The notes under the pieces: model-generated
The model's database searches: none
Seen by the model: only the letters and a program-made list of their open reading frames with translations
What the model was told of the DNA's origin: nothing
Shown: positions 1 to 64,000 of the stretch, piece by piece
Numbering within the stretch: the stretch's first letter is position 1
Layout: every line of letters starts with the position of its first letter
NCBI RefSeq assembly: GCF_023897015.1
Contig: NZ_JAMHFY010000012.1
Coordinates: forward strand, 1 to 64,000
From: Desulfosporosinus nitroreducens
Lineage (GTDB): Bacteria; Bacillota; Desulfitobacteriia; Desulfitobacteriales; Desulfitobacteriaceae
Direction: 5' to 3'
Length of the DNA stretch: 64,000 nucleotides
Position numbers and translations under genes: made by a program

Positions 1-84
1 GCTTTAGCGAGTGAGAAAGGTTTGCTTATCCGCCAGGTTGTCATACCACGCCCCGCGAAGCAATTAATTGAAAGCTTATTATAA
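1..84 (+). CDS. C-terminal fragment of a bacterial microcompartment (BMC) shell protein
   Basis: Frame 1 is open from the window edge to a TAA at 82-84 and encodes 27 residues ending in a segment with the motif VVIPRP followed by a short helical tail. An IPRP-type ending is typical of BMC-domain shell proteins (EutM/PduA/CcmK class), where it closes the domain. The next gene, 84 bases on, encodes an EutQ-like cupin, which fits an ethanolamine- or propanediol-type microcompartment locus. Only the last residues are visible, so the subfamily cannot be assigned. Confidence 0.6.
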   Translation, partial: ALASEKGLLIRQVVIPRPAKQLIESLL

Positions 85-91
85 GCATAGA

Positions 92-152
92 ACGAAGCTC
101 GATGTTCAGTGTCCAAAGTCTGATCTCCGGCTTCTGACTTCTGACATCTAAT
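92..152 (+). repeat. Dispersed intergenic repeat, copy 1
   Basis: The 17 bases at 93-109 (CGAAGCTCGATGTTCAG) recur exactly at 23155-23171, and related sequence occurs inverted at 55298-55330. The rest contains a short direct repeat of CTTCTGA. It sits between the BMC gene and eutQ and codes for nothing obvious. Confidence 0.5.
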
Positions 153-167
153 TTTAGGAGGTGTACT

Positions 168-842
168 ATGGGACGATTTATCTCGGCTAACGTTTTACGA
201 GATATGGCCAAATTAGACAAAAATATTGTTTTGGAAGAAGATAGTGTACTGACTCCCTCCGCTAAAGATTTAGCCAAAGAGTTAGGGATTACAATAAGCA
301 AAGGGAGACAAGAAATCATCAGTCATACTGTTGTAGGGCAATCGGTCGGACAACTAGTGAATTTACAATCTAGTGTTAAAGAAGTCCCAGTTTCCTCTGG
401 AACCGTCACAGACGCAGAAAACCAAACGCATGACCTAAAAAAAGCAGTGCAAAAAATCCTGGGTGAGGTTCTCAAACCTGCTTGTGAGAACCCGATAGCG
501 ACTCATGTCAAAGGGGAAACCGTGGTAATCCAGCCCTTCCTGGAAGCTCCTCCGGGGCAAAAGGTGGGACTCGTCGACGTGATCGACTCACGCGTAGGAA
601 ATCTGGCTTCGGGTTTCATGACCTTTGATCATTCTAAGTTGCCATGGCTTCTAAACTATGATGAGGTTGATTATGTCATAGAGGGAGAGTTCGTTCTAGA
701 AGTTGAGGGGCAAGTCTTCCACGCTAAAGCGGGCGATGTGCTTTATATCCCAAAAGGAAGTCAAGTGGTCTTTTCTTCTCCGACGTTTTGTAAAATATTC
801 TATGCAACCTATCCTGCGAACTGGGCAGATCTTTGCGATTAA
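168..842 (+). CDS. eutQ: EutQ-like cupin protein (ethanolamine utilisation)
   Basis: Encodes 224 residues. The N-terminal third resembles the leading segment of EutQ proteins; a low-complexity linker follows; residues about 132-218 form a cupin beta-barrel with the EutQ-like stretch YDEVDYVIEGEF (164-175) and a GD-x4-P turn near 189-195. EutQ is associated with ethanolamine microcompartments, and acetate kinase activity has been reported for family members. The ATG has an AGGAGG site seven bases upstream. It follows a BMC shell fragment and is closed by a hairpin terminator, so it looks like the last gene of that operon. The activity in this organism is inference. Confidence 0.75.
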   Translation: MGRFISANVLRDMAKLDKNIVLEEDSVLTPSAKDLAKELGITISKGRQEIISHTVVGQSVGQLVNLQSSVKEVPVSSGTVTDAENQTHDLKKAVQKILGEVLKPACENPIATHVKGETVVIQPFLEAPPGQKVGLVDVIDSRVGNLASGFMTFDHSKLPWLLNYDEVDYVIEGEFVLEVEGQVFHAKAGDVLYIPKGSQVVFSSPTFCKIFYATYPANWADLCD

Positions 843-871
843 GGACATTAAGATAATCTAGGGCTATAATT

Positions 872-898
872 ACTCTTCCTGAAAAGGAAGAGTTTTTT
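872..898 (+). terminator. Rho-independent terminator after eutQ
   Basis: ACTCTTCC (872-879) pairs perfectly with GGAAGAGT (885-892) around a five-base loop and is followed by a T run. Confidence 0.85.
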
Positions 899-1009
899 AT
901 GCCGTCAGACAGTTTTTTAATTTAAAAAGCTCATGGTAGCAAGGCGTGTTGAATATATTTAGTTCCATAGTTAGAAAATAATTTTGTGTTACAATTAGGT
1001 AATAATTAG

Positions 1010-1038
1010 TTGACCACTTAAATAATAATTAGTATAAT
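1010..1038 (+). promoter_or_regulatory. Sigma-A-type promoter for the cyd operon
   Basis: TTGACC (1010-1015) and TATAAT (1033-1038) are separated by exactly 17 bases, giving a leader of about 140 bases before cydA. The rest of the gap 899-1185 is AT-rich. A short TTGT/ACAA dyad at 984-994 is the only operator-like feature, and no full Rex-type site was found. Confidence 0.7.
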
Positions 1039-1185
1039 ATTAAATAACGCTAAGAGGGCTAAATACATATGTTTTAGGTACATAGATTTAGTGTATATTC
1101 AAAGCAAGGACAAAAGAGACAGAAGGGAGGAGAATGATCAAAATCAGAACTAAACGCTAAATGCTGATGAATTGGAGGTGTAACG

Positions 1186-2574
1186 ATGACTGAACTTATT
1201 TTATCCAGATTACAATTTGCGGTAATCACGTCATATCATTTCTTGTTCGTGCCGTTGACATTAGGACTAGGGGTCCTCGTTGCTATGATGGAGACTTGGT
1301 ATGTTAAAACAGGAAATGAAACCTACAAAAAAATGACCAAGTTCTGGGGGAAATTATTCTTAATCAATTTTGCCATGGGTGTCGTTACTGGCATAGTTCA
1401 AGAGTTCCAATTTGGTATGAACTGGTCGGAATATTCACGTTTTGTTGGGGATATTTTTGGTGCGCCTTTAGCCATTGAGGCTTTAGTTGCGTTTTTTCTG
1501 GAGTCTACCTTTTTAGGATTATGGGTTTTTGGCTGGGATAAATTATCTAAGAAGGTTCATTTAATAACTATCTGGATTGTGGCAATTTCTTCAAACATAT
1601 CGGCGTTCTTTATTCTAGTTGCTAATTCGTTTATGCAAGAACCGGTTGGCTATATTTTACGTAATGGGCGCGCCGAGATGACCGATTTTCTGGCTGTGAT
1701 TACAAATCCTCACGTGATATATCAATTTCCTCATACCGTACTTAGCGGATTTGTCACGGCTGGGTTCTTTGTCATGGGCGTTAGTGCATACCACCTTTTG
1801 AAAAGGAGTCATCTTGATGTTTTTCGGCGTTCGTTTCATATTGCTGTGATCTTTGCCTTTATCAGTACCTTGGGAGTTGCCGGAGTAGGGCATATACAAG
1901 GAATGCACCTTGTTGAATCACAACCTATGAAGATGGCTGCTGCTGAGGCACATTGGGAAACAGAAAATCCTGCAGGTTTATCGTTATATGCCTCAATCGA
2001 TGAGCAAGGACAGAAAAATAACTTTGAAATCAAGATTCCCGGGATGTTAAGCTTCCTTTCGTATAACAGTTTTACAGGCGAGGTTAAGGGAATTCATGAA
2101 CTTCAGAACTCCGCAGTTCAAGAATATGGGCCAGGAAATTATGTTCCGCCGGTAGCGTCTTTATTCTGGAGTTTCCGAATTATGTTGACTGCAGGTATGT
2201 GGTTAGTGTTGATGGCTTTGCTAGGACTTTATTTCTATAAAACGAAAGCCTATGAACAAAATACTTTGTTCTTGAAACTTTTGCTCTGGACGATCCCAGT
2301 TCCCTATATAGCTAATATTGCGGGGTGGTTTTTAGCAGAAGTCGGACGTCAACCTTGGATTGTCTATGGGTTACAAAGAGTTGAACATGGTGTATCAACC
2401 TCAGTTTCAATGTTTTCCATGTTGATTGCGTTTGTGGGCTTTATGCTGGTATATGCAGCCTTGGCGGCAGCGGATCTTTACCTGATGGTTAAGTTTATTA
2501 AGAAAGGTCCAGAAGAGGCTAATGTGGATGAACACCTGAATAGTGAAGTTAAGGGGGCGTCATTATGGACTTAA
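1186..2574 (+). CDS. cydA: Cytochrome bd ubiquinol/menaquinol oxidase subunit I
   Basis: Encodes a 462-residue multi-pass membrane protein that oxidises quinol and carries haems b558, b595 and d, reducing oxygen to water. H18, in the stretch SYHFLFVPLTLG, matches the N-terminal haem-ligand histidine of CydA. A QEF segment in an early helix and the signature GRQPW at about 387-391 are also present. The region between helices 6 and 7 is short, as in the Bacillus-type short Q-loop class. A GGAGG site precedes the ATG. It is the first gene of cydABDC and overlaps cydB by 10 bases. In an anaerobe it probably scavenges oxygen (inference). Confidence 0.97.
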   Translation: MTELILSRLQFAVITSYHFLFVPLTLGLGVLVAMMETWYVKTGNETYKKMTKFWGKLFLINFAMGVVTGIVQEFQFGMNWSEYSRFVGDIFGAPLAIEALVAFFLESTFLGLWVFGWDKLSKKVHLITIWIVAISSNISAFFILVANSFMQEPVGYILRNGRAEMTDFLAVITNPHVIYQFPHTVLSGFVTAGFFVMGVSAYHLLKRSHLDVFRRSFHIAVIFAFISTLGVAGVGHIQGMHLVESQPMKMAAAEAHWETENPAGLSLYASIDEQGQKNNFEIKIPGMLSFLSYNSFTGEVKGIHELQNSAVQEYGPGNYVPPVASLFWSFRIMLTAGMWLVLMALLGLYFYKTKAYEQNTLFLKLLLWTIPVPYIANIAGWFLAEVGRQPWIVYGLQRVEHGVSTSVSMFSMLIAFVGFMLVYAALAAADLYLMVKFIKKGPEEANVDEHLNSEVKGASLWT

Positions 2575-3569
2575 ATATCCTCTGGTTCATACTCATTACC
2601 GTTTTGTTTGCAGGCTTCTTTTTTCTCGAAGGGTTTGATTTCGGAGTAGGAATTTTACTTCCTTTCCTGGGTAAAAACGATCAAGAGCGTCGAGTCCTCA
2701 TTAATACGATCGGACCGCACTGGGATGGAAATGAAGTTTGGTTGATTACGGCCGGTGGAGCCATGTTTGCAGCATTTCCAAATTGGTACTCCACCTTGTT
2801 TAGTGGCTTTTTTCTCGCCTTGTTTCTAGTGTTAGTTTCCTTAATAATTCGTGGTGTTGCCTTCGAATTTCGCAGCAGTGATTCCAATCCGCTTTGGCGA
2901 AGTACGTGGGACTGGATGATTTTCACAGGAAGCTTCTTGTCAGCGCTTCTTTGGGGCGTTGCAATGACAAATCTGGTTAGAGGAGTGCCGATTGATGCGA
3001 AAATGCAATATGTTGGAACCTTCTTTGATCTTCTCTCTCCATATGCCATAGTTGGCGGTTTGACCACACTGTTCGTTTTCATGTTTCATGGTGCCTTGTT
3101 CCTGAGCCTAAAGACCACTGGTGAGATGGCTGAGCGGGCTATGAAAGCGGCCCAAAGTATTGCATTAGCAGCAATTCCGGTAGTTATACTGTTAGCTGGT
3201 CTAAGCTATTTCCAGACGGATCTCTTTGCAAGTTTAGGTGCGAGTATTACCTTAGTTGGTTCCGGTGCGGCCCTTATCTTGGCCTTAATTTTGATACGTT
3301 CTCGTAAAGCAGGCTGGGCGTTTATCCTGAATGGTATAACCATTCTGTTGTTTACCATATCCTTATTCTGGGGGCTTTTCCCTCGCGTGATGGTTTCTAG
3401 TCTCAATATGCAGTGGAGTCTAACCATTTATAATGCATCGTCGAGCCCATACACACTGAAAATAATGACGATCATAGCTTTGGTTATGGTACCCATTGTG
3501 CTTCTGTATCAAGGATGGACTTATTGGGTCTTCCGCAATCGCGTCACAGAAAAAAATCTTCACTATTAA
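2565..3569 (+). CDS. cydB: Cytochrome bd oxidase subunit II
   Basis: Encodes a 334-residue membrane protein, the usual length for CydB. It opens with a helix carrying FFLEGFDFGVGILLPF, the conserved start of the family, followed by the GPHWDGNEVWLI segment. It pairs with CydA to form the oxidase core. Translation is probably coupled to cydA: the start codon lies inside the last codons of cydA and its ribosome site (AAGGGGG) is within that gene. A long palindrome lies just after the stop codon. Confidence 0.97.
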   Translation: MDLNILWFILITVLFAGFFFLEGFDFGVGILLPFLGKNDQERRVLINTIGPHWDGNEVWLITAGGAMFAAFPNWYSTLFSGFFLALFLVLVSLIIRGVAFEFRSSDSNPLWRSTWDWMIFTGSFLSALLWGVAMTNLVRGVPIDAKMQYVGTFFDLLSPYAIVGGLTTLFVFMFHGALFLSLKTTGEMAERAMKAAQSIALAAIPVVILLAGLSYFQTDLFASLGASITLVGSGAALILALILIRSRKAGWAFILNGITILLFTISLFWGLFPRVMVSSLNMQWSLTIYNASSSPYTLKIMTIIALVMVPIVLLYQGWTYWVFRNRVTEKNLHY

Positions 3570-3580
3570 GAAGGTTTTCA

Positions 3581-3622
3581 TATAGAATAAGGGGCAAGAT
3601 ATATCTTGCCCCTTATTCTATA
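3581..3622. terminator. Perfect 42-bp palindrome after cydB
   Basis: Bases 3581-3601 are the exact reverse complement of 3602-3622, so the 21-bp arms leave no unpaired centre. A run of four G in one arm faces four C in the other. A T-rich tract is present only within the arm, so termination efficiency is uncertain. The element separates cydAB from cydDC and may set their relative expression. Confidence 0.6.
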
Positions 3623-3766
3623 TGACCTCAAAATAACTCAAGAACCGTCTCCACATCCTATCCGTTCTAAGCCCAGCTAACCAGAATTTAAGGGGGCAAT
3701 TGCAAAGTGAACATTTTAGTGGAGTGAATGGGGAACGTGTGTGAATGTGTGCTAGGAGATGACAAT

Positions 3767-5527
3767 ATGTTTAATAAACGGTTAATCCGGGAGGGGAAGT
3801 CTGTTTGGGGATTTCTGTCGCTCACGGTTGGCCTCAATATAGGGATTGCATTACTCGCAGTCCTTCAGGCTTGGTTTTTCTCCAGCATTGTTGCAAGGGT
3901 CTTCTTGGAGGGGGCGTCTCTTAAAGCAGTCTGGAATTCTCTGATAATGATTCTTGGAATCTTTGGTATAAGAGCAGTTTTTCAATGGTGCAGCGAGATA
4001 TGTGCTTTTGAAGCATCCTCCCGTATCAGGATAAGTTTACGGGAACGGTTGCTGAACCATATCATGTTCTTAGGACCAATGTATGCTCGAGGAGAACGAT
4101 CCGGAGAGTTAATCACAACTGTGGTGGATGGAATAGAAGCACTTGAGGATTATTTTTCCAAATCCCTGCCTCAAATGGTTCTGGCGGCAGGGATACCGCT
4201 CTTAATTTTAATATTTGTCTTTCCCCTGGATTGGAAGTCCGGCTTAATTCTACTTTTGACGGGTCCGCTCATTCCAATCTTTATGATGTTGATTGGAAAA
4301 ATGGCAGAAAAAAAGTCACTTCAGCAGTGGCAAAGCTTAAGTTGGATGAGTGCTCATTTTTTAGATATATTACAGGGTTTAACTACACTTAAAGCTTTTG
4401 GCCGCGCAAAAGATCAGATACATGTAATCGAAAGAGTTAGTGATTCTTTTCGAAAGACAACACTCAATGTCTTGAGAGTAGCTTTCTTATCTGCACTGGT
4501 CTTAGAGTTTCTAGCCACAATTAGCACAGCCCTGGTTGCAGTTACTATAGGATTGAGGTTGGTCAATGGAACCCTCTCTTACTCATCAGGGTTGTTTCTC
4601 TTACTGCTTGCTCCTGAATTTTATATCCCGCTAAGAAACCTCGGCTTAAATTTTCATGCTGGGTTGTCTGGGATAAACGCTGCTGTTCGTATCTTTGAAA
4701 TATTAGATCTCCCTTTAATGAATGAGATCAAACAGCAAACAGTCAATGATGATTTCGTTGCAAAGCCTCAAGATCAGGTGTTACTATCAAATTTTAATAT
4801 TTCTTTTAAACAAGTTGGCTTAACTTATCAAGCCGGAGAGACTCCCACTCTAAAAGGGATCAATTTTTCCATAAATTCAGGAGAAAAGATAGCTCTCGTC
4901 GGTCCAAGCGGAGCAGGTAAAACATCCATTGCTCAACTGCTGCTTCGTTTTATTGCCCCTGCTTCAGGACAAGTTTTCGTCAATGAAACTTTGCTCGATA
5001 CAATTTCTGTGGAAAAATGGCGGGATCAGATCGCTTATGTTCCTCAAAATCCACATTTATTTGCGGGCAGCATAGCGGAAAATATTCGCTTTGGCAGGTC
5101 TTCTGCAACCTTGGAAGAGGTTGTCAGAGCAGCTCAGGAGGCCTCAGCCAATGAATTTATTATGAATCTTCCGGATGGATACCAAACTCACCTGGGAGAA
5201 GGAGGCACTCGCTTAAGCGGGGGACAGGCCCAAAGGATTGCACTTGCCAGGGCATTTTTAAAAGATGCCCCACTTCTTATTTTGGATGAAGCAACTTCAA
5301 ACTTGGACTTAGAGAGTGAGTACTTTGTTCAGGAGGCCTTACAACGCTTATTAAGAGGAAGGACTGCCTTAATCATTGCCCACCGGCTGGATACGGTTTT
5401 CCAAGCAAGTCGCATCCTGGTAATGGATCAAGGGCAGATCATAGAAGAGGGTACCCATGAGGAATTGATGGAAGTGCAGGGGCTTTATTTTCGCATGGTG
5501 AAAGAATATCGAGGTGAATTACTATGA
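3767..5527 (+). CDS. cydD: Thiol reductant ABC exporter subunit CydD
   Basis: Encodes 586 residues: a six-helix ABC transporter domain followed by an ATPase domain. The ATPase has Walker A GPSGAGKT near residue 378, signature RLSGGQAQR near 482 and Walker B LLILDEATSN near 502. CydDC exports cysteine/glutathione and haem-linked reductant needed to assemble cytochrome bd. An in-frame ATG at 3728 exists, but its purine stretch is only three bases away. The ATG at 3767 has AGGAG at a good distance and gives the normal family length. It overlaps cydC by four bases (ATGA). Confidence 0.93.
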   Translation: MFNKRLIREGKSVWGFLSLTVGLNIGIALLAVLQAWFFSSIVARVFLEGASLKAVWNSLIMILGIFGIRAVFQWCSEICAFEASSRIRISLRERLLNHIMFLGPMYARGERSGELITTVVDGIEALEDYFSKSLPQMVLAAGIPLLILIFVFPLDWKSGLILLLTGPLIPIFMMLIGKMAEKKSLQQWQSLSWMSAHFLDILQGLTTLKAFGRAKDQIHVIERVSDSFRKTTLNVLRVAFLSALVLEFLATISTALVAVTIGLRLVNGTLSYSSGLFLLLLAPEFYIPLRNLGLNFHAGLSGINAAVRIFEILDLPLMNEIKQQTVNDDFVAKPQDQVLLSNFNISFKQVGLTYQAGETPTLKGINFSINSGEKIALVGPSGAGKTSIAQLLLRFIAPASGQVFVNETLLDTISVEKWRDQIAYVPQNPHLFAGSIAENIRFGRSSATLEEVVRAAQEASANEFIMNLPDGYQTHLGEGGTRLSGGQAQRIALARAFLKDAPLLILDEATSNLDLESEYFVQEALQRLLRGRTALIIAHRLDTVFQASRILVMDQGQIIEEGTHEELMEVQGLYFRMVKEYRGELL

Positions 5528-7299
5528 AGAGCACAACCTGGCTAATTCATTTGATATTACCTTATTGGCGGCGAATCCTGCTTGCTTTAATATTGAGTGC
5601 CCTGACAATTACGAGTCATATTGGCTTAATGGCAACGTCTGCCTATCTTTTAGCCCGTGCTGCTCTTCATCCGCCAGTTCTTGATTTAATGGTAACCATT
5701 GTTGGTGTTCGTTTCTTTGGGCTCTCCCGTGCGGTCTTTCGCTATTTAGAACGCTATGTTTCACATGATGTGACATTCCGAGTGTTAAGCCGAATACGAG
5801 TGAAGTTTTACCAAGGGCTAGAACCTTTGGCTCCGGCTCTACTTTTAAATTTTCGCAGTGCAGACCTTCTTAGACGGATTGTTGCAGATGTTGAAACTCA
5901 ACAAAATCTATTTCTGAAGGTTTTGTCTCCGCCTATTGTAGCGGTACTGGTTCTCTGTGGATATGGTTTTTTTCTCGCTCGTTATGACATGAGGTTTACC
6001 GTCATTTTGGCGGCCAGTTTTCTTATGGCAGGGCTTGTGATTCCATGGCTAATTAAAAGTCTGAGTAAAAGGGCAGGGCATCACTTAATTACGTTAAGAG
6101 CAGAGTTGAATTCGCAGGTTGGCGACAGCCTTTTAGGAATTACTGAATTAGCAGCTTACGGTCAGGTCCAATCGCACTTAGAGAAAATTCGAAATACTAA
6201 CCAGAAATTGACCAATCATCAACGACGAGTCGCTTGGCTGTCAGCGTTTTCCTTAGCTTTAACAGGGATGCTCGCTAATCTTAGCATGTGGATGATCCTC
6301 GTTCTGGGAATAATCCTCGTAGAAAAAGGAAAATTGAGTGGGGTTAACTTAGGAATGTTAGCCCTTGGAACTTTGAGTAGCTTTGAAGCGCTCTTTCCCT
6401 TAGCGCTTGTTCCCCATCATTTGGAACAAAACCGTGCTGCGGCGGACCGCTTGCTTGAGTTGATTGAGGCTGAACCTGCCATTAAAGATCATGAAGCAGT
6501 GTTTGCTAAACCTCAAGAAATGAGTCTCACCTTCCATGAGGTAAGTTTTAAGTATGGGGAAAGTGAACCTTGGGCTTTGAAGCAATTATCATTGCAAATT
6601 GCCGAGAAGGGCAAAGTAGCAATTGTTGGAGCGAGCGGGGCAGGTAAGACTAGTATAGTAAATCTTCTCCTGCGTTTTTGGGAATACAATGAGGGTCGCA
6701 TCGAATTGGGAGGGCAGTCTCTTCAGCAGTATACCCAAGAAGAGGTTCGAGACTTTGTAGGAGTTGTGACGCAACGAACCCACATCTTCAATGCAACAAT
6801 TCGGGAAAATCTCCTTTTAGCAAAACCTGGGGCAAGTGAAGAGGAACTAATCCTAGCGTCTCAGAGAGCGAAGCTTCATGATTTTGTCCAATCATTGCCT
6901 AAAGGATATGACAGCTTGGTCGGAGAAGGCGGTTTTAAACTTTCTGGGGGACAGAGGCAGCGGTTAGCAATCGCCCGAGTCTTACTAAAAAACGCTCCGA
7001 TTTTGATCCTGGATGAAGCTATGGAAGGTCTTGATCCGATTACAGAACGTGATGTGTTGGAGGAGGTGTACAAACTTATGGACGGACGTACCACACTAGT
7101 AATAACACATCACATATCTGGGTTAGAGAGAATGGATGAGATCCTGGTTCTCGACCAAGGTCAAGTCGTCGAGCGTGGTAAACACCGTGAGCTTCTTCAA
7201 AAGAAAGGCTTTTATCGGAAGCTGTGGGATAGGAGAGAAGTAACACCATCAATACAACATAGAACAAAGGAGACAGAAGTGGCTTTAAATCTCCTTTAA
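5524..7299 (+). CDS. cydC: Thiol reductant ABC exporter subunit CydC
   Basis: Encodes 591 residues and is the heterodimer partner of CydD. The membrane domain carries the CydC-type stretches GLMATSAYLLARAA and RAVFRYLERYVSHD. The ATPase domain has Walker A GASGAGKT near 369, signature KLSGGQRQR near 472 and Walker B ILILDEAMEGLDP near 493. The start overlaps the cydD stop (ATGA), so translation is coupled. The order cydA-B-D-C mirrors the Bacillus cyd operon, and exporter and oxidase are probably co-regulated despite the palindrome between cydB and cydD. Confidence 0.93.
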   Translation: MKSTTWLIHLILPYWRRILLALILSALTITSHIGLMATSAYLLARAALHPPVLDLMVTIVGVRFFGLSRAVFRYLERYVSHDVTFRVLSRIRVKFYQGLEPLAPALLLNFRSADLLRRIVADVETQQNLFLKVLSPPIVAVLVLCGYGFFLARYDMRFTVILAASFLMAGLVIPWLIKSLSKRAGHHLITLRAELNSQVGDSLLGITELAAYGQVQSHLEKIRNTNQKLTNHQRRVAWLSAFSLALTGMLANLSMWMILVLGIILVEKGKLSGVNLGMLALGTLSSFEALFPLALVPHHLEQNRAAADRLLELIEAEPAIKDHEAVFAKPQEMSLTFHEVSFKYGESEPWALKQLSLQIAEKGKVAIVGASGAGKTSIVNLLLRFWEYNEGRIELGGQSLQQYTQEEVRDFVGVVTQRTHIFNATIRENLLLAKPGASEEELILASQRAKLHDFVQSLPKGYDSLVGEGGFKLSGGQRQRLAIARVLLKNAPILILDEAMEGLDPITERDVLEEVYKLMDGRTTLVITHHISGLERMDEILVLDQGQVVERGKHRELLQKKGFYRKLWDRREVTPSIQHRTKETEVALNLL

Positions 7300-7342
7300 T
7301 ATGGGTATCTGCAGCAATTTTTTCACTCTAAAGCAATGGGGG

Positions 7343-8668
7343 TTACTCTTCGTGCTCTGTCTCATTGTCCAGCATTAAATCTGCTTCACTGGCAGGAAGA
7401 GTCTGGACATCCTTAAGCTTGCGAGCAATTGTACGGCTCTTTCTAGTTGCAGTATCAATAGTATTGCTCGCTTCCTGAAGTTTTTTCTGAGTTTTTTCCA
7501 GGATCTCAACAAATTTCCCAAATTCCGTTTTAACGGCGCTAAGTAAATTCCAAACTTCACTGGAACGTTTCTCAATAGCCAATGTCTTGAAACCCATTTG
7601 CAGGCTATTGAGGAGGGCTGCTAGTGTGGTTGGTCCTGTTATGATAACCCTGTACTCTCGTTGGAGAAGTTCACAAAGACCAGGCCGACGCAGCACTTCA
7701 GCATATAATCCTTCAACCGGTAAGAAGAGAATGCCAAAATCGGTGGTGTTGGGCGGATCGATGTATTTATCTCTGATCGTTTTCCCCTCTAGTTTAATGC
7801 GGTTTTCAAGAGATTTGCCGAGCTCTTCGATGCGCGGTAGATTGGCTTGATCTTGTGCTTCGATTAATCGTTCGTAATCCTCAATTGGAAATTTTGCATC
7901 GATAGGAAGCCATATAATATTGTCCTGTCCGTCTCGGGCAGGCAGCTTAATTGCAAATTCTACTCGATCGTTACTTCCGGCTTTAGTAGTTACATTAGAA
8001 GAATATTGTTCTGGAGTAAGTATCTGCTCCAACAAACTGCCGAGTTGTATTTCCCCCCAAATCCCTCGTGTTTTAACATTAGTCAGGACTTTTTTTAAGT
8101 CACCAACGCCAGAAGCCAGGGTTTGCATTTCTCCAAGCCCTTTGTGCACTGCTTCTAATCGCTCACTGACTAATTTGAAGGATTCTCCTAAACGTTGCTC
8201 AAGGGTGGCGCTGAGTTTTTCGTCTACGGTTGCGCGCATCTGGTCTAATCTTTGACCATTATCTTGCTGGAGTAGGAGAAGACGTTCCTCCACTGTTTTG
8301 CGCATTTGTTCTAATTTAAGATCATTCGTTTTCGTAAGGGAGCCTAACTGAGTGGCGAAAATGTCCAATTGGTTGCGTTGAAGGTTAGCGATTTCAGCCA
8401 TACGGGCCAGTACGGAATCGTTAAACGAACGGACGGACTGATTTAATTCCTCGCGGACCTGTCTTGCGTTATTATTTGATTCTTCACGATTCTTGGATAT
8501 TTCTCCATTGACAAGTCGTTCGTTACGTTCGAGATTTTTCTCTAGAGAATTAAATTGATTCTCTAGCTTACCAAAGGGATTCCGTGTCGAACGGATAATT
8601 AAGATTATAAGTAAAATGATGGTGATGAGGACAAGGATGATTAATCCTATCAGTAACTGTTCTGTCAT
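7343..8668 (-). CDS. rmuC: DNA recombination protein RmuC
   Basis: Encodes 441 residues. One N-terminal membrane helix (residues about 5-27, rich in L/I/V) is followed by a long charged coiled coil to about residue 190. The RmuC domain comes next, recognisable by GIWGEIQLGSLLEQIL, LPIDAKFP and ITGPTTLAALLNSLQMGF. RmuC limits recombination at inverted repeats and has a predicted endonuclease-like core. An AGGAGG site precedes the ATG. The gene is transcribed towards cydC and is the only minus-strand gene between the cyd and thi clusters. The acidic C-terminal tail is unremarkable. Confidence 0.92.
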   Translation of the reverse strand: MTEQLLIGLIILVLITIILLIILIIRSTRNPFGKLENQFNSLEKNLERNERLVNGEISKNREESNNNARQVREELNQSVRSFNDSVLARMAEIANLQRNQLDIFATQLGSLTKTNDLKLEQMRKTVEERLLLLQQDNGQRLDQMRATVDEKLSATLEQRLGESFKLVSERLEAVHKGLGEMQTLASGVGDLKKVLTNVKTRGIWGEIQLGSLLEQILTPEQYSSNVTTKAGSNDRVEFAIKLPARDGQDNIIWLPIDAKFPIEDYERLIEAQDQANLPRIEELGKSLENRIKLEGKTIRDKYIDPPNTTDFGILFLPVEGLYAEVLRRPGLCELLQREYRVIITGPTTLAALLNSLQMGFKTLAIEKRSSEVWNLLSAVKTEFGKFVEILEKTQKKLQEASNTIDTATRKSRTIARKLKDVQTLPASEADLMLDNETEHEE

Positions 8669-8892
8669 AGCTGCCTCCTGTTGTTATGTATTGTATTTCG
8701 ATTAATACTTTATCATATCAGGGAGACAAACTGGTGTTTTTCAATAGATATTATCTTGATACAATAAAGGTCCCTTGAAAATTTGGACCAATCTCTAATT
8801 CGTTCGGAGGTATATGTTAACTAAAATATAGCGTCCTGACCATTGACTTTACGCTTTTTCCATGTTAGTTTTATAACAAATAAATTATGTTA

Positions 8893-8992
8893 TGGGCAGG
8901 GGAGCTGGAAAGGCTGGCTGAGATTTAGACCCTAAAAAGTCTAAGACCCTTTTAACCTGATCTGGATAATGCCAGCGTAGGTAAGCAGTTTA
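8893..8992 (+). promoter_or_regulatory. TPP riboswitch (THI element)
   Basis: The aptamer hallmarks appear in order: GGGGAGC near 8899, GGCTGAGAT (8933-8941 region), a short variable stem made by TTAGAC/GTCTAA, GACCCTTTTAACCTGATC, and GGATAATGCCAGCGTAGG ending near 8981. It lies upstream of thiD-cytX-thiM-thiE and is followed by a strong terminator. This predicts transcription termination when thiamine pyrophosphate is bound. A TTGACT hexamer at 8843-8848 could be the -35 box, but no well-spaced -10 box was found. Confidence 0.95.
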
Positions 8993-9008
8993 CTCTTTTG
9001 TGAAAATG

Positions 9009-9049
9009 AAAGAGCACAAATCTTATTCTGGAGATTTGTGCTCTTTTTT
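9009..9049 (+). terminator. Riboswitch-controlled terminator
   Basis: AGAGCACAAATCT (9011-9023) pairs with AGATTTGTGCTCT (9032-9044) around an eight-base loop and runs into six T. It is the expression platform of the TPP riboswitch. Confidence 0.92.
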
Positions 9050-9165
9050 GTACTGCCGGAAAGAATACCTAATAAGAGCAACGAAGGCTGTCGCCATCGC
9101 CTGAATGTTGGCGTTGGCCAAGTTTTCTATATTCAAAGAGACTAAAACGATGCAGGAGGTATGAT

Positions 9166-9966
9166 ATGAAAAAGGTACTTACCATAGCCGGTTCAGATTG
9201 CAGTGGAGGAGCGGGGATTCAAGCCGATCTTAAAACGTGCTCTGCCCATGGGGTATTTGGAATGAGTGTAATAACGGCAGTTACAGCTCAAAATACCCAA
9301 GGAGTGTTTGCTGTACAAGATATCACCAGAGACGTCATCGCGAAACAAATAGAGGCGATTTTTGACGATATTGAAGTCGACGGAGTAAAAATTGGTATGG
9401 TTTCCCAAGTCCAGACGATCGAGGTTATTGCAGAAAAGTTGAGTAACTATGCACCTCAGATCATTGTTCTAGACCCGGTTATGGTGTCTAAAAGCGGTTA
9501 CCACTTGTTAAATCCAGAGGCGGAAGCAACTTTGATTAAGGAATTACTTCCAATGGCGATGATCGTTACCCCTAATATTCCAGAGGCTGAGGTCATGACA
9601 AATAGTTCCATCCAAACGCTTAAGCAAATGGAAGAGGCTGCCAAGGCTATATTTCAGATGGGGGCTAAGAATGTACTGCTCAAAGGGGGGCATTTAGAGG
9701 AAGATTCTATCGATATTCTTTTTGACGGTCAGGAGTTTAGTTATTTTTCCTCATCTAGAATTGCAACTAAGAATACGCATGGAACGGGATGTACACTTTC
9801 GTCTGCCATCACCGCAAACCTGGCTTTGGGGCACACCCTTAACAAAGCTGTTTCTCTGGCTAAGGAGTATATCACAATTGCTATTCAGAATTCTTTATCA
9901 ATTGGAAAAGGCGTAGGCCCGACGCATCACTTTTATACACTTTACAAAAAGGCAGGATTAATTTAG
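9166..9966 (+). CDS. thiD: Hydroxymethylpyrimidine / phosphomethylpyrimidine kinase
   Basis: Encodes a 266-residue ribokinase-fold enzyme that phosphorylates HMP and HMP-P for thiamine synthesis. The N-terminal substrate loop GSDCSGGAGIQADLKT and the C-terminal anion-hole motif THGTGCTLSSAI are intact. An AGGAGG site stands just upstream. It is the first gene behind the TPP riboswitch, and its stop overlaps the cytX start. With ThiM and ThiE it can rebuild thiamine phosphate from salvaged pyrimidine and thiazole. No thiC or thiG is present in the window. Confidence 0.96.
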   Translation: MKKVLTIAGSDCSGGAGIQADLKTCSAHGVFGMSVITAVTAQNTQGVFAVQDITRDVIAKQIEAIFDDIEVDGVKIGMVSQVQTIEVIAEKLSNYAPQIIVLDPVMVSKSGYHLLNPEAEATLIKELLPMAMIVTPNIPEAEVMTNSSIQTLKQMEEAAKAIFQMGAKNVLLKGGHLEEDSIDILFDGQEFSYFSSSRIATKNTHGTGCTLSSAITANLALGHTLNKAVSLAKEYITIAIQNSLSIGKGVGPTHHFYTLYKKAGLI

Positions 9967-11192
9967 TGAATTCAACAAAAAATAATTTAAGTATGTTTAA
10001 TTTTGCCACTCTCTGGTTTGGCGCTTCAATTTCGGTTGCAGAAATATTAACTGGTGGTATGTTAGCCTCCTTGGGATTTAAGATGGGGGTTTTAGCTATT
10101 ATTCTTGGACACTTGGCTGGAACAACTATTTTAGTGCTGGGAGGAATCATCGGGACGGAGGAGAGAATTCCTGCACTGGTGTCAACTCGTATTTCCTTTG
10201 GACAATATGGTTCTTACCTCTTCTCCGTTTTGAACGTTTTGCAGCTGCTTGGGTGGACAGCTGTGATGATAATTGTTGGAGCTCGGTCAGTAAACCATAT
10301 CACTAAAACTTTATGGTCTTTTGACAATCTAACAGTTTGGAGCCTGATGATTGGTATCTTAATAATGTTTTGGTTATGGCTTGGGAAGGATAGCGGCTGG
10401 AAGATGGCCAATAACATTGCCGTTGTACTATTGTTCTTTTTGACTATTTTTTTGAGCATTATCATTTTTGGCAATCATGAGCTGTTTACTCGGGAGGGTA
10501 CAGGAACTATCTCCTTTGGGAACGCTGTAGAATTTGCAGTGGTTATGCCGTTATCATGGTTGCCGCTGATCTCGGACTATACACGATTTGCTAAGACAAA
10601 GCGAGGCAGTGCATGGGGTAGCTGGCTTGGTTATTTCATTGGCAGCAGCTGGATGTTTATTATTGGCCTGGGAGCGGCGATCGTTGCATCAGATGCTGAC
10701 CCGACCGCAATGCTATTGGCTGCTAATCTTGGAATTGTCGCCTTGGGAATTATCGTCCTGGCGACGGTAACAACTACCTTTCTAGATGCTTATTCGGCGG
10801 GGGTCTCATTTTTAAATATATTTCCTAAATTAAAAGAAAAAACGGTTGCCTTAGTTATGACCGGTATAGGAACAGGACTTGCAATCGTTGTGAATATTGA
10901 GCAATATGAAGTTTTCCTCTACGCCATTGGATCAGTTTTTGCGCCTTTGTTTGCCATCTTGTTAACAGATTACTTCCTATTAAAAAGAAAGAAAATCCAA
11001 CCAGAGCTTTTAGTTAATTGGGGTACGCTTCTTCTCTGTGCTGTGGGTACGGCATTATACTATCAGTTTATAAAGTTTGATTTTGTGATGGGTTCCACAA
11101 TTCCTGTGATGATGATTATTAGCATCTTACATTCTATAACATGGAGGTTAACTGCCAAATGGAAATACGCGAAAAAATCTGTACAGGCCTAA
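9966..11192 (+). CDS. cytX: CytX-type hydroxymethylpyrimidine transporter (NCS1 family)
   Basis: Encodes about 408 residues with roughly twelve hydrophobic segments. It has the NCS1 features WFGASISVAEILTGG at the N-terminus and PLSWLPLISDYTRFAK in the middle. CytX proteins occur in TPP-riboswitch operons and are predicted to import HMP. The start is GTG at 9966, overlapping the thiD stop by one base. The stop lies 34 bases inside thiM. The strictly thiamine context supports the substrate assignment over cytosine or purine. Confidence 0.88.
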   Translation: MNSTKNNLSMFNFATLWFGASISVAEILTGGMLASLGFKMGVLAIILGHLAGTTILVLGGIIGTEERIPALVSTRISFGQYGSYLFSVLNVLQLLGWTAVMIIVGARSVNHITKTLWSFDNLTVWSLMIGILIMFWLWLGKDSGWKMANNIAVVLLFFLTIFLSIIIFGNHELFTREGTGTISFGNAVEFAVVMPLSWLPLISDYTRFAKTKRGSAWGSWLGYFIGSSWMFIIGLGAAIVASDADPTAMLLAANLGIVALGIIVLATVTTTFLDAYSAGVSFLNIFPKLKEKTVALVMTGIGTGLAIVVNIEQYEVFLYAIGSVFAPLFAILLTDYFLLKRKKIQPELLVNWGTLLLCAVGTALYYQFIKFDFVMGSTIPVMMIISILHSITWRLTAKWKYAKKSVQA

Positions 11193-11971
11193 AAATAATT
11201 AAAGAAAAGAGTCCGTTGATTCACCATATAACTAATTATGTTACAGTCAACGATTGTGCTAATGTAGTACTAGCTATCGGAGGTTCCCCTGTAATGGCGG
11301 ATGACTCGGCAGAAGTAGCAGAAATGGTTGGCTTTGCTTCCGCTTTAGTTCTTAATATCGGCACTCTTAATTCCAGAACAATCGAAAGCATGCTGATAGC
11401 CGGATTAAGAGCTAAGGAGTTGGGTGTCCCTGTAATTCTTGACCCTGTAGGCGTAGGAGCCACAAAATTGAGAACGGATACCGCAGATAAACTTATTAGG
11501 GAACTAAAACCTGAAGTTATACGGGGTAATATGTCTGAAATCAAAGTCCTGTCAGGTCTGGAAGCAGCCATAAAGGGAGTGGATTCTCTCGCAGATGAAC
11601 ATGGCAGTTCTGTGGTTGCTAAAAAGCTTGCCATTGAACTAGGTTCAATCATTGCCATTACCGGAAAAACAGATGTTGTTTCCGATGGAAGTCAAGTGTG
11701 TCTGATTGATAACGGACATCGAATTTTAGGGGATGTCACGGGCACAGGGTGCATGACGACCTCCCTTGTGGGTACTTTTTGTGGTGCGACTAAAGATTAC
11801 TATACGGCTGCGGTGGCTGGAATAATTAGCATGGGTCTCGCGGGAGAGATCGCTCACGCTTCGTTGCGTCATGGAGAGGGAATAGGCACGTTTAGAGCCA
11901 GGTTATTCGATAGTATCTATAATCTCACTCCTGAAATTCTAGCTAAAGAAGGTAAGATTAATTATGAGTAA
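11159..11971 (+). CDS. thiM: Hydroxyethylthiazole kinase
   Basis: Encodes 270 residues, a normal length for ThiM, which phosphorylates the thiazole moiety. It shows [20 protein letters not shown] near the N-terminus, [10 protein letters not shown] in the centre and [13 protein letters not shown] near the C-terminus, all standard for the family. An in-frame ATG at 11141 is possible but lies upstream of the GGAGG at 11144-11148. The ATG at 11159 fits both spacing and family length. It overlaps cytX upstream and thiE downstream. Confidence 0.95.
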
Positions 11972-12590
11972 AGTCAAGATTGACTATAGTCTTTATTTAG
12001 TAACAGATCGAAAACTTCTCGGAGAGCGGGATTTAGCTCAGAGCATTGAGCTAGCCATACAGGGCGGAGTTTCCTTGGTTCAGCTTCGGGAAAAATCAAT
12101 TTCTACCAAAGAGTTTCTAAATTTAGCTTTGAGAGTGAAAGAGATAACATCTAAGTATGATATCCCCCTAATTATTAATGACCGACTTGACATTGCCCTT
12201 GCAGTTGATGCCGAAGGATTACATGTCGGGCAGGATGATCTGCCTATGCTAAAAGCGAGGGAACTTTTGGGACCCGATAAGATTATTGGAGTTTCTGCCC
12301 GAACCTTGGAGGAAGCGCTTCTTGCCGAAAAGCAAGGTGCAGACTATTTGGGAGTAGGGGCGGTCTTTAGAACATCGACTAAGTCTGATGCCAAGGAAGT
12401 AAGTCTTGAGCAACTGGAATATATAAAGAAATCGGTCTCGATACCCGTTGTAGCAATAGGGGGAATCAATTATGGGAACATACAACAAGTTAAGGCAACA
12501 GGTATCGATGGCATCTCAGTTGTATCGGCTATTTTAGTTCAAGATAATATTTTTATGGCTGCAAAGCAGTTAAAAGAAATTATTGGTTAA
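11964..12590 (+). CDS. thiE: Thiamine-phosphate synthase
   Basis: Encodes a 208-residue TIM-barrel enzyme that joins HMP-PP and thiazole phosphate. Recognisable segments are [38 protein letters not shown]-type phosphate contacts and IPVVAIGGI. The start overlaps thiM by eight bases, so the four thi genes form one translationally coupled operon under the TPP riboswitch. No terminator is obvious directly after the stop. Confidence 0.96.
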
Positions 12591-12655
12591 ATTAGCTACG
12601 GCAGATCTTCTAAAAGGTATACCTATTCAACGGATATTGTTTAAACTAAATATTC

Positions 12656-12684
12656 TTGTCCCAGATTGGCCTGTGAGTTATACT
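12656..12684 (+). promoter_or_regulatory. Promoter for the short-chain dehydrogenase gene
   Basis: TTGTCC (12656-12661) and TATACT (12679-12684) are 17 bases apart. The gene start is 50 bases downstream. Confidence 0.5.
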
Positions 12685-12734
12685 AGATAGCATTAAGACT
12701 AATTATAATCCTATGTGAGGGAGGAGCAGAAAAA

Positions 12735-13469
12735 TTGAAAAATAAAACTGCACTGATTACTGGGGGCGGCACCGGAATTGGAAGGGCCATCGCCTTGTTG
12801 TTAGCCAAGTCGGGAGTTAATATAGCTTTGAACTATTCTCGTTCGAAAGAAGATGCCTTAAAGACTTGCCAAGAGATAGAGAACCTTGGAGTTCGCAGTT
12901 TAGCCTATCAAGCAGATGTATCTCGGGATGCTGAGGTTAGGTCCATGGTTAGTCAAGTAGTGGCTGATTTTGGAACTTTAGATATTCTTGTTAACAATGC
13001 TGGAATGACTCATTTCGTAGATCACTCTGATCTTGAGGGCATGAAAGAAGAGTATTGGGATGATATTTTAGGAGTTAATGTTAAGGGTATGTTCTTCTGC
13101 TGTCGGGCAGCAGCCGATGAACTTAAGAAAAGCAAAGGGTGCATTATTAATATTACATCGATAGCAGGATTAACTGGATTAGGCAGTTCTATAGCATATT
13201 CAGCTTCTAAAGCTGCAGCCATAAGTGTTACAAAATCGCTGGCTCGAGTTTTGGCTCCCGAGGTAAGAGTTAATTCTGTAGCCCCAGGAATTGTACAAAC
13301 TCGTTGGGTAGAGGGAAAAGAAGATCACATCGCCCATCTAGCTGCCGGTACACCGCTTGGCCGAATTGCTGGTCCGGAGGATATAGCTGAAGTAGTCTAT
13401 TCTTTAATTGCTCATGCAAGTTTTGTGACTGGACAAACGATCGTTGTCGACGGGGGGAACTTCATTTAA
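12735..13469 (+). CDS. SDR-family oxidoreductase, 3-oxoacyl-ACP reductase (FabG)-like
   Basis: Encodes a 244-residue classical short-chain dehydrogenase. The cofactor loop is GGGTGIG (residues 10-16), followed by NNAG, a serine near 141 and YSASK with Tyr near 155 and Lys near 159, so the catalytic triad is complete. The C-terminal GQTIVVDGGNFI is typical of the family. Translation starts at TTG with GGGAGGAG upstream. It is monocistronic, between its own promoter and a GC-rich hairpin, and far from other fatty-acid genes. FabG function is only one possibility; the true substrate is unknown. Confidence 0.85.
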   Translation: MKNKTALITGGGTGIGRAIALLLAKSGVNIALNYSRSKEDALKTCQEIENLGVRSLAYQADVSRDAEVRSMVSQVVADFGTLDILVNNAGMTHFVDHSDLEGMKEEYWDDILGVNVKGMFFCCRAAADELKKSKGCIINITSIAGLTGLGSSIAYSASKAAAISVTKSLARVLAPEVRVNSVAPGIVQTRWVEGKEDHIAHLAAGTPLGRIAGPEDIAEVVYSLIAHASFVTGQTIVVDGGNFI

Positions 13470-13472
13470 TTT

Positions 13473-13507
13473 CCCCCCCCACTTTTGCAAGTGGTGGGGT
13501 TCTTCGG
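13473..13507 (+). terminator. GC-rich terminator after the SDR gene
   Basis: CCACTT (13479-13484) pairs with AAGTGG (13489-13494), extended by CCCC/GGGG across one mismatch. A short T-containing tail follows. The CCACTT/AAGTGG core recurs in other hairpins of the window. Confidence 0.7.
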
Positions 13508-13537
13508 GATATTTTTTACTTTATCTTAATTTTGCTC

Positions 13538-13565
13538 TTGACAATATAGCAAATTTAGATATAAT
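13538..13565 (+). promoter_or_regulatory. Consensus sigma-A promoter of the large non-coding transcript
   Basis: TTGACA (13538-13543) and TATAAT (13560-13565) are both perfect consensus hexamers with a 16-base spacer. Transcription should start near 13572. No convincing ribosome site or ORF follows for over 700 bases. Confidence 0.75.
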
Positions 13566-13571
13566 TTAATC

Positions 13572-14187
13572 ATAAGAAGCAATAAAAAATTCAGTTTCAT
13601 CAAAAGTTGTTGGTCGCGTGCTAGGCAAAGTTTTCGATTCGTCGAAAGTAAGCATTGCAATCAGTTCAAAGTTAGTAATGCTGAATTTCGAGAATTGGAA
13701 CCACCTAGAGAGGTGGTTTTTGAGTTTTCTATTAAAGAAAGATTTCCCGCAAAGTTCCTCCCAGTCAGTCGGTCAGAGTAAAATTGTTTTCGGTGCTCTA
13801 TCAAACGATCTAGGAAACTGTGAAAGAATTTGGGTGATTTGAAAGCTTAAGTTTGTCTCGGGTGAATAGGTGTTAGAAGATTGACCGCAGTTAGATCAAA
13901 GTTAACAGATAGTGGAAGATTTGTCCAGATTAGTTTCCCCTACGTTACCAAAAAATGTTTATTGGTTGGTTTGCTTTCAAGTAGACAATGTCTCTACCCC
14001 TTACTAGATTAAATTCCGTAAGAATTTTGTTTGCTAGTTGTAAAGTGTGTTGGTGTAAGCCTATAGTCTGGTTAATAAATATTGGTAAAGTTTAGTTGAA
14101 GATTAATCTTGAGCCGTGTATCCATTAGTTGTGGAGGAACTTTGCGGGATCATTTAGATTTGGGCCACTCATTTGAGTGGCCTTTTT
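13572..14187 (+). ncRNA. Candidate large structured non-coding RNA, about 615 nt
   Basis: This stretch is bounded by a consensus promoter and a strong terminator and contains no credible coding sequence. Bases 13745-13761 are the exact reverse complement of 14133-14149, a 17-bp long-range pairing across about 370 bases. Local hairpins include TTTCGA/TCGAAA around a TTCG loop (13632-13647), AGCATT/AATGCT (13651-13682), CCACCT/AGGTGG (13701-13716) and the palindrome AAGATTAATCTT (14099-14110). The length and the anaerobic Firmicute host would suit OLE RNA (about 610 nt), but I cannot confirm that family from memory. No OapA-like gene is adjacent. Confidence 0.65.
14163..14187 (+). terminator. 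Strong terminator of the non-coding transcript
   Basis: GGCCACTC (14163-14170) pairs perfectly with GAGTGGCC (14175-14182) around an ATTT loop and is followed by TTTTT. Confidence 0.9.
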
Positions 14188-14353
14188 ATTGTGAAATTTC
14201 AACAATTAGAAGTGAACTATCTATGACCCTGCGTGGTTATAGTAAGGGTTTAGAACACCCTTTATACTGTGGGGGTAACGTGGTATTATGTAAGATAATA
14301 GAATAAAAAGTAATTATTTTAGAGATGATGAAGCAGGAGGCAAAAAACTCATA

Positions 14354-15367
14354 ATGAAATTAGAGAAATTCTTTGAAAGCAATTTGTTTAAGAAGGGCCT
14401 ATCGTTACTGCTGTTATTAGGAATAATAATAGGCATTAAACCTATGATGAACTTACTGCTACTAACCTTTATGTTTTCTTTTATACTGTACGGTATCCAA
14501 AATTACATTTTCTTAAAGATTGTTAAATTAATCCCTATAAACAGGACCGGTGTCACGGTCGTAGTTTTTTCCTTAGTAGCTTCATCAATTGTCTTTATAA
14601 TCTATAGATATATTCCAATTTTAACAAAGCAGTTAATGTTTATAGGTATACAGCTTAGTAACTTTGATATCAATAATTATGAGGATGCTATTAATCCACA
14701 AATAAGGGAAGCTATCAGCACAAGTATTCAATCTTATGTAGTTGAAGGCGGGACATATTTAATTCATTCGGTAACGAATATTTGGGAATTCAGCTTAAAT
14801 ATTTTTATTGCCTTGATCCTAAGTTTATTTCTAATCTTGGAAAAGGATAAGACCATAAGATTCTTGGATAGGTTTGAGCACAGTAAAGTCAGCTTTGTAT
14901 ATAAGTATTATAAAAAATTAGGTAAGAATTTTGTGAATTCCTTTGCTAAGGTTATGGAAACACAAATCGTAATATCCTTTATAAATTCTATTTTATCAGC
15001 GGTCGCTTTGAGTATCATGGGATTTCATCAAGTAATAGGATTAGGATTTATGATCTTCATTCTCGGGCTAATACCCGTTGCCGGTGTTTTGATCTCATTA
15101 ATTCCATTGTCAATCATTGCTTTTAAGCTGGGTGGAATAATTAAGATACTTTATGTGCTGGGGATGATTGTTGTATTGCATGGTATCGAAGCTTATTTTC
15201 TAAATCCCAAACTTATGTCCATCAAAACCAAACTTCCTGTTTTCTTTACTTTCGTAGTATTATTACTAGCTGAGCATTTTCTGGGGGTATGGGGACTTTT
15301 GTTTGGAATACCACTTTTTCTATTTATGCTGGATATACTTGATGTAGGAGAATCAGATTATAGTTAA
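14354..15367 (+). CDS. AI-2E family transporter (PerM/YdiK-like permease)
   Basis: Encodes a 337-residue protein with about eight hydrophobic segments. The family layout is two N-terminal helices, a polar middle region (about 80-150) and a conserved C-terminal membrane block with GFHQVIGLGFMIFILGLIP and HFLGVWGLLFGIPLF. Members have been linked to autoinducer-2 export, Na+/H+ antiport and unknown efflux, so the substrate is open. An AGGAGG lies 13 bases before the ATG, slightly long spacing. It is isolated between two terminators and downstream of the non-coding transcript. Confidence 0.85.
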   Translation: MKLEKFFESNLFKKGLSLLLLLGIIIGIKPMMNLLLLTFMFSFILYGIQNYIFLKIVKLIPINRTGVTVVVFSLVASSIVFIIYRYIPILTKQLMFIGIQLSNFDINNYEDAINPQIREAISTSIQSYVVEGGTYLIHSVTNIWEFSLNIFIALILSLFLILEKDKTIRFLDRFEHSKVSFVYKYYKKLGKNFVNSFAKVMETQIVISFINSILSAVALSIMGFHQVIGLGFMIFILGLIPVAGVLISLIPLSIIAFKLGGIIKILYVLGMIVVLHGIEAYFLNPKLMSIKTKLPVFFTFVVLLLAEHFLGVWGLLFGIPLFLFMLDILDVGESDYS

Positions 15368-15381
15368 TGGACGTCAAAGTC

Positions 15382-15425
15382 ACTAGAAGCTTTCTCATGT
15401 TATGTGAGACAGCTTCTAGTATTTT
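15382..15425 (+). terminator. Terminator after the AI-2E permease
   Basis: ACTAGAAGC (15382-15390) pairs with GCTTCTAGT (15412-15420), with an inner CTCAT/ATGAG-like stem, and runs into ATTTTT. Confidence 0.85.
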
Positions 15426-15538
15426 TGCTTATATTTTAATACATTATAAGTAAAATAGTTCTATGGTTATATATAGATATAATAAGGTGGGTATCCCTAT
15501 GCATAATCAGTTTAAGAGAGTGAGAAGGCTTCGAAATT

Positions 15539-15844
15539 TCAGTTGATTACATTAATCTTACGACCTGTTGGAAGATAAATCATCTGTGAAATAGTAGCAT
15601 TGGGGATAGCGTTTTCTAATGCTTCGAATTTATTGTTATCTGAATCGCAGTTAGTGTAAGTATTGGTTCCTTGATCATTGCTAGTAGTTTCTTTAAGTAA
15701 TTCAACTTCGCTAACCTCATTTTCTTTTCCTGCGGATCCAATTTGAAGTTTTTCACCATTCTGGTAGAACACGATAATTTTCTCTATTGCGTTCTCATTT
15801 GTTAGTTCTTCCTTGAGTGTTTCTAGAAGTTCCTCTTTGTACAT
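15539..15844 (-). CDS. Hypothetical protein, 101 residues
   Basis: Encodes a soluble, acidic 101-residue protein with no signal peptide or membrane segment. The first 60 residues look structured (helix, then a strand pair IEKIIVFYQNGEKLQIGS). A Ser/Asn/Thr-rich linker and a C-terminal strand with YLPTGRKINVI follow. AGGAAGG stands about ten bases before the ATG. I do not recognise the family. It is monocistronic, convergent with the AI-2E gene and divergent from the sequence at 15850-16234. Confidence 0.55.
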   Translation of the reverse strand: MYKEELLETLKEELTNENAIEKIIVFYQNGEKLQIGSAGKENEVSEVELLKETTSNDQGTNTYTNCDSDNNKFEALENAIPNATISQMIYLPTGRKINVIN

Positions 15845-16042
15845 GTTTTTGCATCCTTCCTAAAACAAATTTGACCAAAAGAGAGTGCTGGGCCACACTC
15901 CTACTTACAGAGAGCCTCACGATTGGTTGAAAGTCACCATTAAGCGGGTCAATAAAAGTCTTGTGTATTATATGGGAACTTCTATAAATAGGTACCGCAG
16001 GAATGAAGAATCTCTGGAAGTATTTGATGGAGGGCGGAGTGT

Positions 16043-16234
16043 TTGGAATTAAACGTTGAAGAAAGAGAAGAATCGTGTTCAATCGTAAGTAAAATTGTAA
16101 AGTTGAAGATTTACCGCAGGGTAATAGAAGGTACTGTCCTTCAAGAGGGGGAAATCGTGGGTTACGATTGCGGCTCATCAAGTTCAAATTGTGAGACAAG
16201 ATGTCATTATCGGCTCTTAATAGATGACTATTAA
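16043..16234 (+). CDS. Possible small cysteine-containing protein, 63 residues
   Basis: An open frame from TTG at 16043 encodes 63 residues with an acidic N-terminus, a VIEGTVLQEGEIVGYDCG stretch and three further cysteines/histidine (NCETRCHY) near the end, which could bind metal. A purine-rich stretch (GGAGGGCGGAG) is just upstream. It opposes the D-aminoacylase gene. No family is recognised, and the TTG start and short length keep confidence low. The remainder of the gap 15845-16320 holds a hairpin-rich leader, discussed in the findings. Confidence 0.35.
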   Translation: MELNVEEREESCSIVSKIVKLKIYRRVIEGTVLQEGEIVGYDCGSSSSNCETRCHYRLLIDDY

Positions 16235-16320
16235 TCTTATAGCTCTTCGAAATTTTGACAGCCAGGAAACCTCTATAAAACATCTTTAAAGGGTGAACGG
16301 ATGGCAAAGAAGCTCACTTC

Positions 16321-17940
16321 TTACATATTTATAAGTTTACCCGCATTTGTTTTAAGAACTTTACCATTGGCGAGTACGACTTGCCCGTTGATTAATGTAT
16401 AGTTAATCCCTAAGGGATCCAGGGAAGGTTTATTATAGTTTTCTGGAGCATTAATTATTTCGGGGTCAAAAATAACCAAATCTGCTATATAACCAGTTTT
16501 TATAAAGCCTCTGTTTCTTAAGTTTAACCTTTGCGCTGGGTCCCCTGTAATTCTCATAACTCCTTCTTCCCAAGTCATTGTATTCTTATCGCGAACATAT
16601 TCTCCCAAAAACTTAGGGTATGTGCCGAATAAACGGGGATGCGGTTTACCAGTTGGAATACCATCAGAGCCAATTTGACATAGGGGGTGTTTGAGCAATG
16701 CGATAATATCTTCTTCAGCAAAAAGATTCTGTAATACCATTGAACAACGACAGTCCTCGCTAATTAAGAGATCAGCAATTGAATCAATGATTTCGCTGAC
16801 AAGCTTAGAATGTTCCAAGCCGGTTTTTGAAACTAATTGAGGAGCGGTTTGACCTTCCGCCCATTTATTTTTGAGGTTACTGACAGAGCTAATCATGATA
16901 TTAGGCCATCCCACCATGCCCACAAAGTTATCCCAACCTGGATAATCCGGTCCCTGATCGCTGAGGTCGTTTTTTAGTTTAGCGCGAAGTTGCGGGTCCT
17001 TTAATCTGCGTACGATTTCAGTACTGCCGCCTTCTTTGGCCCAAGGTGGGAGAATCTGAGACAAGAGTGTACTGCCAGCTGTATAGGGGTGTTCATCAAA
17101 GGTTACATCAACTCCTTCGCTTCTCGCATTTTCGATCATCGTAATTAATTCTTCAGCAGTTATACCATAATCTCGATTTGCATAAGAGCGCATATGAGAA
17201 ATCTGCAACTTCACTCCAGATTCCTTCGCTACAGTCAGAGCTTCTGCCATTCCTTCACGAACTTGGCGAGAGTGGCTGCGTATATGAATCATCATGATGC
17301 CTTGATAGGCTGCGACGACAGAACTAAGGGCAATAAGTTCTTGTTTAGGTGCAAACATCCCTGGTAAATATGCTAATCCATAGGATATCCCTAAAGCTCC
17401 ATGAGACATAGCATCCTCAACAATTTTGCTCATAGCAGAGATTTCATTTTCTGTAGGCGAGACATTGTTCAAACCTAAAACTTGTGCTCGAACTGCTCCA
17501 TGACCGATCAAAGCTGCTGTGTTGTTAGGTTTTTCTGCTCGATCCAGTTCACGTAAAAACATAGAAAAATCTAGCCAATTCCAAGTTAATGGCCCTGGGC
17601 CCAAGATAGCAGTCAGATAACTGCGCCAACCTGACATCCTTTCGAGATGTGGAGCTGAACCCAAACCGCACTGTCCAATAATTTCTGTGGTTACGCCTTG
17701 TCTAATCCTGCTTCCTCGGACTGAACCGGACATGAACGGGAGCAAGTCGCAATGACTATGGACGTCAATAAACCCTGGAGTTACCATTTTGTTAGTTGCA
17801 TCTATAACCATATTGGCTTCTTGGGACAGTTCCGGTTCTATCTTCACAATCCTTGCATCAATAATACCAATATCGCTTCGACGAGGAGGGGCGCCGGTTC
17901 CATCAACAACTAAACCGCCTTTGATTACTGTATCAAACAT
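16321..17940 (-). CDS. N-acyl-D-amino-acid deacylase (D-aminoacylase), amidohydrolase family
   Basis: Encodes 539 residues. The N-terminal beta-sandwich leads into TPGFIDVHSHCD, whose HSH supplies metal ligands of the amidohydrolase barrel. GQCGLGSAPH, IGHGAVR and MIHIRSH then follow, the C-terminal GSDGIPTGKPHPR supplies the catalytic Asp, and the chain returns to the sandwich (DLVIFDPEII). These are marks of D-aminoacylase and N-acyl-D-Glu/Asp deacylases, which release D-amino acids from N-acyl forms. Length and motifs are intact. AAAGGG precedes the ATG. It stands alone, so the physiological substrate is not indicated. Confidence 0.88.
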   Translation of the reverse strand: MFDTVIKGGLVVDGTGAPPRRSDIGIIDARIVKIEPELSQEANMVIDATNKMVTPGFIDVHSHCDLLPFMSGSVRGSRIRQGVTTEIIGQCGLGSAPHLERMSGWRSYLTAILGPGPLTWNWLDFSMFLRELDRAEKPNNTAALIGHGAVRAQVLGLNNVSPTENEISAMSKIVEDAMSHGALGISYGLAYLPGMFAPKQELIALSSVVAAYQGIMMIHIRSHSRQVREGMAEALTVAKESGVKLQISHMRSYANRDYGITAEELITMIENARSEGVDVTFDEHPYTAGSTLLSQILPPWAKEGGSTEIVRRLKDPQLRAKLKNDLSDQGPDYPGWDNFVGMVGWPNIMISSVSNLKNKWAEGQTAPQLVSKTGLEHSKLVSEIIDSIADLLISEDCRCSMVLQNLFAEEDIIALLKHPLCQIGSDGIPTGKPHPRLFGTYPKFLGEYVRDKNTMTWEEGVMRITGDPAQRLNLRNRGFIKTGYIADLVIFDPEIINAPENYNKPSLDPLGINYTLINGQVVLANGKVLKTNAGKLINM

Positions 17941-18047
17941 CTAAACAGACCCTTTCGCTATTATTTAAGTGTTAATCTTATGCTAAGTTCCTTTAATCAA
18001 TTCGTCAAGTGGGAACTAATGTCTACCCCCGGCGAACCAAAAATTGA

Positions 18048-18072
18048 ACACCCACTTATAAGAAGTGGGTGT
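18048..18072 (-). terminator. Terminator of the beta-propeller gene; repeat-like hairpin
   Basis: ACACCCACTT (18048-18057) pairs with AAGTGGGTGT (18063-18072). On the minus strand a T-rich stretch follows. The hairpin and its flank (ATGGGAT near 18078) resemble 49418-49455. Confidence 0.7.
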
Positions 18073-18115
18073 CTAGAATGGGATCATTTTGAATGGATGC
18101 GAAAGTATAGTTTCT

Positions 18116-20185
18116 TTAGGGATTAAGAATTAGGCGGTTTTTCTCTTGCAGTGAAGCTAGATCATTTGCTTTGATTACTCCCTTAGACACGGTGTATAGT
18201 GTATTTTTAATATATAGTATTCGTTCAATCGACTTAGAGCCGTAATACTGCTGACCGGCTTTTAATAGGTCCGTTTGCTCAAGATGTGATATTTTACCTC
18301 TTAGGGTAAAGCCACTGTTTAGATCAAAGTGATAGACATAGGCTCCTTGGAATGAAAATGTGCCATATTGGGGAACCGAAGGATTGGTGACAGGGTTTTT
18401 AACTTCCATCAAAGTAACCGGGAACGACAAAAGACCAGTATCTTTATTGAAAAGCAGCGCCTTCTGGTTGTGAAGCACTTCAGAATCAGTTCCGCGATCT
18501 CCAATGGTCGTTTTAAACATCTCCACAGGATTGCTAACGTCGGTCACATCAAAGACGGCAAGTTTCATTCCCAGATAGTAAGCATTAGAACCCCTGGGCG
18601 TACCGGGAAGAATGCCTTGGTCGTTTGTTTGGCTTAGCTCAACGGTTTCTTTACCAAACCCGATGATATGGTTCTCGTCATAGGGGTGGAGATAATCACT
18701 GTATCCCGGTATTTTAAGAGCTCCTAATATTTTAGGAGCAACAGGGTCCTTGAGATCAAGCACAAAAAAGGGATCTACATTCTTAAAAGTAACCATGTAA
18801 CCACGGTCTCCCATGAAACGTACGGAATATATCCGTTCTCCTGGGGCAATATCTTCGATCTTTCCAAGCAATTGGAGGGTTTGATCTAAGATATAAACAT
18901 TATTTTTAGAAGTATTTTCATCTGAGCGCCAGATCTGGCCTTTAGTCGTAGCAATTCTAAAGTGACCGTTGTACTCGTCCATTGAAAACTGGTTCAGAAT
19001 GGTTCCTGGCACGCTCCCCTGAGCTTTGAACTCAGCTCCGTCCTGATCTAGACTAAACCGATAGAGAGCCGTTGCAGTGTCAAATGAACTTGGATGTATT
19101 TGACCAATCGCAGGAGCCACAGAGGAATTGGGTACTGCCTGTGGCAAGGGCGAAGGTTCTTCAATCCTCTCATATTGAGTCACTGCAACATAAAGATTGG
19201 AGGTTGAAGCGTAAATATTCTGACCTGAGCCCAGATACGAAGATACTTTCATTTCTTGATCTTTTTGATCCAGATTAAGACTTGCAATCAATAGATAATT
19301 AGGTTCTATGAAGTTTGGAAAGTAATGGATATTTGGATAATCAATGGAAACAAATTCCTCGTTGCTTAGAGTGTCGCGATAACTTGGTAAGGATGGTTCC
19401 AGCCCTTGGTTCATTATTTGGTATGTGTTTAAGTACTTGTTAGCCATTAAGTATAGAGTTGAACCGATCTTACGAGAAGAGATGTAATCTCCGTCAAGTT
19501 CTACCTCGCGAATTTTCGTTAGATTCGATTTATCGGCTAGGTCATAAATAATCGCTTTAACAGTAGATTTATGAGCTATTGGTGGATATATCATTGATTT
19601 TGATTGCTCTTCTGTTGATTGGTCTATGGCAGGATTAGCAGGAAGTACTTCTTGATAGCCTGCATTGCCGATTAATATTAGATGTTGATCATCGACAAAC
19701 AGTTCTCGAGGGGAAAATTCACTCTCCTTAAAACTGATACGTTGCACGATTTTCATTTGATCAGAGGGATCGGCTTGGGTTATGATAAGCTCCTGGTTAT
19801 TAACTTGATAGATATATTTGCCATCATTTTTGACAATATCTGCTTCATCAACTCCGGTTACTTGAATATTTGTTGCAGAAAAATCTGTATTTCCTCCAAG
19901 CGGAATACTCGAAGCGGCGGGGGCTGGGTCGGCAGACTTTACAGCACCGGAATTAGTGATATTATCCATTGCTATTGCTCCAGTAACTACCCCTTCCCCC
20001 ATATAGGCTCTCGAAATTTCCACAGTTTCCAAAATGCTGCGCAACTTTTCAACTGATCCAATTACAGGCAGGCTTTGTTCTTGGGCTATAGCTATACTTT
20101 GCTTTGGTGCTTTATTCATGTTATTTATGGTAATTGCAATTGTAAAAACTGAAAGCAGGCCAAGTATGTACCAGAATCTTTTCAT
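18116..20185 (-). CDS. Secreted beta-propeller domain protein (DUF2133-type)
   Basis: Encodes 689 residues. An N-terminal membrane anchor or signal segment (about 4-22, WYILGLLSVFTIAITI) is followed by a helix and a low-complexity stretch. The family signature TNIQVTGVDEADIVKNDGKY starts the propeller near residue 105. Repeated strand motifs such as NQELIITQAD, IYVAVT-like and HYFDLN-like blades fill the rest. Members are extracellular or membrane-anchored proteins of unknown function with predicted Ca/metal sites. AGGGGG stands upstream of the ATG. It is monocistronic with its own terminator. Confidence 0.85.
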   Translation of the reverse strand: MKRFWYILGLLSVFTIAITINNMNKAPKQSIAIAQEQSLPVIGSVEKLRSILETVEISRAYMGEGVVTGAIAMDNITNSGAVKSADPAPAASSIPLGGNTDFSATNIQVTGVDEADIVKNDGKYIYQVNNQELIITQADPSDQMKIVQRISFKESEFSPRELFVDDQHLILIGNAGYQEVLPANPAIDQSTEEQSKSMIYPPIAHKSTVKAIIYDLADKSNLTKIREVELDGDYISSRKIGSTLYLMANKYLNTYQIMNQGLEPSLPSYRDTLSNEEFVSIDYPNIHYFPNFIEPNYLLIASLNLDQKDQEMKVSSYLGSGQNIYASTSNLYVAVTQYERIEEPSPLPQAVPNSSVAPAIGQIHPSSFDTATALYRFSLDQDGAEFKAQGSVPGTILNQFSMDEYNGHFRIATTKGQIWRSDENTSKNNVYILDQTLQLLGKIEDIAPGERIYSVRFMGDRGYMVTFKNVDPFFVLDLKDPVAPKILGALKIPGYSDYLHPYDENHIIGFGKETVELSQTNDQGILPGTPRGSNAYYLGMKLAVFDVTDVSNPVEMFKTTIGDRGTDSEVLHNQKALLFNKDTGLLSFPVTLMEVKNPVTNPSVPQYGTFSFQGAYVYHFDLNSGFTLRGKISHLEQTDLLKAGQQYYGSKSIERILYIKNTLYTVSKGVIKANDLASLQEKNRLILNP

Positions 20186-20308
20186 CTTAAATCCCCCTTT
20201 TAAAATCCATCTGAGTTACCTTAATTTATTAGACGAATTCCGGAGTATAAATCTGACGATATCTAGGAGGGAGTATATCAGTGAAGAATAATTATTCAAT
20301 ATGTATTT

Positions 20309-20524
20309 TTAGTCCCCGCCGCCTCCACAACTACCTCCATCACTGCTTCCGGAATCACACCCGCCGTAATCTCCTCCGGAATAATCACTTTCAGTATAGT
20401 TAAGTCCATCAGATGATACATGAAAATTGGAATGTGAGCTTGATCTATGACTGGGAGAGGAAAGAAGAGGTATTAGACCGATTACTGCTAAAACCACAAG
20501 AAAAATAATCAAAAAGATCTCCAT
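20309..20524 (-). CDS. Small membrane protein with a Gly/Ser/Cys-rich tail
   Basis: Encodes 71 residues: one strongly hydrophobic N-terminal helix (residues 3-20) and then a Ser/His-rich linker. The tail is built of G, S, D and C and ends CGGGGD, with three cysteines. GGGAGG lies seven bases before the ATG, supporting expression. Glycine/cysteine-rich tails like this occur in TPM-type and other small membrane proteins, but I do not recognise a family. The next gene upstream on the same strand is another small protein, with a terminator between. Confidence 0.6.
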   Translation of the reverse strand: MEIFLIIFLVVLAVIGLIPLLSSPSHRSSSHSNFHVSSDGLNYTESDYSGGDYGGCDSGSSDGGSCGGGGD

Positions 20525-20597
20525 AAATAGGCCTCCCTTATCGAAAATTGGCTAGGAAATTACTAATTCCCATTTTTTAAAGAACTGACTAGAAAAA

Positions 20598-20666
20598 CCC
20601 CCTTACATAAGACACAGAAAATGAACCAATATGTGGTTCTCTTTTTTTTGTGTCTGCTGCAAGGGG
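20598..20666 (-). terminator. Three-tier nested hairpin, terminator of the 57-residue gene
   Basis: Three stems nest: CCCCTT (20599-20604) with AAGGGG (20661-20666), AGACACA (20610-20616) with TGTGTCT (20649-20655), and GAACCA (20623-20628) with TGGTTC (20634-20639). On the minus strand the outer stem is followed by GTTTTTC. On the plus strand the inner stem is followed by TCTTTTTTTT, so either strand could terminate here. Confidence 0.7.
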
Positions 20667-20709
20667 ATTATACTGTCTTGACGGGCATTTTTAAGTAAAT
20701 TATCAATTA

Positions 20710-20883
20710 CTACTCGGCCTTTTTAAAAATCGACCAAGGTGTATCAACGGCTTTACCATCTTCCAACATTTTTTGTACAGTTCCAGGAGTATAGAAACCA
20801 GCTTTTTCTGTTTTGAATAGGCACTCTTCTAAGGATATTTCTTCCCAAGTATCTTCGCCTTTTAATTGAGTTAAAAATTTCAT
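20710..20883 (-). CDS. Small protein of 57 residues, unknown function
   Basis: An ATG at 20883 with GGAGG nine bases upstream opens a 57-residue frame. It starts MKFLTQLKGEDTWEEI and ends with TPWSIFKKAE before TAG. The composition is ordinary (charged, one cysteine, Trp near both ends) and codon use matches the neighbours. A strong ribosome site and a following terminator argue for a real monocistronic gene. I do not recognise the family. The stretch 20884-21182 upstream shows nothing clear beyond AT-rich sequence and a GC hairpin near 21000. Confidence 0.65.
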   Translation of the reverse strand: MKFLTQLKGEDTWEEISLEECLFKTEKAGFYTPGTVQKMLEDGKAVDTPWSIFKKAE

Positions 20884-21182
20884 ATAACTAATCCTCCGTT
20901 TATGAATTTTAAAGACAACCCTAATTATAGCAGGAAATACCTCTCAAGTGAACTACCCCGCTTACACTTCGTGAGGAAAGAAAAAACTGCCATAGCGGAA
21001 GGCTGGGGGCTTCCGGTAAGCCCCTCAATGTATGTAACATTGGAATCTCATTGGAGTTACTGAAAATTAAAAATGGGTTTCCAATGATTTTAAGCAGGAT
21101 AAGGGTTTCAGATACGGAATTTATATAGAACTTAAAATTTGTAAGTTTAAAGAATTCAATTAACAAATGGAGGTTTCTGCAA

Positions 21183-22025
21183 GTGAGAAAGTTGCAAGTA
21201 ACAATCTTGGTAGAAAACACAGTGGGAGTTTCGGTGGGGATCTTAGCCGAGTGGGGGTTGTCTATGCTCCTGGATTTTGGGGATGAGGAGATTTTGTTCG
21301 ATGCCGGGGAGCAAGGCAATCTTATCAATAACGCGCAGATTCTGGGACACGATCTGAGACATATTAATCGTATAATCCTAAGCCATGGACATTATGATCA
21401 CACGGGCGGACTTTTTAAACTCCTGCAATATAGAGGGGCAATCCCAGTTTATGCTCATCCGGATTTGTTTGCAGGACACTTTGGCAAGGGAGGGGAAGGG
21501 CAAGCAAATAGATATATTGGTGTACCGCACTGTCTAAAACTGCTAGAGAGTGCAGGAGCCGAGTTTCACTGGCACAGTAAACCGTTTGAATTGAGGCCGG
21601 GACTTTGGCTAAGTGGGGAAATACCGCGAGAAACACCGTTCGAACATATAGAGGATCAGTTGATTGAGATAAAGGGAGAGAATGTAGTTCATGATAGAAT
21701 TAGGGATGATCTAAGTCTTTTTTATGTAACAGACAGAGGGTTAATCATACTGCTCGGTTGCGCTCACTCTGGATTAGTGAATATCGTAGAACATGCGAAG
21801 AGGGTAACTAATGAGAACAAAGTAAGAGCAATTATCGGAGGGACTCATCTTGGCCGGGCTACTCTCGATCAACAGCTAAAGACGATAGACTATCTTCGAG
21901 GACTTGATTTAGAGTGTTTAGCGCCTAATCACTGTACAGGATTAGGCGTATTAAGTAAGCTGGCGGCAGAATTTCCTAGTGCTTTCAAATGGGCCATGGC
22001 AGGCAGTACGTTGGATTTTAAATAG
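21183..22025 (+). CDS. MBL-fold metallo-hydrolase (methanopterin-synthase-like subfamily)
   Basis: Encodes 280 residues. The metallo-beta-lactamase motif is SHGHYDHTGGL, with the later histidines in GCAHSGLVNI and GGTHLGRAT and the C-terminal APNHCTG. The layout matches the subfamily named after 7,8-dihydropterin-6-methyl-aminobenzene phosphate synthase. Most bacterial members have no proven substrate. The start is GTG at 21183, with GGAGG nine bases before it. It converges on the frameshifted MBL gene, overlapping its 3' end by eight bases. No operon partner is seen. Confidence 0.82.
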   Translation: MRKLQVTILVENTVGVSVGILAEWGLSMLLDFGDEEILFDAGEQGNLINNAQILGHDLRHINRIILSHGHYDHTGGLFKLLQYRGAIPVYAHPDLFAGHFGKGGEGQANRYIGVPHCLKLLESAGAEFHWHSKPFELRPGLWLSGEIPRETPFEHIEDQLIEIKGENVVHDRIRDDLSLFYVTDRGLIILLGCAHSGLVNIVEHAKRVTNENKVRAIIGGTHLGRATLDQQLKTIDYLRGLDLECLAPNHCTGLGVLSKLAAEFPSAFKWAMAGSTLDFK

Positions 22026-22867
22026 AGGAAGGATGGTCAGTTCGATCAACGAAACGTCCTTGATCGGGAACCGCTATTTCCTTAAAATCATGGGACAACA
22101 TATCCAAATGTCGTCTTAACTCCTCGCCCTGCATTGGCTGACCATGACTCGGAATAACTAATGATGGCTTTAAGTCTCTTAGTTGTTTTACAGATGTTTC
22201 TGCTGCCTCCCAGTCAGTTGTCAAGTAAGCGGGAGGACCACTTATTTGCTCGTTTTGAGTAATCACAGACAACAACGATTCTTGTTTTACCGTCGTAAAG
22301 GCATCTCCGGGAATCAGAATTCGGTCTGAGTCTCGAAACAGAGCAATGTGTCCTTCTGTGTGGCCGGGCGTAAGAATCCACTTCCAACCAGGCAACCCAG
22401 GAATGCTTTGGTCAGAAGGGAGAGGGTTGGCCCGATAACCTATGTCAATACTGGTGTGAGGGAAAGGATGGAGACATCTCTGCCACCATGCCTCCGCCTA
22501 CGCTGGGATCGCCCATCGGATAATCTTTGTTGCCGGTAATGTAGGGGAGTTCCAACTCGTGAGCATAAACTGGAATATCCCAGTGATTGGAGAGCTTTAT
22601 TAACGATCCAATGTGGTCAAAATGGCCGTGAGTAAGAATAATAGCTTGTGGACGGCTACTCTCCCCGAAGCGTTTTTCAGCGGATTCAATAATAAAATCA
22701 GCAGAATTCTCAAGACCCGTGTCAACTAGAATCCAGTCACTTGCCTTGTCAGGTTTTCCGACCATAAAAGCATTGACAATCGTAAATTGCAAGACGAGAA
22801 TATCAAGGCTTGCTTCCTTTGATGAGGTTGTCAATTTTGATAATAGTTCAACCATTTTAGTTCCCAA
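22018..22867 (-). pseudogene. MBL-fold hydrolase split by a +1 frameshift
   Basis: Two adjoining minus-strand frames make up one glyoxalase II-like MBL protein. The first (22867 to about 22445) holds ILTHGHFDHIGS and breaks off after the Pro-rich stretch near 22455. The second (to 22018) continues with GYRANPLPSDQ, WILTPGHTEGHIALF and IPSHGQPM, giving the remaining metal ligands. The total of 850 bases is one more than a multiple of three, so a single extra base near 22450-22465 explains the break. Both halves look well conserved, so a recent mutation or a sequencing error is likely. Confidence 0.75.
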
Positions 22868-22899
22868 TTTTAATCCCCCCAGCTTTTAATCAATTCCGA

Positions 22900-23192
22900 G
22901 ACTCCCACTTCAAGTGGGTGTTCCTTATTCTACTTCGGCGACGAAAGCCTCGAGGGTTTCGCCGAGCCGCCTTCCTAATAGAAAAACATTTAGCGGCGAA
23001 GGAGGTAGACTCCATCCTGCGGCGCGAATGTATTCGTCTATGGATATTGCGCCTTCGGCGTAAGTTTATCCTCAGCGCAATTGTATTCGTTACGGGCCGT
23101 GCGCTTTCGGCGATAATCTCCACCGGAGACTATCGTACTGGAGACTTACGTCACCGAAGCTCGATGTTCAGCTTTAGCTAAACGAGTTCACT
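22900..23192. repeat. GC-rich repeat block between the MBL and hen1 genes
   Basis: The block opens with a CCCACTT/AAGTGGG hairpin (22905-22917). Unlike its surroundings it is rich in short palindromes, such as CTTCGGCG, TTCGCCG, GCGCCTTCGGCG and two copies of TGTATTCGT. It also has an imperfect direct repeat GGAGACTATCGTACT / GGAGACTTACGTCAC. It ends with 23155-23192, which matches 93-109 and, inverted, 55298-55330. Apparent ORFs inside it are compositional artefacts. The following 23193-23533 is AT-rich leader of hen1 with a weak hairpin (TTTGTC/GACAAA, 23465-23503). Confidence 0.55.
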
Positions 23193-23533
23193 AGAGGTAA
23201 AGAGTAAAGTGTATTTAATACAATTCAGGTGGTGACTTTTATTGTCTGTCCCAGCTCAACTAAATATTCTGCTTACATCAAATAACTTTTGGTTAATTAT
23301 CTTAGAAAAATCTCTAGCTTCAATCTAATAAGGAACTTCGTAGTGTTGCACTACTAAGTAAGACGCTCGCGTTATTTTTGGGGCTCATGGGATGACGATG
23401 ATCTGTCTTGGATAAATTAAATTGGGATTAGACATTAAGGATCAGTTGAGAGAATGACATTAATTTTGTCCCCTCTGCGCTTATTAGGGCATAACTAGAC
23501 AAAGTCGGCTAAGTTGATAAGGAGTTTTTTTAC

Positions 23534-25033
23534 ATGCAGTTAGCAATTAAGGCTTCAGGGGAAGGGGCCAAAGCCTTATCGTTTCTCCTGGCAAAGAACC
23601 CACAGAATTTATATGATCGGACTGAAAAAGGTTATCGTGTTCGTTTAACCTATACGGTTTTCACGGCAACAGAAGTGGAAGTGATCTTGTTTGTTACACT
23701 TGATCCGGTTGAACTGGTTAAAAACAGTCCGGACGCGTTCAAGATTACGCAATATATTAACGACCGGGAATTTGTTGTAAGCAGTCTATTTTGTTCGTAT
23801 GTCCGTTCGGCTTTAGGGACAGCCCTTAATGGCCGGACTTTAGAGGAATATCTCCCTTGGGTAAATCATGCTTTTAAACTTAATTTATGTTTTGGACCGC
23901 TTGCTTCAGATATGCCGGATTCCGTCGTAAGAAGGCTTTTCGAGCCGTTAGCTTACGATGTCAATATTGAATATGGACAAACGAATTATCAATTTAAGCT
24001 GAAAGATAAAAGTTCTGCGAGATTTCTAAACCTTCAGGGCGAAGTCACTCTTCAAAATGCTTTAAAGCATTTGTATGTACTTATACCGGCACTAGACAAT
24101 TATAAGCATTACTTTATGGATGAACGGGAAATCGAGAAACTTCAACGCTATGGAGAAGGGTGGTTGGTGGAACATCCGCTCAACCAAATGATTATCAAAC
24201 GTTCGTTGAGGTTTAGAGAACTTATTGATAAAGTACCTCCAGAACTAAAGGGCAAAACTTCTGAGTATTTCAACTCAGACACTATATATGAAGCCCTATC
24301 GAAGGGTTCCAAGGAATCTGTAGAATCATTACAAGAACAAGAACCACAGCTGAGAGAAGAACATAATCTGGACAAATCATGGAAACCAGAGGAGCCCCAA
24401 ATAAATGATGCAAAACCTGTAATAACTCTGAACGAACAGCGTTACCAAGCTATAGTAAAGATTATTGAAAGGTTACCCTCGAAAGAGACAATTGTTGATT
24501 TTGGTGCGGGAGAAGGAAAATTATCCGTGCGTTTGGGTAATATTCCCCAGGTTCAAGAAATTCTAGCAGTTGAGCCGACGGAAAAGTTACTGCTCAGAGC
24601 CATTAAACGTTTTGCTCAAGCAAGTCTCCAGGACGGCTATGTTTCCCCCACCCCCCTCTGGGGTTCCTTTTATTATTATGATGAGAGAATGCGGAATAAA
24701 GATGTCATGATTCTAGGTGAGGTAATCGAACATATAGATGAGCATCGGTTACCCAGGGTCATGGAAACGATTTTTGGAAGTTATCAGCCTAAGACTCTGA
24801 TTATGACGACCCCTAATGTTGAATATAACCGAATTTACGAAATGCAAGAAGAGGTGCGCCATAAAGATCATCGATTTGAATGGACCCGGGCTGAATTTGC
24901 ACAGTGGAGTAACAGTTGGGCAAGCCAATACTCTTATCAGGTTGAGATTGACGGAATTGGACTAGAAGTCGAGGGAGTGGGTCATCCAACTCAGATCGCT
25001 ATTTTCTCTAGACAGGTGGGGTTAGAAAAATGA
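23534..25033 (+). CDS. hen1: Bacterial Hen1: 3'-terminal RNA ribose 2'-O-methyltransferase
   Basis: Encodes 499 residues. The N-terminal half is the bacterial Hen1-specific domain (starting MQLAIKASGEGAKALSFLL), which in Clostridium thermocellum stimulates the partner ligase. A low-complexity charged linker (about 265-295) leads to the methyltransferase, with SAM motif VDFGAGEGKLSVRLG near 321 and metal-binding GEVIEHIDEH near 395. The enzyme 2'-O-methylates a cleaved RNA end before ligation, protecting the repaired site. A ribosome site (AAGGAG) precedes the ATG. It overlaps pnkp by four bases, so the two are coupled. Confidence 0.94.
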   Translation: MQLAIKASGEGAKALSFLLAKNPQNLYDRTEKGYRVRLTYTVFTATEVEVILFVTLDPVELVKNSPDAFKITQYINDREFVVSSLFCSYVRSALGTALNGRTLEEYLPWVNHAFKLNLCFGPLASDMPDSVVRRLFEPLAYDVNIEYGQTNYQFKLKDKSSARFLNLQGEVTLQNALKHLYVLIPALDNYKHYFMDEREIEKLQRYGEGWLVEHPLNQMIIKRSLRFRELIDKVPPELKGKTSEYFNSDTIYEALSKGSKESVESLQEQEPQLREEHNLDKSWKPEEPQINDAKPVITLNEQRYQAIVKIIERLPSKETIVDFGAGEGKLSVRLGNIPQVQEILAVEPTEKLLLRAIKRFAQASLQDGYVSPTPLWGSFYYYDERMRNKDVMILGEVIEHIDEHRLPRVMETIFGSYQPKTLIMTTPNVEYNRIYEMQEEVRHKDHRFEWTRAEFAQWSNSWASQYSYQVEIDGIGLEVEGVGHPTQIAIFSRQVGLEK

Positions 25034-27636
25034 GTCAACAGATTGCACTTCCCCATGCAGGAATCGTCTTGCTGGTGGGACCGTCAAATAGTGGGAAAAC
25101 AACATTGCTAAATCAACTCGTAGAACGAGAAGTATTATTGCGGTCGGAAATAGTGAGCTCTGATCAGTTCAGAGTTTTGGTTTCAGACATGGATTATATA
25201 GATTTAAAAAAACACTCTAAGGATGAACAGGAAGTACTCTATGCAAAGTATCAACAGATTTCTCAGAGTGCCTTTGAAGCAATGAGTGCGCTCATTAATA
25301 CTCGCTGCGCGTTGGGTAAACTAACAGTGGTTGATGCGACTCATCTCTGGCCTGAAGATCGAAAAAACTATATTATTTTAGCCTCTAAAAACCACGTATC
25401 GGCTATGGCCATTGTCTTAGATTTACCAGAAAAGATACTCTTGGACAGGGATGCTCAGCGAGAGTTGCCCAGAGGACGAAATCGGATCAACCAGCAGGTG
25501 CGGAATTTTAAAAATAACCTTCATTCTTTAAAAACGGAGGGCTTCTCGACCGTAAATATTTTAAATGAGCGCCAACTTGAACAAAGTACTTTTATACGCC
25601 TCTCAAACCCTTTAGTAAAAGAGGCAGGAGCGGGTCTTGATTTTATTGGAGATATTCACGGTTGTTATGATGAGTTTTTAGAGTTGCTGGATAAGCTCGG
25701 TTATAACCAAAATGAAGAGGGTCTGTATGTTCATCCTGAAGGCCGTAAACTTGTGTCTGTAGGAGATATTTTAGGACGAGGACCGAAGAGCATTGCGTGT
25801 ATAAAATTTTTCCAGGAGCATGTAGAGCAGGATCTTGCTTACATGGTGGATAGCAATCATGGCTGGAAGATTGCACGTTGGCTTTCGGGTCGTAAGGTCG
25901 AACTGACTCATGGGGACGAAAAGGTTGCAGCGGAATTTGAACACTATGAACATAATCAGGGAAAAGAGGCAACAGATCGTTTCAAAGAACAGGTCAAGAA
26001 TTTCCTCCTCGCTGCGCCCTCCAATCTCGTGTTTAGCAAAAACGGAGTCGAGGGGATTGTAGCCACGCATGCTGGGATTAGGGATACATATATCGGAAAG
26101 CAATCAAATACAATTAGTGATTTTTGCCGCTATGGAGATACTGATGGGGTGCATGAGGATGGTAAGCCGATTCGCAAGGACTGGTTTGCTGAACATCAAT
26201 CAGGAGAGATAATTGTTTGGGGGCATGATCCAAATCATCAACCGCTGGTTGTTAATAACACGATTAATATTGATCAAGGTGTCGTTTTTGGCGGCAGATT
26301 AACCGCCTATCGCTATCCGAAAAAGGCATTTGTGTGGGTAGAGGCACACAAGGATTACGCAGAAGACCCGGAGAGTCTTTGGCATAAATGGAAAAAAGAA
26401 CGCTTTAGTCCTCCGAATATCCAGAGTTTTCTCAGCGGATACTCCGTTAACACTGAGGACTATGGAGAAATAAGAGTTAAGGAGGAATATGTTAAATCTT
26501 CAATTGAAGAAGTATCCCACTATACAGTACCTATAGAAGAACTAGTCTATATTCCCCCGACCATGAGCCCGGCACCAGAACCTTCATCGCTTCAGGATTA
26601 TCTGGAACATCCTAAAGAAGCTTTTGATTATTACCGAGATCAAAACGTAACCAAGATGGTCGTAGAGAAGAAGCATATGGGAAGTCGGGCAATCTTTCTC
26701 CTATTTAAGGATGAAGAATCTGCAGTGAATTATGTGGGAAGTCCAACTCTTGGAACCATCTATACAAGGACTGGCAGACCATTTTTTGATCAGGCCATGA
26801 CCAGAATGATTGTGAGGCAACTTAACGCCGATTTAACAAGCGCCAAGTACTTTGCTAAGCATAAAACAGATTTTGTTTTGCTCGATGCGGAAGCTCTGCC
26901 TTGGAATTTAAAGGCTAAAGAATTAATCAGTGCTCAGTACGCTCATGTATCTGAAGTTGCGTTAATGGATCGCAGAAAAATCTTGGAGAAACTGGAGCAA
27001 GCTCAAGAAAAAGGTTGGGATGTAGGTTCGTGGATAGAAGAATTTAAGCTTAAATTGGGAAATGCAAAAGTTTTTAGAGAAGTGTTTCCAAAGTACTGTT
27101 GGGATACTCAGGGGATTGAAGGAATAAAAATCGCGCCGTTCCATATTCTCGCCCACAGTGAACAAACGTTTTTTGACCAATCTCATATTTGGCATATGGA
27201 AGAGACCAGAGAACTCGCTAAGCTGTCTGATTTATTCATAGAAACGGAGTTTAAAGTTGTTACGGATGAAGCCTCTGAGCAAGAAGCTATTCGTTGGTGG
27301 CAGGAAATTACAGAAGATGGCCATGAAGGATTTGTGGTTAAGCCTGAGACCTATATCGCCAGAAATAATAAAGGTAGAATAATTCAACCCGCGATTAAGG
27401 TCAGAGGGAGAAAATACCTCCATATTATTTATGGAATTGATTACTTGCAACCTGAGAATCTAACCCGTTTAAAAAACCGTAATGTTAGTCGCAAGCAACG
27501 CCATGCCTTAATGGAATTTGCCTTGGGAATTGAAGGGGTTAAGCGTTTTGTCAGAACAGAGTCGGTAGCTCGAATACATGAATGCGTTTTAGCAACATTG
27601 GCCTTGGAGGCTGAACCAGTTGACCCCAGGTTATAG
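25030..27636 (+). CDS. pnkp: Polynucleotide kinase-phosphatase-ligase (Pnkp)
   Basis: Encodes 868 residues with three catalytic modules. The 5'-kinase has P-loop GPSNSGKTT at about 17-25. The metallophosphatase has GDIHGCYDE (D208, H210), GDILGRGP, SNHGW and the later THAG and WGHDP motifs. The adenylyltransferase has nucleotidyl lysine K548 in KHMG. Together they heal and, with Hen1, seal ribotoxin-cleaved RNA such as anticodon-nicked tRNA. The phosphatase motif usually written GNHD reads SNHG here, which keeps the metal-binding Asn and His. Length and module order match the family. It is the last gene of the two-gene operon. Confidence 0.95.
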   Translation: MSQQIALPHAGIVLLVGPSNSGKTTLLNQLVEREVLLRSEIVSSDQFRVLVSDMDYIDLKKHSKDEQEVLYAKYQQISQSAFEAMSALINTRCALGKLTVVDATHLWPEDRKNYIILASKNHVSAMAIVLDLPEKILLDRDAQRELPRGRNRINQQVRNFKNNLHSLKTEGFSTVNILNERQLEQSTFIRLSNPLVKEAGAGLDFIGDIHGCYDEFLELLDKLGYNQNEEGLYVHPEGRKLVSVGDILGRGPKSIACIKFFQEHVEQDLAYMVDSNHGWKIARWLSGRKVELTHGDEKVAAEFEHYEHNQGKEATDRFKEQVKNFLLAAPSNLVFSKNGVEGIVATHAGIRDTYIGKQSNTISDFCRYGDTDGVHEDGKPIRKDWFAEHQSGEIIVWGHDPNHQPLVVNNTINIDQGVVFGGRLTAYRYPKKAFVWVEAHKDYAEDPESLWHKWKKERFSPPNIQSFLSGYSVNTEDYGEIRVKEEYVKSSIEEVSHYTVPIEELVYIPPTMSPAPEPSSLQDYLEHPKEAFDYYRDQNVTKMVVEKKHMGSRAIFLLFKDEESAVNYVGSPTLGTIYTRTGRPFFDQAMTRMIVRQLNADLTSAKYFAKHKTDFVLLDAEALPWNLKAKELISAQYAHVSEVALMDRRKILEKLEQAQEKGWDVGSWIEEFKLKLGNAKVFREVFPKYCWDTQGIEGIKIAPFHILAHSEQTFFDQSHIWHMEETRELAKLSDLFIETEFKVVTDEASEQEAIRWWQEITEDGHEGFVVKPETYIARNNKGRIIQPAIKVRGRKYLHIIYGIDYLQPENLTRLKNRNVSRKQRHALMEFALGIEGVKRFVRTESVARIHECVLATLALEAEPVDPRL

Positions 27637-27691
27637 AATGCTAGCGATTTTTGGGTTATAAAAAAGTTACAACTCATTTTGTGGGTTTTAA

Positions 27692-27720
27692 TTGATTATT
27701 TAGAGAGGTTTATGTATAAT
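27692..27720 (+). promoter_or_regulatory. Promoter of the polyamine operon
   Basis: TTGATT (27692-27697) and TATAAT (27715-27720) are separated by 17 bases, 37 bases before the next ATG. Confidence 0.7.
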
Positions 27721-27757
27721 TTGCAGTGTTGTAAAAGTGATTGGAGGGTGCTGAAAA

Positions 27758-28957
27758 ATGGGAAAAGCTTTAATTATCGGTGCTGGAGGAGTTGCCAGTG
27801 TTGCTATTCATAAATGTTGCCAGAATCCGGATGTATTTGAAGAGATTTGCATCGCCAGCAGAACTGTCGAAAAATGTGAAGCGATCAAAAACAAATTGGC
27901 AGGAAGCCGCACAATAATACATACGGCTCAGCTCGATGCGGATAATACGGATATGGTCATAGATTTGATTAAGAGTTTTAAACCTGATATTGTCATGAAC
28001 CTTGCGCTCCCCTATCAGGATTTGACAATTATGGATGCTTGCTTGGCTACAGGTGTGGATTATCTAGATACGGCGAATTATGAGCCGCCTGATATCGCTA
28101 AGTTTGAATACAAATGGCAGTGGGCTTATCGAGAAAAATTTGCTCAAGCAGGGGTGACTGCTTTGCTGGGAAGCGGATTTGACCCAGGGGTTACCGGCAT
28201 CTTCTGCGCCTATGCCCAAAAACATTATTTTGATGAAATCCATTCCATTGATATTGTTGATGCCAACGCAGGGGATCATGGATATCCCTTCGCAACAAAT
28301 TTTAACCCTGAAATTAATATTCGAGAGATAACTGCCAACGGAAGGTACTATGAAAATGGTTCATGGGTTGAAACTGACCCTCTTTCTATGAAGAAGGTTT
28401 ATGACCTCCCGGAGATAGGCCCAAAGAGCATTTATCTTATGTATCATGAAGAATTAGAGTCCTTAGCTCTTAATATAAAGGGAATTAAGCGGATAAGATT
28501 TTGGATGACCTTTTCGGACAATTATCTCAACCATTTACGTGTCCTGGAGAATGTTGGAATGACCTCAATTGAGCCCATTGATTTTGAGGGGCAACAGATT
28601 ATTCCTTTGCAGTTTTTAAAGGCTGTACTTCCCGATCCAGCATCCCTCGGTCCAAGAACTAAGGGGAAAACTAATATCGGTTGCATTATACAAGGGATTA
28701 AAGACGGCAAACCTAAAACTTATTATGTTTATAATGTTTGTGACCATCAAGAGTGTTACGCTGAGGTTGGATCCCAGGCTATTTCGTATACAACAGGGGT
28801 TCCGGCTATGATTGGAGCAATGTTAATGCTCAAAGGCATATGGAAAAAACCTGGTGTATTCAATGTCGAAGAGTTTGATCCTGATCCGTTTATGGAAGCG
28901 TTAAATAAGTGCGGTCTGCCGTGGCAGGAAAATTTCTCGCCAACTCTGCTAGATTGA
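27758..28957 (+). CDS. Carboxynorspermidine / saccharopine dehydrogenase family protein
   Basis: Encodes 399 residues. The Rossmann start GKALIIGAGGVASVAIHKC is followed by the saccharopine-dehydrogenase features NLALPYQDL, DTANYEP and GFDPGVTGIF. Placement directly ahead of nspC identifies it as carboxynorspermidine or carboxyspermidine synthase, which condenses aspartate semialdehyde with a diamine using NADPH. TTGGAGGGTG stands upstream of the ATG. The next gene starts 10 bases after the stop, so both are on one transcript. A role in spermidine synthesis without S-adenosylmethionine decarboxylase is expected. Confidence 0.9.
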   Translation: MGKALIIGAGGVASVAIHKCCQNPDVFEEICIASRTVEKCEAIKNKLAGSRTIIHTAQLDADNTDMVIDLIKSFKPDIVMNLALPYQDLTIMDACLATGVDYLDTANYEPPDIAKFEYKWQWAYREKFAQAGVTALLGSGFDPGVTGIFCAYAQKHYFDEIHSIDIVDANAGDHGYPFATNFNPEINIREITANGRYYENGSWVETDPLSMKKVYDLPEIGPKSIYLMYHEELESLALNIKGIKRIRFWMTFSDNYLNHLRVLENVGMTSIEPIDFEGQQIIPLQFLKAVLPDPASLGPRTKGKTNIGCIIQGIKDGKPKTYYVYNVCDHQECYAEVGSQAISYTTGVPAMIGAMLMLKGIWKKPGVFNVEEFDPDPFMEALNKCGLPWQENFSPTLLD

Positions 28958-28967
28958 GGTGGATTAA

Positions 28968-30107
28968 TTGGACATTGACATCACTGACCTGCCAACACCG
29001 TGTTATCTGGTGGATGAGAGACTTTTTTTAAAGAATCTAGAAATACTGAATTCTATCCAACAACGTACGGGATGCAAGGTTCTTCTTGCCTTAAAAGGAT
29101 TTTCGATGTATTCAATATTTCCTCTTGTAAGCAAATATCTTAAAGGTGTAACCGCTAGCTCCTTATTTGAGGCTAGACTGGGTTATGAAGAGATGGGGAA
29201 AGAAGTTCATATTTATGCGCCAGCCTACATTGAAGAAGAATTTGATAAAATTCTCAACTATTGTGATCATATTACCTTTAATTCTTTTGATCAATGGAAT
29301 AGATTTAAAGAGAAGGTTAAAAGTATTAAATCTAAGACAATTAGCTGTGGAATTCGCATCAACCCGGAATATTCCGAGATAGCTACCCCTATATATGACC
29401 CTTGCTATCAGTATTCAAGGCTTGGTGTGACTTTAGCAAATTTCCGACCCGAAGAATTAGAGGGGGTCGAAGGACTTCATTTCCATACAATGTGTGAGCA
29501 GAATTCAGATACCCTTGAACGCACGATTCGTGTGGTCGATCAAAAGTTCGGAGAATATATTAAAAAAATGAAATGGCTTAATTTTGGTGGAGGGCATCAT
29601 ATCACCAGACCCGATTACGATATAGAAACCTTAGTGCGTTCTATAAAGTATTTTCAGGACAAATATGGGGTGGATATCTACTTGGAACCAGGTGAAGCTG
29701 TTGCTTTAGATACCGGATATTTAGTGGCTAAAGTCCTGGATATAGTGGACAATGCTATGAAAATTGCCATTTTGGATACTTCCGCAGCTTGTCATATGCC
29801 CGATGTACTTGAAATGCCTTACAGGCCTAATATCATCGAGAGCGGCAAGGCAGGTGAGTATGCTCACACCTATAGGCTTGGGGGGCTTACTTGTCTTGCT
29901 GGAGATATTATTGGTGATTATTCCTTCAGAGAGCCTTTAAAACCAGGTGACAGGCTTGTATTTTGTGACATGGCCCACTATACTATGGTGAAGAATAATA
30001 TGTTCAATGGAGTGAATCTCCCGTCTATTGCACTTTTTAACGAAGAAGAAGGGATTAAAGTCATTAGACAATTTGGCTATGAAGATTTTAAAACCCGTCT
30101 TTCCTAA
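28968..30107 (+). CDS. nspC: Carboxynorspermidine decarboxylase
   Basis: Encodes a 379-residue fold-III PLP decarboxylase. Lys43 in LLALKGFSMY is the expected cofactor lysine. FHTMCEQ, NFGGGHHITRP, YLEPGEAV and the C-terminal CLAGD give the phosphate-binding and catalytic residues. Translation starts at TTG, with GAGGTGG close upstream. It decarboxylates carboxy(nor)spermidine to the polyamine. It follows its dehydrogenase partner, the usual arrangement of the aspartate-semialdehyde route to triamines. Confidence 0.93.
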   Translation: MDIDITDLPTPCYLVDERLFLKNLEILNSIQQRTGCKVLLALKGFSMYSIFPLVSKYLKGVTASSLFEARLGYEEMGKEVHIYAPAYIEEEFDKILNYCDHITFNSFDQWNRFKEKVKSIKSKTISCGIRINPEYSEIATPIYDPCYQYSRLGVTLANFRPEELEGVEGLHFHTMCEQNSDTLERTIRVVDQKFGEYIKKMKWLNFGGGHHITRPDYDIETLVRSIKYFQDKYGVDIYLEPGEAVALDTGYLVAKVLDIVDNAMKIAILDTSAACHMPDVLEMPYRPNIIESGKAGEYAHTYRLGGLTCLAGDIIGDYSFREPLKPGDRLVFCDMAHYTMVKNNMFNGVNLPSIALFNEEEGIKVIRQFGYEDFKTRLS

Positions 30108-30150
30108 GGAATAGGTTGCTATAATATTCAACCTGCTGGTGAGGTATTGT

Positions 30151-30393
30151 ATGAATGAATTAGCTGATTATAAAAGAACAAGTATTAGAAAGAAATATGT
30201 TCAGGATTTTCCAGAAGGGATTTTAGATGTAATCGAGACGGATTATCCGGAAAGATATTCTTTAATGTTAGAAGGCCGAACCAGTATAACAACATTATTT
30301 TCCTCGGAAGAATGGATAAATATATTCGCAAAGTCGAGAAATTCTTTCAGTAGTCACATCCAACGAATTAATTTAACTAGAAAATATTCGTGA
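30151..30393 (+). CDS. Small hypothetical protein, 80 residues, downstream of nspC
   Basis: Starting at the ATG 30151 (GGTGAGG six bases upstream), the frame gives 80 residues: a charged helical N-terminus with NELADYKRTSIRKKYVQDF, a short middle region, then a Ser/Asn-rich end. An upstream GTG at 30139 in the same frame is less likely. There are no membrane helices or cysteines. It lies 43 bases after nspC, probably on the same transcript, and a terminator follows at 30504. I do not recognise the family. Confidence 0.5.
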   Translation: MNELADYKRTSIRKKYVQDFPEGILDVIETDYPERYSLMLEGRTSITTLFSSEEWINIFAKSRNSFSSHIQRINLTRKYS

Positions 30394-30503
30394 CAAGGAA
30401 ATAGTAGCTGAAATCGGTTGAATCAGATTTTTCATTCATAGTTTAATGCCATCATAGTTTCATCAGCAATTATTTAGCTTTAATTGACTGAGTTCTTTCT
30501 AGG

Positions 30504-30536
30504 TTCAGGCTGTGTTCAGGCACAGTCTGAATTTTT
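30504..30536 (+). terminator. Terminator of the polyamine operon
   Basis: TTCAG-CTGTG (30504-30514) pairs with CACAG-CTGAA (30521-30531), with one mismatch, followed by TTTTT. The rest of the gap 30394-30746 is AT-rich and holds the gap promoter. Confidence 0.85.
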
Positions 30537-30686
30537 GTCTAATACGTTTCGTGGAATTCACTATAAAGAAAAATTGCTGGCGCCAAGGCTTTGGAGGATG
30601 GCGAGAAGGGCAAAGAGATTAAGCATTCTTCGGAGCAGTTAAAAATTGGCCTTAAAAGGCAAAAATTCTGTTTTTAAAGCAGGAAT

Positions 30687-30724
30687 TTGACTGTCTGTAC
30701 AGAATTATATAATGTTGTATACAA
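30687..30724 (+). promoter_or_regulatory. Promoter and small palindrome upstream of gap
   Basis: TTGACT (30687-30692) and TATAAT (30708-30713) have a short, 15-base spacer. The perfect palindrome TTGTATACAA (30715-30724) covers the expected transcription start and could be an operator. The regulator is unknown. Confidence 0.45.
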
Positions 30725-30746
30725 GCATATTTAGAGGAGGTTAACC

Positions 30747-31757
30747 ATGAGTTTCCGCGTAGCAATTACAGGTTTTGGTCGAATTGGTCGACTTACACTT
30801 CGTGCCGCCCTAAACCAGTCTCTGCCCTTCGAAGTGGTGGCAATTAACGATATGGGAAGTCCCGATATGTTAGCCCATTTGCTCAAGTATGACTCAGTTC
30901 ACGGAACCCTTCCGAATAAAGTGGAAGTTGATGGAAGTGCACTAGTTATTGATGGAAAGCGAATTGAAATTGTTGCTGACAGAAATCCTCTGAATTTACC
31001 TTGGAGTAAACTCGGAGTAGACATCGTGATTGAATGTACCGGTAAATTCAAGAAACGTGATGACGCAGCCCAACATATTACCGCTGGAGCTAAAAAGGTT
31101 CTTATCTCCTCTCCGGCCAAAGACGAAGATATTACGATAGTCATGGGGGTTAATGATAATCAATATGATCCCTTAAAGCACCATGTAATTTCGAATGGGT
31201 CCTGTACAACCAACTGTCTGGCACCTGTTGCTAAAGTCTTAGTTGATTCGTTTGGGATTGAACTAGGAATGATGACAACAATCCATTCAGTTACCAATGA
31301 TCAACGGACTGTGGACGTAAAGCATAAAGATTGGCGCCGGTCCAGGGCCGCTTATCAATCTATGATTCCGACAACCACGGGAGCTGCCAAAGCAGTTACG
31401 CTTGTTATACCGGAATTAACTGGGAAAATGAATGGCCTTGCGGTTCGAGTTCCTACTCCGAATGTGTCCTTAGTCGATTTTGTGGCTAATTTAACAAACC
31501 CTGCCACCAAGGAAGAAGTCAATAGTGCTTTGCGCGATGCGGCAAACGGTTCGATGAACGGATATCTCGAATACACAGAATTACCCCTTGTTTCACATGA
31601 CTTTAACGGTAATCAGGCCAGCTCAATCGTGGATGGTTTATCAACTACGATGCTGGGAGATCGCATGGTTAAAGTGTTGGCTTGGTATGACAATGAATGG
31701 GGCTATTCCTGTCGTATTGTTGATTTAGTGAAGCTAATTGCTACAGCAGGGGTGTAA
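30747..31757 (+). CDS. gap: Glyceraldehyde-3-phosphate dehydrogenase, type I
   Basis: Encodes 336 residues. The NAD-binding start is VAITGFGRIGRLTLRAAL. The catalytic Cys153 lies in SNGSCTTNCLAP and the partner His in the HSVTNDQRT region. The C-terminal WYDNEWGYSCRIVDL is standard. It oxidises glyceraldehyde 3-phosphate to 1,3-bisphosphoglycerate in glycolysis or runs in reverse. AGGAGG stands upstream of the ATG. It is paired with pyk, 18 bases downstream, an uncommon two-gene glycolytic operon without pgk, tpi or eno. Confidence 0.96.
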   Translation: MSFRVAITGFGRIGRLTLRAALNQSLPFEVVAINDMGSPDMLAHLLKYDSVHGTLPNKVEVDGSALVIDGKRIEIVADRNPLNLPWSKLGVDIVIECTGKFKKRDDAAQHITAGAKKVLISSPAKDEDITIVMGVNDNQYDPLKHHVISNGSCTTNCLAPVAKVLVDSFGIELGMMTTIHSVTNDQRTVDVKHKDWRRSRAAYQSMIPTTTGAAKAVTLVIPELTGKMNGLAVRVPTPNVSLVDFVANLTNPATKEEVNSALRDAANGSMNGYLEYTELPLVSHDFNGNQASSIVDGLSTTMLGDRMVKVLAWYDNEWGYSCRIVDLVKLIATAGV

Positions 31758-31775
31758 GTTAGGAGGAAACGTACC

Positions 31776-33512
31776 ATGAGGAGGACAAAAATTGTCTGTA
31801 CTATCGGTCCGGCAAGTGAGTCCAAGGAAAAGGTTCAAGCTCTTCTAGCTGCAGGCATGGACGTTGCTCGTCTCAATTTTTCGCACGGAACCCACGAAGA
31901 ACATGGCCGCAGAATAGCAATTCTAAAAGAGGAAGCCGTTAAAGCAGGAAAACATTTGGGTATTCTGCTTGATACCAAAGGACCAGAAATACGTACGGGA
32001 AAAGTTCCTGAGGACGGTGTAATTCTTGAGAATGGGTCAGGGTTTATTCTGGATACAGATCTAGGCAGACTTGGTAATCAGCAACGAGTTGGAATAACTT
32101 ATATTGACTTGTGGCGTAAAGTTAACCCAAGCAGTCGTATTCTCATTGATGATGGTCAAATTGAATTAGAAGTTACTGCTGTGAATAAGGAAGTTATTAA
32201 TACTATTATTCTCAATGGTGGAATTCTAAAGTCTCAAAAAGGGGTAAATATTCCAAGCGCGCTCATTGATTTACCAGCTGTCACAGAAAGAGATATAGAA
32301 GATATTCGCTTTGGTATCTCCCAAGGAATTGATTTTATTGCCGCATCTTTTACTCGTAAGGCCTTAAATGTTTTAGATGTACGCAGAGTTGTAGAAGAAA
32401 TGGGTGCGGATGTACATATTATAGCCAAGATTGAAAGCCGAGAAGGGCTGGATAACTTAGACTCAATTCTTGAAGTTGCTGATGGTCTCATGGTAGCACG
32501 CGGCGACCTTGGGGTAGAAATACCAGTAGAGGAAGTCCCTATTAGGCAAAAGGAAATGATTCTTAAGTGCAATCTATTGGGGAAACCTGTCATTGTAGCA
32601 ACTCAGATGTTAGATTCAATGATACGCCAGCCGAGACCCACACGAGCAGAGGCCAGTGATGTTGCCAATGCCATCCTGGATGGTACGGATGCCATTATGT
32701 TATCTGGCGAAACAGCAGCGGGTCTATATCCCATTGAATCAGTTCAAATGATGGACAGAATATCTAAGCGCACTGAACTGACTTGTTTGGACAATCAAGC
32801 CTCTCGCCATCCCCAAGTCAACGTAGCTGAGGCGATTAGTTTTGCAAGTTTTACCATAGCAAAAGACTTACAAGCTACAGCCATTCTCACACCGACCCAT
32901 TCAGGATTAACAGCATGTATGATTTCGAAGTATCGCCCCATTTCCTTGATTGTGGCAGCTACTCCATTTCCTGCAACCGCAAGAAAATTAGCTTTGCAAT
33001 GGGGTGTCCTGCCTATCGTTGTCCCTCAGAGTTCAGGAACGGATGAGATGGTTTCAGTTGCCGTAAATACATCTTTAAATAAAAACTACATTAAGTCTGG
33101 TGATGTAGTGGTCATTACAGCAGGTGTTCCAATTGGTAAGGTTGGCTCCACGAATATGATCAAAGTTCAAATTATGGGAAATATTTTATCTAAGGGTATC
33201 GGAATTGGGCGCAAGTCCTATTCAGGCTTAGCGCGCAGAGTCCAAATTCCGGGCAAGGATTCTTTTAACGATGGTGATATTCTTATCGCAGAGTCAACCG
33301 ATGCAAGTTTTGTACCCTTAATTGCTCGCGCTGGAGCGTTAGTAGTTGAAGAAGGCGGTTTGACATCACATGCTGCGATAGTAGCAGTACAGTTCGGTAT
33401 TCCAACGATTGTCGGTGCTGTAGATGCTTTCTCCAAGGTGTTTGATGGACAGTCTTTAACGGTTGATGCCCTGACAGGCTTAATGTATGAGGGTTCCGTG
33501 AGTATATTATAG
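31776..33512 (+). CDS. pyk: Pyruvate kinase with C-terminal PEP-utilising domain
   Basis: Encodes 578 residues, longer than the roughly 470 of the E. coli type. The catalytic barrel shows KIVCTIGPAS, ARLNFSHG, LDTKGPEIRTG, IIAKIESREGLDN and MVARGDLGVEIP. The extra C-terminal domain (about 480-575) has EEGGLTSHAAIVAVQFGIPT, the PEP-utilising mobile-domain signature found in Geobacillus-type enzymes. It converts PEP and ADP to pyruvate and ATP. AGGAGG precedes the ATG. It is followed by a strong hairpin. Confidence 0.96.
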   Translation: MRRTKIVCTIGPASESKEKVQALLAAGMDVARLNFSHGTHEEHGRRIAILKEEAVKAGKHLGILLDTKGPEIRTGKVPEDGVILENGSGFILDTDLGRLGNQQRVGITYIDLWRKVNPSSRILIDDGQIELEVTAVNKEVINTIILNGGILKSQKGVNIPSALIDLPAVTERDIEDIRFGISQGIDFIAASFTRKALNVLDVRRVVEEMGADVHIIAKIESREGLDNLDSILEVADGLMVARGDLGVEIPVEEVPIRQKEMILKCNLLGKPVIVATQMLDSMIRQPRPTRAEASDVANAILDGTDAIMLSGETAAGLYPIESVQMMDRISKRTELTCLDNQASRHPQVNVAEAISFASFTIAKDLQATAILTPTHSGLTACMISKYRPISLIVAATPFPATARKLALQWGVLPIVVPQSSGTDEMVSVAVNTSLNKNYIKSGDVVVITAGVPIGKVGSTNMIKVQIMGNILSKGIGIGRKSYSGLARRVQIPGKDSFNDGDILIAESTDASFVPLIARAGALVVEEGGLTSHAAIVAVQFGIPTIVGAVDAFSKVFDGQSLTVDALTGLMYEGSVSIL

Positions 33513-33535
33513 AGACAAAGAGACATGGGATTGTG

Positions 33536-33570
33536 AAAATAGAAGGGTAGCAGAGCTATCCTTCTATTTT
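33536..33570 (+). terminator. Terminator after pyk
   Basis: Bases 33536-33550 pair with 33556-33570 (15 bp with one G-T pair) around CAGAG. The 3' arm ends in ATTTT. Confidence 0.85.
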
Positions 33571-33648
33571 GTTATTGGGTTATTCGATCAGACATTGAAT
33601 CAAATCCGATCCTAAATTCTTACAATTGTAGCTGTGATTTAGCAGATA

Positions 33649-33738
33649 TGATATAATTTACGATATGATACGCTCATAGACAAATTCCAAAAAATCAAAT
33701 GCCAGAGACTTGATCAAGATGTTAAGGACTCTGGCATT
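33649..33738 (+). promoter_or_regulatory. Extended -10 promoter and leader hairpin of rlmN
   Basis: TGATATAAT at 33649-33657 is an extended -10 element. The leader then has AATGCCAGAG (33698-33707) pairing exactly with CTCTGGCATT (33729-33738), followed by GTTAT. The hairpin sits 30 bases before the start codon and may act as an attenuator. Confidence 0.5.
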
Positions 33739-33767
33739 GTTATACAAGGTTTAAAGAGAGGTTAACG

Positions 33768-34835
33768 ATGAAAAAAGAATCCATTTATGGATTGACATTA
33801 GAACAACTGATAGAATGCCTTAAGGAATATGGTCATAAGAAGTCTCGCGCTTTAAAAGTCTGGGATTGGCTTTATAGGAAGCGGGTAACAAATTTTTTAG
33901 CGATGACAGATGTCAATCAAGAGTGTCTGCAATTATTAGCCGATCATTTTGTCTTTAAATCATTAAGCGAACATGTAAAGCAAGAATCAATGGACGGAAC
34001 GATTAAGTTTTTGTTCAAATTAGAGGATGATAATCTGATTGAAACAGTATTAATGAGACATAAATTTGGTTTATCCGTTTGTGTCACAACTCAGGTAGGC
34101 TGTAACATTGGATGCAGTTTTTGTGCAAGTGGTTTATTAATGAAACAACGTGACTTATCCAGTGGTGAAATCGTCGAACAAATTATGAAAGTTCAACAAT
34201 ATTTGGATAGTGATAATAAAGGCGAAAAGGTGAGTCACGTTGTGGTGATGGGGATTGGCGAGCCTTTTGATAATTATGTAAATGTAGTTGACGCTATACG
34301 TATTATAATAGATCACAAAGGATTAGCTGTTCCAGGCAGACATATCACTGTATCAACCAGCGGCTTGGCAGACAAGATATATGAATTTGCCGATAGCGAT
34401 TTGAAGGTGAACCTTGCGATTTCATTACACGCACCAACAAACGAATTGCGAACACAGATCATGAAAATCAATCGTGTCTTTCCGATCGAAAAAGTAATTG
34501 AGGCTGTTGAATACTATCTGAAAAAGACGAAGCGCAGAATTACTTTGGAATATATTCTAATTAAGGATTTGAACGACCATCGGGAGCAGGCCCTAGAACT
34601 TGCTTCCCTGATAGAAAATATGAGACATCTCATTAATATTAATTTAATTCCTTATAATCCAGTGGATGAACATCATCAATATCAAAGAAGCAACCATGAA
34701 ACGATGTTGGCTTTTTATGATGTCTTGAAAAAAGACGGCATCAACTGTAGTATTCGTCTCGAACACGGCAGAGATATCGATGCAGCTTGCGGACAGCTAA
34801 GAAGTAAACAAATCTATGCAAGCCAAGAAAATTAG
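33768..34835 (+). CDS. rlmN: Radical SAM 23S rRNA/tRNA adenine C2-methyltransferase RlmN
   Basis: Encodes 355 residues. The radical-SAM cluster motif CNIGCSFC uses C112, C116 and C119. [32 protein letters not shown] and the C-terminal AACGQLR (resolving Cys341) follow. These match Firmicute RlmN better than the resistance enzyme Cfr, which lacks the GEPFDNY form and has SLHSP. It methylates C2 of A2503 in 23S rRNA and A37 of some tRNAs. The preceding leader hairpin is unusual for a housekeeping rlmN. A second copy elsewhere in the genome cannot be excluded. Confidence 0.9.
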
Positions 34836-34941
34836 GAGTTTCTTAACGTGACCTCAAATATCAGGCAGACTTTTTGAAAAACATAGTATGAGTCATAGCT
34901 GGTACTTAGCAACAAATGATAAAAGGAGAATCTGCAAAATA

Positions 34942-35970
34942 ATGTACAGTTTTAAAGACGATTATAGTGAAGGCGCTCACCCAAGGATATTGAATGCTTT
35001 AATTGAAACAAACCTCTTGCAAATGAAAGGCTATGGAGAGGATGATTATTCTAAACAAGCAATTGATCTGATGAAAAAAAGGATCAAGCGTAACGACATT
35101 GATATCCACCTCTTCTCCGGAGGAACACAAACAAACCTAACTGTTATTTCCGCTTTTTTACGGCCGCATGAGGCGGTTATTGCAGCCAACACTGGTCATA
35201 TCCTTGTTCATGAGACTGGGGCAATCGAAGCCACGGGGCACAAAATCCTCTCTTGCGAAGTTAGTGACGGGAAGCTTGACCCTGCTTGTATCAAATCTGT
35301 CTTGGATGCTCACACGGACGAACATATGGTAAAACTAAAATTGGTTTATATCTCCAATCCCACTGAAATTGGTTCAATTTACACGAAAGCTGAACTAGAA
35401 CAGTTAAGCCAGTTTTGTGAGAGCAATAACCTGTTTTTATATATGGATGGTGCGCGATTAGGCTCAGCGCTGTGTTCAGAAGAGAATGATCTTGATCTTT
35501 ATGATTTGGGCACATTAGTCGATGCTTTTTACATTGGTGGAACCAAAAATGGTGCCCTGATGGGCGAAGCACTTGTGATCTGTCGAGAGTCACTAAAAGA
35601 TGATTTTCGATTTTATATTAAGCAAAGAGGGGGACTGCTTGCCAAAGGCAGAGTTCTAGGTATACAGTTTTTAGAGCTTTTCAGAGATGACCTGTATTTC
35701 GATCTGGCAAAACACGCTAATGAAATGGCTAGGTTGCTAAAAAATGAGTTTAGTCGAGCAGGTTGCAAGTTTTTGACTCACTCAACGTCCAATCAGATTT
35801 TCCCGATCTTGCCTAATTGGTTGATCTCAAAGCTTCAGGAAAATTATTCGTTCTATGTTTGGGCAGGAATCGATGACGATCACTCAGCAATCCGCCTCGT
35901 AACCTCTTGGGCCACAAGTGAAGATGCAGTTTTAGCTTTTATCGGAGATATGAAGAATGCCATTAGATAA
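34942..35970 (+). CDS. ltaE: Low-specificity threonine aldolase (beta-eliminating lyase family)
   Basis: Encodes 342 residues from the ATG at 34942, which has AAGGAG about 12 bases upstream. An in-frame start at 34888 would add 18 residues with no good ribosome site. Family features are FKDDYSEGAHPRIL, the FSGGTQTNLTVI glycine turn, YMDGARLGSAL and the PLP lysine in YIGGTKNGALMGEA. It cleaves threonine or allo-threonine to glycine and acetaldehyde. A dyad terminator that also carries an SdpR-type operator follows directly. Confidence 0.88.
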   Translation: MYSFKDDYSEGAHPRILNALIETNLLQMKGYGEDDYSKQAIDLMKKRIKRNDIDIHLFSGGTQTNLTVISAFLRPHEAVIAANTGHILVHETGAIEATGHKILSCEVSDGKLDPACIKSVLDAHTDEHMVKLKLVYISNPTEIGSIYTKAELEQLSQFCESNNLFLYMDGARLGSALCSEENDLDLYDLGTLVDAFYIGGTKNGALMGEALVICRESLKDDFRFYIKQRGGLLAKGRVLGIQFLELFRDDLYFDLAKHANEMARLLKNEFSRAGCKFLTHSTSNQIFPILPNWLISKLQENYSFYVWAGIDDDHSAIRLVTSWATSEDAVLAFIGDMKNAIR

Positions 35971-35980
35971 TGAATACAAC

Positions 35981-36022
35981 AAGATACATTTAGAAATCCA
36001 TCTAAATGTATCTTGTTTTTTT
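35981..36022 (+). terminator. Terminator of ltaE containing operator copy 1
   Basis: Fourteen bases (35981-35994) pair with 36001-36014 around AATCCA, then T8. Within it CATTTAGA-N6-TCTAAATG (35987-36008) is identical in layout to the second dyad at 36044-36065. Confidence 0.85.
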
Positions 36023-36043
36023 TATGTTAGTAGGGTAAAATTA

Positions 36044-36065
36044 CATTTAGACAGACATCTAAATG
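36044..36065 (+). promoter_or_regulatory. SdpR/ArsR-type operator, copy 2
   Basis: CATTTAGA (36044-36051), six bases, then TCTAAATG (36058-36065): a perfect interrupted dyad ending 13 bases before the regulator start codon. Its position fits autorepression of the sdpR-sdpI pair. Confidence 0.65.
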
Positions 36066-36078
36066 AAGGGGGATCGAC

Positions 36079-36357
36079 ATGGGGTTTCAAGAATCCTTAA
36101 AGGCAATGTCAGATAAAACTCGACGAGAAATATTAAATTTGCTTAAGGATGGGGATATGACTGCAGGGGATATTGCAGCTCATTTTTCTATGACCCAGGC
36201 AACCGTGTCGCACCATCTTTCGGTCTTAAAGGGCGGGGGACTTGTAACGGATCGCCGGGATGGCAAATACATTTTCTACGAGTTAAACACTTCGGTTATT
36301 GAAGAAATTATGGCGTGGTTGATAGAGCTGAAAGGAGTCGATAAAAATGAAAAATGA
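36079..36357 (+). CDS. sdpR: ArsR-family autorepressor, SdpR-like
   Basis: Encodes a 92-residue winged-helix protein. It carries MSDKTRREILNLLKDGDMTAG, the recognition helix MTQATVSHHLSVLKGGGLV and the wing DRRDGKYIFYELN. No metal-binding CVC motif is present, as expected of SdpR rather than metal-sensing ArsR members. In Bacillus, SdpR represses sdpRI and is sequestered by SdpI when the toxin SdpC is present. AGGGGG stands upstream. The stop overlaps the sdpI start. Matching dyads lie at 35987 and 36044. Confidence 0.88.
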   Translation: MGFQESLKAMSDKTRREILNLLKDGDMTAGDIAAHFSMTQATVSHHLSVLKGGGLVTDRRDGKYIFYELNTSVIEEIMAWLIELKGVDKNEK

Positions 36358-36994
36358 AAAAGTCCTTATGAAATTAATGTGGGCGATTGCCTTGTTGCCT
36401 TTGCTTATTACGTTATTCGTTTTTAGTGGGTTGCCACCCGAGATTCCTATGCATTGGAACATTTATGGTGAGATTGATGCATGGTATCCCAAATTCCCCT
36501 GGGCCTTTATGCCCCCGGTTATTGGCATAGTGATCACAATTTTGGCCACTGTATTGCCTAAAATTGATCCTAAGAAAGAGAACTACGATAGATTCAAGGG
36601 GCAATACTTTATTATTAGATTAATTCTAGTTGTGTTTTTTGCAGTCTTACAAATGGTTATCATATCCATCAGCATGGGTGCTGCTTTTATTAAAGTAGAT
36701 ACAATCGTCAAGCTAATGATAGGTATTCTTTTCATAGTCCTTGGTAATTTAATGCCAAAGTTTAAGCAGAATTATTTTGTGGGCATAAAAACGCCTTGGA
36801 CGCTTAACAATGAGGCCGTATGGGCAAAAACACACCGTCATGGAGGTTTTGTGTGGTTTATTGCAGGGTTCATTATGAGTGTCCTGGCATTCCTGCCCGG
36901 CTTTGGAAGTGCTGTTGTTTATTTTGCTGTGATACTCATAGTGTCAATTGAGCCAATCCTATTTTCGTGGCTTCAGTATCGAAAACAAAGGTAA
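36347..36994 (+). CDS. sdpI: SdpI-family immunity/signal membrane protein
   Basis: Encodes 215 residues with about six membrane helices. The N-terminal DUF1648 stretch has LPPEIPMHWNIYGEIDAW. The SdpI domain has PKFKQNYFVGIKTPWTL and VWAKTHRHGG. In Bacillus this protein protects against the SdpC killing peptide and titrates SdpR at the membrane. The ATG lies inside the last codons of sdpR, with AAGGAG nine bases upstream, so the two are coupled. No sdpA, sdpB or sdpC gene is in the window, so a wider envelope-stress role is possible. Confidence 0.88.
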   Translation: MKNEKVLMKLMWAIALLPLLITLFVFSGLPPEIPMHWNIYGEIDAWYPKFPWAFMPPVIGIVITILATVLPKIDPKKENYDRFKGQYFIIRLILVVFFAVLQMVIISISMGAAFIKVDTIVKLMIGILFIVLGNLMPKFKQNYFVGIKTPWTLNNEAVWAKTHRHGGFVWFIAGFIMSVLAFLPGFGSAVVYFAVILIVSIEPILFSWLQYRKQR

Positions 36995-37024
36995 TCTGTT
37001 TATAAACCAATCCGAGTGGGAAAC

Positions 37025-37075
37025 AGGGGAGACCGGTGTGCGTTTCAGAGGCGTTAACACTGGCCCCCCTTGTTT
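37025..37075 (+). terminator. Terminator after sdpI
   Basis: AGGGG and CCGGTGT pair with ACACTGG and CCCCCT across a three-base bulge, with the T-rich TTGTTTGTTTG tail after it. Confidence 0.7.
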
Positions 37076-37172
37076 GTTTGCTTTATACTCATGCTGATAA
37101 GTATTTGTGAAGAATATGATACAATAGGATATAGCTGAGAAATATCCTTAGATATAAGCAAGGGGTTTAGTT

Positions 37173-38546
37173 ATGAAGGGTCTGTTTAATCGTATTCGCA
37201 GCGTACTCACTCTGGGTATAGCGATTATTTTTCTGTTTAATTTGTTTATAAAATCGAATTTGATTAATGACTTTAATCTCATTCTGATGCTTATTGTGGT
37301 TGGGCTGAGTTTTATAGTAGTTTCGGGTACTACTTTGATTATTGGCGGTCTGTTGTTTGGATTGAGCATAATTCTTTTTCTCTTCTATCATGCTCCTTTA
37401 AGCGTATGGCAACAAGCATTGCAAGAAAATATATACTTGGTTGTGATGTTCACTTTAGTACCGCTATTAGGCATTCCTATTAGGCATGGAGGTTATTTTG
37501 AGGCATTACAAGGTTTATTTCGACGCTATGTTTATAATAACAGTCGTTTTTATTTGCTAGTAAGCTTTGTTTCTGCTTTTGTCGGTGTATTAGTTAATTT
37601 GGCGGTGGTTCCACTAGTGCTTCAGATAAGTGAGGCCAGCAGTATAAGTTCTAATAAAAAGCTGTTAAGCTCAGCAATCCTGCGTGGATTTGCGACGTGC
37701 ACAATATGGGCGCCTACGACAGCGGCAATTGCCCTGATTGTGCAATTAAGCGGAGCAAGTTGGATTCTGTTTTTTCCTTACGCCATTTTATTTGGTGTTA
37801 TGTCGGGTTTGGTTGGTTATTTTATGACGATGTATGAAGAAAAAAGAGCCGATAAACCATTTGCTTCCGTTGCAGAGGAACCTGATCTGAAATTTGACGG
37901 GGGAAAGATTGTTGAATTAAGTATTTTTAGCATAATTTTGATTTCTGCTATTGCGGTTGTATCACTGCTAACTGGGATACATACAGTCATTGTTGTTTCT
38001 TTGGCGGCCTTAATATACCCTGTCATTTGGCTGGGAATAATAGGGCGTTTGAGGATTCTAATGAGGGACTTCAAATGTTATTTTAATGAAAGTCTGCCAA
38101 AACTGCAAAATGAAATTATTCTTTTTGTAGGTGCCGGACTATTTGCTACTAGCATTAATTACTCCCACTTAGGAAATTATATTTCAGTGATTTTAGCCAA
38201 GTTCGTTGGTCAAAACGCTTTATTGCTGGCTATTGTAATTATTATTGCAATTCTTATGCTGTCTGCTTTAGGTATTCACCCTATCATACCAGTGACTATT
38301 ATTGGAGGGACAGTCAAAGCCGCTGCTTATGGTGTGACTCCGACTTATCTAGCCCTTATTTTGGCCATTAGTTGGGCGATGGGAATTTCGATTTCGCCTT
38401 CTTCTGCTACTGTTATTGCATTGTCCGGAATGACAGGCCAGTCTCCAATTTATGTAGGGCCCCGATGGAATGCATTATATGTCTTAATTGCCTCTGGGGT
38501 AATGCTCACCACCTTGACGATTATTCGACTAATTGGGTGGGTATAA
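37173..38546 (+). CDS. Multi-pass membrane permease of unknown substrate
   Basis: Encodes 457 residues with about twelve hydrophobic segments in two halves joined by a charged cytoplasmic loop (about 220-250). Each half contains a polar break: RGFATCTIWAPTTAAIAL in the first, and LSALGIHPIIPVTIIGG with GISISPSSATVIAL in the second. Such paired re-entrant motifs resemble ion-transporter superfamily members (NhaD, ArsB, DASS, DUF401-like), so an anion or Na+-coupled transporter is plausible. AAGGGG stands upstream. No regulatory or enzymatic partner suggests a substrate. Confidence 0.6.
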   Translation: MKGLFNRIRSVLTLGIAIIFLFNLFIKSNLINDFNLILMLIVVGLSFIVVSGTTLIIGGLLFGLSIILFLFYHAPLSVWQQALQENIYLVVMFTLVPLLGIPIRHGGYFEALQGLFRRYVYNNSRFYLLVSFVSAFVGVLVNLAVVPLVLQISEASSISSNKKLLSSAILRGFATCTIWAPTTAAIALIVQLSGASWILFFPYAILFGVMSGLVGYFMTMYEEKRADKPFASVAEEPDLKFDGGKIVELSIFSIILISAIAVVSLLTGIHTVIVVSLAALIYPVIWLGIIGRLRILMRDFKCYFNESLPKLQNEIILFVGAGLFATSINYSHLGNYISVILAKFVGQNALLLAIVIIIAILMLSALGIHPIIPVTIIGGTVKAAAYGVTPTYLALILAISWAMGISISPSSATVIALSGMTGQSPIYVGPRWNALYVLIASGVMLTTLTIIRLIGWV

Positions 38547-38628
38547 TGAACTCCTCTTATTTTATAGGCTCAGACCCCCTTAAAAAAGAACTTGGCTTCG
38601 TATTAATATATTAAAATGGGACTATGAA

Positions 38629-39036
38629 ATGAGCCCAAATACATATGCAACTGGCAGCATAGTGCGGGGGGAGAAAATCGTGAAAGGTTTATTATCGGGT
38701 AATGCAAATGTAGCTATGATGAGTGACTTTGAAGAAACGAGAGAATTTTGCCTAGTTCCGTACCAGGTGACGTTCGCGTCTTTAAATAAAGTGAAATTTT
38801 ATCGCGACTTTAACCTAGGCCAATACAGTAATATTATCTCTTATTTAGAGAAGGAAGCTCAACTGACGATTTCGAAGCTTAAAGAATCTTTGCTTTTTCG
38901 CAAGGGCATTATTGAGAAGGTAACATCTGATATTAATAAATCGGACCAAATTATCTATTTTGAGATCCTACTTGCTCCAGAGACGACTCGAACTTCTTTC
39001 ATCGAACTATTAGGATACTTGAATGATAATTTGTAA
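38629..39036 (+). CDS. Hypothetical protein, 135 residues
   Basis: Encodes a soluble 135-residue protein with no membrane segment. It is composed of an N-terminal strand region (YATGSIVRGEKIVKGLLSG), a middle block with FASLNKVKFYRDFNLGQYS, and a helical C-terminus. There is no clear Shine-Dalgarno site before the ATG, which is unusual for this window, so the start may be wrong. A perfect 20-bp terminator follows the stop within 20 bases, which supports real transcription. No family is recognised. Confidence 0.5.
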   Translation: MSPNTYATGSIVRGEKIVKGLLSGNANVAMMSDFEETREFCLVPYQVTFASLNKVKFYRDFNLGQYSNIISYLEKEAQLTISKLKESLLFRKGIIEKVTSDINKSDQIIYFEILLAPETTRTSFIELLGYLNDNL

Positions 39037-39053
39037 AAGGTGATTCTGCCATG

Positions 39054-39097
39054 ATAACAAAAGACATGAACAAGAAATTGTTCATGTCTTTTGTTAT
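39054..39097. terminator. Perfect 20-bp hairpin terminator
   Basis: Bases 39054-39073 are the exact reverse complement of 39078-39097 around a GAAA loop. The right arm contains TTTTGTTAT. It closes the 135-residue gene. Confidence 0.85.
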
Positions 39098-39106
39098 GTA
39101 TAAGTG

Positions 39107-39138
39107 CAAAAAAAGACGGACGTTTATTTAGCGTCCGT
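39107..39138 (-). terminator. Terminator of the 30-residue peptide gene
   Basis: ACGGACG (39116-39122) pairs with CGTCCGT (39132-39138). On the minus strand a run of seven T follows. The loop includes the peptide stop codon (39124-39126). Confidence 0.85.
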
Positions 39139-39216
39139 TAATGTTTGTTCATCATAAGGCCAAAGCCAAGTACCAAAGAAAACTAAGAATCCCCAGAGAA
39201 ATCTTATCGCTCGCAT
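39124..39216 (-). CDS. 30-residue single-pass membrane peptide
   Basis: An ATG at 39216 with a near-perfect AAAGGAGG eight bases upstream opens a 30-residue frame. It has two N-terminal arginines, a hydrophobic aromatic helix IRFLWGFLVFFGTWLWPY and an acidic/polar tail DEQTLTDAK. The stop lies within the loop of its own terminator, giving a compact complete gene. The layout (short helix, charged tail) resembles small subunits such as CydX/CydS-like peptides, but the sequence is not one I recognise. It lies divergent from hcp. Confidence 0.65.
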   Translation of the reverse strand: MRAIRFLWGFLVFFGTWLWPYDEQTLTDAK

Positions 39217-39401
39217 ATTTAATCCTCCTTTAACAACGAATTGCACAATTTATAGTTTGATAATTCTGATATTCATAGTACTATATTCAGGATATCCGGA
39301 TATAGAGCGTTTGTCAATTTATAAAAGAATAAATGTTTATAATAGTTAAATATTATTGCCAAAGCGGTAGGCAGGTGAGTGGATTAAAGGGTCAGCACGC
39401 A

Positions 39402-39431
39402 TTGACTGTGTAAAGTATAAATCAATATAAG
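39402..39431 (+). promoter_or_regulatory. Possible promoter upstream of hcp
   Basis: TTGACT (39402-39407) and TATAAG (39426-39431) are spaced by 18 bases. If used, the long palindrome at 39507-39562 lies in the transcribed leader. Confidence 0.4.
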
Positions 39432-39506
39432 ATAGTATCGTGTAATTGCGGAATATCTAAGAGGTGGATAAAAAGAGATCGGTTTGCTTACAGTGTAACA
39501 TTGTAC

Positions 39507-39562
39507 GATTAAGAAGCGTGTTTAGGTGTGACTTATCTCACACCTAAACACGCTTCTTAATC
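39507..39562. promoter_or_regulatory. Perfect 25-bp inverted repeat with CRP/FNR-type core upstream of hcp
   Basis: Bases 39507-39531 are the exact reverse complement of 39538-39562, with a six-base CTTATC centre. The innermost bases read TGTGA-N6-TCACA (39527-39542), the classic CRP/FNR-family target. No T run follows on either strand, so it is not a normal terminator. It lies 86 bases before the hcp start codon. The other bases of the gap 39217-39648 are AT-rich without ORFs. Confidence 0.6.
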
Positions 39563-39648
39563 ACGGTACGAAATAAAAAATTGCTTTAAACTAACCTTAG
39601 TCAACACGAGTTACACAAACATTTAAATAGAAATTAGGGGGAACAAAA

Positions 39649-41292
39649 ATGAGTATGTTTTGTTATCAATGTCAGGAAACAGCTAAAGGAACCGGATGCA
39701 CGATCAAAGGGGTCTGCGGAAAAACCGAAAATGTCTCTAATTTACAAGACCTTCTAATCTACACATTAAAAGGAATTGCCATCTATGCGGTTCAAGCCCG
39801 GGAACGTTATCTTGTTCGCAAAGATGTCGAAAAATTCATTATGGAAAGCCTCTTTAGCACAATTACCAATGCTAACTTTGATAGAAGCCGTTTTGTAGAA
39901 CGGATTCAAGCAGGGCTGAAGCTTCGCGAAGATCTTAAGCAAGCTGTTGTTAGAGTGGGCGGGACAATTCCGGCCGACTTACACGATGCAGCCACTTGGA
40001 CGGCGCCTGCCGAGGAGTTCGAAAAGAAGGCAGCGTTCGTGGGAATCTTAAGCACTGAAAATGAAGATGTCCGTTCTCTCAGAGAGTTGCTCATCTATGG
40101 TCTAAAAGGGATGGCAGCCTATGCAGAGCATGCTTATACTCTTGAGCATCAAGAAAGCGGTATTTTTGCGTTCATCGAAAAGGCTTTGGTCGCGACCCTG
40201 GATGATACATTGGAAGCTGGTGATCTGGTAGCGCTTGTCTTAGAAGCAGGGAAGTACGGTGTGGACGTTATGGCCCTTTTAGATAAAGCCAACACTACGA
40301 CTTACGGAAACCCAGAACTCACCAAAGTTAACATCGGAGTCAGAAACAATCCGGCTATTCTGATCAGCGGCCATGACCTGAAAGACCTGGAGGAATTGCT
40401 CATTCAAACCCAAGGAACAGGCGTAGATATCTATACTCATGGAGAAATGCTCCCAGCCCATTACTACCCAGCCTTCAAGAAGTATGACAATTTTGTCGGC
40501 AACTATGGCAATGCCTGGTATAAACAAGACAAAGAATTTAACTCCTTTAACGGCCCGGTTTTCCTAACTACCAATTGCCTTGTTCCTCCAAAAGAATCCT
40601 ACAAAGATCGCATATACACTACAGGGGTAGTTGGATTTGAAGGGGTTAAGCATATCTCTGACCGCGCAGACAGAAAGGCCAAAGATTTCTCTGCCTTGAT
40701 TGCCCATGCCAAGAGCTGTCCAGCCCCAACGGAAATTGAAACTGGCGAAATCGTTGGAGGATTTGCCCACAATCAAGTCATGGCAGTTGCTGATAAAGTT
40801 GTAGATGCCGTCAAATCAGGAGCGATTAAGCGTTTCTTCGTTATGGCAGGCTGTGACGGCCGCATGAAGAGTCGTGACTATTATACCGATTTTGCCAAAG
40901 CTCTGCCTCAGGACACTGTGATCCTAACGGCAGGATGTGCTAAATATAAATACAATAAACTGAACCTAGGGGACATCGGTGGTATTCCAAGAGTGCTCGA
41001 TGCAGGACAATGTAATGACTCCTATTCCTTAGCCGTGATTGCCTTGAAACTCAAAGAAGTCTTCGGGCTCGATGATATTAACCAACTTCCTATCTCCTAT
41101 AACATTGCCTGGTACGAGCAAAAGGCAGTCATCGTGTTACTGGCCCTGCTCCACTTAGGTGTAAAGAACATTCACTTAGGACCAACCCTTCCGGGTTTCT
41201 TGTCTCCGAATGTGGTCAAAGTTTTAGTTGAAAACTTCGGTATTGCAGGCATCTCCACTGTTGAAGATGATGTCAAAATGTTCATGGCATAA
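39649..41292 (+). CDS. hcp: Hydroxylamine reductase (hybrid cluster protein)
   Basis: Encodes 547 residues. The N-terminal cluster motif [15 protein letters not shown] (C5, C8, C17) with C23 binds a [4Fe-4S] centre. Later segments include [35 protein letters not shown] and [18 protein letters not shown], the ligands and walls of the hybrid Fe-S-O cluster. Hcp reduces hydroxylamine in vitro and is thought to act as a nitric oxide reductase in nitrosative stress. AGGGGG stands upstream of the ATG. It is monocistronic, with a terminator after it and a striking palindrome before it. No hcr reductase gene is adjacent. Confidence 0.97.
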
Positions 41293-41345
41293 AGAAAACT
41301 TGGCTAGCGCCAAGAGGTTAAGTTTAAGTAAAGCAAGTATGATAG

Positions 41346-41377
41346 GACTGCCTTCCACCGTGAAGGCAGTCATTTTA
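41346..41377 (+). terminator. Terminator after hcp
   Basis: GACTGCCTTC (41346-41355) pairs perfectly with GAAGGCAGTC (41362-41371), followed by ATTTTA. Confidence 0.85.
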
Positions 41378-41500
41378 CTAACATGTAGGTTTCTTATACT
41401 GCTTTTAGAGAAAAGTTTTACAATATTCAAATTCCTAGATTTTCTATTAGAGCAAATAATGAGTAGTTAAGAAGGGAAATATCAAGTGGAGGTGCCCTTA

Positions 41501-44071
41501 ATGGAAAAAAAGAATCTAAAGCTTTCTCGCAGACAATTTCTTAAAGTAACGGCGGCTACAGGAATCTTGGCAGGGACATTCAGTACAGCATCATTTATAC
41601 GACAAACGGTGGCCGCGCCTAAACAAGGTGCCCCTAATATAAACTATGTACGTACGACATGTTCTCCAAACTGCACTGGGGCATGCGGGATGAAGGCCCT
41701 GGTAGAGGATGGCCAAATCAAGTCAATCATCCAAGCGGCAGATTATCCGGAAGCAGAGTATAATCCTCGCGGTTGTCTGAAAGGGCTTTCCATGACTAAC
41801 CTAATCTATGGTCCTGATCGTATGCAGAAACCCCTCATTTTAAACGGAAAGCCAGGCTCAGGCGATTTTAAAGAGGCTTCTTGGAATGAGACGTTGGATT
41901 ATACTGCCGGACGATTAAAAGAAATAGCTGATAAATACGGACCGGAATCTATCGGAGTACTCTTCCAAGTAGGGGGAACCGGATACGTTCAAAAAGGGGC
42001 AGTGAGCCGGTTAGCCACTTTAGCAGGCTGGACTATGCATCACGCTTATGATCAAAACGGAGACTTACCGATGTTTTGGCCGATGACCTTCGGGGTTCAA
42101 AGTGAAGAACTCGAGCCACGGGAATGGAATAATTCACGTTATATAATGATTTTTGGTTCTAATATTTTGGCAACTCGGATTCCCGATGCTCACTTTCTTC
42201 TTGAAGCGAGGAATCGTGGTGCTAAGATCTTGGCATTTGATCCTAACTTTACCCCTACTGCAGCCAAATCAGATGAATGGATCCCGATTAAAGCAAGCAG
42301 TGACGCAGCAGTTGCATTAGGCTTAGCTCGAGTGTTGATCGAAGAAACGCTGTACGACTCTGACTTCATCAAAACCTTTACAGACCTCCCGCTCCTCGTT
42401 CGCGTCGATAATGGCAAACGACTAAAAGCGGAGGAGGTCAATGGTCTGGAAAAATTGTCTGATGTTCCAGCCTATCGAGAAGCCTATGTTGCCTATAATG
42501 GTCAGTTTATCGCTGTACACCCGGAAAAACTCGATCTTCCTTTAGATGTAATGATCGAAGGTGAAGTGGATGTAACTTTAAAAACAGGCCAAATCGTGAA
42601 AGTTAAACCTGCCTTTCAACTCCTCAAAGAAAGCCTTAATCAATACACACCGGAAGAGATTGAGAAACTTACAGAAATGCCTAAGGACGATCTGGTGAGG
42701 ATCGCCCGCGAAATGGCAGGCAACAAACCGCTTCACGTCATCTATGGAGCCGGTAATTATCAGTGGTATCATGGAGACCTCAAGGGTCGAGCCTTAGCCT
42801 TATTGCCGGTTCTCACCGGGAATATTGGTAAATCCGGTGCGGGAATTTCTACTTATGCAGGTCAGTATCGAATTCGTTTTAAAGTCGCAGAATGGTGGGT
42901 TCCGGAAGGTAAGAAGCAAAACTGGCTGCCTTTTCTTTATGTCCTGCATGGTCCGACCAAAACAATGAAAGCTAAATGGCCCAAAAATGGGATTAAAGCG
43001 CTTGTAGTGGGTTGGGGAAATCCTTTTGACCAGCATAACATGTCAAATAAACTTCGTGAAATGGTGGAAAAAGAAGAATTAGAATTTGTCGTAACCACTG
43101 ATTTTCAAATGACAACCACATGCCAGTACAGCCATGCTGTTCTTCCTGCGGTATCCTGGTACGAAAAAACGGATCTTGTGGCTACGCCAGTGCATCCCTA
43201 TCTTCAATTGCAGCAGCCGGCTGTTGATCCGCTTTATGATGGGAAGCCAGAGTTTTGGATTGTGCGAGAACTGGCTAAACGGTTAAATCCGGATTTTGAA
43301 AAGTATTTTTATCCTGACCTCGAACCGAATCAGGCGGCGGAAAAGGTCATCGAGCTTTTACTCAAAACAGGGGGACCAGAGGTCGCTGGTATCACTCTGG
43401 AACAACTTAAAAAAGGCCCAGTGCGCTTAAAGTCAGAAGTCCCTGGAGGGCGTCAAATACCGTTTTATGAACAAGTCCAACATAAAAAGCCGTTTCCACC
43501 GGTCAGCCTGCCTGCTAAACTTGAGCAAACTGCTCAGTTTGTGAAGAGTGGACGGATAGAATTTTACAAAGACGAGGATCTCATGCTTCAGGCGGGTGAG
43601 GCGCTCCCAATACATAAGCCTCCTTTTGAGGAAAGCGAGTACGCCTTAAATCCGCTTGCTAAAGAAAAGTATCAGTTTTGCTACGTCACCCGTAATGCTA
43701 TTTACAGAGTACACTCTACCCATTCGAACAATGTTTGGATGAACGAACTTCAAGATGGAAAGCCGAGAGTTTGGCTTAGTCCTGAGGATGGCAAAGCAAA
43801 GGGGATCAAAGAAGGGGACGAAGTCGAGATATTTAATGATCGAGGGACGCTTAAGGCATATGCGATTATTGATCAGGGAGTTGGCCGAAAACAGGCAGTC
43901 TTTGAGCAAGGATGGTGGAGCAGATATTTAAAAGGAGCATCCTATAATTCCTTGACTTATCCCTTTATAAAACCAACCCATGAATTATACTTTGTTCCAG
44001 GAATGTGGTCTCCAAATACTGCTTGGAATGAATGCCTTTGTGATGTAAGAAAGGTTGGTGAGGGTTTATGA
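41501..44071 (+). CDS. Molybdopterin oxidoreductase, DMSO reductase family catalytic subunit
   Basis: Encodes 856 residues from the ATG at 41501, which has GGAGG eight bases upstream. A Tat signal (SRRQFLK, residues 9-15, then a hydrophobic stretch) predicts export. A [4Fe-4S] motif CSPNCTGAC with a distant PRGC follows. The molybdopterin-guanine dinucleotide regions are FGSNILATRIPDAHFLLEAR, GNIGKSGAGIS and the C-terminal THSNNVWM. I could not name the metal ligand: no Cys or Sec stands at an obvious position near MTFGVQSEELE. The two genes after it give the FeS and membrane subunits of a Psr/Ttr/Dms-like respiratory enzyme; the substrate is unknown. Confidence 0.9.
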   Translation: MEKKNLKLSRRQFLKVTAATGILAGTFSTASFIRQTVAAPKQGAPNINYVRTTCSPNCTGACGMKALVEDGQIKSIIQAADYPEAEYNPRGCLKGLSMTNLIYGPDRMQKPLILNGKPGSGDFKEASWNETLDYTAGRLKEIADKYGPESIGVLFQVGGTGYVQKGAVSRLATLAGWTMHHAYDQNGDLPMFWPMTFGVQSEELEPREWNNSRYIMIFGSNILATRIPDAHFLLEARNRGAKILAFDPNFTPTAAKSDEWIPIKASSDAAVALGLARVLIEETLYDSDFIKTFTDLPLLVRVDNGKRLKAEEVNGLEKLSDVPAYREAYVAYNGQFIAVHPEKLDLPLDVMIEGEVDVTLKTGQIVKVKPAFQLLKESLNQYTPEEIEKLTEMPKDDLVRIAREMAGNKPLHVIYGAGNYQWYHGDLKGRALALLPVLTGNIGKSGAGISTYAGQYRIRFKVAEWWVPEGKKQNWLPFLYVLHGPTKTMKAKWPKNGIKALVVGWGNPFDQHNMSNKLREMVEKEELEFVVTTDFQMTTTCQYSHAVLPAVSWYEKTDLVATPVHPYLQLQQPAVDPLYDGKPEFWIVRELAKRLNPDFEKYFYPDLEPNQAAEKVIELLLKTGGPEVAGITLEQLKKGPVRLKSEVPGGRQIPFYEQVQHKKPFPPVSLPAKLEQTAQFVKSGRIEFYKDEDLMLQAGEALPIHKPPFEESEYALNPLAKEKYQFCYVTRNAIYRVHSTHSNNVWMNELQDGKPRVWLSPEDGKAKGIKEGDEVEIFNDRGTLKAYAIIDQGVGRKQAVFEQGWWSRYLKGASYNSLTYPFIKPTHELYFVPGMWSPNTAWNECLCDVRKVGEGL

Positions 44072-44754
44072 GACTTGGGATGGTGATTGACCTGGATCGT
44101 TGTATTGGTTGCCGTTCTTGTGCGGTAGCCTGTAAATCTCACAATGCGCAGCCGCCTGGAACGTGGTGGAATAGAGTATTTACCCATGGAGCTTCCTTTC
44201 ATCAAGCTGCTGTGGGTAAAGATGGGGCCTTGCAAATGGAATATCTGCCCGTGTCCTGTCAAATGTGCGATAATCCGGCTTGCCAGAAAGTTTGTCCTTC
44301 CGGGGCCACTTATACGGATGAGCGGGGCGTGGTTTTGATAGATTATGAACGCTGTATTGGCTGTCGGTACTGTATTGCAGCCTGTCCCTATGGAGTTCGC
44401 CAATATAACTGGGAAGATCCGAAAAAGGCTAAGGAGCGGGCAGGGTATGAAAAAGGGTATGAGTATGGATATCCTGCCGATTTTCGAGATAAGGATGGCA
44501 GGTTAGTTTACACCCCTAACCGACCAGTCGGTGTCGTTGAAAAATGTACATTCTGTGCGCAATACACCTCTAGAGGAGAACAACCAGCGTGCGTTAAGGG
44601 TTGTCCTGGAAAGGTCCGAATTTTTGGAGACCTCGATGATCCAAGCTCAGAGGTTAGTAAACTGGTTCGGAAACGGCAGACGGTACGTCTAAAAGAAGAA
44701 TTGGGTACTTCACCCAAAGTTTTCTATCTGGCGGCCACGAAGCCGATACGCTAA
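44068..44754 (+). CDS. 4Fe-4S dicluster electron-transfer subunit (DmsB/PsrB/NrfC-like)
   Basis: Encodes 228 residues with sixteen cysteines in four groups: CIGCRSCAVAC, CQMCDNPACQKVC, CIGCRYCIAAC and CTFCAQY with a later CVKGC. This is enough for four [4Fe-4S] clusters. It has no signal peptide of its own, consistent with export alongside the Tat-bearing catalytic subunit. It transfers electrons between the membrane NrfD-type protein and the molybdenum centre. The start overlaps the upstream stop by four bases. Confidence 0.93.
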   Translation: MRLGMVIDLDRCIGCRSCAVACKSHNAQPPGTWWNRVFTHGASFHQAAVGKDGALQMEYLPVSCQMCDNPACQKVCPSGATYTDERGVVLIDYERCIGCRYCIAACPYGVRQYNWEDPKKAKERAGYEKGYEYGYPADFRDKDGRLVYTPNRPVGVVEKCTFCAQYTSRGEQPACVKGCPGKVRIFGDLDDPSSEVSKLVRKRQTVRLKEELGTSPKVFYLAATKPIR

Positions 44755-44768
44755 GGAGGTGGATTAAC

Positions 44769-46022
44769 GTGAAAAAAAGTAATATTCTATTAGGCTTGGC
44801 AGGCAGTTTAATCCTGATTAGTTTAGTCGCTTGGGGTTACCAAATATATAATGGGTTAATCGTGACAAATATGCGAAATTCGTTTAGCTGGGGCTTATAT
44901 ATTGCAACCTTCGCATTTTTTGTAGGGGTTGCAGCCGGAGGATTGATTGTTTCCTCTACCGTCTATCTTTTTAATATTGAAAAACTAAAACCATTTACCC
45001 GTATTGCATCTCTTTCAGCATTTGCCAGTATTTTAGGTGCTGGGGCCATGATTTTGCCGGATATGGGCCGGGTGGATCGGATCTGGAACATCTTTGTTTA
45101 TCCGAATTTCAGATCTCCCTTGGTTTGGGATGTTATCGTCATCTCGGCCTACCTGCTTATCACGTTCTTAAGCGTCTATGTTCAACTTTTACCAGATCGG
45201 AAAAAGGAAGGAAGCAGGTTCCTTAACGGATGGACAAAAGCGCATTCTCAAGAAGAGGTTGAGGCATTCTCGAAAAAATGGTCTAAACGCATTGCGCTGG
45301 TTGGCTTACCTGTGGCCATTTTAATTCATACGGTGACAGCCTTGATCTTTGCCACTCAAGCTTCCCGAGGGTGGTGGAATACGGCGGTTTTGCCTCCGGA
45401 CTTTGTTTCTGTGGCAGTGGCCTCTGGAACCGCTCTAGTCCTTGTAATCTCCCTTCTCGCAGTGGGAAAAGAACAGTTTGATCAGCATAAGGGCGCATTT
45501 CAAATAATGGCGTTAATTGTTGCAGGTTCTTTGGTTGTGCATTTTTTCTTCGTATCAGTGGACTTGATTATCCACGGTTGGTGGGGGAGCACGGAAGCAG
45601 AGGAAATTCTGTCTCTTATTTTCAGTCATTATGGATATCTCTACGCGACGGAGCTAATGTTCCCTGCCTTCACCATGGTGCTCTTCTTTACAGAAAAGGG
45701 TAAAAGAAGTTATAGGGCTTTGATGATCGGAAGTGTGTTGCTTTTTATCGGAGTTTTTGCTCATCGTCTAATGTTGATGTTTCCCGCCTTTAATGCTATT
45801 CCGCTCTCTTTGTCTATTCCAGGGGCGGGAATTGAAAGTTGGGCATATCCTGTGGCCCTTGGTCAGCTGCAAGAAGGTATGCCAGTGTTTGTAAGTTCTT
45901 GGGCCTACACGCCAACCTTAGTCGAGTATGGTGTTACACTTTTACCATTTGGCTTGGTGCTCTTTGTTGTAACGGCAGCACTAAAAATGTATAACTTTCT
46001 GCCTCAAAAGCGCTCGATGTAG
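44769..46022 (+). CDS. nrfD: NrfD/PsrC-type membrane quinol-interacting subunit
   Basis: Encodes 417 residues with about nine to ten membrane helices. It begins at GTG with GGAGGTG upstream, and the first helices carry SWGLYIATFAFFVGVAAGGLIV, a family hallmark. Such proteins anchor the complex and exchange electrons with menaquinone on the outer face. It forms one operon with the molybdopterin and FeS subunits and probably completes an outward-facing respiratory reductase. No chaperone (TorD/DmsD-like) gene is adjacent, which is slightly unusual. Confidence 0.9.
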   Translation: MKKSNILLGLAGSLILISLVAWGYQIYNGLIVTNMRNSFSWGLYIATFAFFVGVAAGGLIVSSTVYLFNIEKLKPFTRIASLSAFASILGAGAMILPDMGRVDRIWNIFVYPNFRSPLVWDVIVISAYLLITFLSVYVQLLPDRKKEGSRFLNGWTKAHSQEEVEAFSKKWSKRIALVGLPVAILIHTVTALIFATQASRGWWNTAVLPPDFVSVAVASGTALVLVISLLAVGKEQFDQHKGAFQIMALIVAGSLVVHFFFVSVDLIIHGWWGSTEAEEILSLIFSHYGYLYATELMFPAFTMVLFFTEKGKRSYRALMIGSVLLFIGVFAHRLMLMFPAFNAIPLSLSIPGAGIESWAYPVALGQLQEGMPVFVSSWAYTPTLVEYGVTLLPFGLVLFVVTAALKMYNFLPQKRSM

Positions 46023-46101
46023 GTATTTCTTTACGAACTCGAACATAATGAAAAATATAATATTTTGTTTTAACGAACTTAGAGAGGAAGGGATTGGAGA
46101 G

Positions 46102-46752
46102 ATGGAGTACTTAACGGTACCCCTTGGGCAGCACAGGTTACCAAAATTACCTTATTCATATAACGCACTTGAACCCGTGATTAGCACTAGAGTACTAGAA
46201 ATTCATCATAGTCAACATCATAAAGCTTATGTTGAAGGTTTGAATAAAGCTGAATTAAAGCTTGCCGAAGCGCGCCAAAAGAGAGATTACAGCCTAGTTA
46301 AACACTGGGAACGAGAAATTGCATTTCATGGATCAGGTCATATTTTGCATAGCATTTATTGGACATCAATGGCTCCTGCTGGGAAAAGATGGGAAACTCC
46401 GGGAGCACAAACCCATAAGTTTATTATTGATTATTTCGGAAGTCTCATTGCTTTTCAGGAGCAGTTCAGTGAAGGCGCCATAAATGTGGAAGGGTCTGGT
46501 TGGACATCGTTAGTATGGCAACCTGGTTGGGGACGTTTAGAAATCCTAACAATCGAGAAACATCAGGACTTCTATCAGGCAGGGAGTATCCCCCTGCTTG
46601 TAATAGATGTATGGGAGCATGCGTATTATCTGGATTACCTATCGAAACGCAAGGACTATGTCAGGTCTTGGTGGCAAATTGTTAACTGGGCTGCAGTAGA
46701 AAAAAGATTGATCCTTGCTATGTCAGGACAAATGCCGCTAGTTATCAATTAG
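46102..46752 (+). CDS. sodA: Fe/Mn superoxide dismutase
   Basis: Encodes 216 residues from the ATG at 46102, preceded by GGAAGG and GGAG. An in-frame ATG at 46048 would add an odd N-terminus and has no ribosome site. Ligands are H35 in IHHSQHHKAYVEGLN, the second His in GHILHSIYW, and Asp and His in DVWEHAYYLDY. The usual NGGGHINH stretch reads HGSGHILH, a variant inside the active-site region. It dismutates superoxide in the cytoplasm. It directly follows the respiratory reductase genes, separated by about 80 bases. Confidence 0.93.
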   Translation: MEYLTVPLGQHRLPKLPYSYNALEPVISTRVLEIHHSQHHKAYVEGLNKAELKLAEARQKRDYSLVKHWEREIAFHGSGHILHSIYWTSMAPAGKRWETPGAQTHKFIIDYFGSLIAFQEQFSEGAINVEGSGWTSLVWQPGWGRLEILTIEKHQDFYQAGSIPLLVIDVWEHAYYLDYLSKRKDYVRSWWQIVNWAAVEKRLILAMSGQMPLVIN

Positions 46753-46793
46753 GAGTTATCAATATACAGTCCCGGACCATGAATCCATTAAGA

Positions 46794-46832
46794 AAACCTG
46801 GGAATCCAAGTTTAGGAATCCTAGGTTTTTTT
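46794..46832 (+). terminator. Terminator after sodA
   Basis: AAACCTGGGA (46794-46803) pairs with TCCTAGGTTT (46819-46828), with one G-T pair, followed by TTTTT. Confidence 0.8.
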
Positions 46833-46961
46833 GATTAGCCTTTGTACAAGATAGAAAAAGTATTAATTTTGAGTACTTACTTATACATAGAAAAATAGTT
46901 TAACTCAAAAGCTATGGACTAAACAGATAACTGTTTTTAAAGTATATGGAGGTGTTTGCTT

Positions 46962-47141
46962 GTGCGTAAATGGGAAGAATTAACAAGAGATGAGAAAGAG
47001 ATTATTACAACGATGAAAACGCAGGGGATAGGACCTGATGAACTGCTCGAAAGGATGCGCAACTCTGGGAGAATGAGTGAGGAAGCTATTGAAGGTTTAA
47101 GGAAAGCTCTCGATGATGTAAGGCCGTTTCTAGTACACTAG
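46962..47141 (+). CDS. Small acidic/charged protein, 59 residues
   Basis: From GTG at 46962 (GGAGG nine bases upstream) the frame gives 59 residues. It is highly charged and helical, with RKWEELTRDEKEIITTMK, then GPDELLERMRNSGRMS and a C-terminal EAIEGLRKALDDVRPF. The pattern suggests two or three short helices and perhaps a nucleic-acid or protein-binding role, but no family is recognised. It is monocistronic, with terminators on both sides, and convergent with the aldehyde oxidoreductase gene. Confidence 0.6.
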   Translation: MRKWEELTRDEKEIITTMKTQGIGPDELLERMRNSGRMSEEAIEGLRKALDDVRPFLVH

Positions 47142-47154
47142 ACATCGGATGAAT

Positions 47155-47193
47155 AAGAAACGGGTGTCTTCTCTGGACACCCGTTTCTTTATT
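47155..47193. terminator. Bidirectional terminator
   Basis: AAGAAACGGGTGTC (47155-47168) pairs with GACACCCGTTTCTT (47176-47189), with T-rich tails on both strands. It serves the 59-residue gene and the convergent aldehyde oxidoreductase gene. Confidence 0.85.
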
Positions 47194-47203
47194 ATGATAC
47201 GGT

Positions 47204-48955
47204 TTAGATTTTTTCAGCAAGTAACTCCGAACATTTCTCTGCATATCGATTAATCATTCTTTCAACAATAGATGATTCCAGCAGACCATTCATGCTTGGA
47301 GTTTTAAAGAATCTTTGAGGTAATTCAACTTGCCGTGGATCGAACCCTAATTTTTCTTTGAGGCGCAACTTCATTGAGTAAATCCGTTTGGCAATTGTAG
47401 TCAGTTCATCATCTGTAAGAAGATAGCCTGTAGCATTGAGAGCCTTCAGTACGGTTTCCCGAGTATATAATTTTCTAGCGAAGAGGCAGATAACGAGCGA
47501 ATTTAATAGACATCGTTCAAGCTCCTCGTCAAAAAGGGTATTGACAGCTTTGTTTTCGTCGAAAGTTTTCAGGGATTGGTCAACTGCGTAACCCGCATTG
47601 CATAAATGTGAGTGCCGAGCCCCTACGGTAAGACCGACTAAGTTAGCATATCCGGTGTGGTACCCAGGGATTTCATTCCCTGCAACCTGGAGGGCAAACC
47701 CTTCGCCGCCGAACTTTGCTCCGGCAAATCGGGTTCCTTCCCCCAGAGCTTGGTAAAAGGCATTTTTTCGAGCCGATAAATATAGGATGGCCTGATAATA
47801 GTTTTCGGTATTTCCATAAGAGAGAGGAAGAAGGGTTTCTGCTTCGGTTACGATCCCCTGAATTAAGCTTTCAGTTGCCCATGCCAAGGCGACACCCGCG
47901 GAAATGGCATCCATGCCTGTTTTTTCGACTGCTTCGATAAGCTGTAATACTTCATCAGTCTTGCTTATCCCAAGTAAGGCGCCCAGCGAATAAATCAGTT
48001 CATAGTCGTAGGCAACGCTCACGGATTCATAGTCATAACCGTCGTCGAATTTTCTCCGAAATTGACCAATGTGGATACATCCAACCGGGCAACCGGTACA
48101 AGCCAACTTCCGGACGAGGTTTTCTTCTGCAAAGGCTTCTCCGCTTATCTGCTCAGCGTTATCAAAATGATTAGCTGTCAAATTCTTTGTGGGCAAAGCA
48201 CCTAAGGCGCTGATTGACTCTACATTGATCGATGTGCCCAAGTCATGATATTTTGCCATCAAGTCAGTTTCAGTAACTGATTTAAAAATTGTTTGGTAGG
48301 CACGAAAATACTCTTTAAAGTTTTTGATTTCTGTTGTCTTATCCCCAGTAACAGTAATTGCTTTGACGAGCTTGCTTCCCATTAAGGCACCAAGGCCAAG
48401 TCGTCCAAAATGTCGATAGGTATCAACGCAAACGCTTGCGAATTTGACCATCTTTTCACCGGCTGGTCCGATCCGCAAAATGCTTCGCTTGCCGCTTCCT
48501 TCTTCCGAATCCCGAAGGAACTGGCCAACAACATCTGAATCCATTCCCCAGATTGGACGGGCATCTTTAATTTCAACGTTCCCTCCGTCAATGGCGATGT
48601 AAGAAGGGCGGGACGCTTTACCGCGAATCACAATCGCATCATATCCAGCCATTGATAATGCTAAGGCCAGTCTGCCCCCCGCGTAGCTTTCCCCTAATTC
48701 CCCTGTCAGAGGGGAAATGAACATGGCCACCGTCTTAGTTATAAGTGGGTAGATGCCAGAGATTGCGCCAATTGCAAGAACCATAGGTTGTTCAGGGGCC
48801 AGGGGAGGGAGTTCCTGTCGCATAGTTTCATCGAGCAATTTAGATGCTAGTCCGACTCCACCTAGATAAATGGCCAAATCTGTACGCTGCTTGATCTCAA
48901 TTTTACCTGTAGCTAGGTCTATGTATAACACCTTAGTGGCTTTTTCATATAACAT
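47204..48955 (-). CDS. Tungsten-dependent aldehyde ferredoxin oxidoreductase family protein
   Basis: Encodes 583 residues from the ATG at 48955, with GGAGG seven bases upstream. A longer frame to 49018 runs inside the ferredoxin gene and lacks a site. AOR-family features are YIDLATGKIE, YLGGVGLASKLL, SYAGGRLALALSMAGYDAIVIRG, CTGCPVGC (cluster cysteines) and HLCNAGYAVD. It contains a bis-pterin tungsten centre and interconverts carboxylic acids and aldehydes or related substrates with ferredoxin. The start overlaps the ferredoxin stop by one base. The substrate is unknown. Confidence 0.88.
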   Translation of the reverse strand: MLYEKATKVLYIDLATGKIEIKQRTDLAIYLGGVGLASKLLDETMRQELPPLAPEQPMVLAIGAISGIYPLITKTVAMFISPLTGELGESYAGGRLALALSMAGYDAIVIRGKASRPSYIAIDGGNVEIKDARPIWGMDSDVVGQFLRDSEEGSGKRSILRIGPAGEKMVKFASVCVDTYRHFGRLGLGALMGSKLVKAITVTGDKTTEIKNFKEYFRAYQTIFKSVTETDLMAKYHDLGTSINVESISALGALPTKNLTANHFDNAEQISGEAFAEENLVRKLACTGCPVGCIHIGQFRRKFDDGYDYESVSVAYDYELIYSLGALLGISKTDEVLQLIEAVEKTGMDAISAGVALAWATESLIQGIVTEAETLLPLSYGNTENYYQAILYLSARKNAFYQALGEGTRFAGAKFGGEGFALQVAGNEIPGYHTGYANLVGLTVGARHSHLCNAGYAVDQSLKTFDENKAVNTLFDEELERCLLNSLVICLFARKLYTRETVLKALNATGYLLTDDELTTIAKRIYSMKLRLKEKLGFDPRQVELPQRFFKTPSMNGLLESSIVERMINRYAEKCSELLAEKI

Positions 48956-49365
48956 TACTGACCCTCCTCTAATAACCGTAAACATCCATGCGGGCAAAAG
49001 CGTGCACAAACACCGCAATGTTTACAGACAATGGGCCGCTTTGTGTCGAGGTCAAAATAAATTGCATCAACCGTGCAGGCAGCAACGCAACGTTCACATC
49101 CCACACATTTTTCTTTATCTAACAAAACTCCTCCTGCTTGACGTTTTACAAGTGCTCCGGTCGGACATGCTTCTGCGCAAGGCACATCATCTTTGCACGC
49201 TTGACAGACTATCGCAATAAACTTTCCCGTAAGTCCTCCGCTTGTTTTAATTCGAATGGCACTTTTCATAATGGAATGGTCCTGCTGATTGACCGCAGCA
49301 CAGGTTATCATGCATGAAAAACAGCCGATACAGCGGTTCATTTCAATTGCCCTTAATACTTTCAT
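48955..49365 (-). CDS. 4Fe-4S ferredoxin, partner of the aldehyde oxidoreductase
   Basis: Encodes 136 residues from the ATG at 49365, which has GGAGG upstream. The cysteine groups are CIGCFSCMITC, CQACKDDVPCAEACPTGA, CVGCERCVAAC and CKHCGVCARFCPHGC, enough for four [4Fe-4S] clusters. It is the same fold as DmsB-like proteins but cytoplasmic and shorter. Tight coupling to the downstream AOR gene (TAATG) shows that it passes electrons to or from that enzyme. Similar AOR-ferredoxin pairs resemble YdhV-YdhY-type modules. Confidence 0.9.
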   Translation of the reverse strand: MKVLRAIEMNRCIGCFSCMITCAAVNQQDHSIMKSAIRIKTSGGLTGKFIAIVCQACKDDVPCAEACPTGALVKRQAGGVLLDKEKCVGCERCVAACTVDAIYFDLDTKRPIVCKHCGVCARFCPHGCLRLLEEGQ

Positions 49366-49417
49366 TGTCAGCCTCCAGTATAGTTCAGGTTTAAAGTAAA
49401 GGATAAGTAAAAGATAA

Positions 49418-49455
49418 CCTCCATTTATAGAAGTGGAAGTCACATGATGGGATAA
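49418..49455. repeat. Degenerate hairpin repeat
   Basis: CTCCATTTATAGAAGTGGAA with flank ending ATGGGATAA resembles the hairpin and flank at 18051-18085 when the two are laid side by side. It lies just upstream of the ferredoxin gene. Confidence 0.35.
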
Positions 49456-49551
49456 AGCTCTTATAATTCAAGTATACTACAATATTCTAGGTGCTTTATA
49501 ATTAATTGTTCTTATTTCAATAATTTTTAGATTAATAGGGAATCCAATTAA

Positions 49552-49580
49552 TTGTTAATACATGGATTATCGTCTATAAT
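49552..49580 (+). promoter_or_regulatory. Promoter of the YbjQ-family gene
   Basis: TTGTTA (49552-49557) and TATAAT (49575-49580) have a 17-base spacer and lie 36 bases before the start codon. Confidence 0.65.
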
Positions 49581-49615
49581 TATAAGGAATTAGAAAACAT
49601 AAGGGGGTTCAGGAC

Positions 49616-49936
49616 ATGATTCTAACAACCACACCATCAATTGAAGGCCATAAAATCACAGCCTATTTCGGCGTAATTACAGGAGAAGCTATTATGGGTG
49701 CTAACATCATGCGCGATATTTTTGCCAGCATTACGGATGTCATCGGAGGGCGTTCCGGGGCTTATGAAGAAAAACTGCAAGAAGCGAGACATATTGCCCT
49801 TAAGGAGTTAGAGGAACGTGCTGTAAGGTTAGGTGCCAACGCAGTAGTCGGTATAGACTTAGATTATGAAGTGATTGGTCAAAGCGGCAGTATGCTAATG
49901 GTTAGTGCCTCAGGGACAGCAGTAAACATAGACTAG
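49616..49936 (+). CDS. YbjQ / UPF0145 family protein
   Basis: Encodes 106 residues. Family features are [37 protein letters not shown] and [16 protein letters not shown]. YbjQ proteins form small oligomeric rings and are annotated as possible heavy-metal binding, but no function is proven. AGGGGG stands upstream of the ATG, with its own promoter and a hairpin after it, so it is monocistronic. Confidence 0.9.
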
Positions 49937-49966
49937 TTATGTGAATTGGATATTGCGAAAATCATT

Positions 49967-50005
49967 ATACCGGTTAAGGCATGTATTTCACATCTTAACC
50001 GGTAT
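49967..50005 (+). terminator. Hairpin after the YbjQ-family gene
   Basis: ATACCGGTTAAG (49967-49978) pairs perfectly with CTTAACCGGTAT (49994-50005). Only a weak T tail follows. Confidence 0.6.
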
Positions 50006-50059
50006 GTTATGTTATAGCAGACTTTATTATAATCACTTTCGTTAAAGGATGGATACAGT

Positions 50060-51001
50060 ATGAAAAAAATACTGCTTATACTATGTGTTGTCATCATATC
50101 TGGACTAACGCTATTTAATAATAAACAATTCATACCGCCAGATAAAGTTGCTAATTCACAGCAAAACAAAGATGATCTGACTTTTGCTGTTTTAGGAGAT
50201 GTTCACGGCAATAATGACAGTCTTCATAGAGCGATTAGAGATCTTTACAGTATAAATCCTGGGTTGGACGTCCTCATACTTAATGGAGATACGGTAGATC
50301 AAGGGATTAAAAAGCAATATGATGGGATAAAGCGAACTTTGTTTAAAACTAATTCTATGTTGCCTAAAACTATTATTAAAAATATCGGAAACCATGAATT
50401 TTTTAACTATGACATAGAAGTGAACAGTCCACAAGATGTAAAGACCTTTATAAATCGATACCTCGAATTCTCTGGTGAAGAAAAAGTATATCATGACACT
50501 TGGGTTGAAGGTTATCATTTTATATCCTTGGGGTCAGAGGACGGCAATTCTGAAACCCTCGACTCTATAAGAGCTTACATTTCTAATGAACAACGAAAGT
50601 GGCTGACCGATAAACTGGCTGAAAACTATGAAAAGGGCAGGCCAATGTTTGTCTTTCTTCATCAACCTTTAAACAGTAATCCGAACAGCGGATGGGTTGG
50701 ATCTGATCAAAGTGATGAACTTAAGATAATATTATCCCAGTATCCTGAGGTCATACTATTTTCATCACATACCCATGCTGATTTAACGGAGAAGGGTATT
50801 TTACTTAATCAACCATTTACTAAAGTACATACAGGTGCAGTACACTATACCATTGTAAGAAACGCTCAAGACCAAACCAGAACGAGAGAACCATTTATTA
50901 AAGGTCTATATGTTGTTGTCAATGGTAATCGTGTTGTTATCAAGGGAAGAGATCTGAAAGAGGGTTCTTGGATCTTTACTCAAGAACTCAATAGTCATTA
51001 A
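50060..51001 (+). CDS. Exported metallophosphoesterase
   Basis: Encodes 313 residues. A signal peptide or anchor (residues 1-20, KKILLILCVVIISGL) is followed by a calcineurin-like core: LGDVHGNNDS, LNGDTVDQG, IGNHEF, HQPLN and SSHTHADL. These give the full set of metal ligands for a two-metal phosphoesterase. Exported members cleave phosphodiesters or nucleotides outside the cell. The gene is AT-rich compared with its neighbours. The ribosome site is weak (AAAGGATGG). No operon partner is visible. Confidence 0.85.
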   Translation: MKKILLILCVVIISGLTLFNNKQFIPPDKVANSQQNKDDLTFAVLGDVHGNNDSLHRAIRDLYSINPGLDVLILNGDTVDQGIKKQYDGIKRTLFKTNSMLPKTIIKNIGNHEFFNYDIEVNSPQDVKTFINRYLEFSGEEKVYHDTWVEGYHFISLGSEDGNSETLDSIRAYISNEQRKWLTDKLAENYEKGRPMFVFLHQPLNSNPNSGWVGSDQSDELKIILSQYPEVILFSSHTHADLTEKGILLNQPFTKVHTGAVHYTIVRNAQDQTRTREPFIKGLYVVVNGNRVVIKGRDLKEGSWIFTQELNSH

Positions 51002-51083
51002 TGTGCATAATTGATTTGCCAAATTAATTGTATCAACGATATCCATATTAGTTAGAAAAGATGAAGGAGCATTAGAACGAGCT

Positions 51084-51626
51084 ATGAAAATTATTGCTAT
51101 AGGGGATTCAATCACGGAAGGTTTTCCTTATACCCGAAAAGAGTCTTGGGTGACCTTCTTAGGCCAAGAACTTCATTGTGAGATAATCAATAAAGGCATA
51201 AACGGAGATTTGACCCAGAACATTCATGATCGTTTCGGACGAGACGTTCTCGCGTTTAACCCGACCCACGTTATTATCCTCGGAGGGACAAATGATGCCT
51301 ATGCCAAATACCCTTTAGAAATTGTAAGTCCACATTTTACAGCAATGATAAAAATGAGCCAGGAACATGGAATTATCCCCATCATAGGCTTGCCAATTCC
51401 TTCCTTAGTGGCAGACGACGAATTTTTTCTCCAACAGTATCGAAATTGGTTGATAGACTGCGCAAAAATGAATAATCTCCCACTGATTAACTTTTATGCT
51501 CCTTTTCTTAAGCGCTTAGAGGCAGGCGAGGAATCAAAGCTTTTTGTAGATGAAGTCCATCCAAGTCTTGAAGGTTATCAGTTCATGGCTGAAATAGTTA
51601 AAAATGATGTAGAAATTCTAAAATAA
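51084..51626 (+). CDS. SGNH/GDSL hydrolase (lysophospholipase/arylesterase-like)
   Basis: Encodes 180 residues. Block I is IGDSITEGFPY with the catalytic serine, block III GGTNDAY and block V DEVHPS with catalytic Asp and His, all intact. There is no signal peptide, so it is probably cytoplasmic. The family acts on acyl esters, thioesters and sugars. AAGGAG stands upstream. It precedes the second tungsten oxidoreductase by about 95 bases. Confidence 0.9.
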   Translation: MKIIAIGDSITEGFPYTRKESWVTFLGQELHCEIINKGINGDLTQNIHDRFGRDVLAFNPTHVIILGGTNDAYAKYPLEIVSPHFTAMIKMSQEHGIIPIIGLPIPSLVADDEFFLQQYRNWLIDCAKMNNLPLINFYAPFLKRLEAGEESKLFVDEVHPSLEGYQFMAEIVKNDVEILK

Positions 51627-51720
51627 CGACCTGAAGAATAGTGCAAGTGTTCACGTCAAATAATAGGAATATGTGAAGCATGACGGGTTCACAAAATTGT
51701 GGCTCTTGGAGGGTGTAGAA

Positions 51721-53445
51721 TTGAAAATTTATCGTGTCAACATGTCAAAGCTCTCATTTGTTGCGGAAGAAGTGCCTGAAGACTGGAAGGTGCTTGGGGG
51801 TAGAGGTCTTACTTCAGTCATTGTCGCCAAGGAGGTAGAACCAACCTGTCATCCGCTAGGAAACAAAAACAAATTAGTTTTTGCCCCAGGGTTGTTGTCG
51901 GGGACCATGGCAGCTAACGCAGGACGTTTATCGGCTGGGGCTAAAAGCCCATTAACCGGCGGTATTAAGGAGAGTAATTCGGGTGGAACGGCTGCCCAAA
52001 GATTAGCGAAGCTTGGCGTTAAAGCTTTGATCATCGAAGACATCCCAGAAGGAGACAAATGGTACTGTCTTCATGTGCATAAAGACGGCGTGGAAATCAA
52101 AGAAGAGACTGAACTCGTGGGCAAAGGCAACTATGAAGTAATACATACTCTAACTTCAAGGTATGGAGAAAATACCGGAGTACTCACTATTGGCCAAGCT
52201 GGAGAATTTAAAATGTCTGCAGCCAATATTTCTGTAAAGGATCCTAAAGGCCATATTCGAAGCTTAGGACGGGGTGGGCTTGGAGCGGTTATGGCTTCCA
52301 AACGGATCAAGTTTATAACGCTAGATGATAACGATGGAGAAGGCGTTAAGATTCTCGACAAGGAGAAGTTTAAAAAAGCAGCCCAAATTTTTAATAAAGG
52401 CTTACTTAGCCACCCTGTGAGCGGGAATGCCCTGCCTAAATATGGGACTAATGTACTTGTCAATATTCTCAACGAGGCTGGCGGACTGCCTACTAAGAAC
52501 TTCAGGATGGGTCAATTCGAGGGAGCAGAGAAAATTAGTGGAGAGACGATGTATGATACCATCATGAGCAGAGAGGGTGATCCAACCCACGGTTGTCATG
52601 TAGGGTGCGTTATTCGTTGCTCTCAAACTTACAATGATAAAGACAAGAAATACCTTACCTCTGGTTTTGAATATGAAACAATTTGGGGGTTTGGGGCGGG
52701 GTGCACGGTGGACGATCTCGATATTATTGCTCATATTGACCAGTTTTGCGATGACATTGGCATTGATACGATCGAAACGGCCGGAACTATGATGGTAGCT
52801 ATGGAAGCTGGTATTCTTCCTTGGGGGGATGGTCAAGGAATCCTGAAATTATTTACAGAAGAGATCAAAAAAGGTACTTCTCTCGGCCGCATCTTAGGTA
52901 ATGGCGCTGATTTTGCAGGCAAAGCTTTTGGAGTAACTCGGATACCTACAGTTAAACACCAGAGTATGCCTGCCTACGACCCACGGGCAGTAAAGGGCAT
53001 TGGTGTAACCTATGCTACAACTCCAATGGGTGCAGACCATACTGCAGGGTATTCCGTAACCTCAAATGTTTTGAATGTGGGTGGTCACATTGACCCCCTA
53101 GCAAAAGAGGGTCAGATCGAACTTTCCAGGAACTTGCAGATTGCCACAGCTTCCATTGATAGCGCTGGTTTATGCATTTTCACGGCGTTTGCGATACTCG
53201 ACTATGAACCCGTTTCTCACGCCCTCATTGAGATGATTAATGCTCAATATGGGACTACATGGTCTGTAGACGACTGGTTTAATCTTGGGCGCAATATTCT
53301 AAAAACGGAAAGAGCTTTCAATGAAGCTGCCGGGTTTACTAACAAGGATGATCGTTTACCGGAATTCTTCAGTGAACCTGTACCTCCTCATAACGTTACC
53401 TGGGATTTTACGGGCGAAGAGCTTGATCAGGTATTTCAGTTTTAG
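51721..53445 (+). CDS. Aldehyde ferredoxin oxidoreductase family protein, YdhV-like
   Basis: Encodes 574 residues from TTG at 51721, with GGAGGG seven bases upstream. An earlier GTG at 51673 has no ribosome site. AOR features are WKVLGGRGLTSVIVAKE, LSAGAKSPLTGGIKESNSGG, HIRSLGRGGLGAVMASKRIK and the cysteine group HGCHVGCVIRCSQ. Its CxxxCxxxC spacing differs from CxxCxxxC of classical AOR and matches the YdhV branch. It shares only modest similarity with the paralogue at 47204-48955. A MoaD-like gene follows. The substrate is unknown. Confidence 0.88.
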   Translation: MKIYRVNMSKLSFVAEEVPEDWKVLGGRGLTSVIVAKEVEPTCHPLGNKNKLVFAPGLLSGTMAANAGRLSAGAKSPLTGGIKESNSGGTAAQRLAKLGVKALIIEDIPEGDKWYCLHVHKDGVEIKEETELVGKGNYEVIHTLTSRYGENTGVLTIGQAGEFKMSAANISVKDPKGHIRSLGRGGLGAVMASKRIKFITLDDNDGEGVKILDKEKFKKAAQIFNKGLLSHPVSGNALPKYGTNVLVNILNEAGGLPTKNFRMGQFEGAEKISGETMYDTIMSREGDPTHGCHVGCVIRCSQTYNDKDKKYLTSGFEYETIWGFGAGCTVDDLDIIAHIDQFCDDIGIDTIETAGTMMVAMEAGILPWGDGQGILKLFTEEIKKGTSLGRILGNGADFAGKAFGVTRIPTVKHQSMPAYDPRAVKGIGVTYATTPMGADHTAGYSVTSNVLNVGGHIDPLAKEGQIELSRNLQIATASIDSAGLCIFTAFAILDYEPVSHALIEMINAQYGTTWSVDDWFNLGRNILKTERAFNEAAGFTNKDDRLPEFFSEPVPPHNVTWDFTGEELDQVFQF

Positions 53446-53521
53446 GTGCAGTTGAATTTGAAGTTTAAGTTTAATGACATGTGTCATATTAATAGTATTA
53501 CAGGCAAGGAGGCAATTGAAC

Positions 53522-53746
53522 ATGGAGGTTAAGGTAAAACTTTTTGGAGATCTTCGTGAAGGACGTTTCAAGGAAGAAAAGACTGAACTCGAGGAAAATA
53601 GCCGTGTGATCGATATTATCAATAAGCATAATCTGCCACTGGATAAAGTTGCGATATGTATGGTTAACAGTTGCCAAGCTGAATTTGGTCAAGTCCTGCA
53701 AAACCAAGATACGGTTGCATTTTCTCCTCCAGTCGGGGGCATGTAA
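53522..53746 (+). CDS. moaD: MoaD/ThiS-like sulfur carrier
   Basis: Encodes a 74-residue ubiquitin-fold protein from the ATG at 53522 (AGGAGG nine bases upstream). It shows VKVKLFGDLREGRF and the C-terminal FSPPVGGM. Placement after an AOR gene is common for MoaD paralogues that donate sulfur for the tungstopterin cofactor. The chain ends GGM instead of GG, so the terminal Met would have to be removed before activation by an E1-like MoeB. A terminator follows. Confidence 0.85.
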   Translation: MEVKVKLFGDLREGRFKEEKTELEENSRVIDIINKHNLPLDKVAICMVNSCQAEFGQVLQNQDTVAFSPPVGGM

Positions 53747-53763
53747 CAGGAACATAATCCTAC

Positions 53764-53803
53764 TAAAAGAGGAGACTAGCTCAGAATAGTCTCCTCTCTT
53801 TTA
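53764..53803 (+). terminator. Terminator after moaD
   Basis: AGAGGAGACTA (53768-53778) pairs with TAGTCTCCTCT (53787-53797), followed by CTTTTAG. Confidence 0.85.
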
Positions 53804-53854
53804 GCAGTCAGATTATATGGTGACACTGCTAATGAAAGTGGTCGCGTTTATAGG

Positions 53855-54163
53855 TTACTGTGTAAGAAACTTGTGAACATCTTGTTCAGAATGATAGCCG
53901 ATAATTTTGTCTTGAGGTTTACCGTCCTTGAAGAGAATCACGGCAGGCAGATCCTTTACTTCATACATAGTTTGGATTTCCGGAACCTTGTCAACATTAA
54001 CATTATATATTTCGACTTGGTCATGAAGACTTTTAGACACTTCTTCTAAGACTGAATGGAGTCTTTGACTGTCCGGTACTTTTTCCGAGCTGAATTCGAG
54101 TGCAAAAGGAGTTGGGTTCATTAAGACAGCTGGCAGTTTACCCGAGAAAATTTCTTTAATCAT
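53855..54163 (-). CDS. Thioredoxin-like protein lacking the CxxC motif
   Basis: Encodes 102 residues from the ATG at 54163 (AAGG nine bases upstream). The C-terminal half has the thioredoxin pattern IYNVNVDKVPEIQTMYEV, with LPAVILFKDGK (cis-Pro and Gly) and IIGYHS. The position of the WCGPC active site reads EFSSEKVPDSQR, with no cysteine anywhere after the start. A redox-inactive role in protein binding or as a chaperone is likely (inference). It is monocistronic and convergent with moaD. Confidence 0.75.
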   Translation of the reverse strand: MIKEIFSGKLPAVLMNPTPFALEFSSEKVPDSQRLHSVLEEVSKSLHDQVEIYNVNVDKVPEIQTMYEVKDLPAVILFKDGKPQDKIIGYHSEQDVHKFLTQ

Positions 54164-54371
54164 AAGGCACATCCTTTCCTTGCTTTACCATAGTCTTCTC
54201 AGAGAAGGCAGAAAATAAAACTTAGCTTTCATATATATCTTCTGTTAGAAATCACTATGTCACTGGACTCCACTAAAACGTCTTTTACTAAACATGGCGC
54301 AGAATGCATTAATCCAGTTGACCGGTGGAATCATAAAGTAGCAGGAAAGGTGAAAGGGGATTGAGGACTTT

Positions 54372-55277
54372 ATGCCTGAAGTTCCTGAAATGGAGATATA
54401 TAAGAACTACTTGAACCAGTGGGTTAAAGATAAGAAAATCAATCGCGCTAATGTTTATCGAGCTAAAAGCGTTAACCTGGAAAGTAAGGAATTTTGCACG
54501 ACAGTTATAGGTAAACGAATTAAGGGCATTTTACGTCAAGGTAAGTATCTTATATTTCAGCTTGATGATGGTCATTTTCTTCTGACTCACATGATGCTGG
54601 ATGGAAGACTCTTTCTCATGACAATTGAATCTGAAACTCCGCAAGAACATGAGGTAAGCCAAGCAATTGCTTTACAATCTGAAATATTGCAAAGCGATGC
54701 CGAGGATTTAAAACAAAGATTCAAGGATTTGCCGGGAAAAGCAAGTGTGGTATTCGGATTATCAGATGGGTCGGTGCTCTTTTTTTGCAATCTTACTTTG
54801 GGCTACTTGCACTACCTTGGACAGGAGCAACTTGAGACAAAATTACGGGAATTAGGTAAGGATCCGTTAGATCCAAACTTCAGTGCCCAAAATTTCGCTC
54901 AATTACTAGAGGGGAAGAGGGGGATGATCAAGCCGTGGTTAATGAATCCTAAAAATATATCTGGAGTAGGCAATGCCTATTCAAATGAAGCATTGTTTAG
55001 CGCTGGTATTTTGCCCACACGGTTGATTTCAACAATAAGTCATCTTGAAAAAGTAAATCTATTTAATTCCTTAGTTAACTGTATCAGAGATTCTATCCGC
55101 CTTGGTGGGGACATGGAGGAACCATTTGCTTCCTGGGACGATTTTATTGGAGGGTATAATACATATTTCAAAGCCTATGATCGGGCTGGAAAACCATGTT
55201 TAGTATGTGGAGAAACTATCCAGAAATCTGAAGTCGGGGGAAGAAATGCATTTTTTTGTCCTCACTGTCAAAGGTAG
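54372..55277 (+). CDS. Fpg/Nei-family DNA glycosylase
   Basis: Encodes 301 residues. The mature N-terminus is PEVPEME, with the catalytic Pro2 and Glu3. THMMLDGRL supplies the substrate-loop region, KPWLMNPKNISGVGNAYSNE is the helix-two-turn-helix, and CLVCGETI plus CPHC near the C-terminus form the zinc finger. It removes oxidised purines and cleaves abasic sites in base excision repair. An extra acidic stretch (about 92-118) interrupts the N-terminal domain. The gene is followed by a dispersed repeat and a hairpin. Confidence 0.9.
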   Translation: MPEVPEMEIYKNYLNQWVKDKKINRANVYRAKSVNLESKEFCTTVIGKRIKGILRQGKYLIFQLDDGHFLLTHMMLDGRLFLMTIESETPQEHEVSQAIALQSEILQSDAEDLKQRFKDLPGKASVVFGLSDGSVLFFCNLTLGYLHYLGQEQLETKLRELGKDPLDPNFSAQNFAQLLEGKRGMIKPWLMNPKNISGVGNAYSNEALFSAGILPTRLISTISHLEKVNLFNSLVNCIRDSIRLGGDMEEPFASWDDFIGGYNTYFKAYDRAGKPCLVCGETIQKSEVGGRNAFFCPHCQR

Positions 55278-55297
55278 GATTTCTTAAGTTCCTGTAG

Positions 55298-55330
55298 AGT
55301 GAACTCGTTCAGCTAAAGCCGAACAATGAG
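55298..55330 (-). repeat. Dispersed repeat, inverted copy
   Basis: Of the 33 bases here, about 30 match the reverse complement of 23160-23192, including AGTGAACTCGTT and AGCTAAAGC. A shorter relative lies at 93-109. Confidence 0.55.
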
Positions 55331-55377
55331 ACAATCCATCAGCCGCCTATTCAATAGAAGTTTGAGTATCCGACAAC

Positions 55378-55414
55378 AAACGAGACAGAAACCTTTAGGG
55401 TATCTGTCTCGTTT
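55378..55414 (+). terminator. Hairpin after the DNA glycosylase gene
   Basis: AAACGAGACAGA (55378-55389) pairs perfectly with TCTGTCTCGTTT (55403-55414). Only GAATG follows, so the T tail is in the arm. Confidence 0.65.
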
Positions 55415-55506
55415 GAATGTCATAACCTCCCGGATAATTCTACAGGCCATTGATGGCTTAGTGCACACTTGCCATCCATTTTCCGCCCCTCTTTTTCGAC
55501 ATCGAG

Positions 55507-55812
55507 CTAGACTTCGTTTTTATCCGTACCATCAGTTGATTTCAAGGTTGAATTCTCTTGCAGGACAGGAAGGTCGTTATTCATACTCTGATCCTTCGGA
55601 TGGTGTTTAGGCTTAAGCTTTAGTCTCAGTTCGCGCCAGATAGCTAAGAAGAGCATTATTAAAGCTCCCGCAAATGCCGAACCCAAGATTACCAGGACTA
55701 AAGGAACATCTTTAGTAACCCATAATAGCTGAATTGTTACTAACTTAGCATTTTGGACAGCAAAGACTGCAATAAGTAATGAACAAATTAGGGATAAGAT
55801 GAGTACAAACAT
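55507..55812 (-). CDS. LapA-domain (DUF1049) membrane protein
   Basis: Encodes 101 residues. Two helices (about 3-22 and 37-60) flank the segment VFAVQNAKLVTIQLLW, the LapA-domain signature, with a basic stretch after the second helix and a polar, probably cytoplasmic tail. In Gram-negatives LapA helps assemble lipopolysaccharide; Firmicute homologues have no known role. AGGAGG precedes the ATG. It is divergent from the GerMN lipoprotein gene. Confidence 0.85.
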   Translation of the reverse strand: MFVLILSLICSLLIAVFAVQNAKLVTIQLLWVTKDVPLVLVILGSAFAGALIMLFLAIWRELRLKLKPKHHPKDQSMNNDLPVLQENSTLKSTDGTDKNEV

Positions 55813-55943
55813 GCGTTAACCTCCTCGCTTGTTATTAATTCGATTGCTATCTTCCAGATTCCTGCAGATATTTTACAGAATTCAACTTTATCCACTCTAC
55901 CGTTCATCCTTGCTTCTGAAGTGTTACTTTTAGGATAGCTTCG

Positions 55944-55952
55944 TGCTATACT
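55944..55952 (+). promoter_or_regulatory. Extended -10 promoter for the GerMN lipoprotein gene
   Basis: TGCTATACT (55944-55952) fits an extended -10 element. The -35 position (TTACTT, 55924-55929) is weak. Confidence 0.4.
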
Positions 55953-55980
55953 TACATCAAATAACCAAGGAGGCATAACA

Positions 55981-57039
55981 ATGAAAAAGATAATTTTCGT
56001 CATGAGCTTATTATTTACGCTTGTTCTTTTAAACGGTTGCGCAAATAAGAACGATACTAAGCCAATTACTGAGGATGTTAAACCGCAAGAGATTAGTCAA
56101 CCACTTACTGTCCAGGATTATTATTCCTTTAAAGAAAATACGAATTATGTGTATGAGGGCAAAGGAATTGAATATGCCTCCTACAATGTTATGGTTGATT
56201 ATATCGAAGGAAACCGTGTCCAGATAAGGTCTAACAATGGTGGAACAGAGACGGTTAAAGTACTTGAGATAAATGATGGCAAACTGACGGTTTTGTTTGC
56301 GAGAGGGGAAAGTTATTACCGAGAAAATCTAATCAAAAGTCCTGGCAATACAGAAGAAGTTTTGTTGAAAGAACCATTAGTTGTGGGAACCTCATGGGTT
56401 TTGGCGGATGGCAGAAAACGGTCAATAACAAATTTGGAGGCAGAGATAACCACACCTTTGGGTACTTATAAAACGTTGGAAGTTACGACTGAAGGTAAAG
56501 ATGATAAGATTCAAGACTATTATGCCCCAAATATTGGTCTCGTAAAATCTCTATTTACATCCGATGGATTTGAAGTTTCTTCTTCATTAAGCAAACTAGA
56601 AAGTAATGTTCCACTGACTCAAAACGTTAAATTCTTTTATCCAAATGTAAATGAAGATAAGATTTATTTTGTAAATAAGAAACTTACTTTTAAAACGAAT
56701 GATCTAACAAAAAGTGTTTTGGAAAAGGCGTTTAAAGAATTGCCTAATGGAGATATATCTAAGGTTTTAGGTCCCAATGCTAAGATTAAAAGTTTATACC
56801 TAAATAAGGACAACGTTGCCTACATTGATTTCACAAAGGAATTTGTAAGTGAAATGAACGCCGGTTCCAGTTATGAAAGCATGATTTTACAAAGTATCAC
56901 AAATACAATAGGAAACTATTACGGGGTCGACAAAGTTTATTTAACTGTCGAAGGCAGCCCATATGCATCTGGACATTATATGATGGACAAAGGTGAGTTC
57001 TTCACAGTAGATTTTAATAATACTGTTGAACTTCATTGA
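55981..57039 (+). CDS. GerMN-domain lipoprotein
   Basis: Encodes 352 residues. The signal peptide ends in the lipobox LLNGC (Cys20). A central beta-rich domain (about 40-205) is followed by the GerMN domain (about 215-345), which has YFVNKKLTFKTN, IKSLYLNKDNVAYIDFTKEF and the ESMILQSITNTIG helix. GerMN domains occur in sporulation protein GerM and cell-wall-associated lipoproteins. It is exported and membrane-anchored. AGGAGG stands before the ATG. The next gene starts 33 bases on. Confidence 0.88.
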   Translation: MKKIIFVMSLLFTLVLLNGCANKNDTKPITEDVKPQEISQPLTVQDYYSFKENTNYVYEGKGIEYASYNVMVDYIEGNRVQIRSNNGGTETVKVLEINDGKLTVLFARGESYYRENLIKSPGNTEEVLLKEPLVVGTSWVLADGRKRSITNLEAEITTPLGTYKTLEVTTEGKDDKIQDYYAPNIGLVKSLFTSDGFEVSSSLSKLESNVPLTQNVKFFYPNVNEDKIYFVNKKLTFKTNDLTKSVLEKAFKELPNGDISKVLGPNAKIKSLYLNKDNVAYIDFTKEFVSEMNAGSSYESMILQSITNTIGNYYGVDKVYLTVEGSPYASGHYMMDKGEFFTVDFNNTVELH

Positions 57040-57072
57040 ACGATTCCTTTTAGTGGGTGAGGTGAAGAAGTC

Positions 57073-58233
57073 ATGACTTCATGTCTGCGTTTCTTACAGT
57101 GTGCGGGTTTTCGTTTTGACAGCCCTTTCTGGGATGGGCCTGAGAGCTGGACAACATTTCGAAATCAAGATTTATGGCAGTCGTTTCAAACGCTTATTGC
57201 ACTTTGCCAATCTGAAAAAATCGAGTTTCTCTTTCTGACCGGTGATTTGTTTGAACAAGAATATGTTCGCAAGGAAACTGTCGAGCGGGTAGCCAAATCG
57301 CTGGCTAAATTAGAGGGGACGAGAGTTTTCATAACCCCAGGCAGAAGGGACCCACTGATTATTTCGTCTGCCTATCGACTAACGGTCTGGCCAAGCAATG
57401 TCCATATATTTTCAAGTGGAGTAACAAGTGTCAGAATTCCCTCTCATAACGTTACTGTTTATGGAGCGGGATGGACAGCTTATCATCAGGAAAGACCTTT
57501 CCTTGATAGTTTTCAACCGCTTAATGACGGTACGCTTCAGCTTATGCTTCTTCATGCAATGGTTGATTCAAAGCAGAATACTGAAGGCTTTATTCCGATT
57601 CGACAAGAACAGGTTTCTTCCAGTGGTTTGGATTACTTAGCCTTAGGATCCCGTGAAGTTTGGAGTGGAGTTCAACAAGCTGGAAAAACAAACTGGGCAG
57701 ATTGTGGATCACTTGAAGCCAGAAGTTTTCTGGATAACGGTCCGCATGGCGTGCTTCTTGGGGAGATTCAGAAAGAATCTTCTCGATTTGAATTTCGAGA
57801 ACTGGGCCAACGTTGTTATATTGAAAAGAATTTAACAATCCAGTCCCAGTCTTCTCTTGAAGGAATTGCGGAGAATATAATAGCAGAGACGAGCTTAGAA
57901 GAACGGCAAAAGAATCTCTACAGGATCAAGTTATCGGGAAACTTATTAGACGTTGAAGAGTTGGTTCAGCCTCTGCAAAATCTTCTCATGACTCAGTTTC
58001 GCTTTGTTACAGTTCTCCCTTTAGAAGAGAGAACTGAGCCTCAATTAGAATTTCCGGTGCTTTCTAGAGAGAAGAGTATGGAGGGCTTCCCTACTCTTGC
58101 GAAAATATTCATTAATAAACTACAAGCACGCTTAATTAATGCCGATGAATCAGAAAGCAGTGATTATTGGGAGATAGTACAAAAAATCGGATTAACAGCG
58201 CTAGGGCAGGGACGGACAGTTGATGAGGATTGA
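57073..58233 (+). CDS. SbcD/YhaO-like metallophosphoesterase with eroded active site
   Basis: Encodes 386 residues. The layout matches YhaO/SbcD nucleases: N-terminal phosphoesterase core, then a capping domain (about 240-340). Yet several metal-ligand positions are changed. The usual D-x-H at the first strand reads G12-F-R14, GNHD reads G90-R-R-D93, and the late G-H-x-H reads G192-S-R-E195. LTGDLFE (57-58) and LLHA (His161) remain. Loss of these residues predicts weak or no nuclease activity. The stop overlaps the start of an SbcC/YhaN-like gene by 11 bases, so the pair is retained as a unit. Confidence 0.8.
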   Translation: MTSCLRFLQCAGFRFDSPFWDGPESWTTFRNQDLWQSFQTLIALCQSEKIEFLFLTGDLFEQEYVRKETVERVAKSLAKLEGTRVFITPGRRDPLIISSAYRLTVWPSNVHIFSSGVTSVRIPSHNVTVYGAGWTAYHQERPFLDSFQPLNDGTLQLMLLHAMVDSKQNTEGFIPIRQEQVSSSGLDYLALGSREVWSGVQQAGKTNWADCGSLEARSFLDNGPHGVLLGEIQKESSRFEFRELGQRCYIEKNLTIQSQSSLEGIAENIIAETSLEERQKNLYRIKLSGNLLDVEELVQPLQNLLMTQFRFVTVLPLEERTEPQLEFPVLSREKSMEGFPTLAKIFINKLQARLINADESESSDYWEIVQKIGLTALGQGRTVDED

Positions 58234-60649
58234 ACGAATTAGGATTAAAAATTATGCCAGTCTGCGGGATGGTGATTGGATACTTCCGCTAGGTCCAGTA
58301 TTAATTACATTTGAAGATCTAAGTCGTCAGAAGTTATTTCGTGATCTCCTGCTGACCTTATTTTATGATCAGAAGGAATCACAATTATTAGGTCAAGGAC
58401 CCGACTCATTGATCGAAGTGTGGATGTCTGGAGAAAGTGCTCGCTATAGTATTCGTGTTGAATATCTCCAACAGGAAAATGAATTGAAGAGATATTCGAA
58501 GATATTAGATGAAACTGGACAGACCGTTTGCCTGCCGGAAAATATGACGCTGGGGGAATATTTATTTAATGCTCAATTACAGGCTTTTTTACAAGGAGGA
58601 ATTGTGGAATGGCCAGAAAGAGACCACCAGGATGAGCTTATCTCACGCATTAGGAACTTGAGCCAAGGTGGAGATGAGAATCTTTCGTTGAGGAAAATGC
58701 GGGCTTCTCTTGCCGGAGCTCAAAAGAGAGTGAAAGAACAAAGAGAAAGTATGGAACTTATAAAGGCTGAATATGATAACCTCAGGCTTGAATGGGAGAC
58801 CATACATCGCCAGCAAGAGGATGAACGGTTACTCCAAATAGAAATTAAAAATCTTCAAGAAAAGGAAGCAATTTTAATCGAGAGTATTGCCGCGACAACA
58901 AATATTCAAATGCGCATAGAGTTGCTTAGGCAAAATCCTGATTATCGTGAATTACGTCAACTTCAAGATGAGATAAAGCAGTTAGAAGATCGCCGGCAAT
59001 GTTTAGAGGCTGAATTGAAGGCTATTTCTTGTGAGTCATCAATGGATCAGATAATCGAAACCTTTCGTGAAGAATGCATGGAGTGGGCTTGTATTCAGAA
59101 AGAGGCAGAAAGCTTAGCTGATGAGGTACAGTTGCGCTCAAAACTAATTGATGAGACCCAAAATCTTCTTCTTACATCCGGCTATCAGAGATTTAAGGAA
59201 GACGAGGATCTGCAACTAAAGCGGATTAGAGAGGAACGGAATGTTGCACAAGATAAGCTGAATAACCTAATTCTCATAAAACAAGAGCTTGAAAAACTTA
59301 AAATTACAGCCTCACAGGAAAACAGTCTATTTACTGATTCGGCGATAATGTCCGACGTTACAGAGGCGGATATTAGAAGAATTGCGAAAAAAGAAAAGAA
59401 ATTAGAATTGTGGCGGAGATCGAAAGTTTTTTGCACTTTAGATCGGCTTTTGTGGAAGCGTTTAGGGATGAAAAGGTATGATGAAATCTTATCATCTCAT
59501 CTTCTTGATTATTACCAAGGGTATCTTGTGTCAGACTATCAGGAATTCACGAATAAACTTAAAAAATTTCATAATCAACAAAAACGGTTTCAAATAGTCC
59601 AAAGACAGATAGAAAAATTGCAAGAAAAAGTTAATCAAGAAAGTAAATTACTTAAAATTGTAAATTCCCGCAATGAAATCTTAAAACAAGCTTTTACCGC
59701 GGTTAATGTTGTTGATTTTTCAGAATGGCTGCTAGGTTGGGCAGACTATCAGCAGAAGAAAAAGCAACTGTCGTTGGAACTTAACCAGATGAATTTAGCA
59801 GTAGAAAAGAAGTTAATTAAAGAAAAAAATTTAGAGGAATACTCGGAACGTATGATCATAAATTTAAAGAATTGGGGAATTCCGACGACTGATCGAGAGG
59901 AAGTGCTTGAAGCAGTATTCAAAGTGGCTAGACAGCTTCAAGAGAGAGATGAAGTTAAGCTGGAAATTGCATTTTTATCGGAGCGTTTTGAAAGAAGGCT
60001 AGGTGATCGAGATATGGAGAAGATTTCAGATATCTTGGAACCTTTAGCGGAATTGGAACGTGAAAATCTTCTTTCTAGTGAAGAAAGGCAGATGGAACTG
60101 ACTTCTTGGGATAAAAGGCGAGTGGAAATGCGCCAAGAAATAGAAGATCTCAATCAACGACTTCAGGGCAAGCGCCGGAAAATCACTTCTTTGTCTGTTC
60201 TTGAGAAGAACATAGAACTAAGGAAAAGTCAATGGACAGGGTATGAAGAGTTACGTCATGCATTAGATGATGCCCAGACTTTGTTGGAATTATCTTGGCA
60301 AGAATGGCAAACTAAATACGAAAAGACACTCAGTGAAGAAAAACAGTGGATTTTTGATCACAGTTTCTCTTCAGTCCCCTTAAAAATGGAAGGGGAGAGT
60401 GCAGCGAAAAGGAACTATTTTTCTTACCGTATGGCGGTTGCACAATTAGCGCTTACTCCTAATACCGAAATACCCTTATTATTCTCAGTTGAAAAAATAA
60501 CTAATGAGGATCCGAATTTTTGGGAAGATGTAATACGATATCTTTATAATTTGTCATTTTCCAGACAAGTGGTAATTAGTACCACGGATCCTAATCAGGT
60601 TGAAAAACTTTCAAGTAAAGGTTGGCACTCTCTGTGCTTTGGTGCTTGA
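58223..60649 (+). CDS. YhaN/SbcC-like coiled-coil protein with degenerate ATPase motifs
   Basis: Encodes 808 residues from the ATG at 58223 (a TTG three bases earlier is possible). MRIERIRIKNYASLRDG is the usual start of SMC/SbcC/YhaN ATPases, but where the Walker A loop GxNxxGKST belongs the chain reads TFEDLSRQKLF. Long coiled coils fill about 160-320 and 430-700. The C-terminal lobe has LLFSVEKITNEDPNF where Walker B belongs and no LSGG signature, though the end RQVVISTTD still resembles the H-loop strand. ATP binding is therefore doubtful. It is coupled to the eroded YhaO-like gene. Confidence 0.8.
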   Translation: MRIERIRIKNYASLRDGDWILPLGPVLITFEDLSRQKLFRDLLLTLFYDQKESQLLGQGPDSLIEVWMSGESARYSIRVEYLQQENELKRYSKILDETGQTVCLPENMTLGEYLFNAQLQAFLQGGIVEWPERDHQDELISRIRNLSQGGDENLSLRKMRASLAGAQKRVKEQRESMELIKAEYDNLRLEWETIHRQQEDERLLQIEIKNLQEKEAILIESIAATTNIQMRIELLRQNPDYRELRQLQDEIKQLEDRRQCLEAELKAISCESSMDQIIETFREECMEWACIQKEAESLADEVQLRSKLIDETQNLLLTSGYQRFKEDEDLQLKRIREERNVAQDKLNNLILIKQELEKLKITASQENSLFTDSAIMSDVTEADIRRIAKKEKKLELWRRSKVFCTLDRLLWKRLGMKRYDEILSSHLLDYYQGYLVSDYQEFTNKLKKFHNQQKRFQIVQRQIEKLQEKVNQESKLLKIVNSRNEILKQAFTAVNVVDFSEWLLGWADYQQKKKQLSLELNQMNLAVEKKLIKEKNLEEYSERMIINLKNWGIPTTDREEVLEAVFKVARQLQERDEVKLEIAFLSERFERRLGDRDMEKISDILEPLAELERENLLSSEERQMELTSWDKRRVEMRQEIEDLNQRLQGKRRKITSLSVLEKNIELRKSQWTGYEELRHALDDAQTLLELSWQEWQTKYEKTLSEEKQWIFDHSFSSVPLKMEGESAAKRNYFSYRMAVAQLALTPNTEIPLLFSVEKITNEDPNFWEDVIRYLYNLSFSRQVVISTTDPNQVEKLSSKGWHSLCFGA

Positions 60650-60684
60650 ACCAATATATACAAGCAAAACACTGAGATTACAAT

Positions 60685-60723
60685 GAGGGTGGGTTAGAAT
60701 AGAGAACTCAGCCCTCTTTTTTT
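60685..60723 (+). terminator. Terminator after the YhaN-like gene
   Basis: GAGGG and TGGGTT on the left face AACTCA and CCCTC on the right with a bulge, then seven T. The rest of the gap to 60906 is AT-rich without a clear promoter. Confidence 0.75.
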
Positions 60724-60906
60724 ATAAGTAAGAGAAAATTAATATTTTGTTCTTGGTTCAAACATAATTAGTTTAGTATTTTCCAGATTAAGTTGACAAT
60801 CAAGGCAGAATAATAGAAAATAATAGGGGATTAAGTCAATTAAGAATGATTGACAAATATAATATTCTAAATCGAATTTGACCCAAATATAATTTAAGGG
60901 GGTTCT

Positions 60907-62334
60907 ATGAAAAAAGTTGGCGATTTACCTGTAAAGCAATACTTAGAAAATCTAAAAGCTAAGATTTTCACAATTAAGAATATACCTTGGAAATCTCCAA
61001 GAGTTATAGGCGGATCTCTTGCTCTTTTGCTCCTTATGGGGAGTGGAATAGTTTATCTGAATTCAACCACTTCAGCTGTCTTTATTGTTGTAAATGGAGA
61101 AAAGCTTGGCCTTGTCGCTGATCAAGGTCAAGCTGGAGAAATGATCAATCAGATTCTCACTGAAAAAGGAGAACCATTCGGCATTGCAGCTAAAACTCAT
61201 GATAGTATTACTTACTCTTCAGTTCGAATAAAGAATGCAGAGTTTAGATCTCTATCTAAGTCAGACTTAGCAGAAGACATTTCTTATTATGTTGATGGAG
61301 TTATGTTAAAGGTCAACAAAGAACCAATCTTTGTTCTGGCCAATGCTGAAGACGGAGAGAAATTACTTAAAGATTTTCAAGAGTACTACACAAAGCCGAG
61401 TGATAAAAATCAAGTATCATCTGTCTCTTTTGAAGATGAAGTAGAGACACAACCGGTAGAAGCTCCCTTGGAACAAATTATCTCCTACGAGCAAGCCCTA
61501 GAAAAGCTTAAACAAGGCAATTTGCAAAAGGTGGAATATACTGTTCAGGAAAAGGATTCTTGGTGGCTTATAGCACGGAAAAACGATATGAAGACAAAAG
61601 AAGTTTTAGCCAGTAATCCAGGGACAAATGAAGATACCATTCTTAAACCTGGGGAAAAGATAATGTTGGACAAGATTTCGCCTTACATAACGGTTGTAAG
61701 TGAAGGCGTTCGCACGGATACTGAAACGATACCTTTTGATGTAGTCACACAAACTGACACAAGTTTGCCGAGCGGAGAAACAAAAGTTAAGCAACCTGGA
61801 AGTGATGGACAAAAAGAAGTCCAATATGCTTACGTCCAAAAAAATGGTCAGGTGGTTACCCAAACTGTTAAGGATGAAAAAGTACTAAAAGAAGCTGTTT
61901 CCCAAATAATTGAGAAAGGGCCGCAACGTGTTACTGTTGCCTCTTCTCGAGGCAGTGGGAGCATTGTTTCTGGGCTGTCATGGCCGCTAAGAGGGCCGAT
62001 AACTTCTTACTACGGATACCGTCACTCCGAGTACCATACAGGAATTGATATTGCTGGTGATCAAGGCGATCCATATACAGCTGCAAGTGCTGGTAAAGTT
62101 GTAAGTGCTGGATACAGTGGTAATTATGGATATACCATTACCATTGATCATGGCAATGGAGTTATGACACGCTATGCCCATTCTACTAAACTTTTAGTTT
62201 CCGCAGGGCAGAGCGTATCTAAAGGGCAGACGATTGGTTTAGTGGGATCAACTGGGCGTTCAACTGGCTCACATCTCCATTTTGAAGTAATTGTAAATGG
62301 AGATACAGTGAATCCACTTAATTCTTTGCGTTAG
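60907..62334 (+). CDS. M23-family peptidase with LysM and G5 domains
   Basis: Encodes 475 residues. One membrane anchor (about 33-55) is followed by an extracellular helical region. A LysM domain (about 215-255) has VEYTVQEKDSWWLIARKNDM. A G5-like domain (about 258-335) has VRTDTETIPFDVVTQTDTSL. The LytM peptidase has YRHSEYHTGIDIAG and GSHLHFEV as zinc-ligand motifs. It cuts peptidoglycan cross-links and, given similar domain orders, may act in division or sporulation. A ribosome site (AAGGGGG) precedes the ATG. It is monocistronic with a strong terminator. Confidence 0.92.
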   Translation: MKKVGDLPVKQYLENLKAKIFTIKNIPWKSPRVIGGSLALLLLMGSGIVYLNSTTSAVFIVVNGEKLGLVADQGQAGEMINQILTEKGEPFGIAAKTHDSITYSSVRIKNAEFRSLSKSDLAEDISYYVDGVMLKVNKEPIFVLANAEDGEKLLKDFQEYYTKPSDKNQVSSVSFEDEVETQPVEAPLEQIISYEQALEKLKQGNLQKVEYTVQEKDSWWLIARKNDMKTKEVLASNPGTNEDTILKPGEKIMLDKISPYITVVSEGVRTDTETIPFDVVTQTDTSLPSGETKVKQPGSDGQKEVQYAYVQKNGQVVTQTVKDEKVLKEAVSQIIEKGPQRVTVASSRGSGSIVSGLSWPLRGPITSYYGYRHSEYHTGIDIAGDQGDPYTAASAGKVVSAGYSGNYGYTITIDHGNGVMTRYAHSTKLLVSAGQSVSKGQTIGLVGSTGRSTGSHLHFEVIVNGDTVNPLNSLR

Positions 62335-62355
62335 CATTTTAACAAGAAATATAAG

Positions 62356-62394
62356 AGTCTTAGGCACATTTTAAAAAGTGCCTAAGACTTTTTT
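62356..62394 (+). terminator. Terminator after the M23 peptidase gene
   Basis: AGTCTTAGGCAC (62356-62367) pairs perfectly with GTGCCTAAGACT (62378-62389), followed by TTTTT. Confidence 0.9.
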
Positions 62395-62554
62395 GCGTTA
62401 TGCCCAACTTGAAATCATGTCGCCCTCTATTCTTAGCAAGCACTAATCTTGAATGTCCTGTTCGAGTCATGGACATTACATTGTGGAAGTTTAACCTTGA
62501 CACTCCGACAACTTATCTGTTATCATTGAGTTGTCAGTAAACTATTGTTTGCCT

Positions 62555-62668
62555 TTAAGGCTTAATTTCCCAAAAGGAAAACGAGGGAACCGCTTTTAGG
62601 GTTAGGCGCCCAAAAGTTGGGTATTTAATGCTTATACCCCTGAGCTAATCAACTTCGTAAGCGGTTTG
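62555..62668 (+). promoter_or_regulatory. ydaO-type (c-di-AMP) riboswitch upstream of ehuB
   Basis: Family hallmarks in order are GGCTTAAT, GAGGGAACCGCTTTTAGGG (62584-62602) and, near the 3' end, GAGCTAATC with TCGTAAGCGG (62642-62664). GCTTA and TAAGC (62560-62564, 62658-62662) can pair to close the aptamer. An AAAAGGGTTC terminator follows. The sensed ligand of this class is cyclic di-AMP, and it often controls osmolyte and amino-acid transport. The rest of the gap 62395-62807 shows no ORF. The aptamer is shorter than the Bacillus example, so confidence is moderate. Confidence 0.75.
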
Positions 62669-62695
62669 TAACATCTTAATGCGTTTTTTTCTTTT

Positions 62696-62724
62696 GGGAA
62701 CCGAAAAGGGTTCTCTTTAATTTT
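62696..62724 (+). terminator. Terminator/expression platform after the riboswitch
   Basis: GGGAACC (62696-62702) pairs with GGTTCTC (62709-62715), with one G-T pair, followed by TTTAATTTT. Its arm repeats GGGAACC from the aptamer, which could allow switching. Confidence 0.7.
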
Positions 62725-62807
62725 GCCTTTGCTTGCTACACTTCATTTATAGCAAAGAGCAGGGAATCTGAAACTTTAATTTAGTATAACTTGGAAGGAG
62801 ATTAAAA

Positions 62808-63692
62808 ATGAAACGATTTAAACCACTTCTCGCAGTTACGTTAGCTTTGTCCCTTTTTGGATTAGCAGGTTGCGGAGCATCGGGGACTGAGAGTAATGCT
62901 AAATCTGCCTTAGAAACCGCAAAGGAAAGAGGATATGTGGTTGTTGGATTTGCTAATGAAAAGCCTTATGCATATCAAACACCAGACGGAAAGCTTACTG
63001 GAGAAGCAGTAGAAGTTGCAAGGACAGCTCTCAAAAATATGGGTATTAATGAAATGAGAGGAGAATTAACTGAATTTGCTTCTCTGATCCCCGGACTTAA
63101 TGCCAAGCGCTTTGACATGATTACTGCTGGTATGTTCATTAATCCGGAAAGGGCAAAAGAAGTAGATTTTGCTAATCCTGAGTACAGTATTGGAGAGGGG
63201 ATTGCCGTTAAAAAAGGAAATCCGCTTAATATTCACAGTTACGAAGATATTGCAGCTAATCCCAAAGCAAAAATTGCCGTTCCTGGAGGAGCGATTGAGT
63301 ATGATTATCTCTTGAAATCTGGAGTTCCACTGAAGCAAATTATGACTGTTCCTGATATGCCAGCTGCCTTATCCGCTCTCCAATCTGGACGTGCTGATGC
63401 CCTTACTGCCACTGGCCCATCTGTCCAAGCAACTCTTGAAACTGCAAACAATCCAGATTTAGAAAGAGTCATGGACTTTATGCAACCGATTATTGACGGC
63501 AAAGAAGTCCTTGGTTATGGTGCTACAGCCTTCCGCAAAGAAGATAAGGATTTCCGTGAGGCTTTTAACAGTGAACTTGAAAAGCTTAAAAACTCCGGTG
63601 AGTTGCTGAAGATCATTTCTCCCTTCGGATTTACCGAACAAGAGTTGCCTGGTGATAAAACGGCTGAAGAGTTAAGCAAAGCTGCAAGCTAG
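62808..63692 (+). CDS. ehuB: Ectoine/hydroxyectoine ABC transporter substrate-binding protein
   Basis: Encodes 294 residues. The signal peptide ends in the lipobox GLAGC. The periplasmic-binding fold shows VVVGFANEKPYAYQTPDGKLTGEAVEVA, LTEFASLIPGLNAKRFDMITAGM and ALSALQSGRADALT, matching EhuB-type receptors. Amino-acid ABC receptors are related, so ectoine specificity is inferred. AAGGAG stands before the ATG. It lies behind a c-di-AMP riboswitch and ahead of the permease gene, which fits osmolyte uptake. Confidence 0.85.
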   Translation: MKRFKPLLAVTLALSLFGLAGCGASGTESNAKSALETAKERGYVVVGFANEKPYAYQTPDGKLTGEAVEVARTALKNMGINEMRGELTEFASLIPGLNAKRFDMITAGMFINPERAKEVDFANPEYSIGEGIAVKKGNPLNIHSYEDIAANPKAKIAVPGGAIEYDYLLKSGVPLKQIMTVPDMPAALSALQSGRADALTATGPSVQATLETANNPDLERVMDFMQPIIDGKEVLGYGATAFRKEDKDFREAFNSELEKLKNSGELLKIISPFGFTEQELPGDKTAEELSKAAS

Positions 63693-63784
63693 TTAATTTC
63701 TACTCAATTGTGCCAGTGAATAAACTTCTAAGAATACTGAAAAGCGCTTTCTAAAACCTTTCCGAAAGGGGTCGGTGTAAACCT

Positions 63785-64000
63785 ATGTGGTTTGATATTC
63801 TCCCTTCTTTCTGGGAGGGAACAAAAATAACAATTGAACTAACCCTATTCTCCGCTGTCATCGCCTTTTTTCTCGCTTTTGCGGCAGGATTTGGCCGGCT
63901 TTCAAAATTTAGAGCAGTCCGCTTGCTATCTGCAACCTATGTCGAGATTTTTAGAGGAACATCCTTGTTTGTTCAACTCTTCTGGATATACTTTGCTTTG
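63785..64000 (+). CDS. ehuC: Ectoine/amino-acid ABC transporter permease, N-terminal part
   Basis: The frame opens at ATG 63785 and runs off the window, giving 72 residues. Two membrane helices and the segment GRLSKFRAVRLLSATYVEIFRGTS are visible. YVEIFRGTSLFVQLFW is typical of polar amino-acid/ectoine permeases of the EhuC type. It follows ehuB by 92 bases on the same strand. The ATPase gene ehuA is expected beyond the window. Confidence 0.85.
   Translation, partial: MWFDILPSFWEGTKITIELTLFSAVIAFFLAFAAGFGRLSKFRAVRLLSATYVEIFRGTSLFVQLFWIYFAL

Follow-up and report, generated by a model that had tools for sequence, protein, structure and literature searches.

A large RNA conserved in Desulfosporosinus and related genera that very probably represents a new noncoding RNA family

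Between an SDR gene (PF13561) and an AI-2E transporter gene (PF01594) of Desulfosporosinus nitroreducens lies a segment that a first-pass annotation, made from the letters alone, had read as a large noncoding transcript of about 615 nt, offering two identities for it, a divergent OLE RNA or a new large RNA class. The locus raises the questions of whether this RNA is already known under another name and what it may do. We analysed it within a window of 64,000 nt (positions 1 to 64,000 of contig NZ_JAMHFY010000012.1, assembly GCF_023897015.1), on whose forward (+) strand all features of the RNA given below lie, and compared it with related loci. We conclude that the RNA very probably constitutes a new noncoding RNA family. 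It is the family that is new; bacterial RNAs that are both large and structured were known before. The family itself is well supported, and its function we infer from sequence comparison.

The predicted transcript and its helices

Transcription is predicted to start behind a sigma-A promoter at 13538-13565, whose hexamers TTGACA (13538-13543) and TATAAT (13560-13565), separated by a 16-nt spacer, match the consensus at 12 of 12 positions, exactly as first annotated. Promoter-like sites as such occur in 13000-14600 at chance level (five against 4.3 expected); this one recurs at the same place in the copies of the genus, with the 16-nt spacer kept in 46 of 46 promoters examined and the hexamers nearly so (TTGACA in 45 and TTGACT in one; TATAAT in 45 and TATACT in one). 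The strong terminator of the annotation is likewise present as an intrinsic terminator at 14162-14187, a hairpin (14162-14183) followed by a T run; the scan of 13000-14600 returned four terminator-like sites against 1.2 expected. Delimited by these signals, the predicted noncoding transcript (13572-14187) measures about 616 nt, in keeping with the size first proposed, and related copies range from about 300 to over 1,100 nt. Its predicted fold has an energy of -169.8 kcal/mol (z = -6.1 against 20 dinucleotide shuffles), and a transcript of this kind would probably be abundant.

That the RNA is instead the messenger of a small protein is most improbable. Frames of 74, 43 and 65 aa can be drawn in it, the longest listed one (74 aa) starting with GTG, but in 33 of the 38 aligned copies the 74-aa frame, to which the conservation check applied, is cut short by a stop that comes after 3 to 37 codons; the other 5 keep it open as far as their aligned piece reaches, and the frame is thus not conserved. 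Furthermore, the AGTT-unit arrays of related copies carry recurrent TAG stops, and many indels are not multiples of three. The earlier view that the segment holds no credible frame can thus be kept. A promoter and a terminator of its own, a covarying structure and the lack of a conserved frame are the marks of an autonomous bacterial noncoding RNA, and this locus has them.

The two ends of the RNA are joined by a closing helix, whose 5' arm (13745-13761) and 3' arm (14133-14149) are complementary at all 17 positions, as annotated. About 1e-5 exact 17-nt inverted pairs would be expected by chance in 653 nt, and none of 300 mononucleotide shuffles reached this length. Over 67 members with 29 distinct arm pairs, 97.6% of cells are paired, a percentage inflated because members were picked by arm similarity and, for nine added members, the partner was taken as the most complementary 16-mer. 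Of the 16 pairs, 7 have changed on both sides, where shuffles give 3.1 (1 of 500 reaching this value), with 19 double-change cells against 3.9 (0 of 500); examples are U-A to C-G, G-C to A-U and A-U to G-C. Without the nine added members, 4 of 17 pairs are double-changed against 1.7 (9 of 500 reaching this), with 10 double-change cells against 2.3 (0 of 500), and sliding the arms by 1 to 3 positions in this smaller set lowers the paired cells to 58 to 82%. These arm counts leave out L034, L110, L112 and L114, which have a one-base indel in an arm. In L034 a matching one-base deletion is found in both arms, which accounts for the low identity (71-76% in the alignment) of its arms to the window copy. 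Arm sequences can also be kept closely: in L051 and L037, whose neighbouring genes are 76-80% identical to those of the window, identity reaches 100% for the arms and 91-100% for the C strand of the second stem.

A second conserved stem, missed by the first-pass annotation, joins a B strand (13905-13936; TAGTGGA, internal loop, TCCAGATTAGT) with a C strand (14099-14132; AAGATTAATCT, internal loop, TCCATTAGTT). Of its 20 pairs, 11 never vary in the 3' domain alignment (A2, 34 of the 45 Desulfosporosinus 3' domains), and its internal loop is nearly invariant. Taken together, the second stem and the terminator are 97.3% paired and hold seven double-change pairs, where shuffles give 2.7 and none of 500 reaches seven; two of them lie among the 20 pairs of the stem and five among the nine of the terminator, the latter each seen in at least one of 34 copies. 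Because the stem directly adjoins the 3' arm, the whole stretch from the 5' arm to the B strand becomes, on this fold, a one-sided loop. Two short forms, L043 (G011:C38) and L107 (G004:C21), consist of a leader and the arms around a 28-nt repeat array, without the B/C stem. By eye, a box close to GUAGGUGACU precedes the 3' arm in L109, L110, L112, L114, L115, L117 and L174-L183, that is, in copies from the second family of the order and from G034 and G029; it was not seen in the Desulfosporosinus copies.

Distribution and relation to known RNAs

A nucleotide search of 100 genomes gave matches in 29 of 29 Desulfosporosinus genomes and short matches in six of the other 71; of these six, five come from the family to which Desulfosporosinus belongs and one, G085, from outside the order. 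When the arm pattern, the partner-arm test, the leader model R1 (see below) and a check of weak matches were combined, both arms were found in 54 of 73 genomes of the order, namely all 29 from the genus, 11 of 16 from the other genera of its family and 14 of 25 from the second family, with 0 of 3 from the third. Ten of the weak R1 matches (E 2e-5 to 0.02) have a complementary arm 221 to 292 nt downstream, with 14 to 16 of 16 positions paired, a terminator-like end by eye and, in nine of the nine scanned, a promoter-like site; they raise the number of members with both arms from 62 to 72. The first-pass annotation had staked its reading on conservation in related genomes and on covariation in the 13745/14133 helix, and both were found, the former in 29 of 29 Desulfosporosinus genomes and the latter at the 7 of 16 double-changed pairs given above. 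A large RNA kept by all 29 Desulfosporosinus genomes searched offers a concrete target for study in sulfate reducers and their relatives.

Copies are often multiple. The window genome has two, one at the window locus (contig C3) and one at C5:46171-46874; among the 29 Desulfosporosinus genomes there are 47 copies with both arms, 14 genomes have two or three, and some copies stand in tandem, for example in G002 and G023. L179, a near-copy of L178, is left out of later counts.

Searches with R1 and with the second leader model, R2, covered the 73 genomes of the order, and the search outside it used the arm pattern, which is blind to divergent arms; with this pattern no two-arm copy was found outside the order. 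An exact arm match was present in 8 of 398 genomes drawn from the phylum, five of them in the order and three outside it without a partner arm, and none of 9 genomes from the rest of the class fitted the arm pattern when one mismatch was allowed, while a reversed control pattern matched in three. Several candidate members were rejected: L130, L131, L134, L137 and L139 have no partner arm, and a 22-of-24 match in G026 (L025) lies inside an apparent glycosidase gene by eye. An origin as a plasmid or phage element was likewise rejected, no match being found in 72,556 plasmid and 50,697 phage records, and a single viral-contig match (L150) has no partner arm and reads by eye as coding sequence.

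Searches with the OLE (RF01071), ROOL, GOLLD and other models of Rfam 15, the check that the first-pass annotation had proposed, gave no match to this RNA at gathering level in the whole window or in 20 related loci, and no OLE, ROOL or GOLLD match in 13300-14400 at E up to 10. The best sub-threshold matches (SorY, JA04 and MicA) are due mainly to the terminator hairpin and fall far short of their gathering scores. The literature search, judged by titles and abstract openings, found no description of this RNA, and the available text of two large discovery papers (PMC8632094 and PMC11109978) has 0 occurrences of Desulfosporosinus or Desulfitobacterium.

The chance that this is a divergent OLE RNA is practically nil. 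Its size and host group would suit, the predicted 616 nt agreeing with the roughly 600 nt of OLE, itself a structured RNA of Gram-positive anaerobes whose function is poorly known. However, the OLE model, which finds OLE in 41 of the 73 genomes of the order (E 4e-153 to 8e-52) and in 0 of 14 control genomes, has no match anywhere in the window genome, and in the 34 genomes that hold both RNAs they always lie at different places when their coordinates are compared. The architecture differs as well, the new RNA being multicopy and provided with a hypervariable array, and, as had been noted from the start, no OapA-like gene stands beside it, the two flanking genes encoding an SDR protein and an AI-2E transporter. 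The search of the order thus refutes the OLE half of the original proposal, and the other half, a new large RNA class, is the one borne out by conservation in 29 of 29 Desulfosporosinus genomes, by covariation in the closing helix and by the lack of any Rfam 15 match. As a side observation, OLE itself was found in 11 of 29 Desulfosporosinus genomes and in 14 of 15 examined genomes of the family's other genera, some of these genomes being incomplete.

Among other known RNAs, ROOL and GOLLD resemble the new RNA as large, autonomous, structured bacterial RNAs, but the new RNA matches neither their Rfam models nor any phage record and has one dominant closing helix. The raiA motif (ModT RNA) is a conserved structured RNA of Bacillota, which is a likeness, and is described as present in more than 2,500 species; the new RNA has no Rfam match to it and was found only in one order. 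According to PMC12286853, ROOL can match 16S rRNA in abundance in one strain.

The hypervariable interior and the possible role of the RNA

As judged by comparison among copies, the family is characterized by its own consensus promoter, its own terminator and a conserved closing helix of 16-17 bp. In contrast to these parts, the C-poor interior is hypervariable. In the window it occupies 13762-13904 and starts with AGTCAGTCGGTCAG (13763-13776). From the 5' arm to the B box, or to the 3' arm where there is no B box, it spans 60 to 770 nt over 62 members, with a median C of 0.15 and G of 0.23 and with G exceeding C in 57 of the 62. Many Desulfosporosinus copies carry tandem arrays there, built of AGUUAGU-like units (mostly AGUUAGUUAGG or AGUCAGU) and reaching 36 units of 13 nt (L066), 21 of 17 nt (L041), 18 of 32 nt (L042), 15 of 31 nt (L037) and 9 of 28 nt (L107). 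The window copy has no array, though it occupies the same SDR/AI-2E place as the array-bearing L037, L041 and L042. All four share their flanking clusters, with SDR upstream, AI-2E downstream and further upstream genes to the contig ends, which indicates that the array grows and shrinks at one locus. Compared with the D. lacus interior, that of the window has five gap positions and is 99% identical at the other 144. Three traits of the RNA are unusual, namely a hypervariable loop of repeats that is one-sided and enclosed by a closing helix which covaries and nonetheless keeps most of its sequence, a repeat number that changes between strains at one locus, and a leader seen, within the order, only on this RNA.

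Flanking genes vary among the copies and include those for SDR, AI-2E transporter, M42 and M20 peptidases, lactate racemase, LUD-domain and GDSL proteins; the commonest clusters in the genus have SDR, thiE-like and thiM-like genes upstream (the two thi assignments being by eye) and, downstream, M42 peptidases or the AI-2E transporter. This variation favours an RNA acting in trans over a leader of the downstream gene, and action in trans is what we infer. A thiamine-operon neighbourhood is common but not general. In the window, a TPP riboswitch (8888-9000), the sole Rfam match there, precedes an apparent thiamine operon (thiD, a cytosine-permease-like gene, thiM and thiE, by eye) that ends just before the SDR gene and the large RNA. 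In four loci of other genera (L079, L102, L103 and L104) the RNA and a gene that matches no Pfam family are oriented divergently, and the same gene lies nearby in three more; it encodes a conserved protein of about 250 aa starting MRAQFTLTPSESKRLIAKG (L103:3181-3930 and relatives), and the L103:3181-3930 product was assigned to no family in the Pfam scan.

The reading we place first, although we hold it tentatively, is that of an autonomous structured RNA that would act in trans, serving as a scaffold or decoy for a partner through its loop array. The closing helix and the second stem would form a stable body, probably bound by protein, the large one-sided loop would present many equal binding sites to the partner, and the leader may tune the amount of full-length RNA through premature termination. 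RNAs of the CsrB/RsmZ type, which sequester proteins, also carry a repeated short motif whose unit number varies; unlike them, the new RNA shows no enrichment of GGA and holds its array in one loop under a conserved helix. Neither known decoy motif was enriched in 50 interiors without arrays, the z values being -2.1 for GGA (CsrA) and -0.1 for [GU]AGNN[GU]AG (TRAP; [GU]AG triplets at 5-nt spacing), and a CsrA-sequestering and a TRAP-binding RNA were rejected on these grounds. The array motif itself is not enriched in other genera either (z 0.2 to 1.4 in 12 interiors, leaving out the TRF-repetitive L075, L078 and L079), so a partner that recognises it may be absent from part of the family. Further points against the scaffold or decoy reading are that the array could be a neutral spacer, expanded by slippage and needing only to stay unpaired, that the second stem by itself has only two double-change pairs, and that leader covariation is not above shuffles in the genus and is weak in the second family.

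The main rival, possible though we consider it unlikely, holds that the array is indeed a passive spacer and that function resides in the closing helix and in the second stem with its internal loop; the RNA would then be a structural RNA or ribonucleoprotein of the OLE/raiA sort, whose loop drifts freely as long as it is unpaired. The range of 60 to 770 nt, the different repeat units at the same locus, the lack of motif enrichment outside the genus and the near invariance of the stem and its internal loop all accord with this. However, AGT[CT]AG is enriched in Desulfosporosinus interiors without arrays (z 4.9 with the first 30 nt removed), although decayed arrays could cause this as well. With the first 30 nt likewise removed, z is 4.4 overall and 0.2 in other genera, and over whole interiors it is 9.7, a value partly owed to the conserved interior start; the motif counts leave out 12 loci with TRF repeats. 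In addition, a passive spacer does not explain the short forms L043 and L107, in which the array is present but no B box is seen (L107 by eye).

The leader as a possible switch

Upstream of the 5' arm lies a leader domain (13572-13741), represented by model R1 and by alignment A1, which holds 38 of the 46 Desulfosporosinus leaders. A helix at 13587-13593/13682-13688 surrounds a second one at 13652-13656/13677-13681 (13587-13688 in all), and 95.5% of cells are paired over the leader structure. An A box, TTGGTCGCGTGCTAGG (13610-13625), contains TGCTAGG, which is unchanged throughout the 38 aligned copies. The TTCG-loop hairpin that the first-pass annotation had pointed out is present at 13632-13647, with 98.2% of cells paired in the 38 copies and no double change. 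That annotation missed an internal terminator-like hairpin at 13698-13719, followed by a U-rich tract, which precedes the arm in 38 of 38 leaders of the genus. Its mean energy is -11.4 kcal/mol, and the next 8 nt hold 5.2 T against 2.5 expected from composition, with at least five T in 33 of 38; 17 three-prime terminators measured likewise gave -13.6 kcal/mol and 5.9 T. Sequence comparison places a leader ending in such a hairpin in most genera, and several genera have the promoter directly before the arm instead.

Related leaders were found with R1 and R2 in other genera and in the second family; the model of the latter's leader, R2, also matches the Desulfosporosinus leaders (best E 1e-6). 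When leaders of this family and of G034 were folded up to AAAGCC, at least 7 of the 12 nt around this motif paired upstream in 12 of 13 (for example with GGTTTTAATCC), and AAAGCC is also part of the hairpin; in folding predictions of the full leader either fold may win. Alignment and hairpin counts for the second family leave out L110 and L183, and alignment A3 also leaves out L112.

These features may mean that the leader is a switch, either a riboswitch or a protein-controlled attenuator, that decides whether the remaining RNA is made. We regard this as possible but doubtful, and as compatible, as an add-on, with either the scaffold or decoy reading or the passive loop. Besides the hairpin with its T tract and the predicted upstream pairing of the AAAGCC region, it is favoured by the complementarity of the A-box CTAGG to the loop side of the hairpin at 13698-13719 (in each of the 38 leaders, 4 to 6 of the 6 positions pair, with matching changes by eye in L101, L174 and L079), and by the genera in which the RNA starts right before the arm. 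Against it, covariation in the leader is not above shuffles in the 38 aligned copies of the genus, that of the competing helix in the second family is weak and not significant, and the hairpin of that family shows none. The U tract is also weaker there (at least five T in 8 of 13), and the hairpin is not always favoured in the full-leader fold. Finally, R2 has 41 matches across the order's 73 genomes, every one of them on a copy of the large RNA and none before a protein gene, which would be unusual for a metabolite riboswitch. The single R1 match off the known places (G026:C34, E 0.058) was rejected as a further member, being an ordinary terminator-like hairpin that arose by chance, without arm or partner, and several weak minus-strand R1 matches are the 3' arm read backwards. 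The leader is thus a dedicated switch or else no more than a portion of the RNA. Rfam 15 found no known riboswitch aptamer in the leader of the window or of 20 related loci, the only aptamers being TPP ones outside this RNA.

A more elaborate combination, which we consider improbable as a whole, would make the leader a sensor of a new type that responds to a signal by releasing its own terminator. The cell would then make large amounts of an RNA in which the closing helix keeps a fast-evolving array open; the array would soak up a regulator, and the repeat number would set the dose. Rli55/EutX is a riboswitch-gated decoy RNA and would be a precedent for a switchable leader on a trans-acting RNA, from which the new RNA differs in that its leader has no known riboswitch aptamer.

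Alternatively, the RNA could be a precursor whose closing helix is cut by RNase III, as in rRNA processing stalks, so that the inner or the outer RNA is the product. A helix of 16-17 bp joining distant ends would suit this, but we think it distinctly improbable, for RNase III does not require near-invariant sequence for cutting and the arms keep such sequence within the genus, and the inner part is among the least conserved. In one further copy, L051 (G003, 4026-4320), an insertion of about 80 nt lies inside the leader, and the arms and the 3' part are intact.
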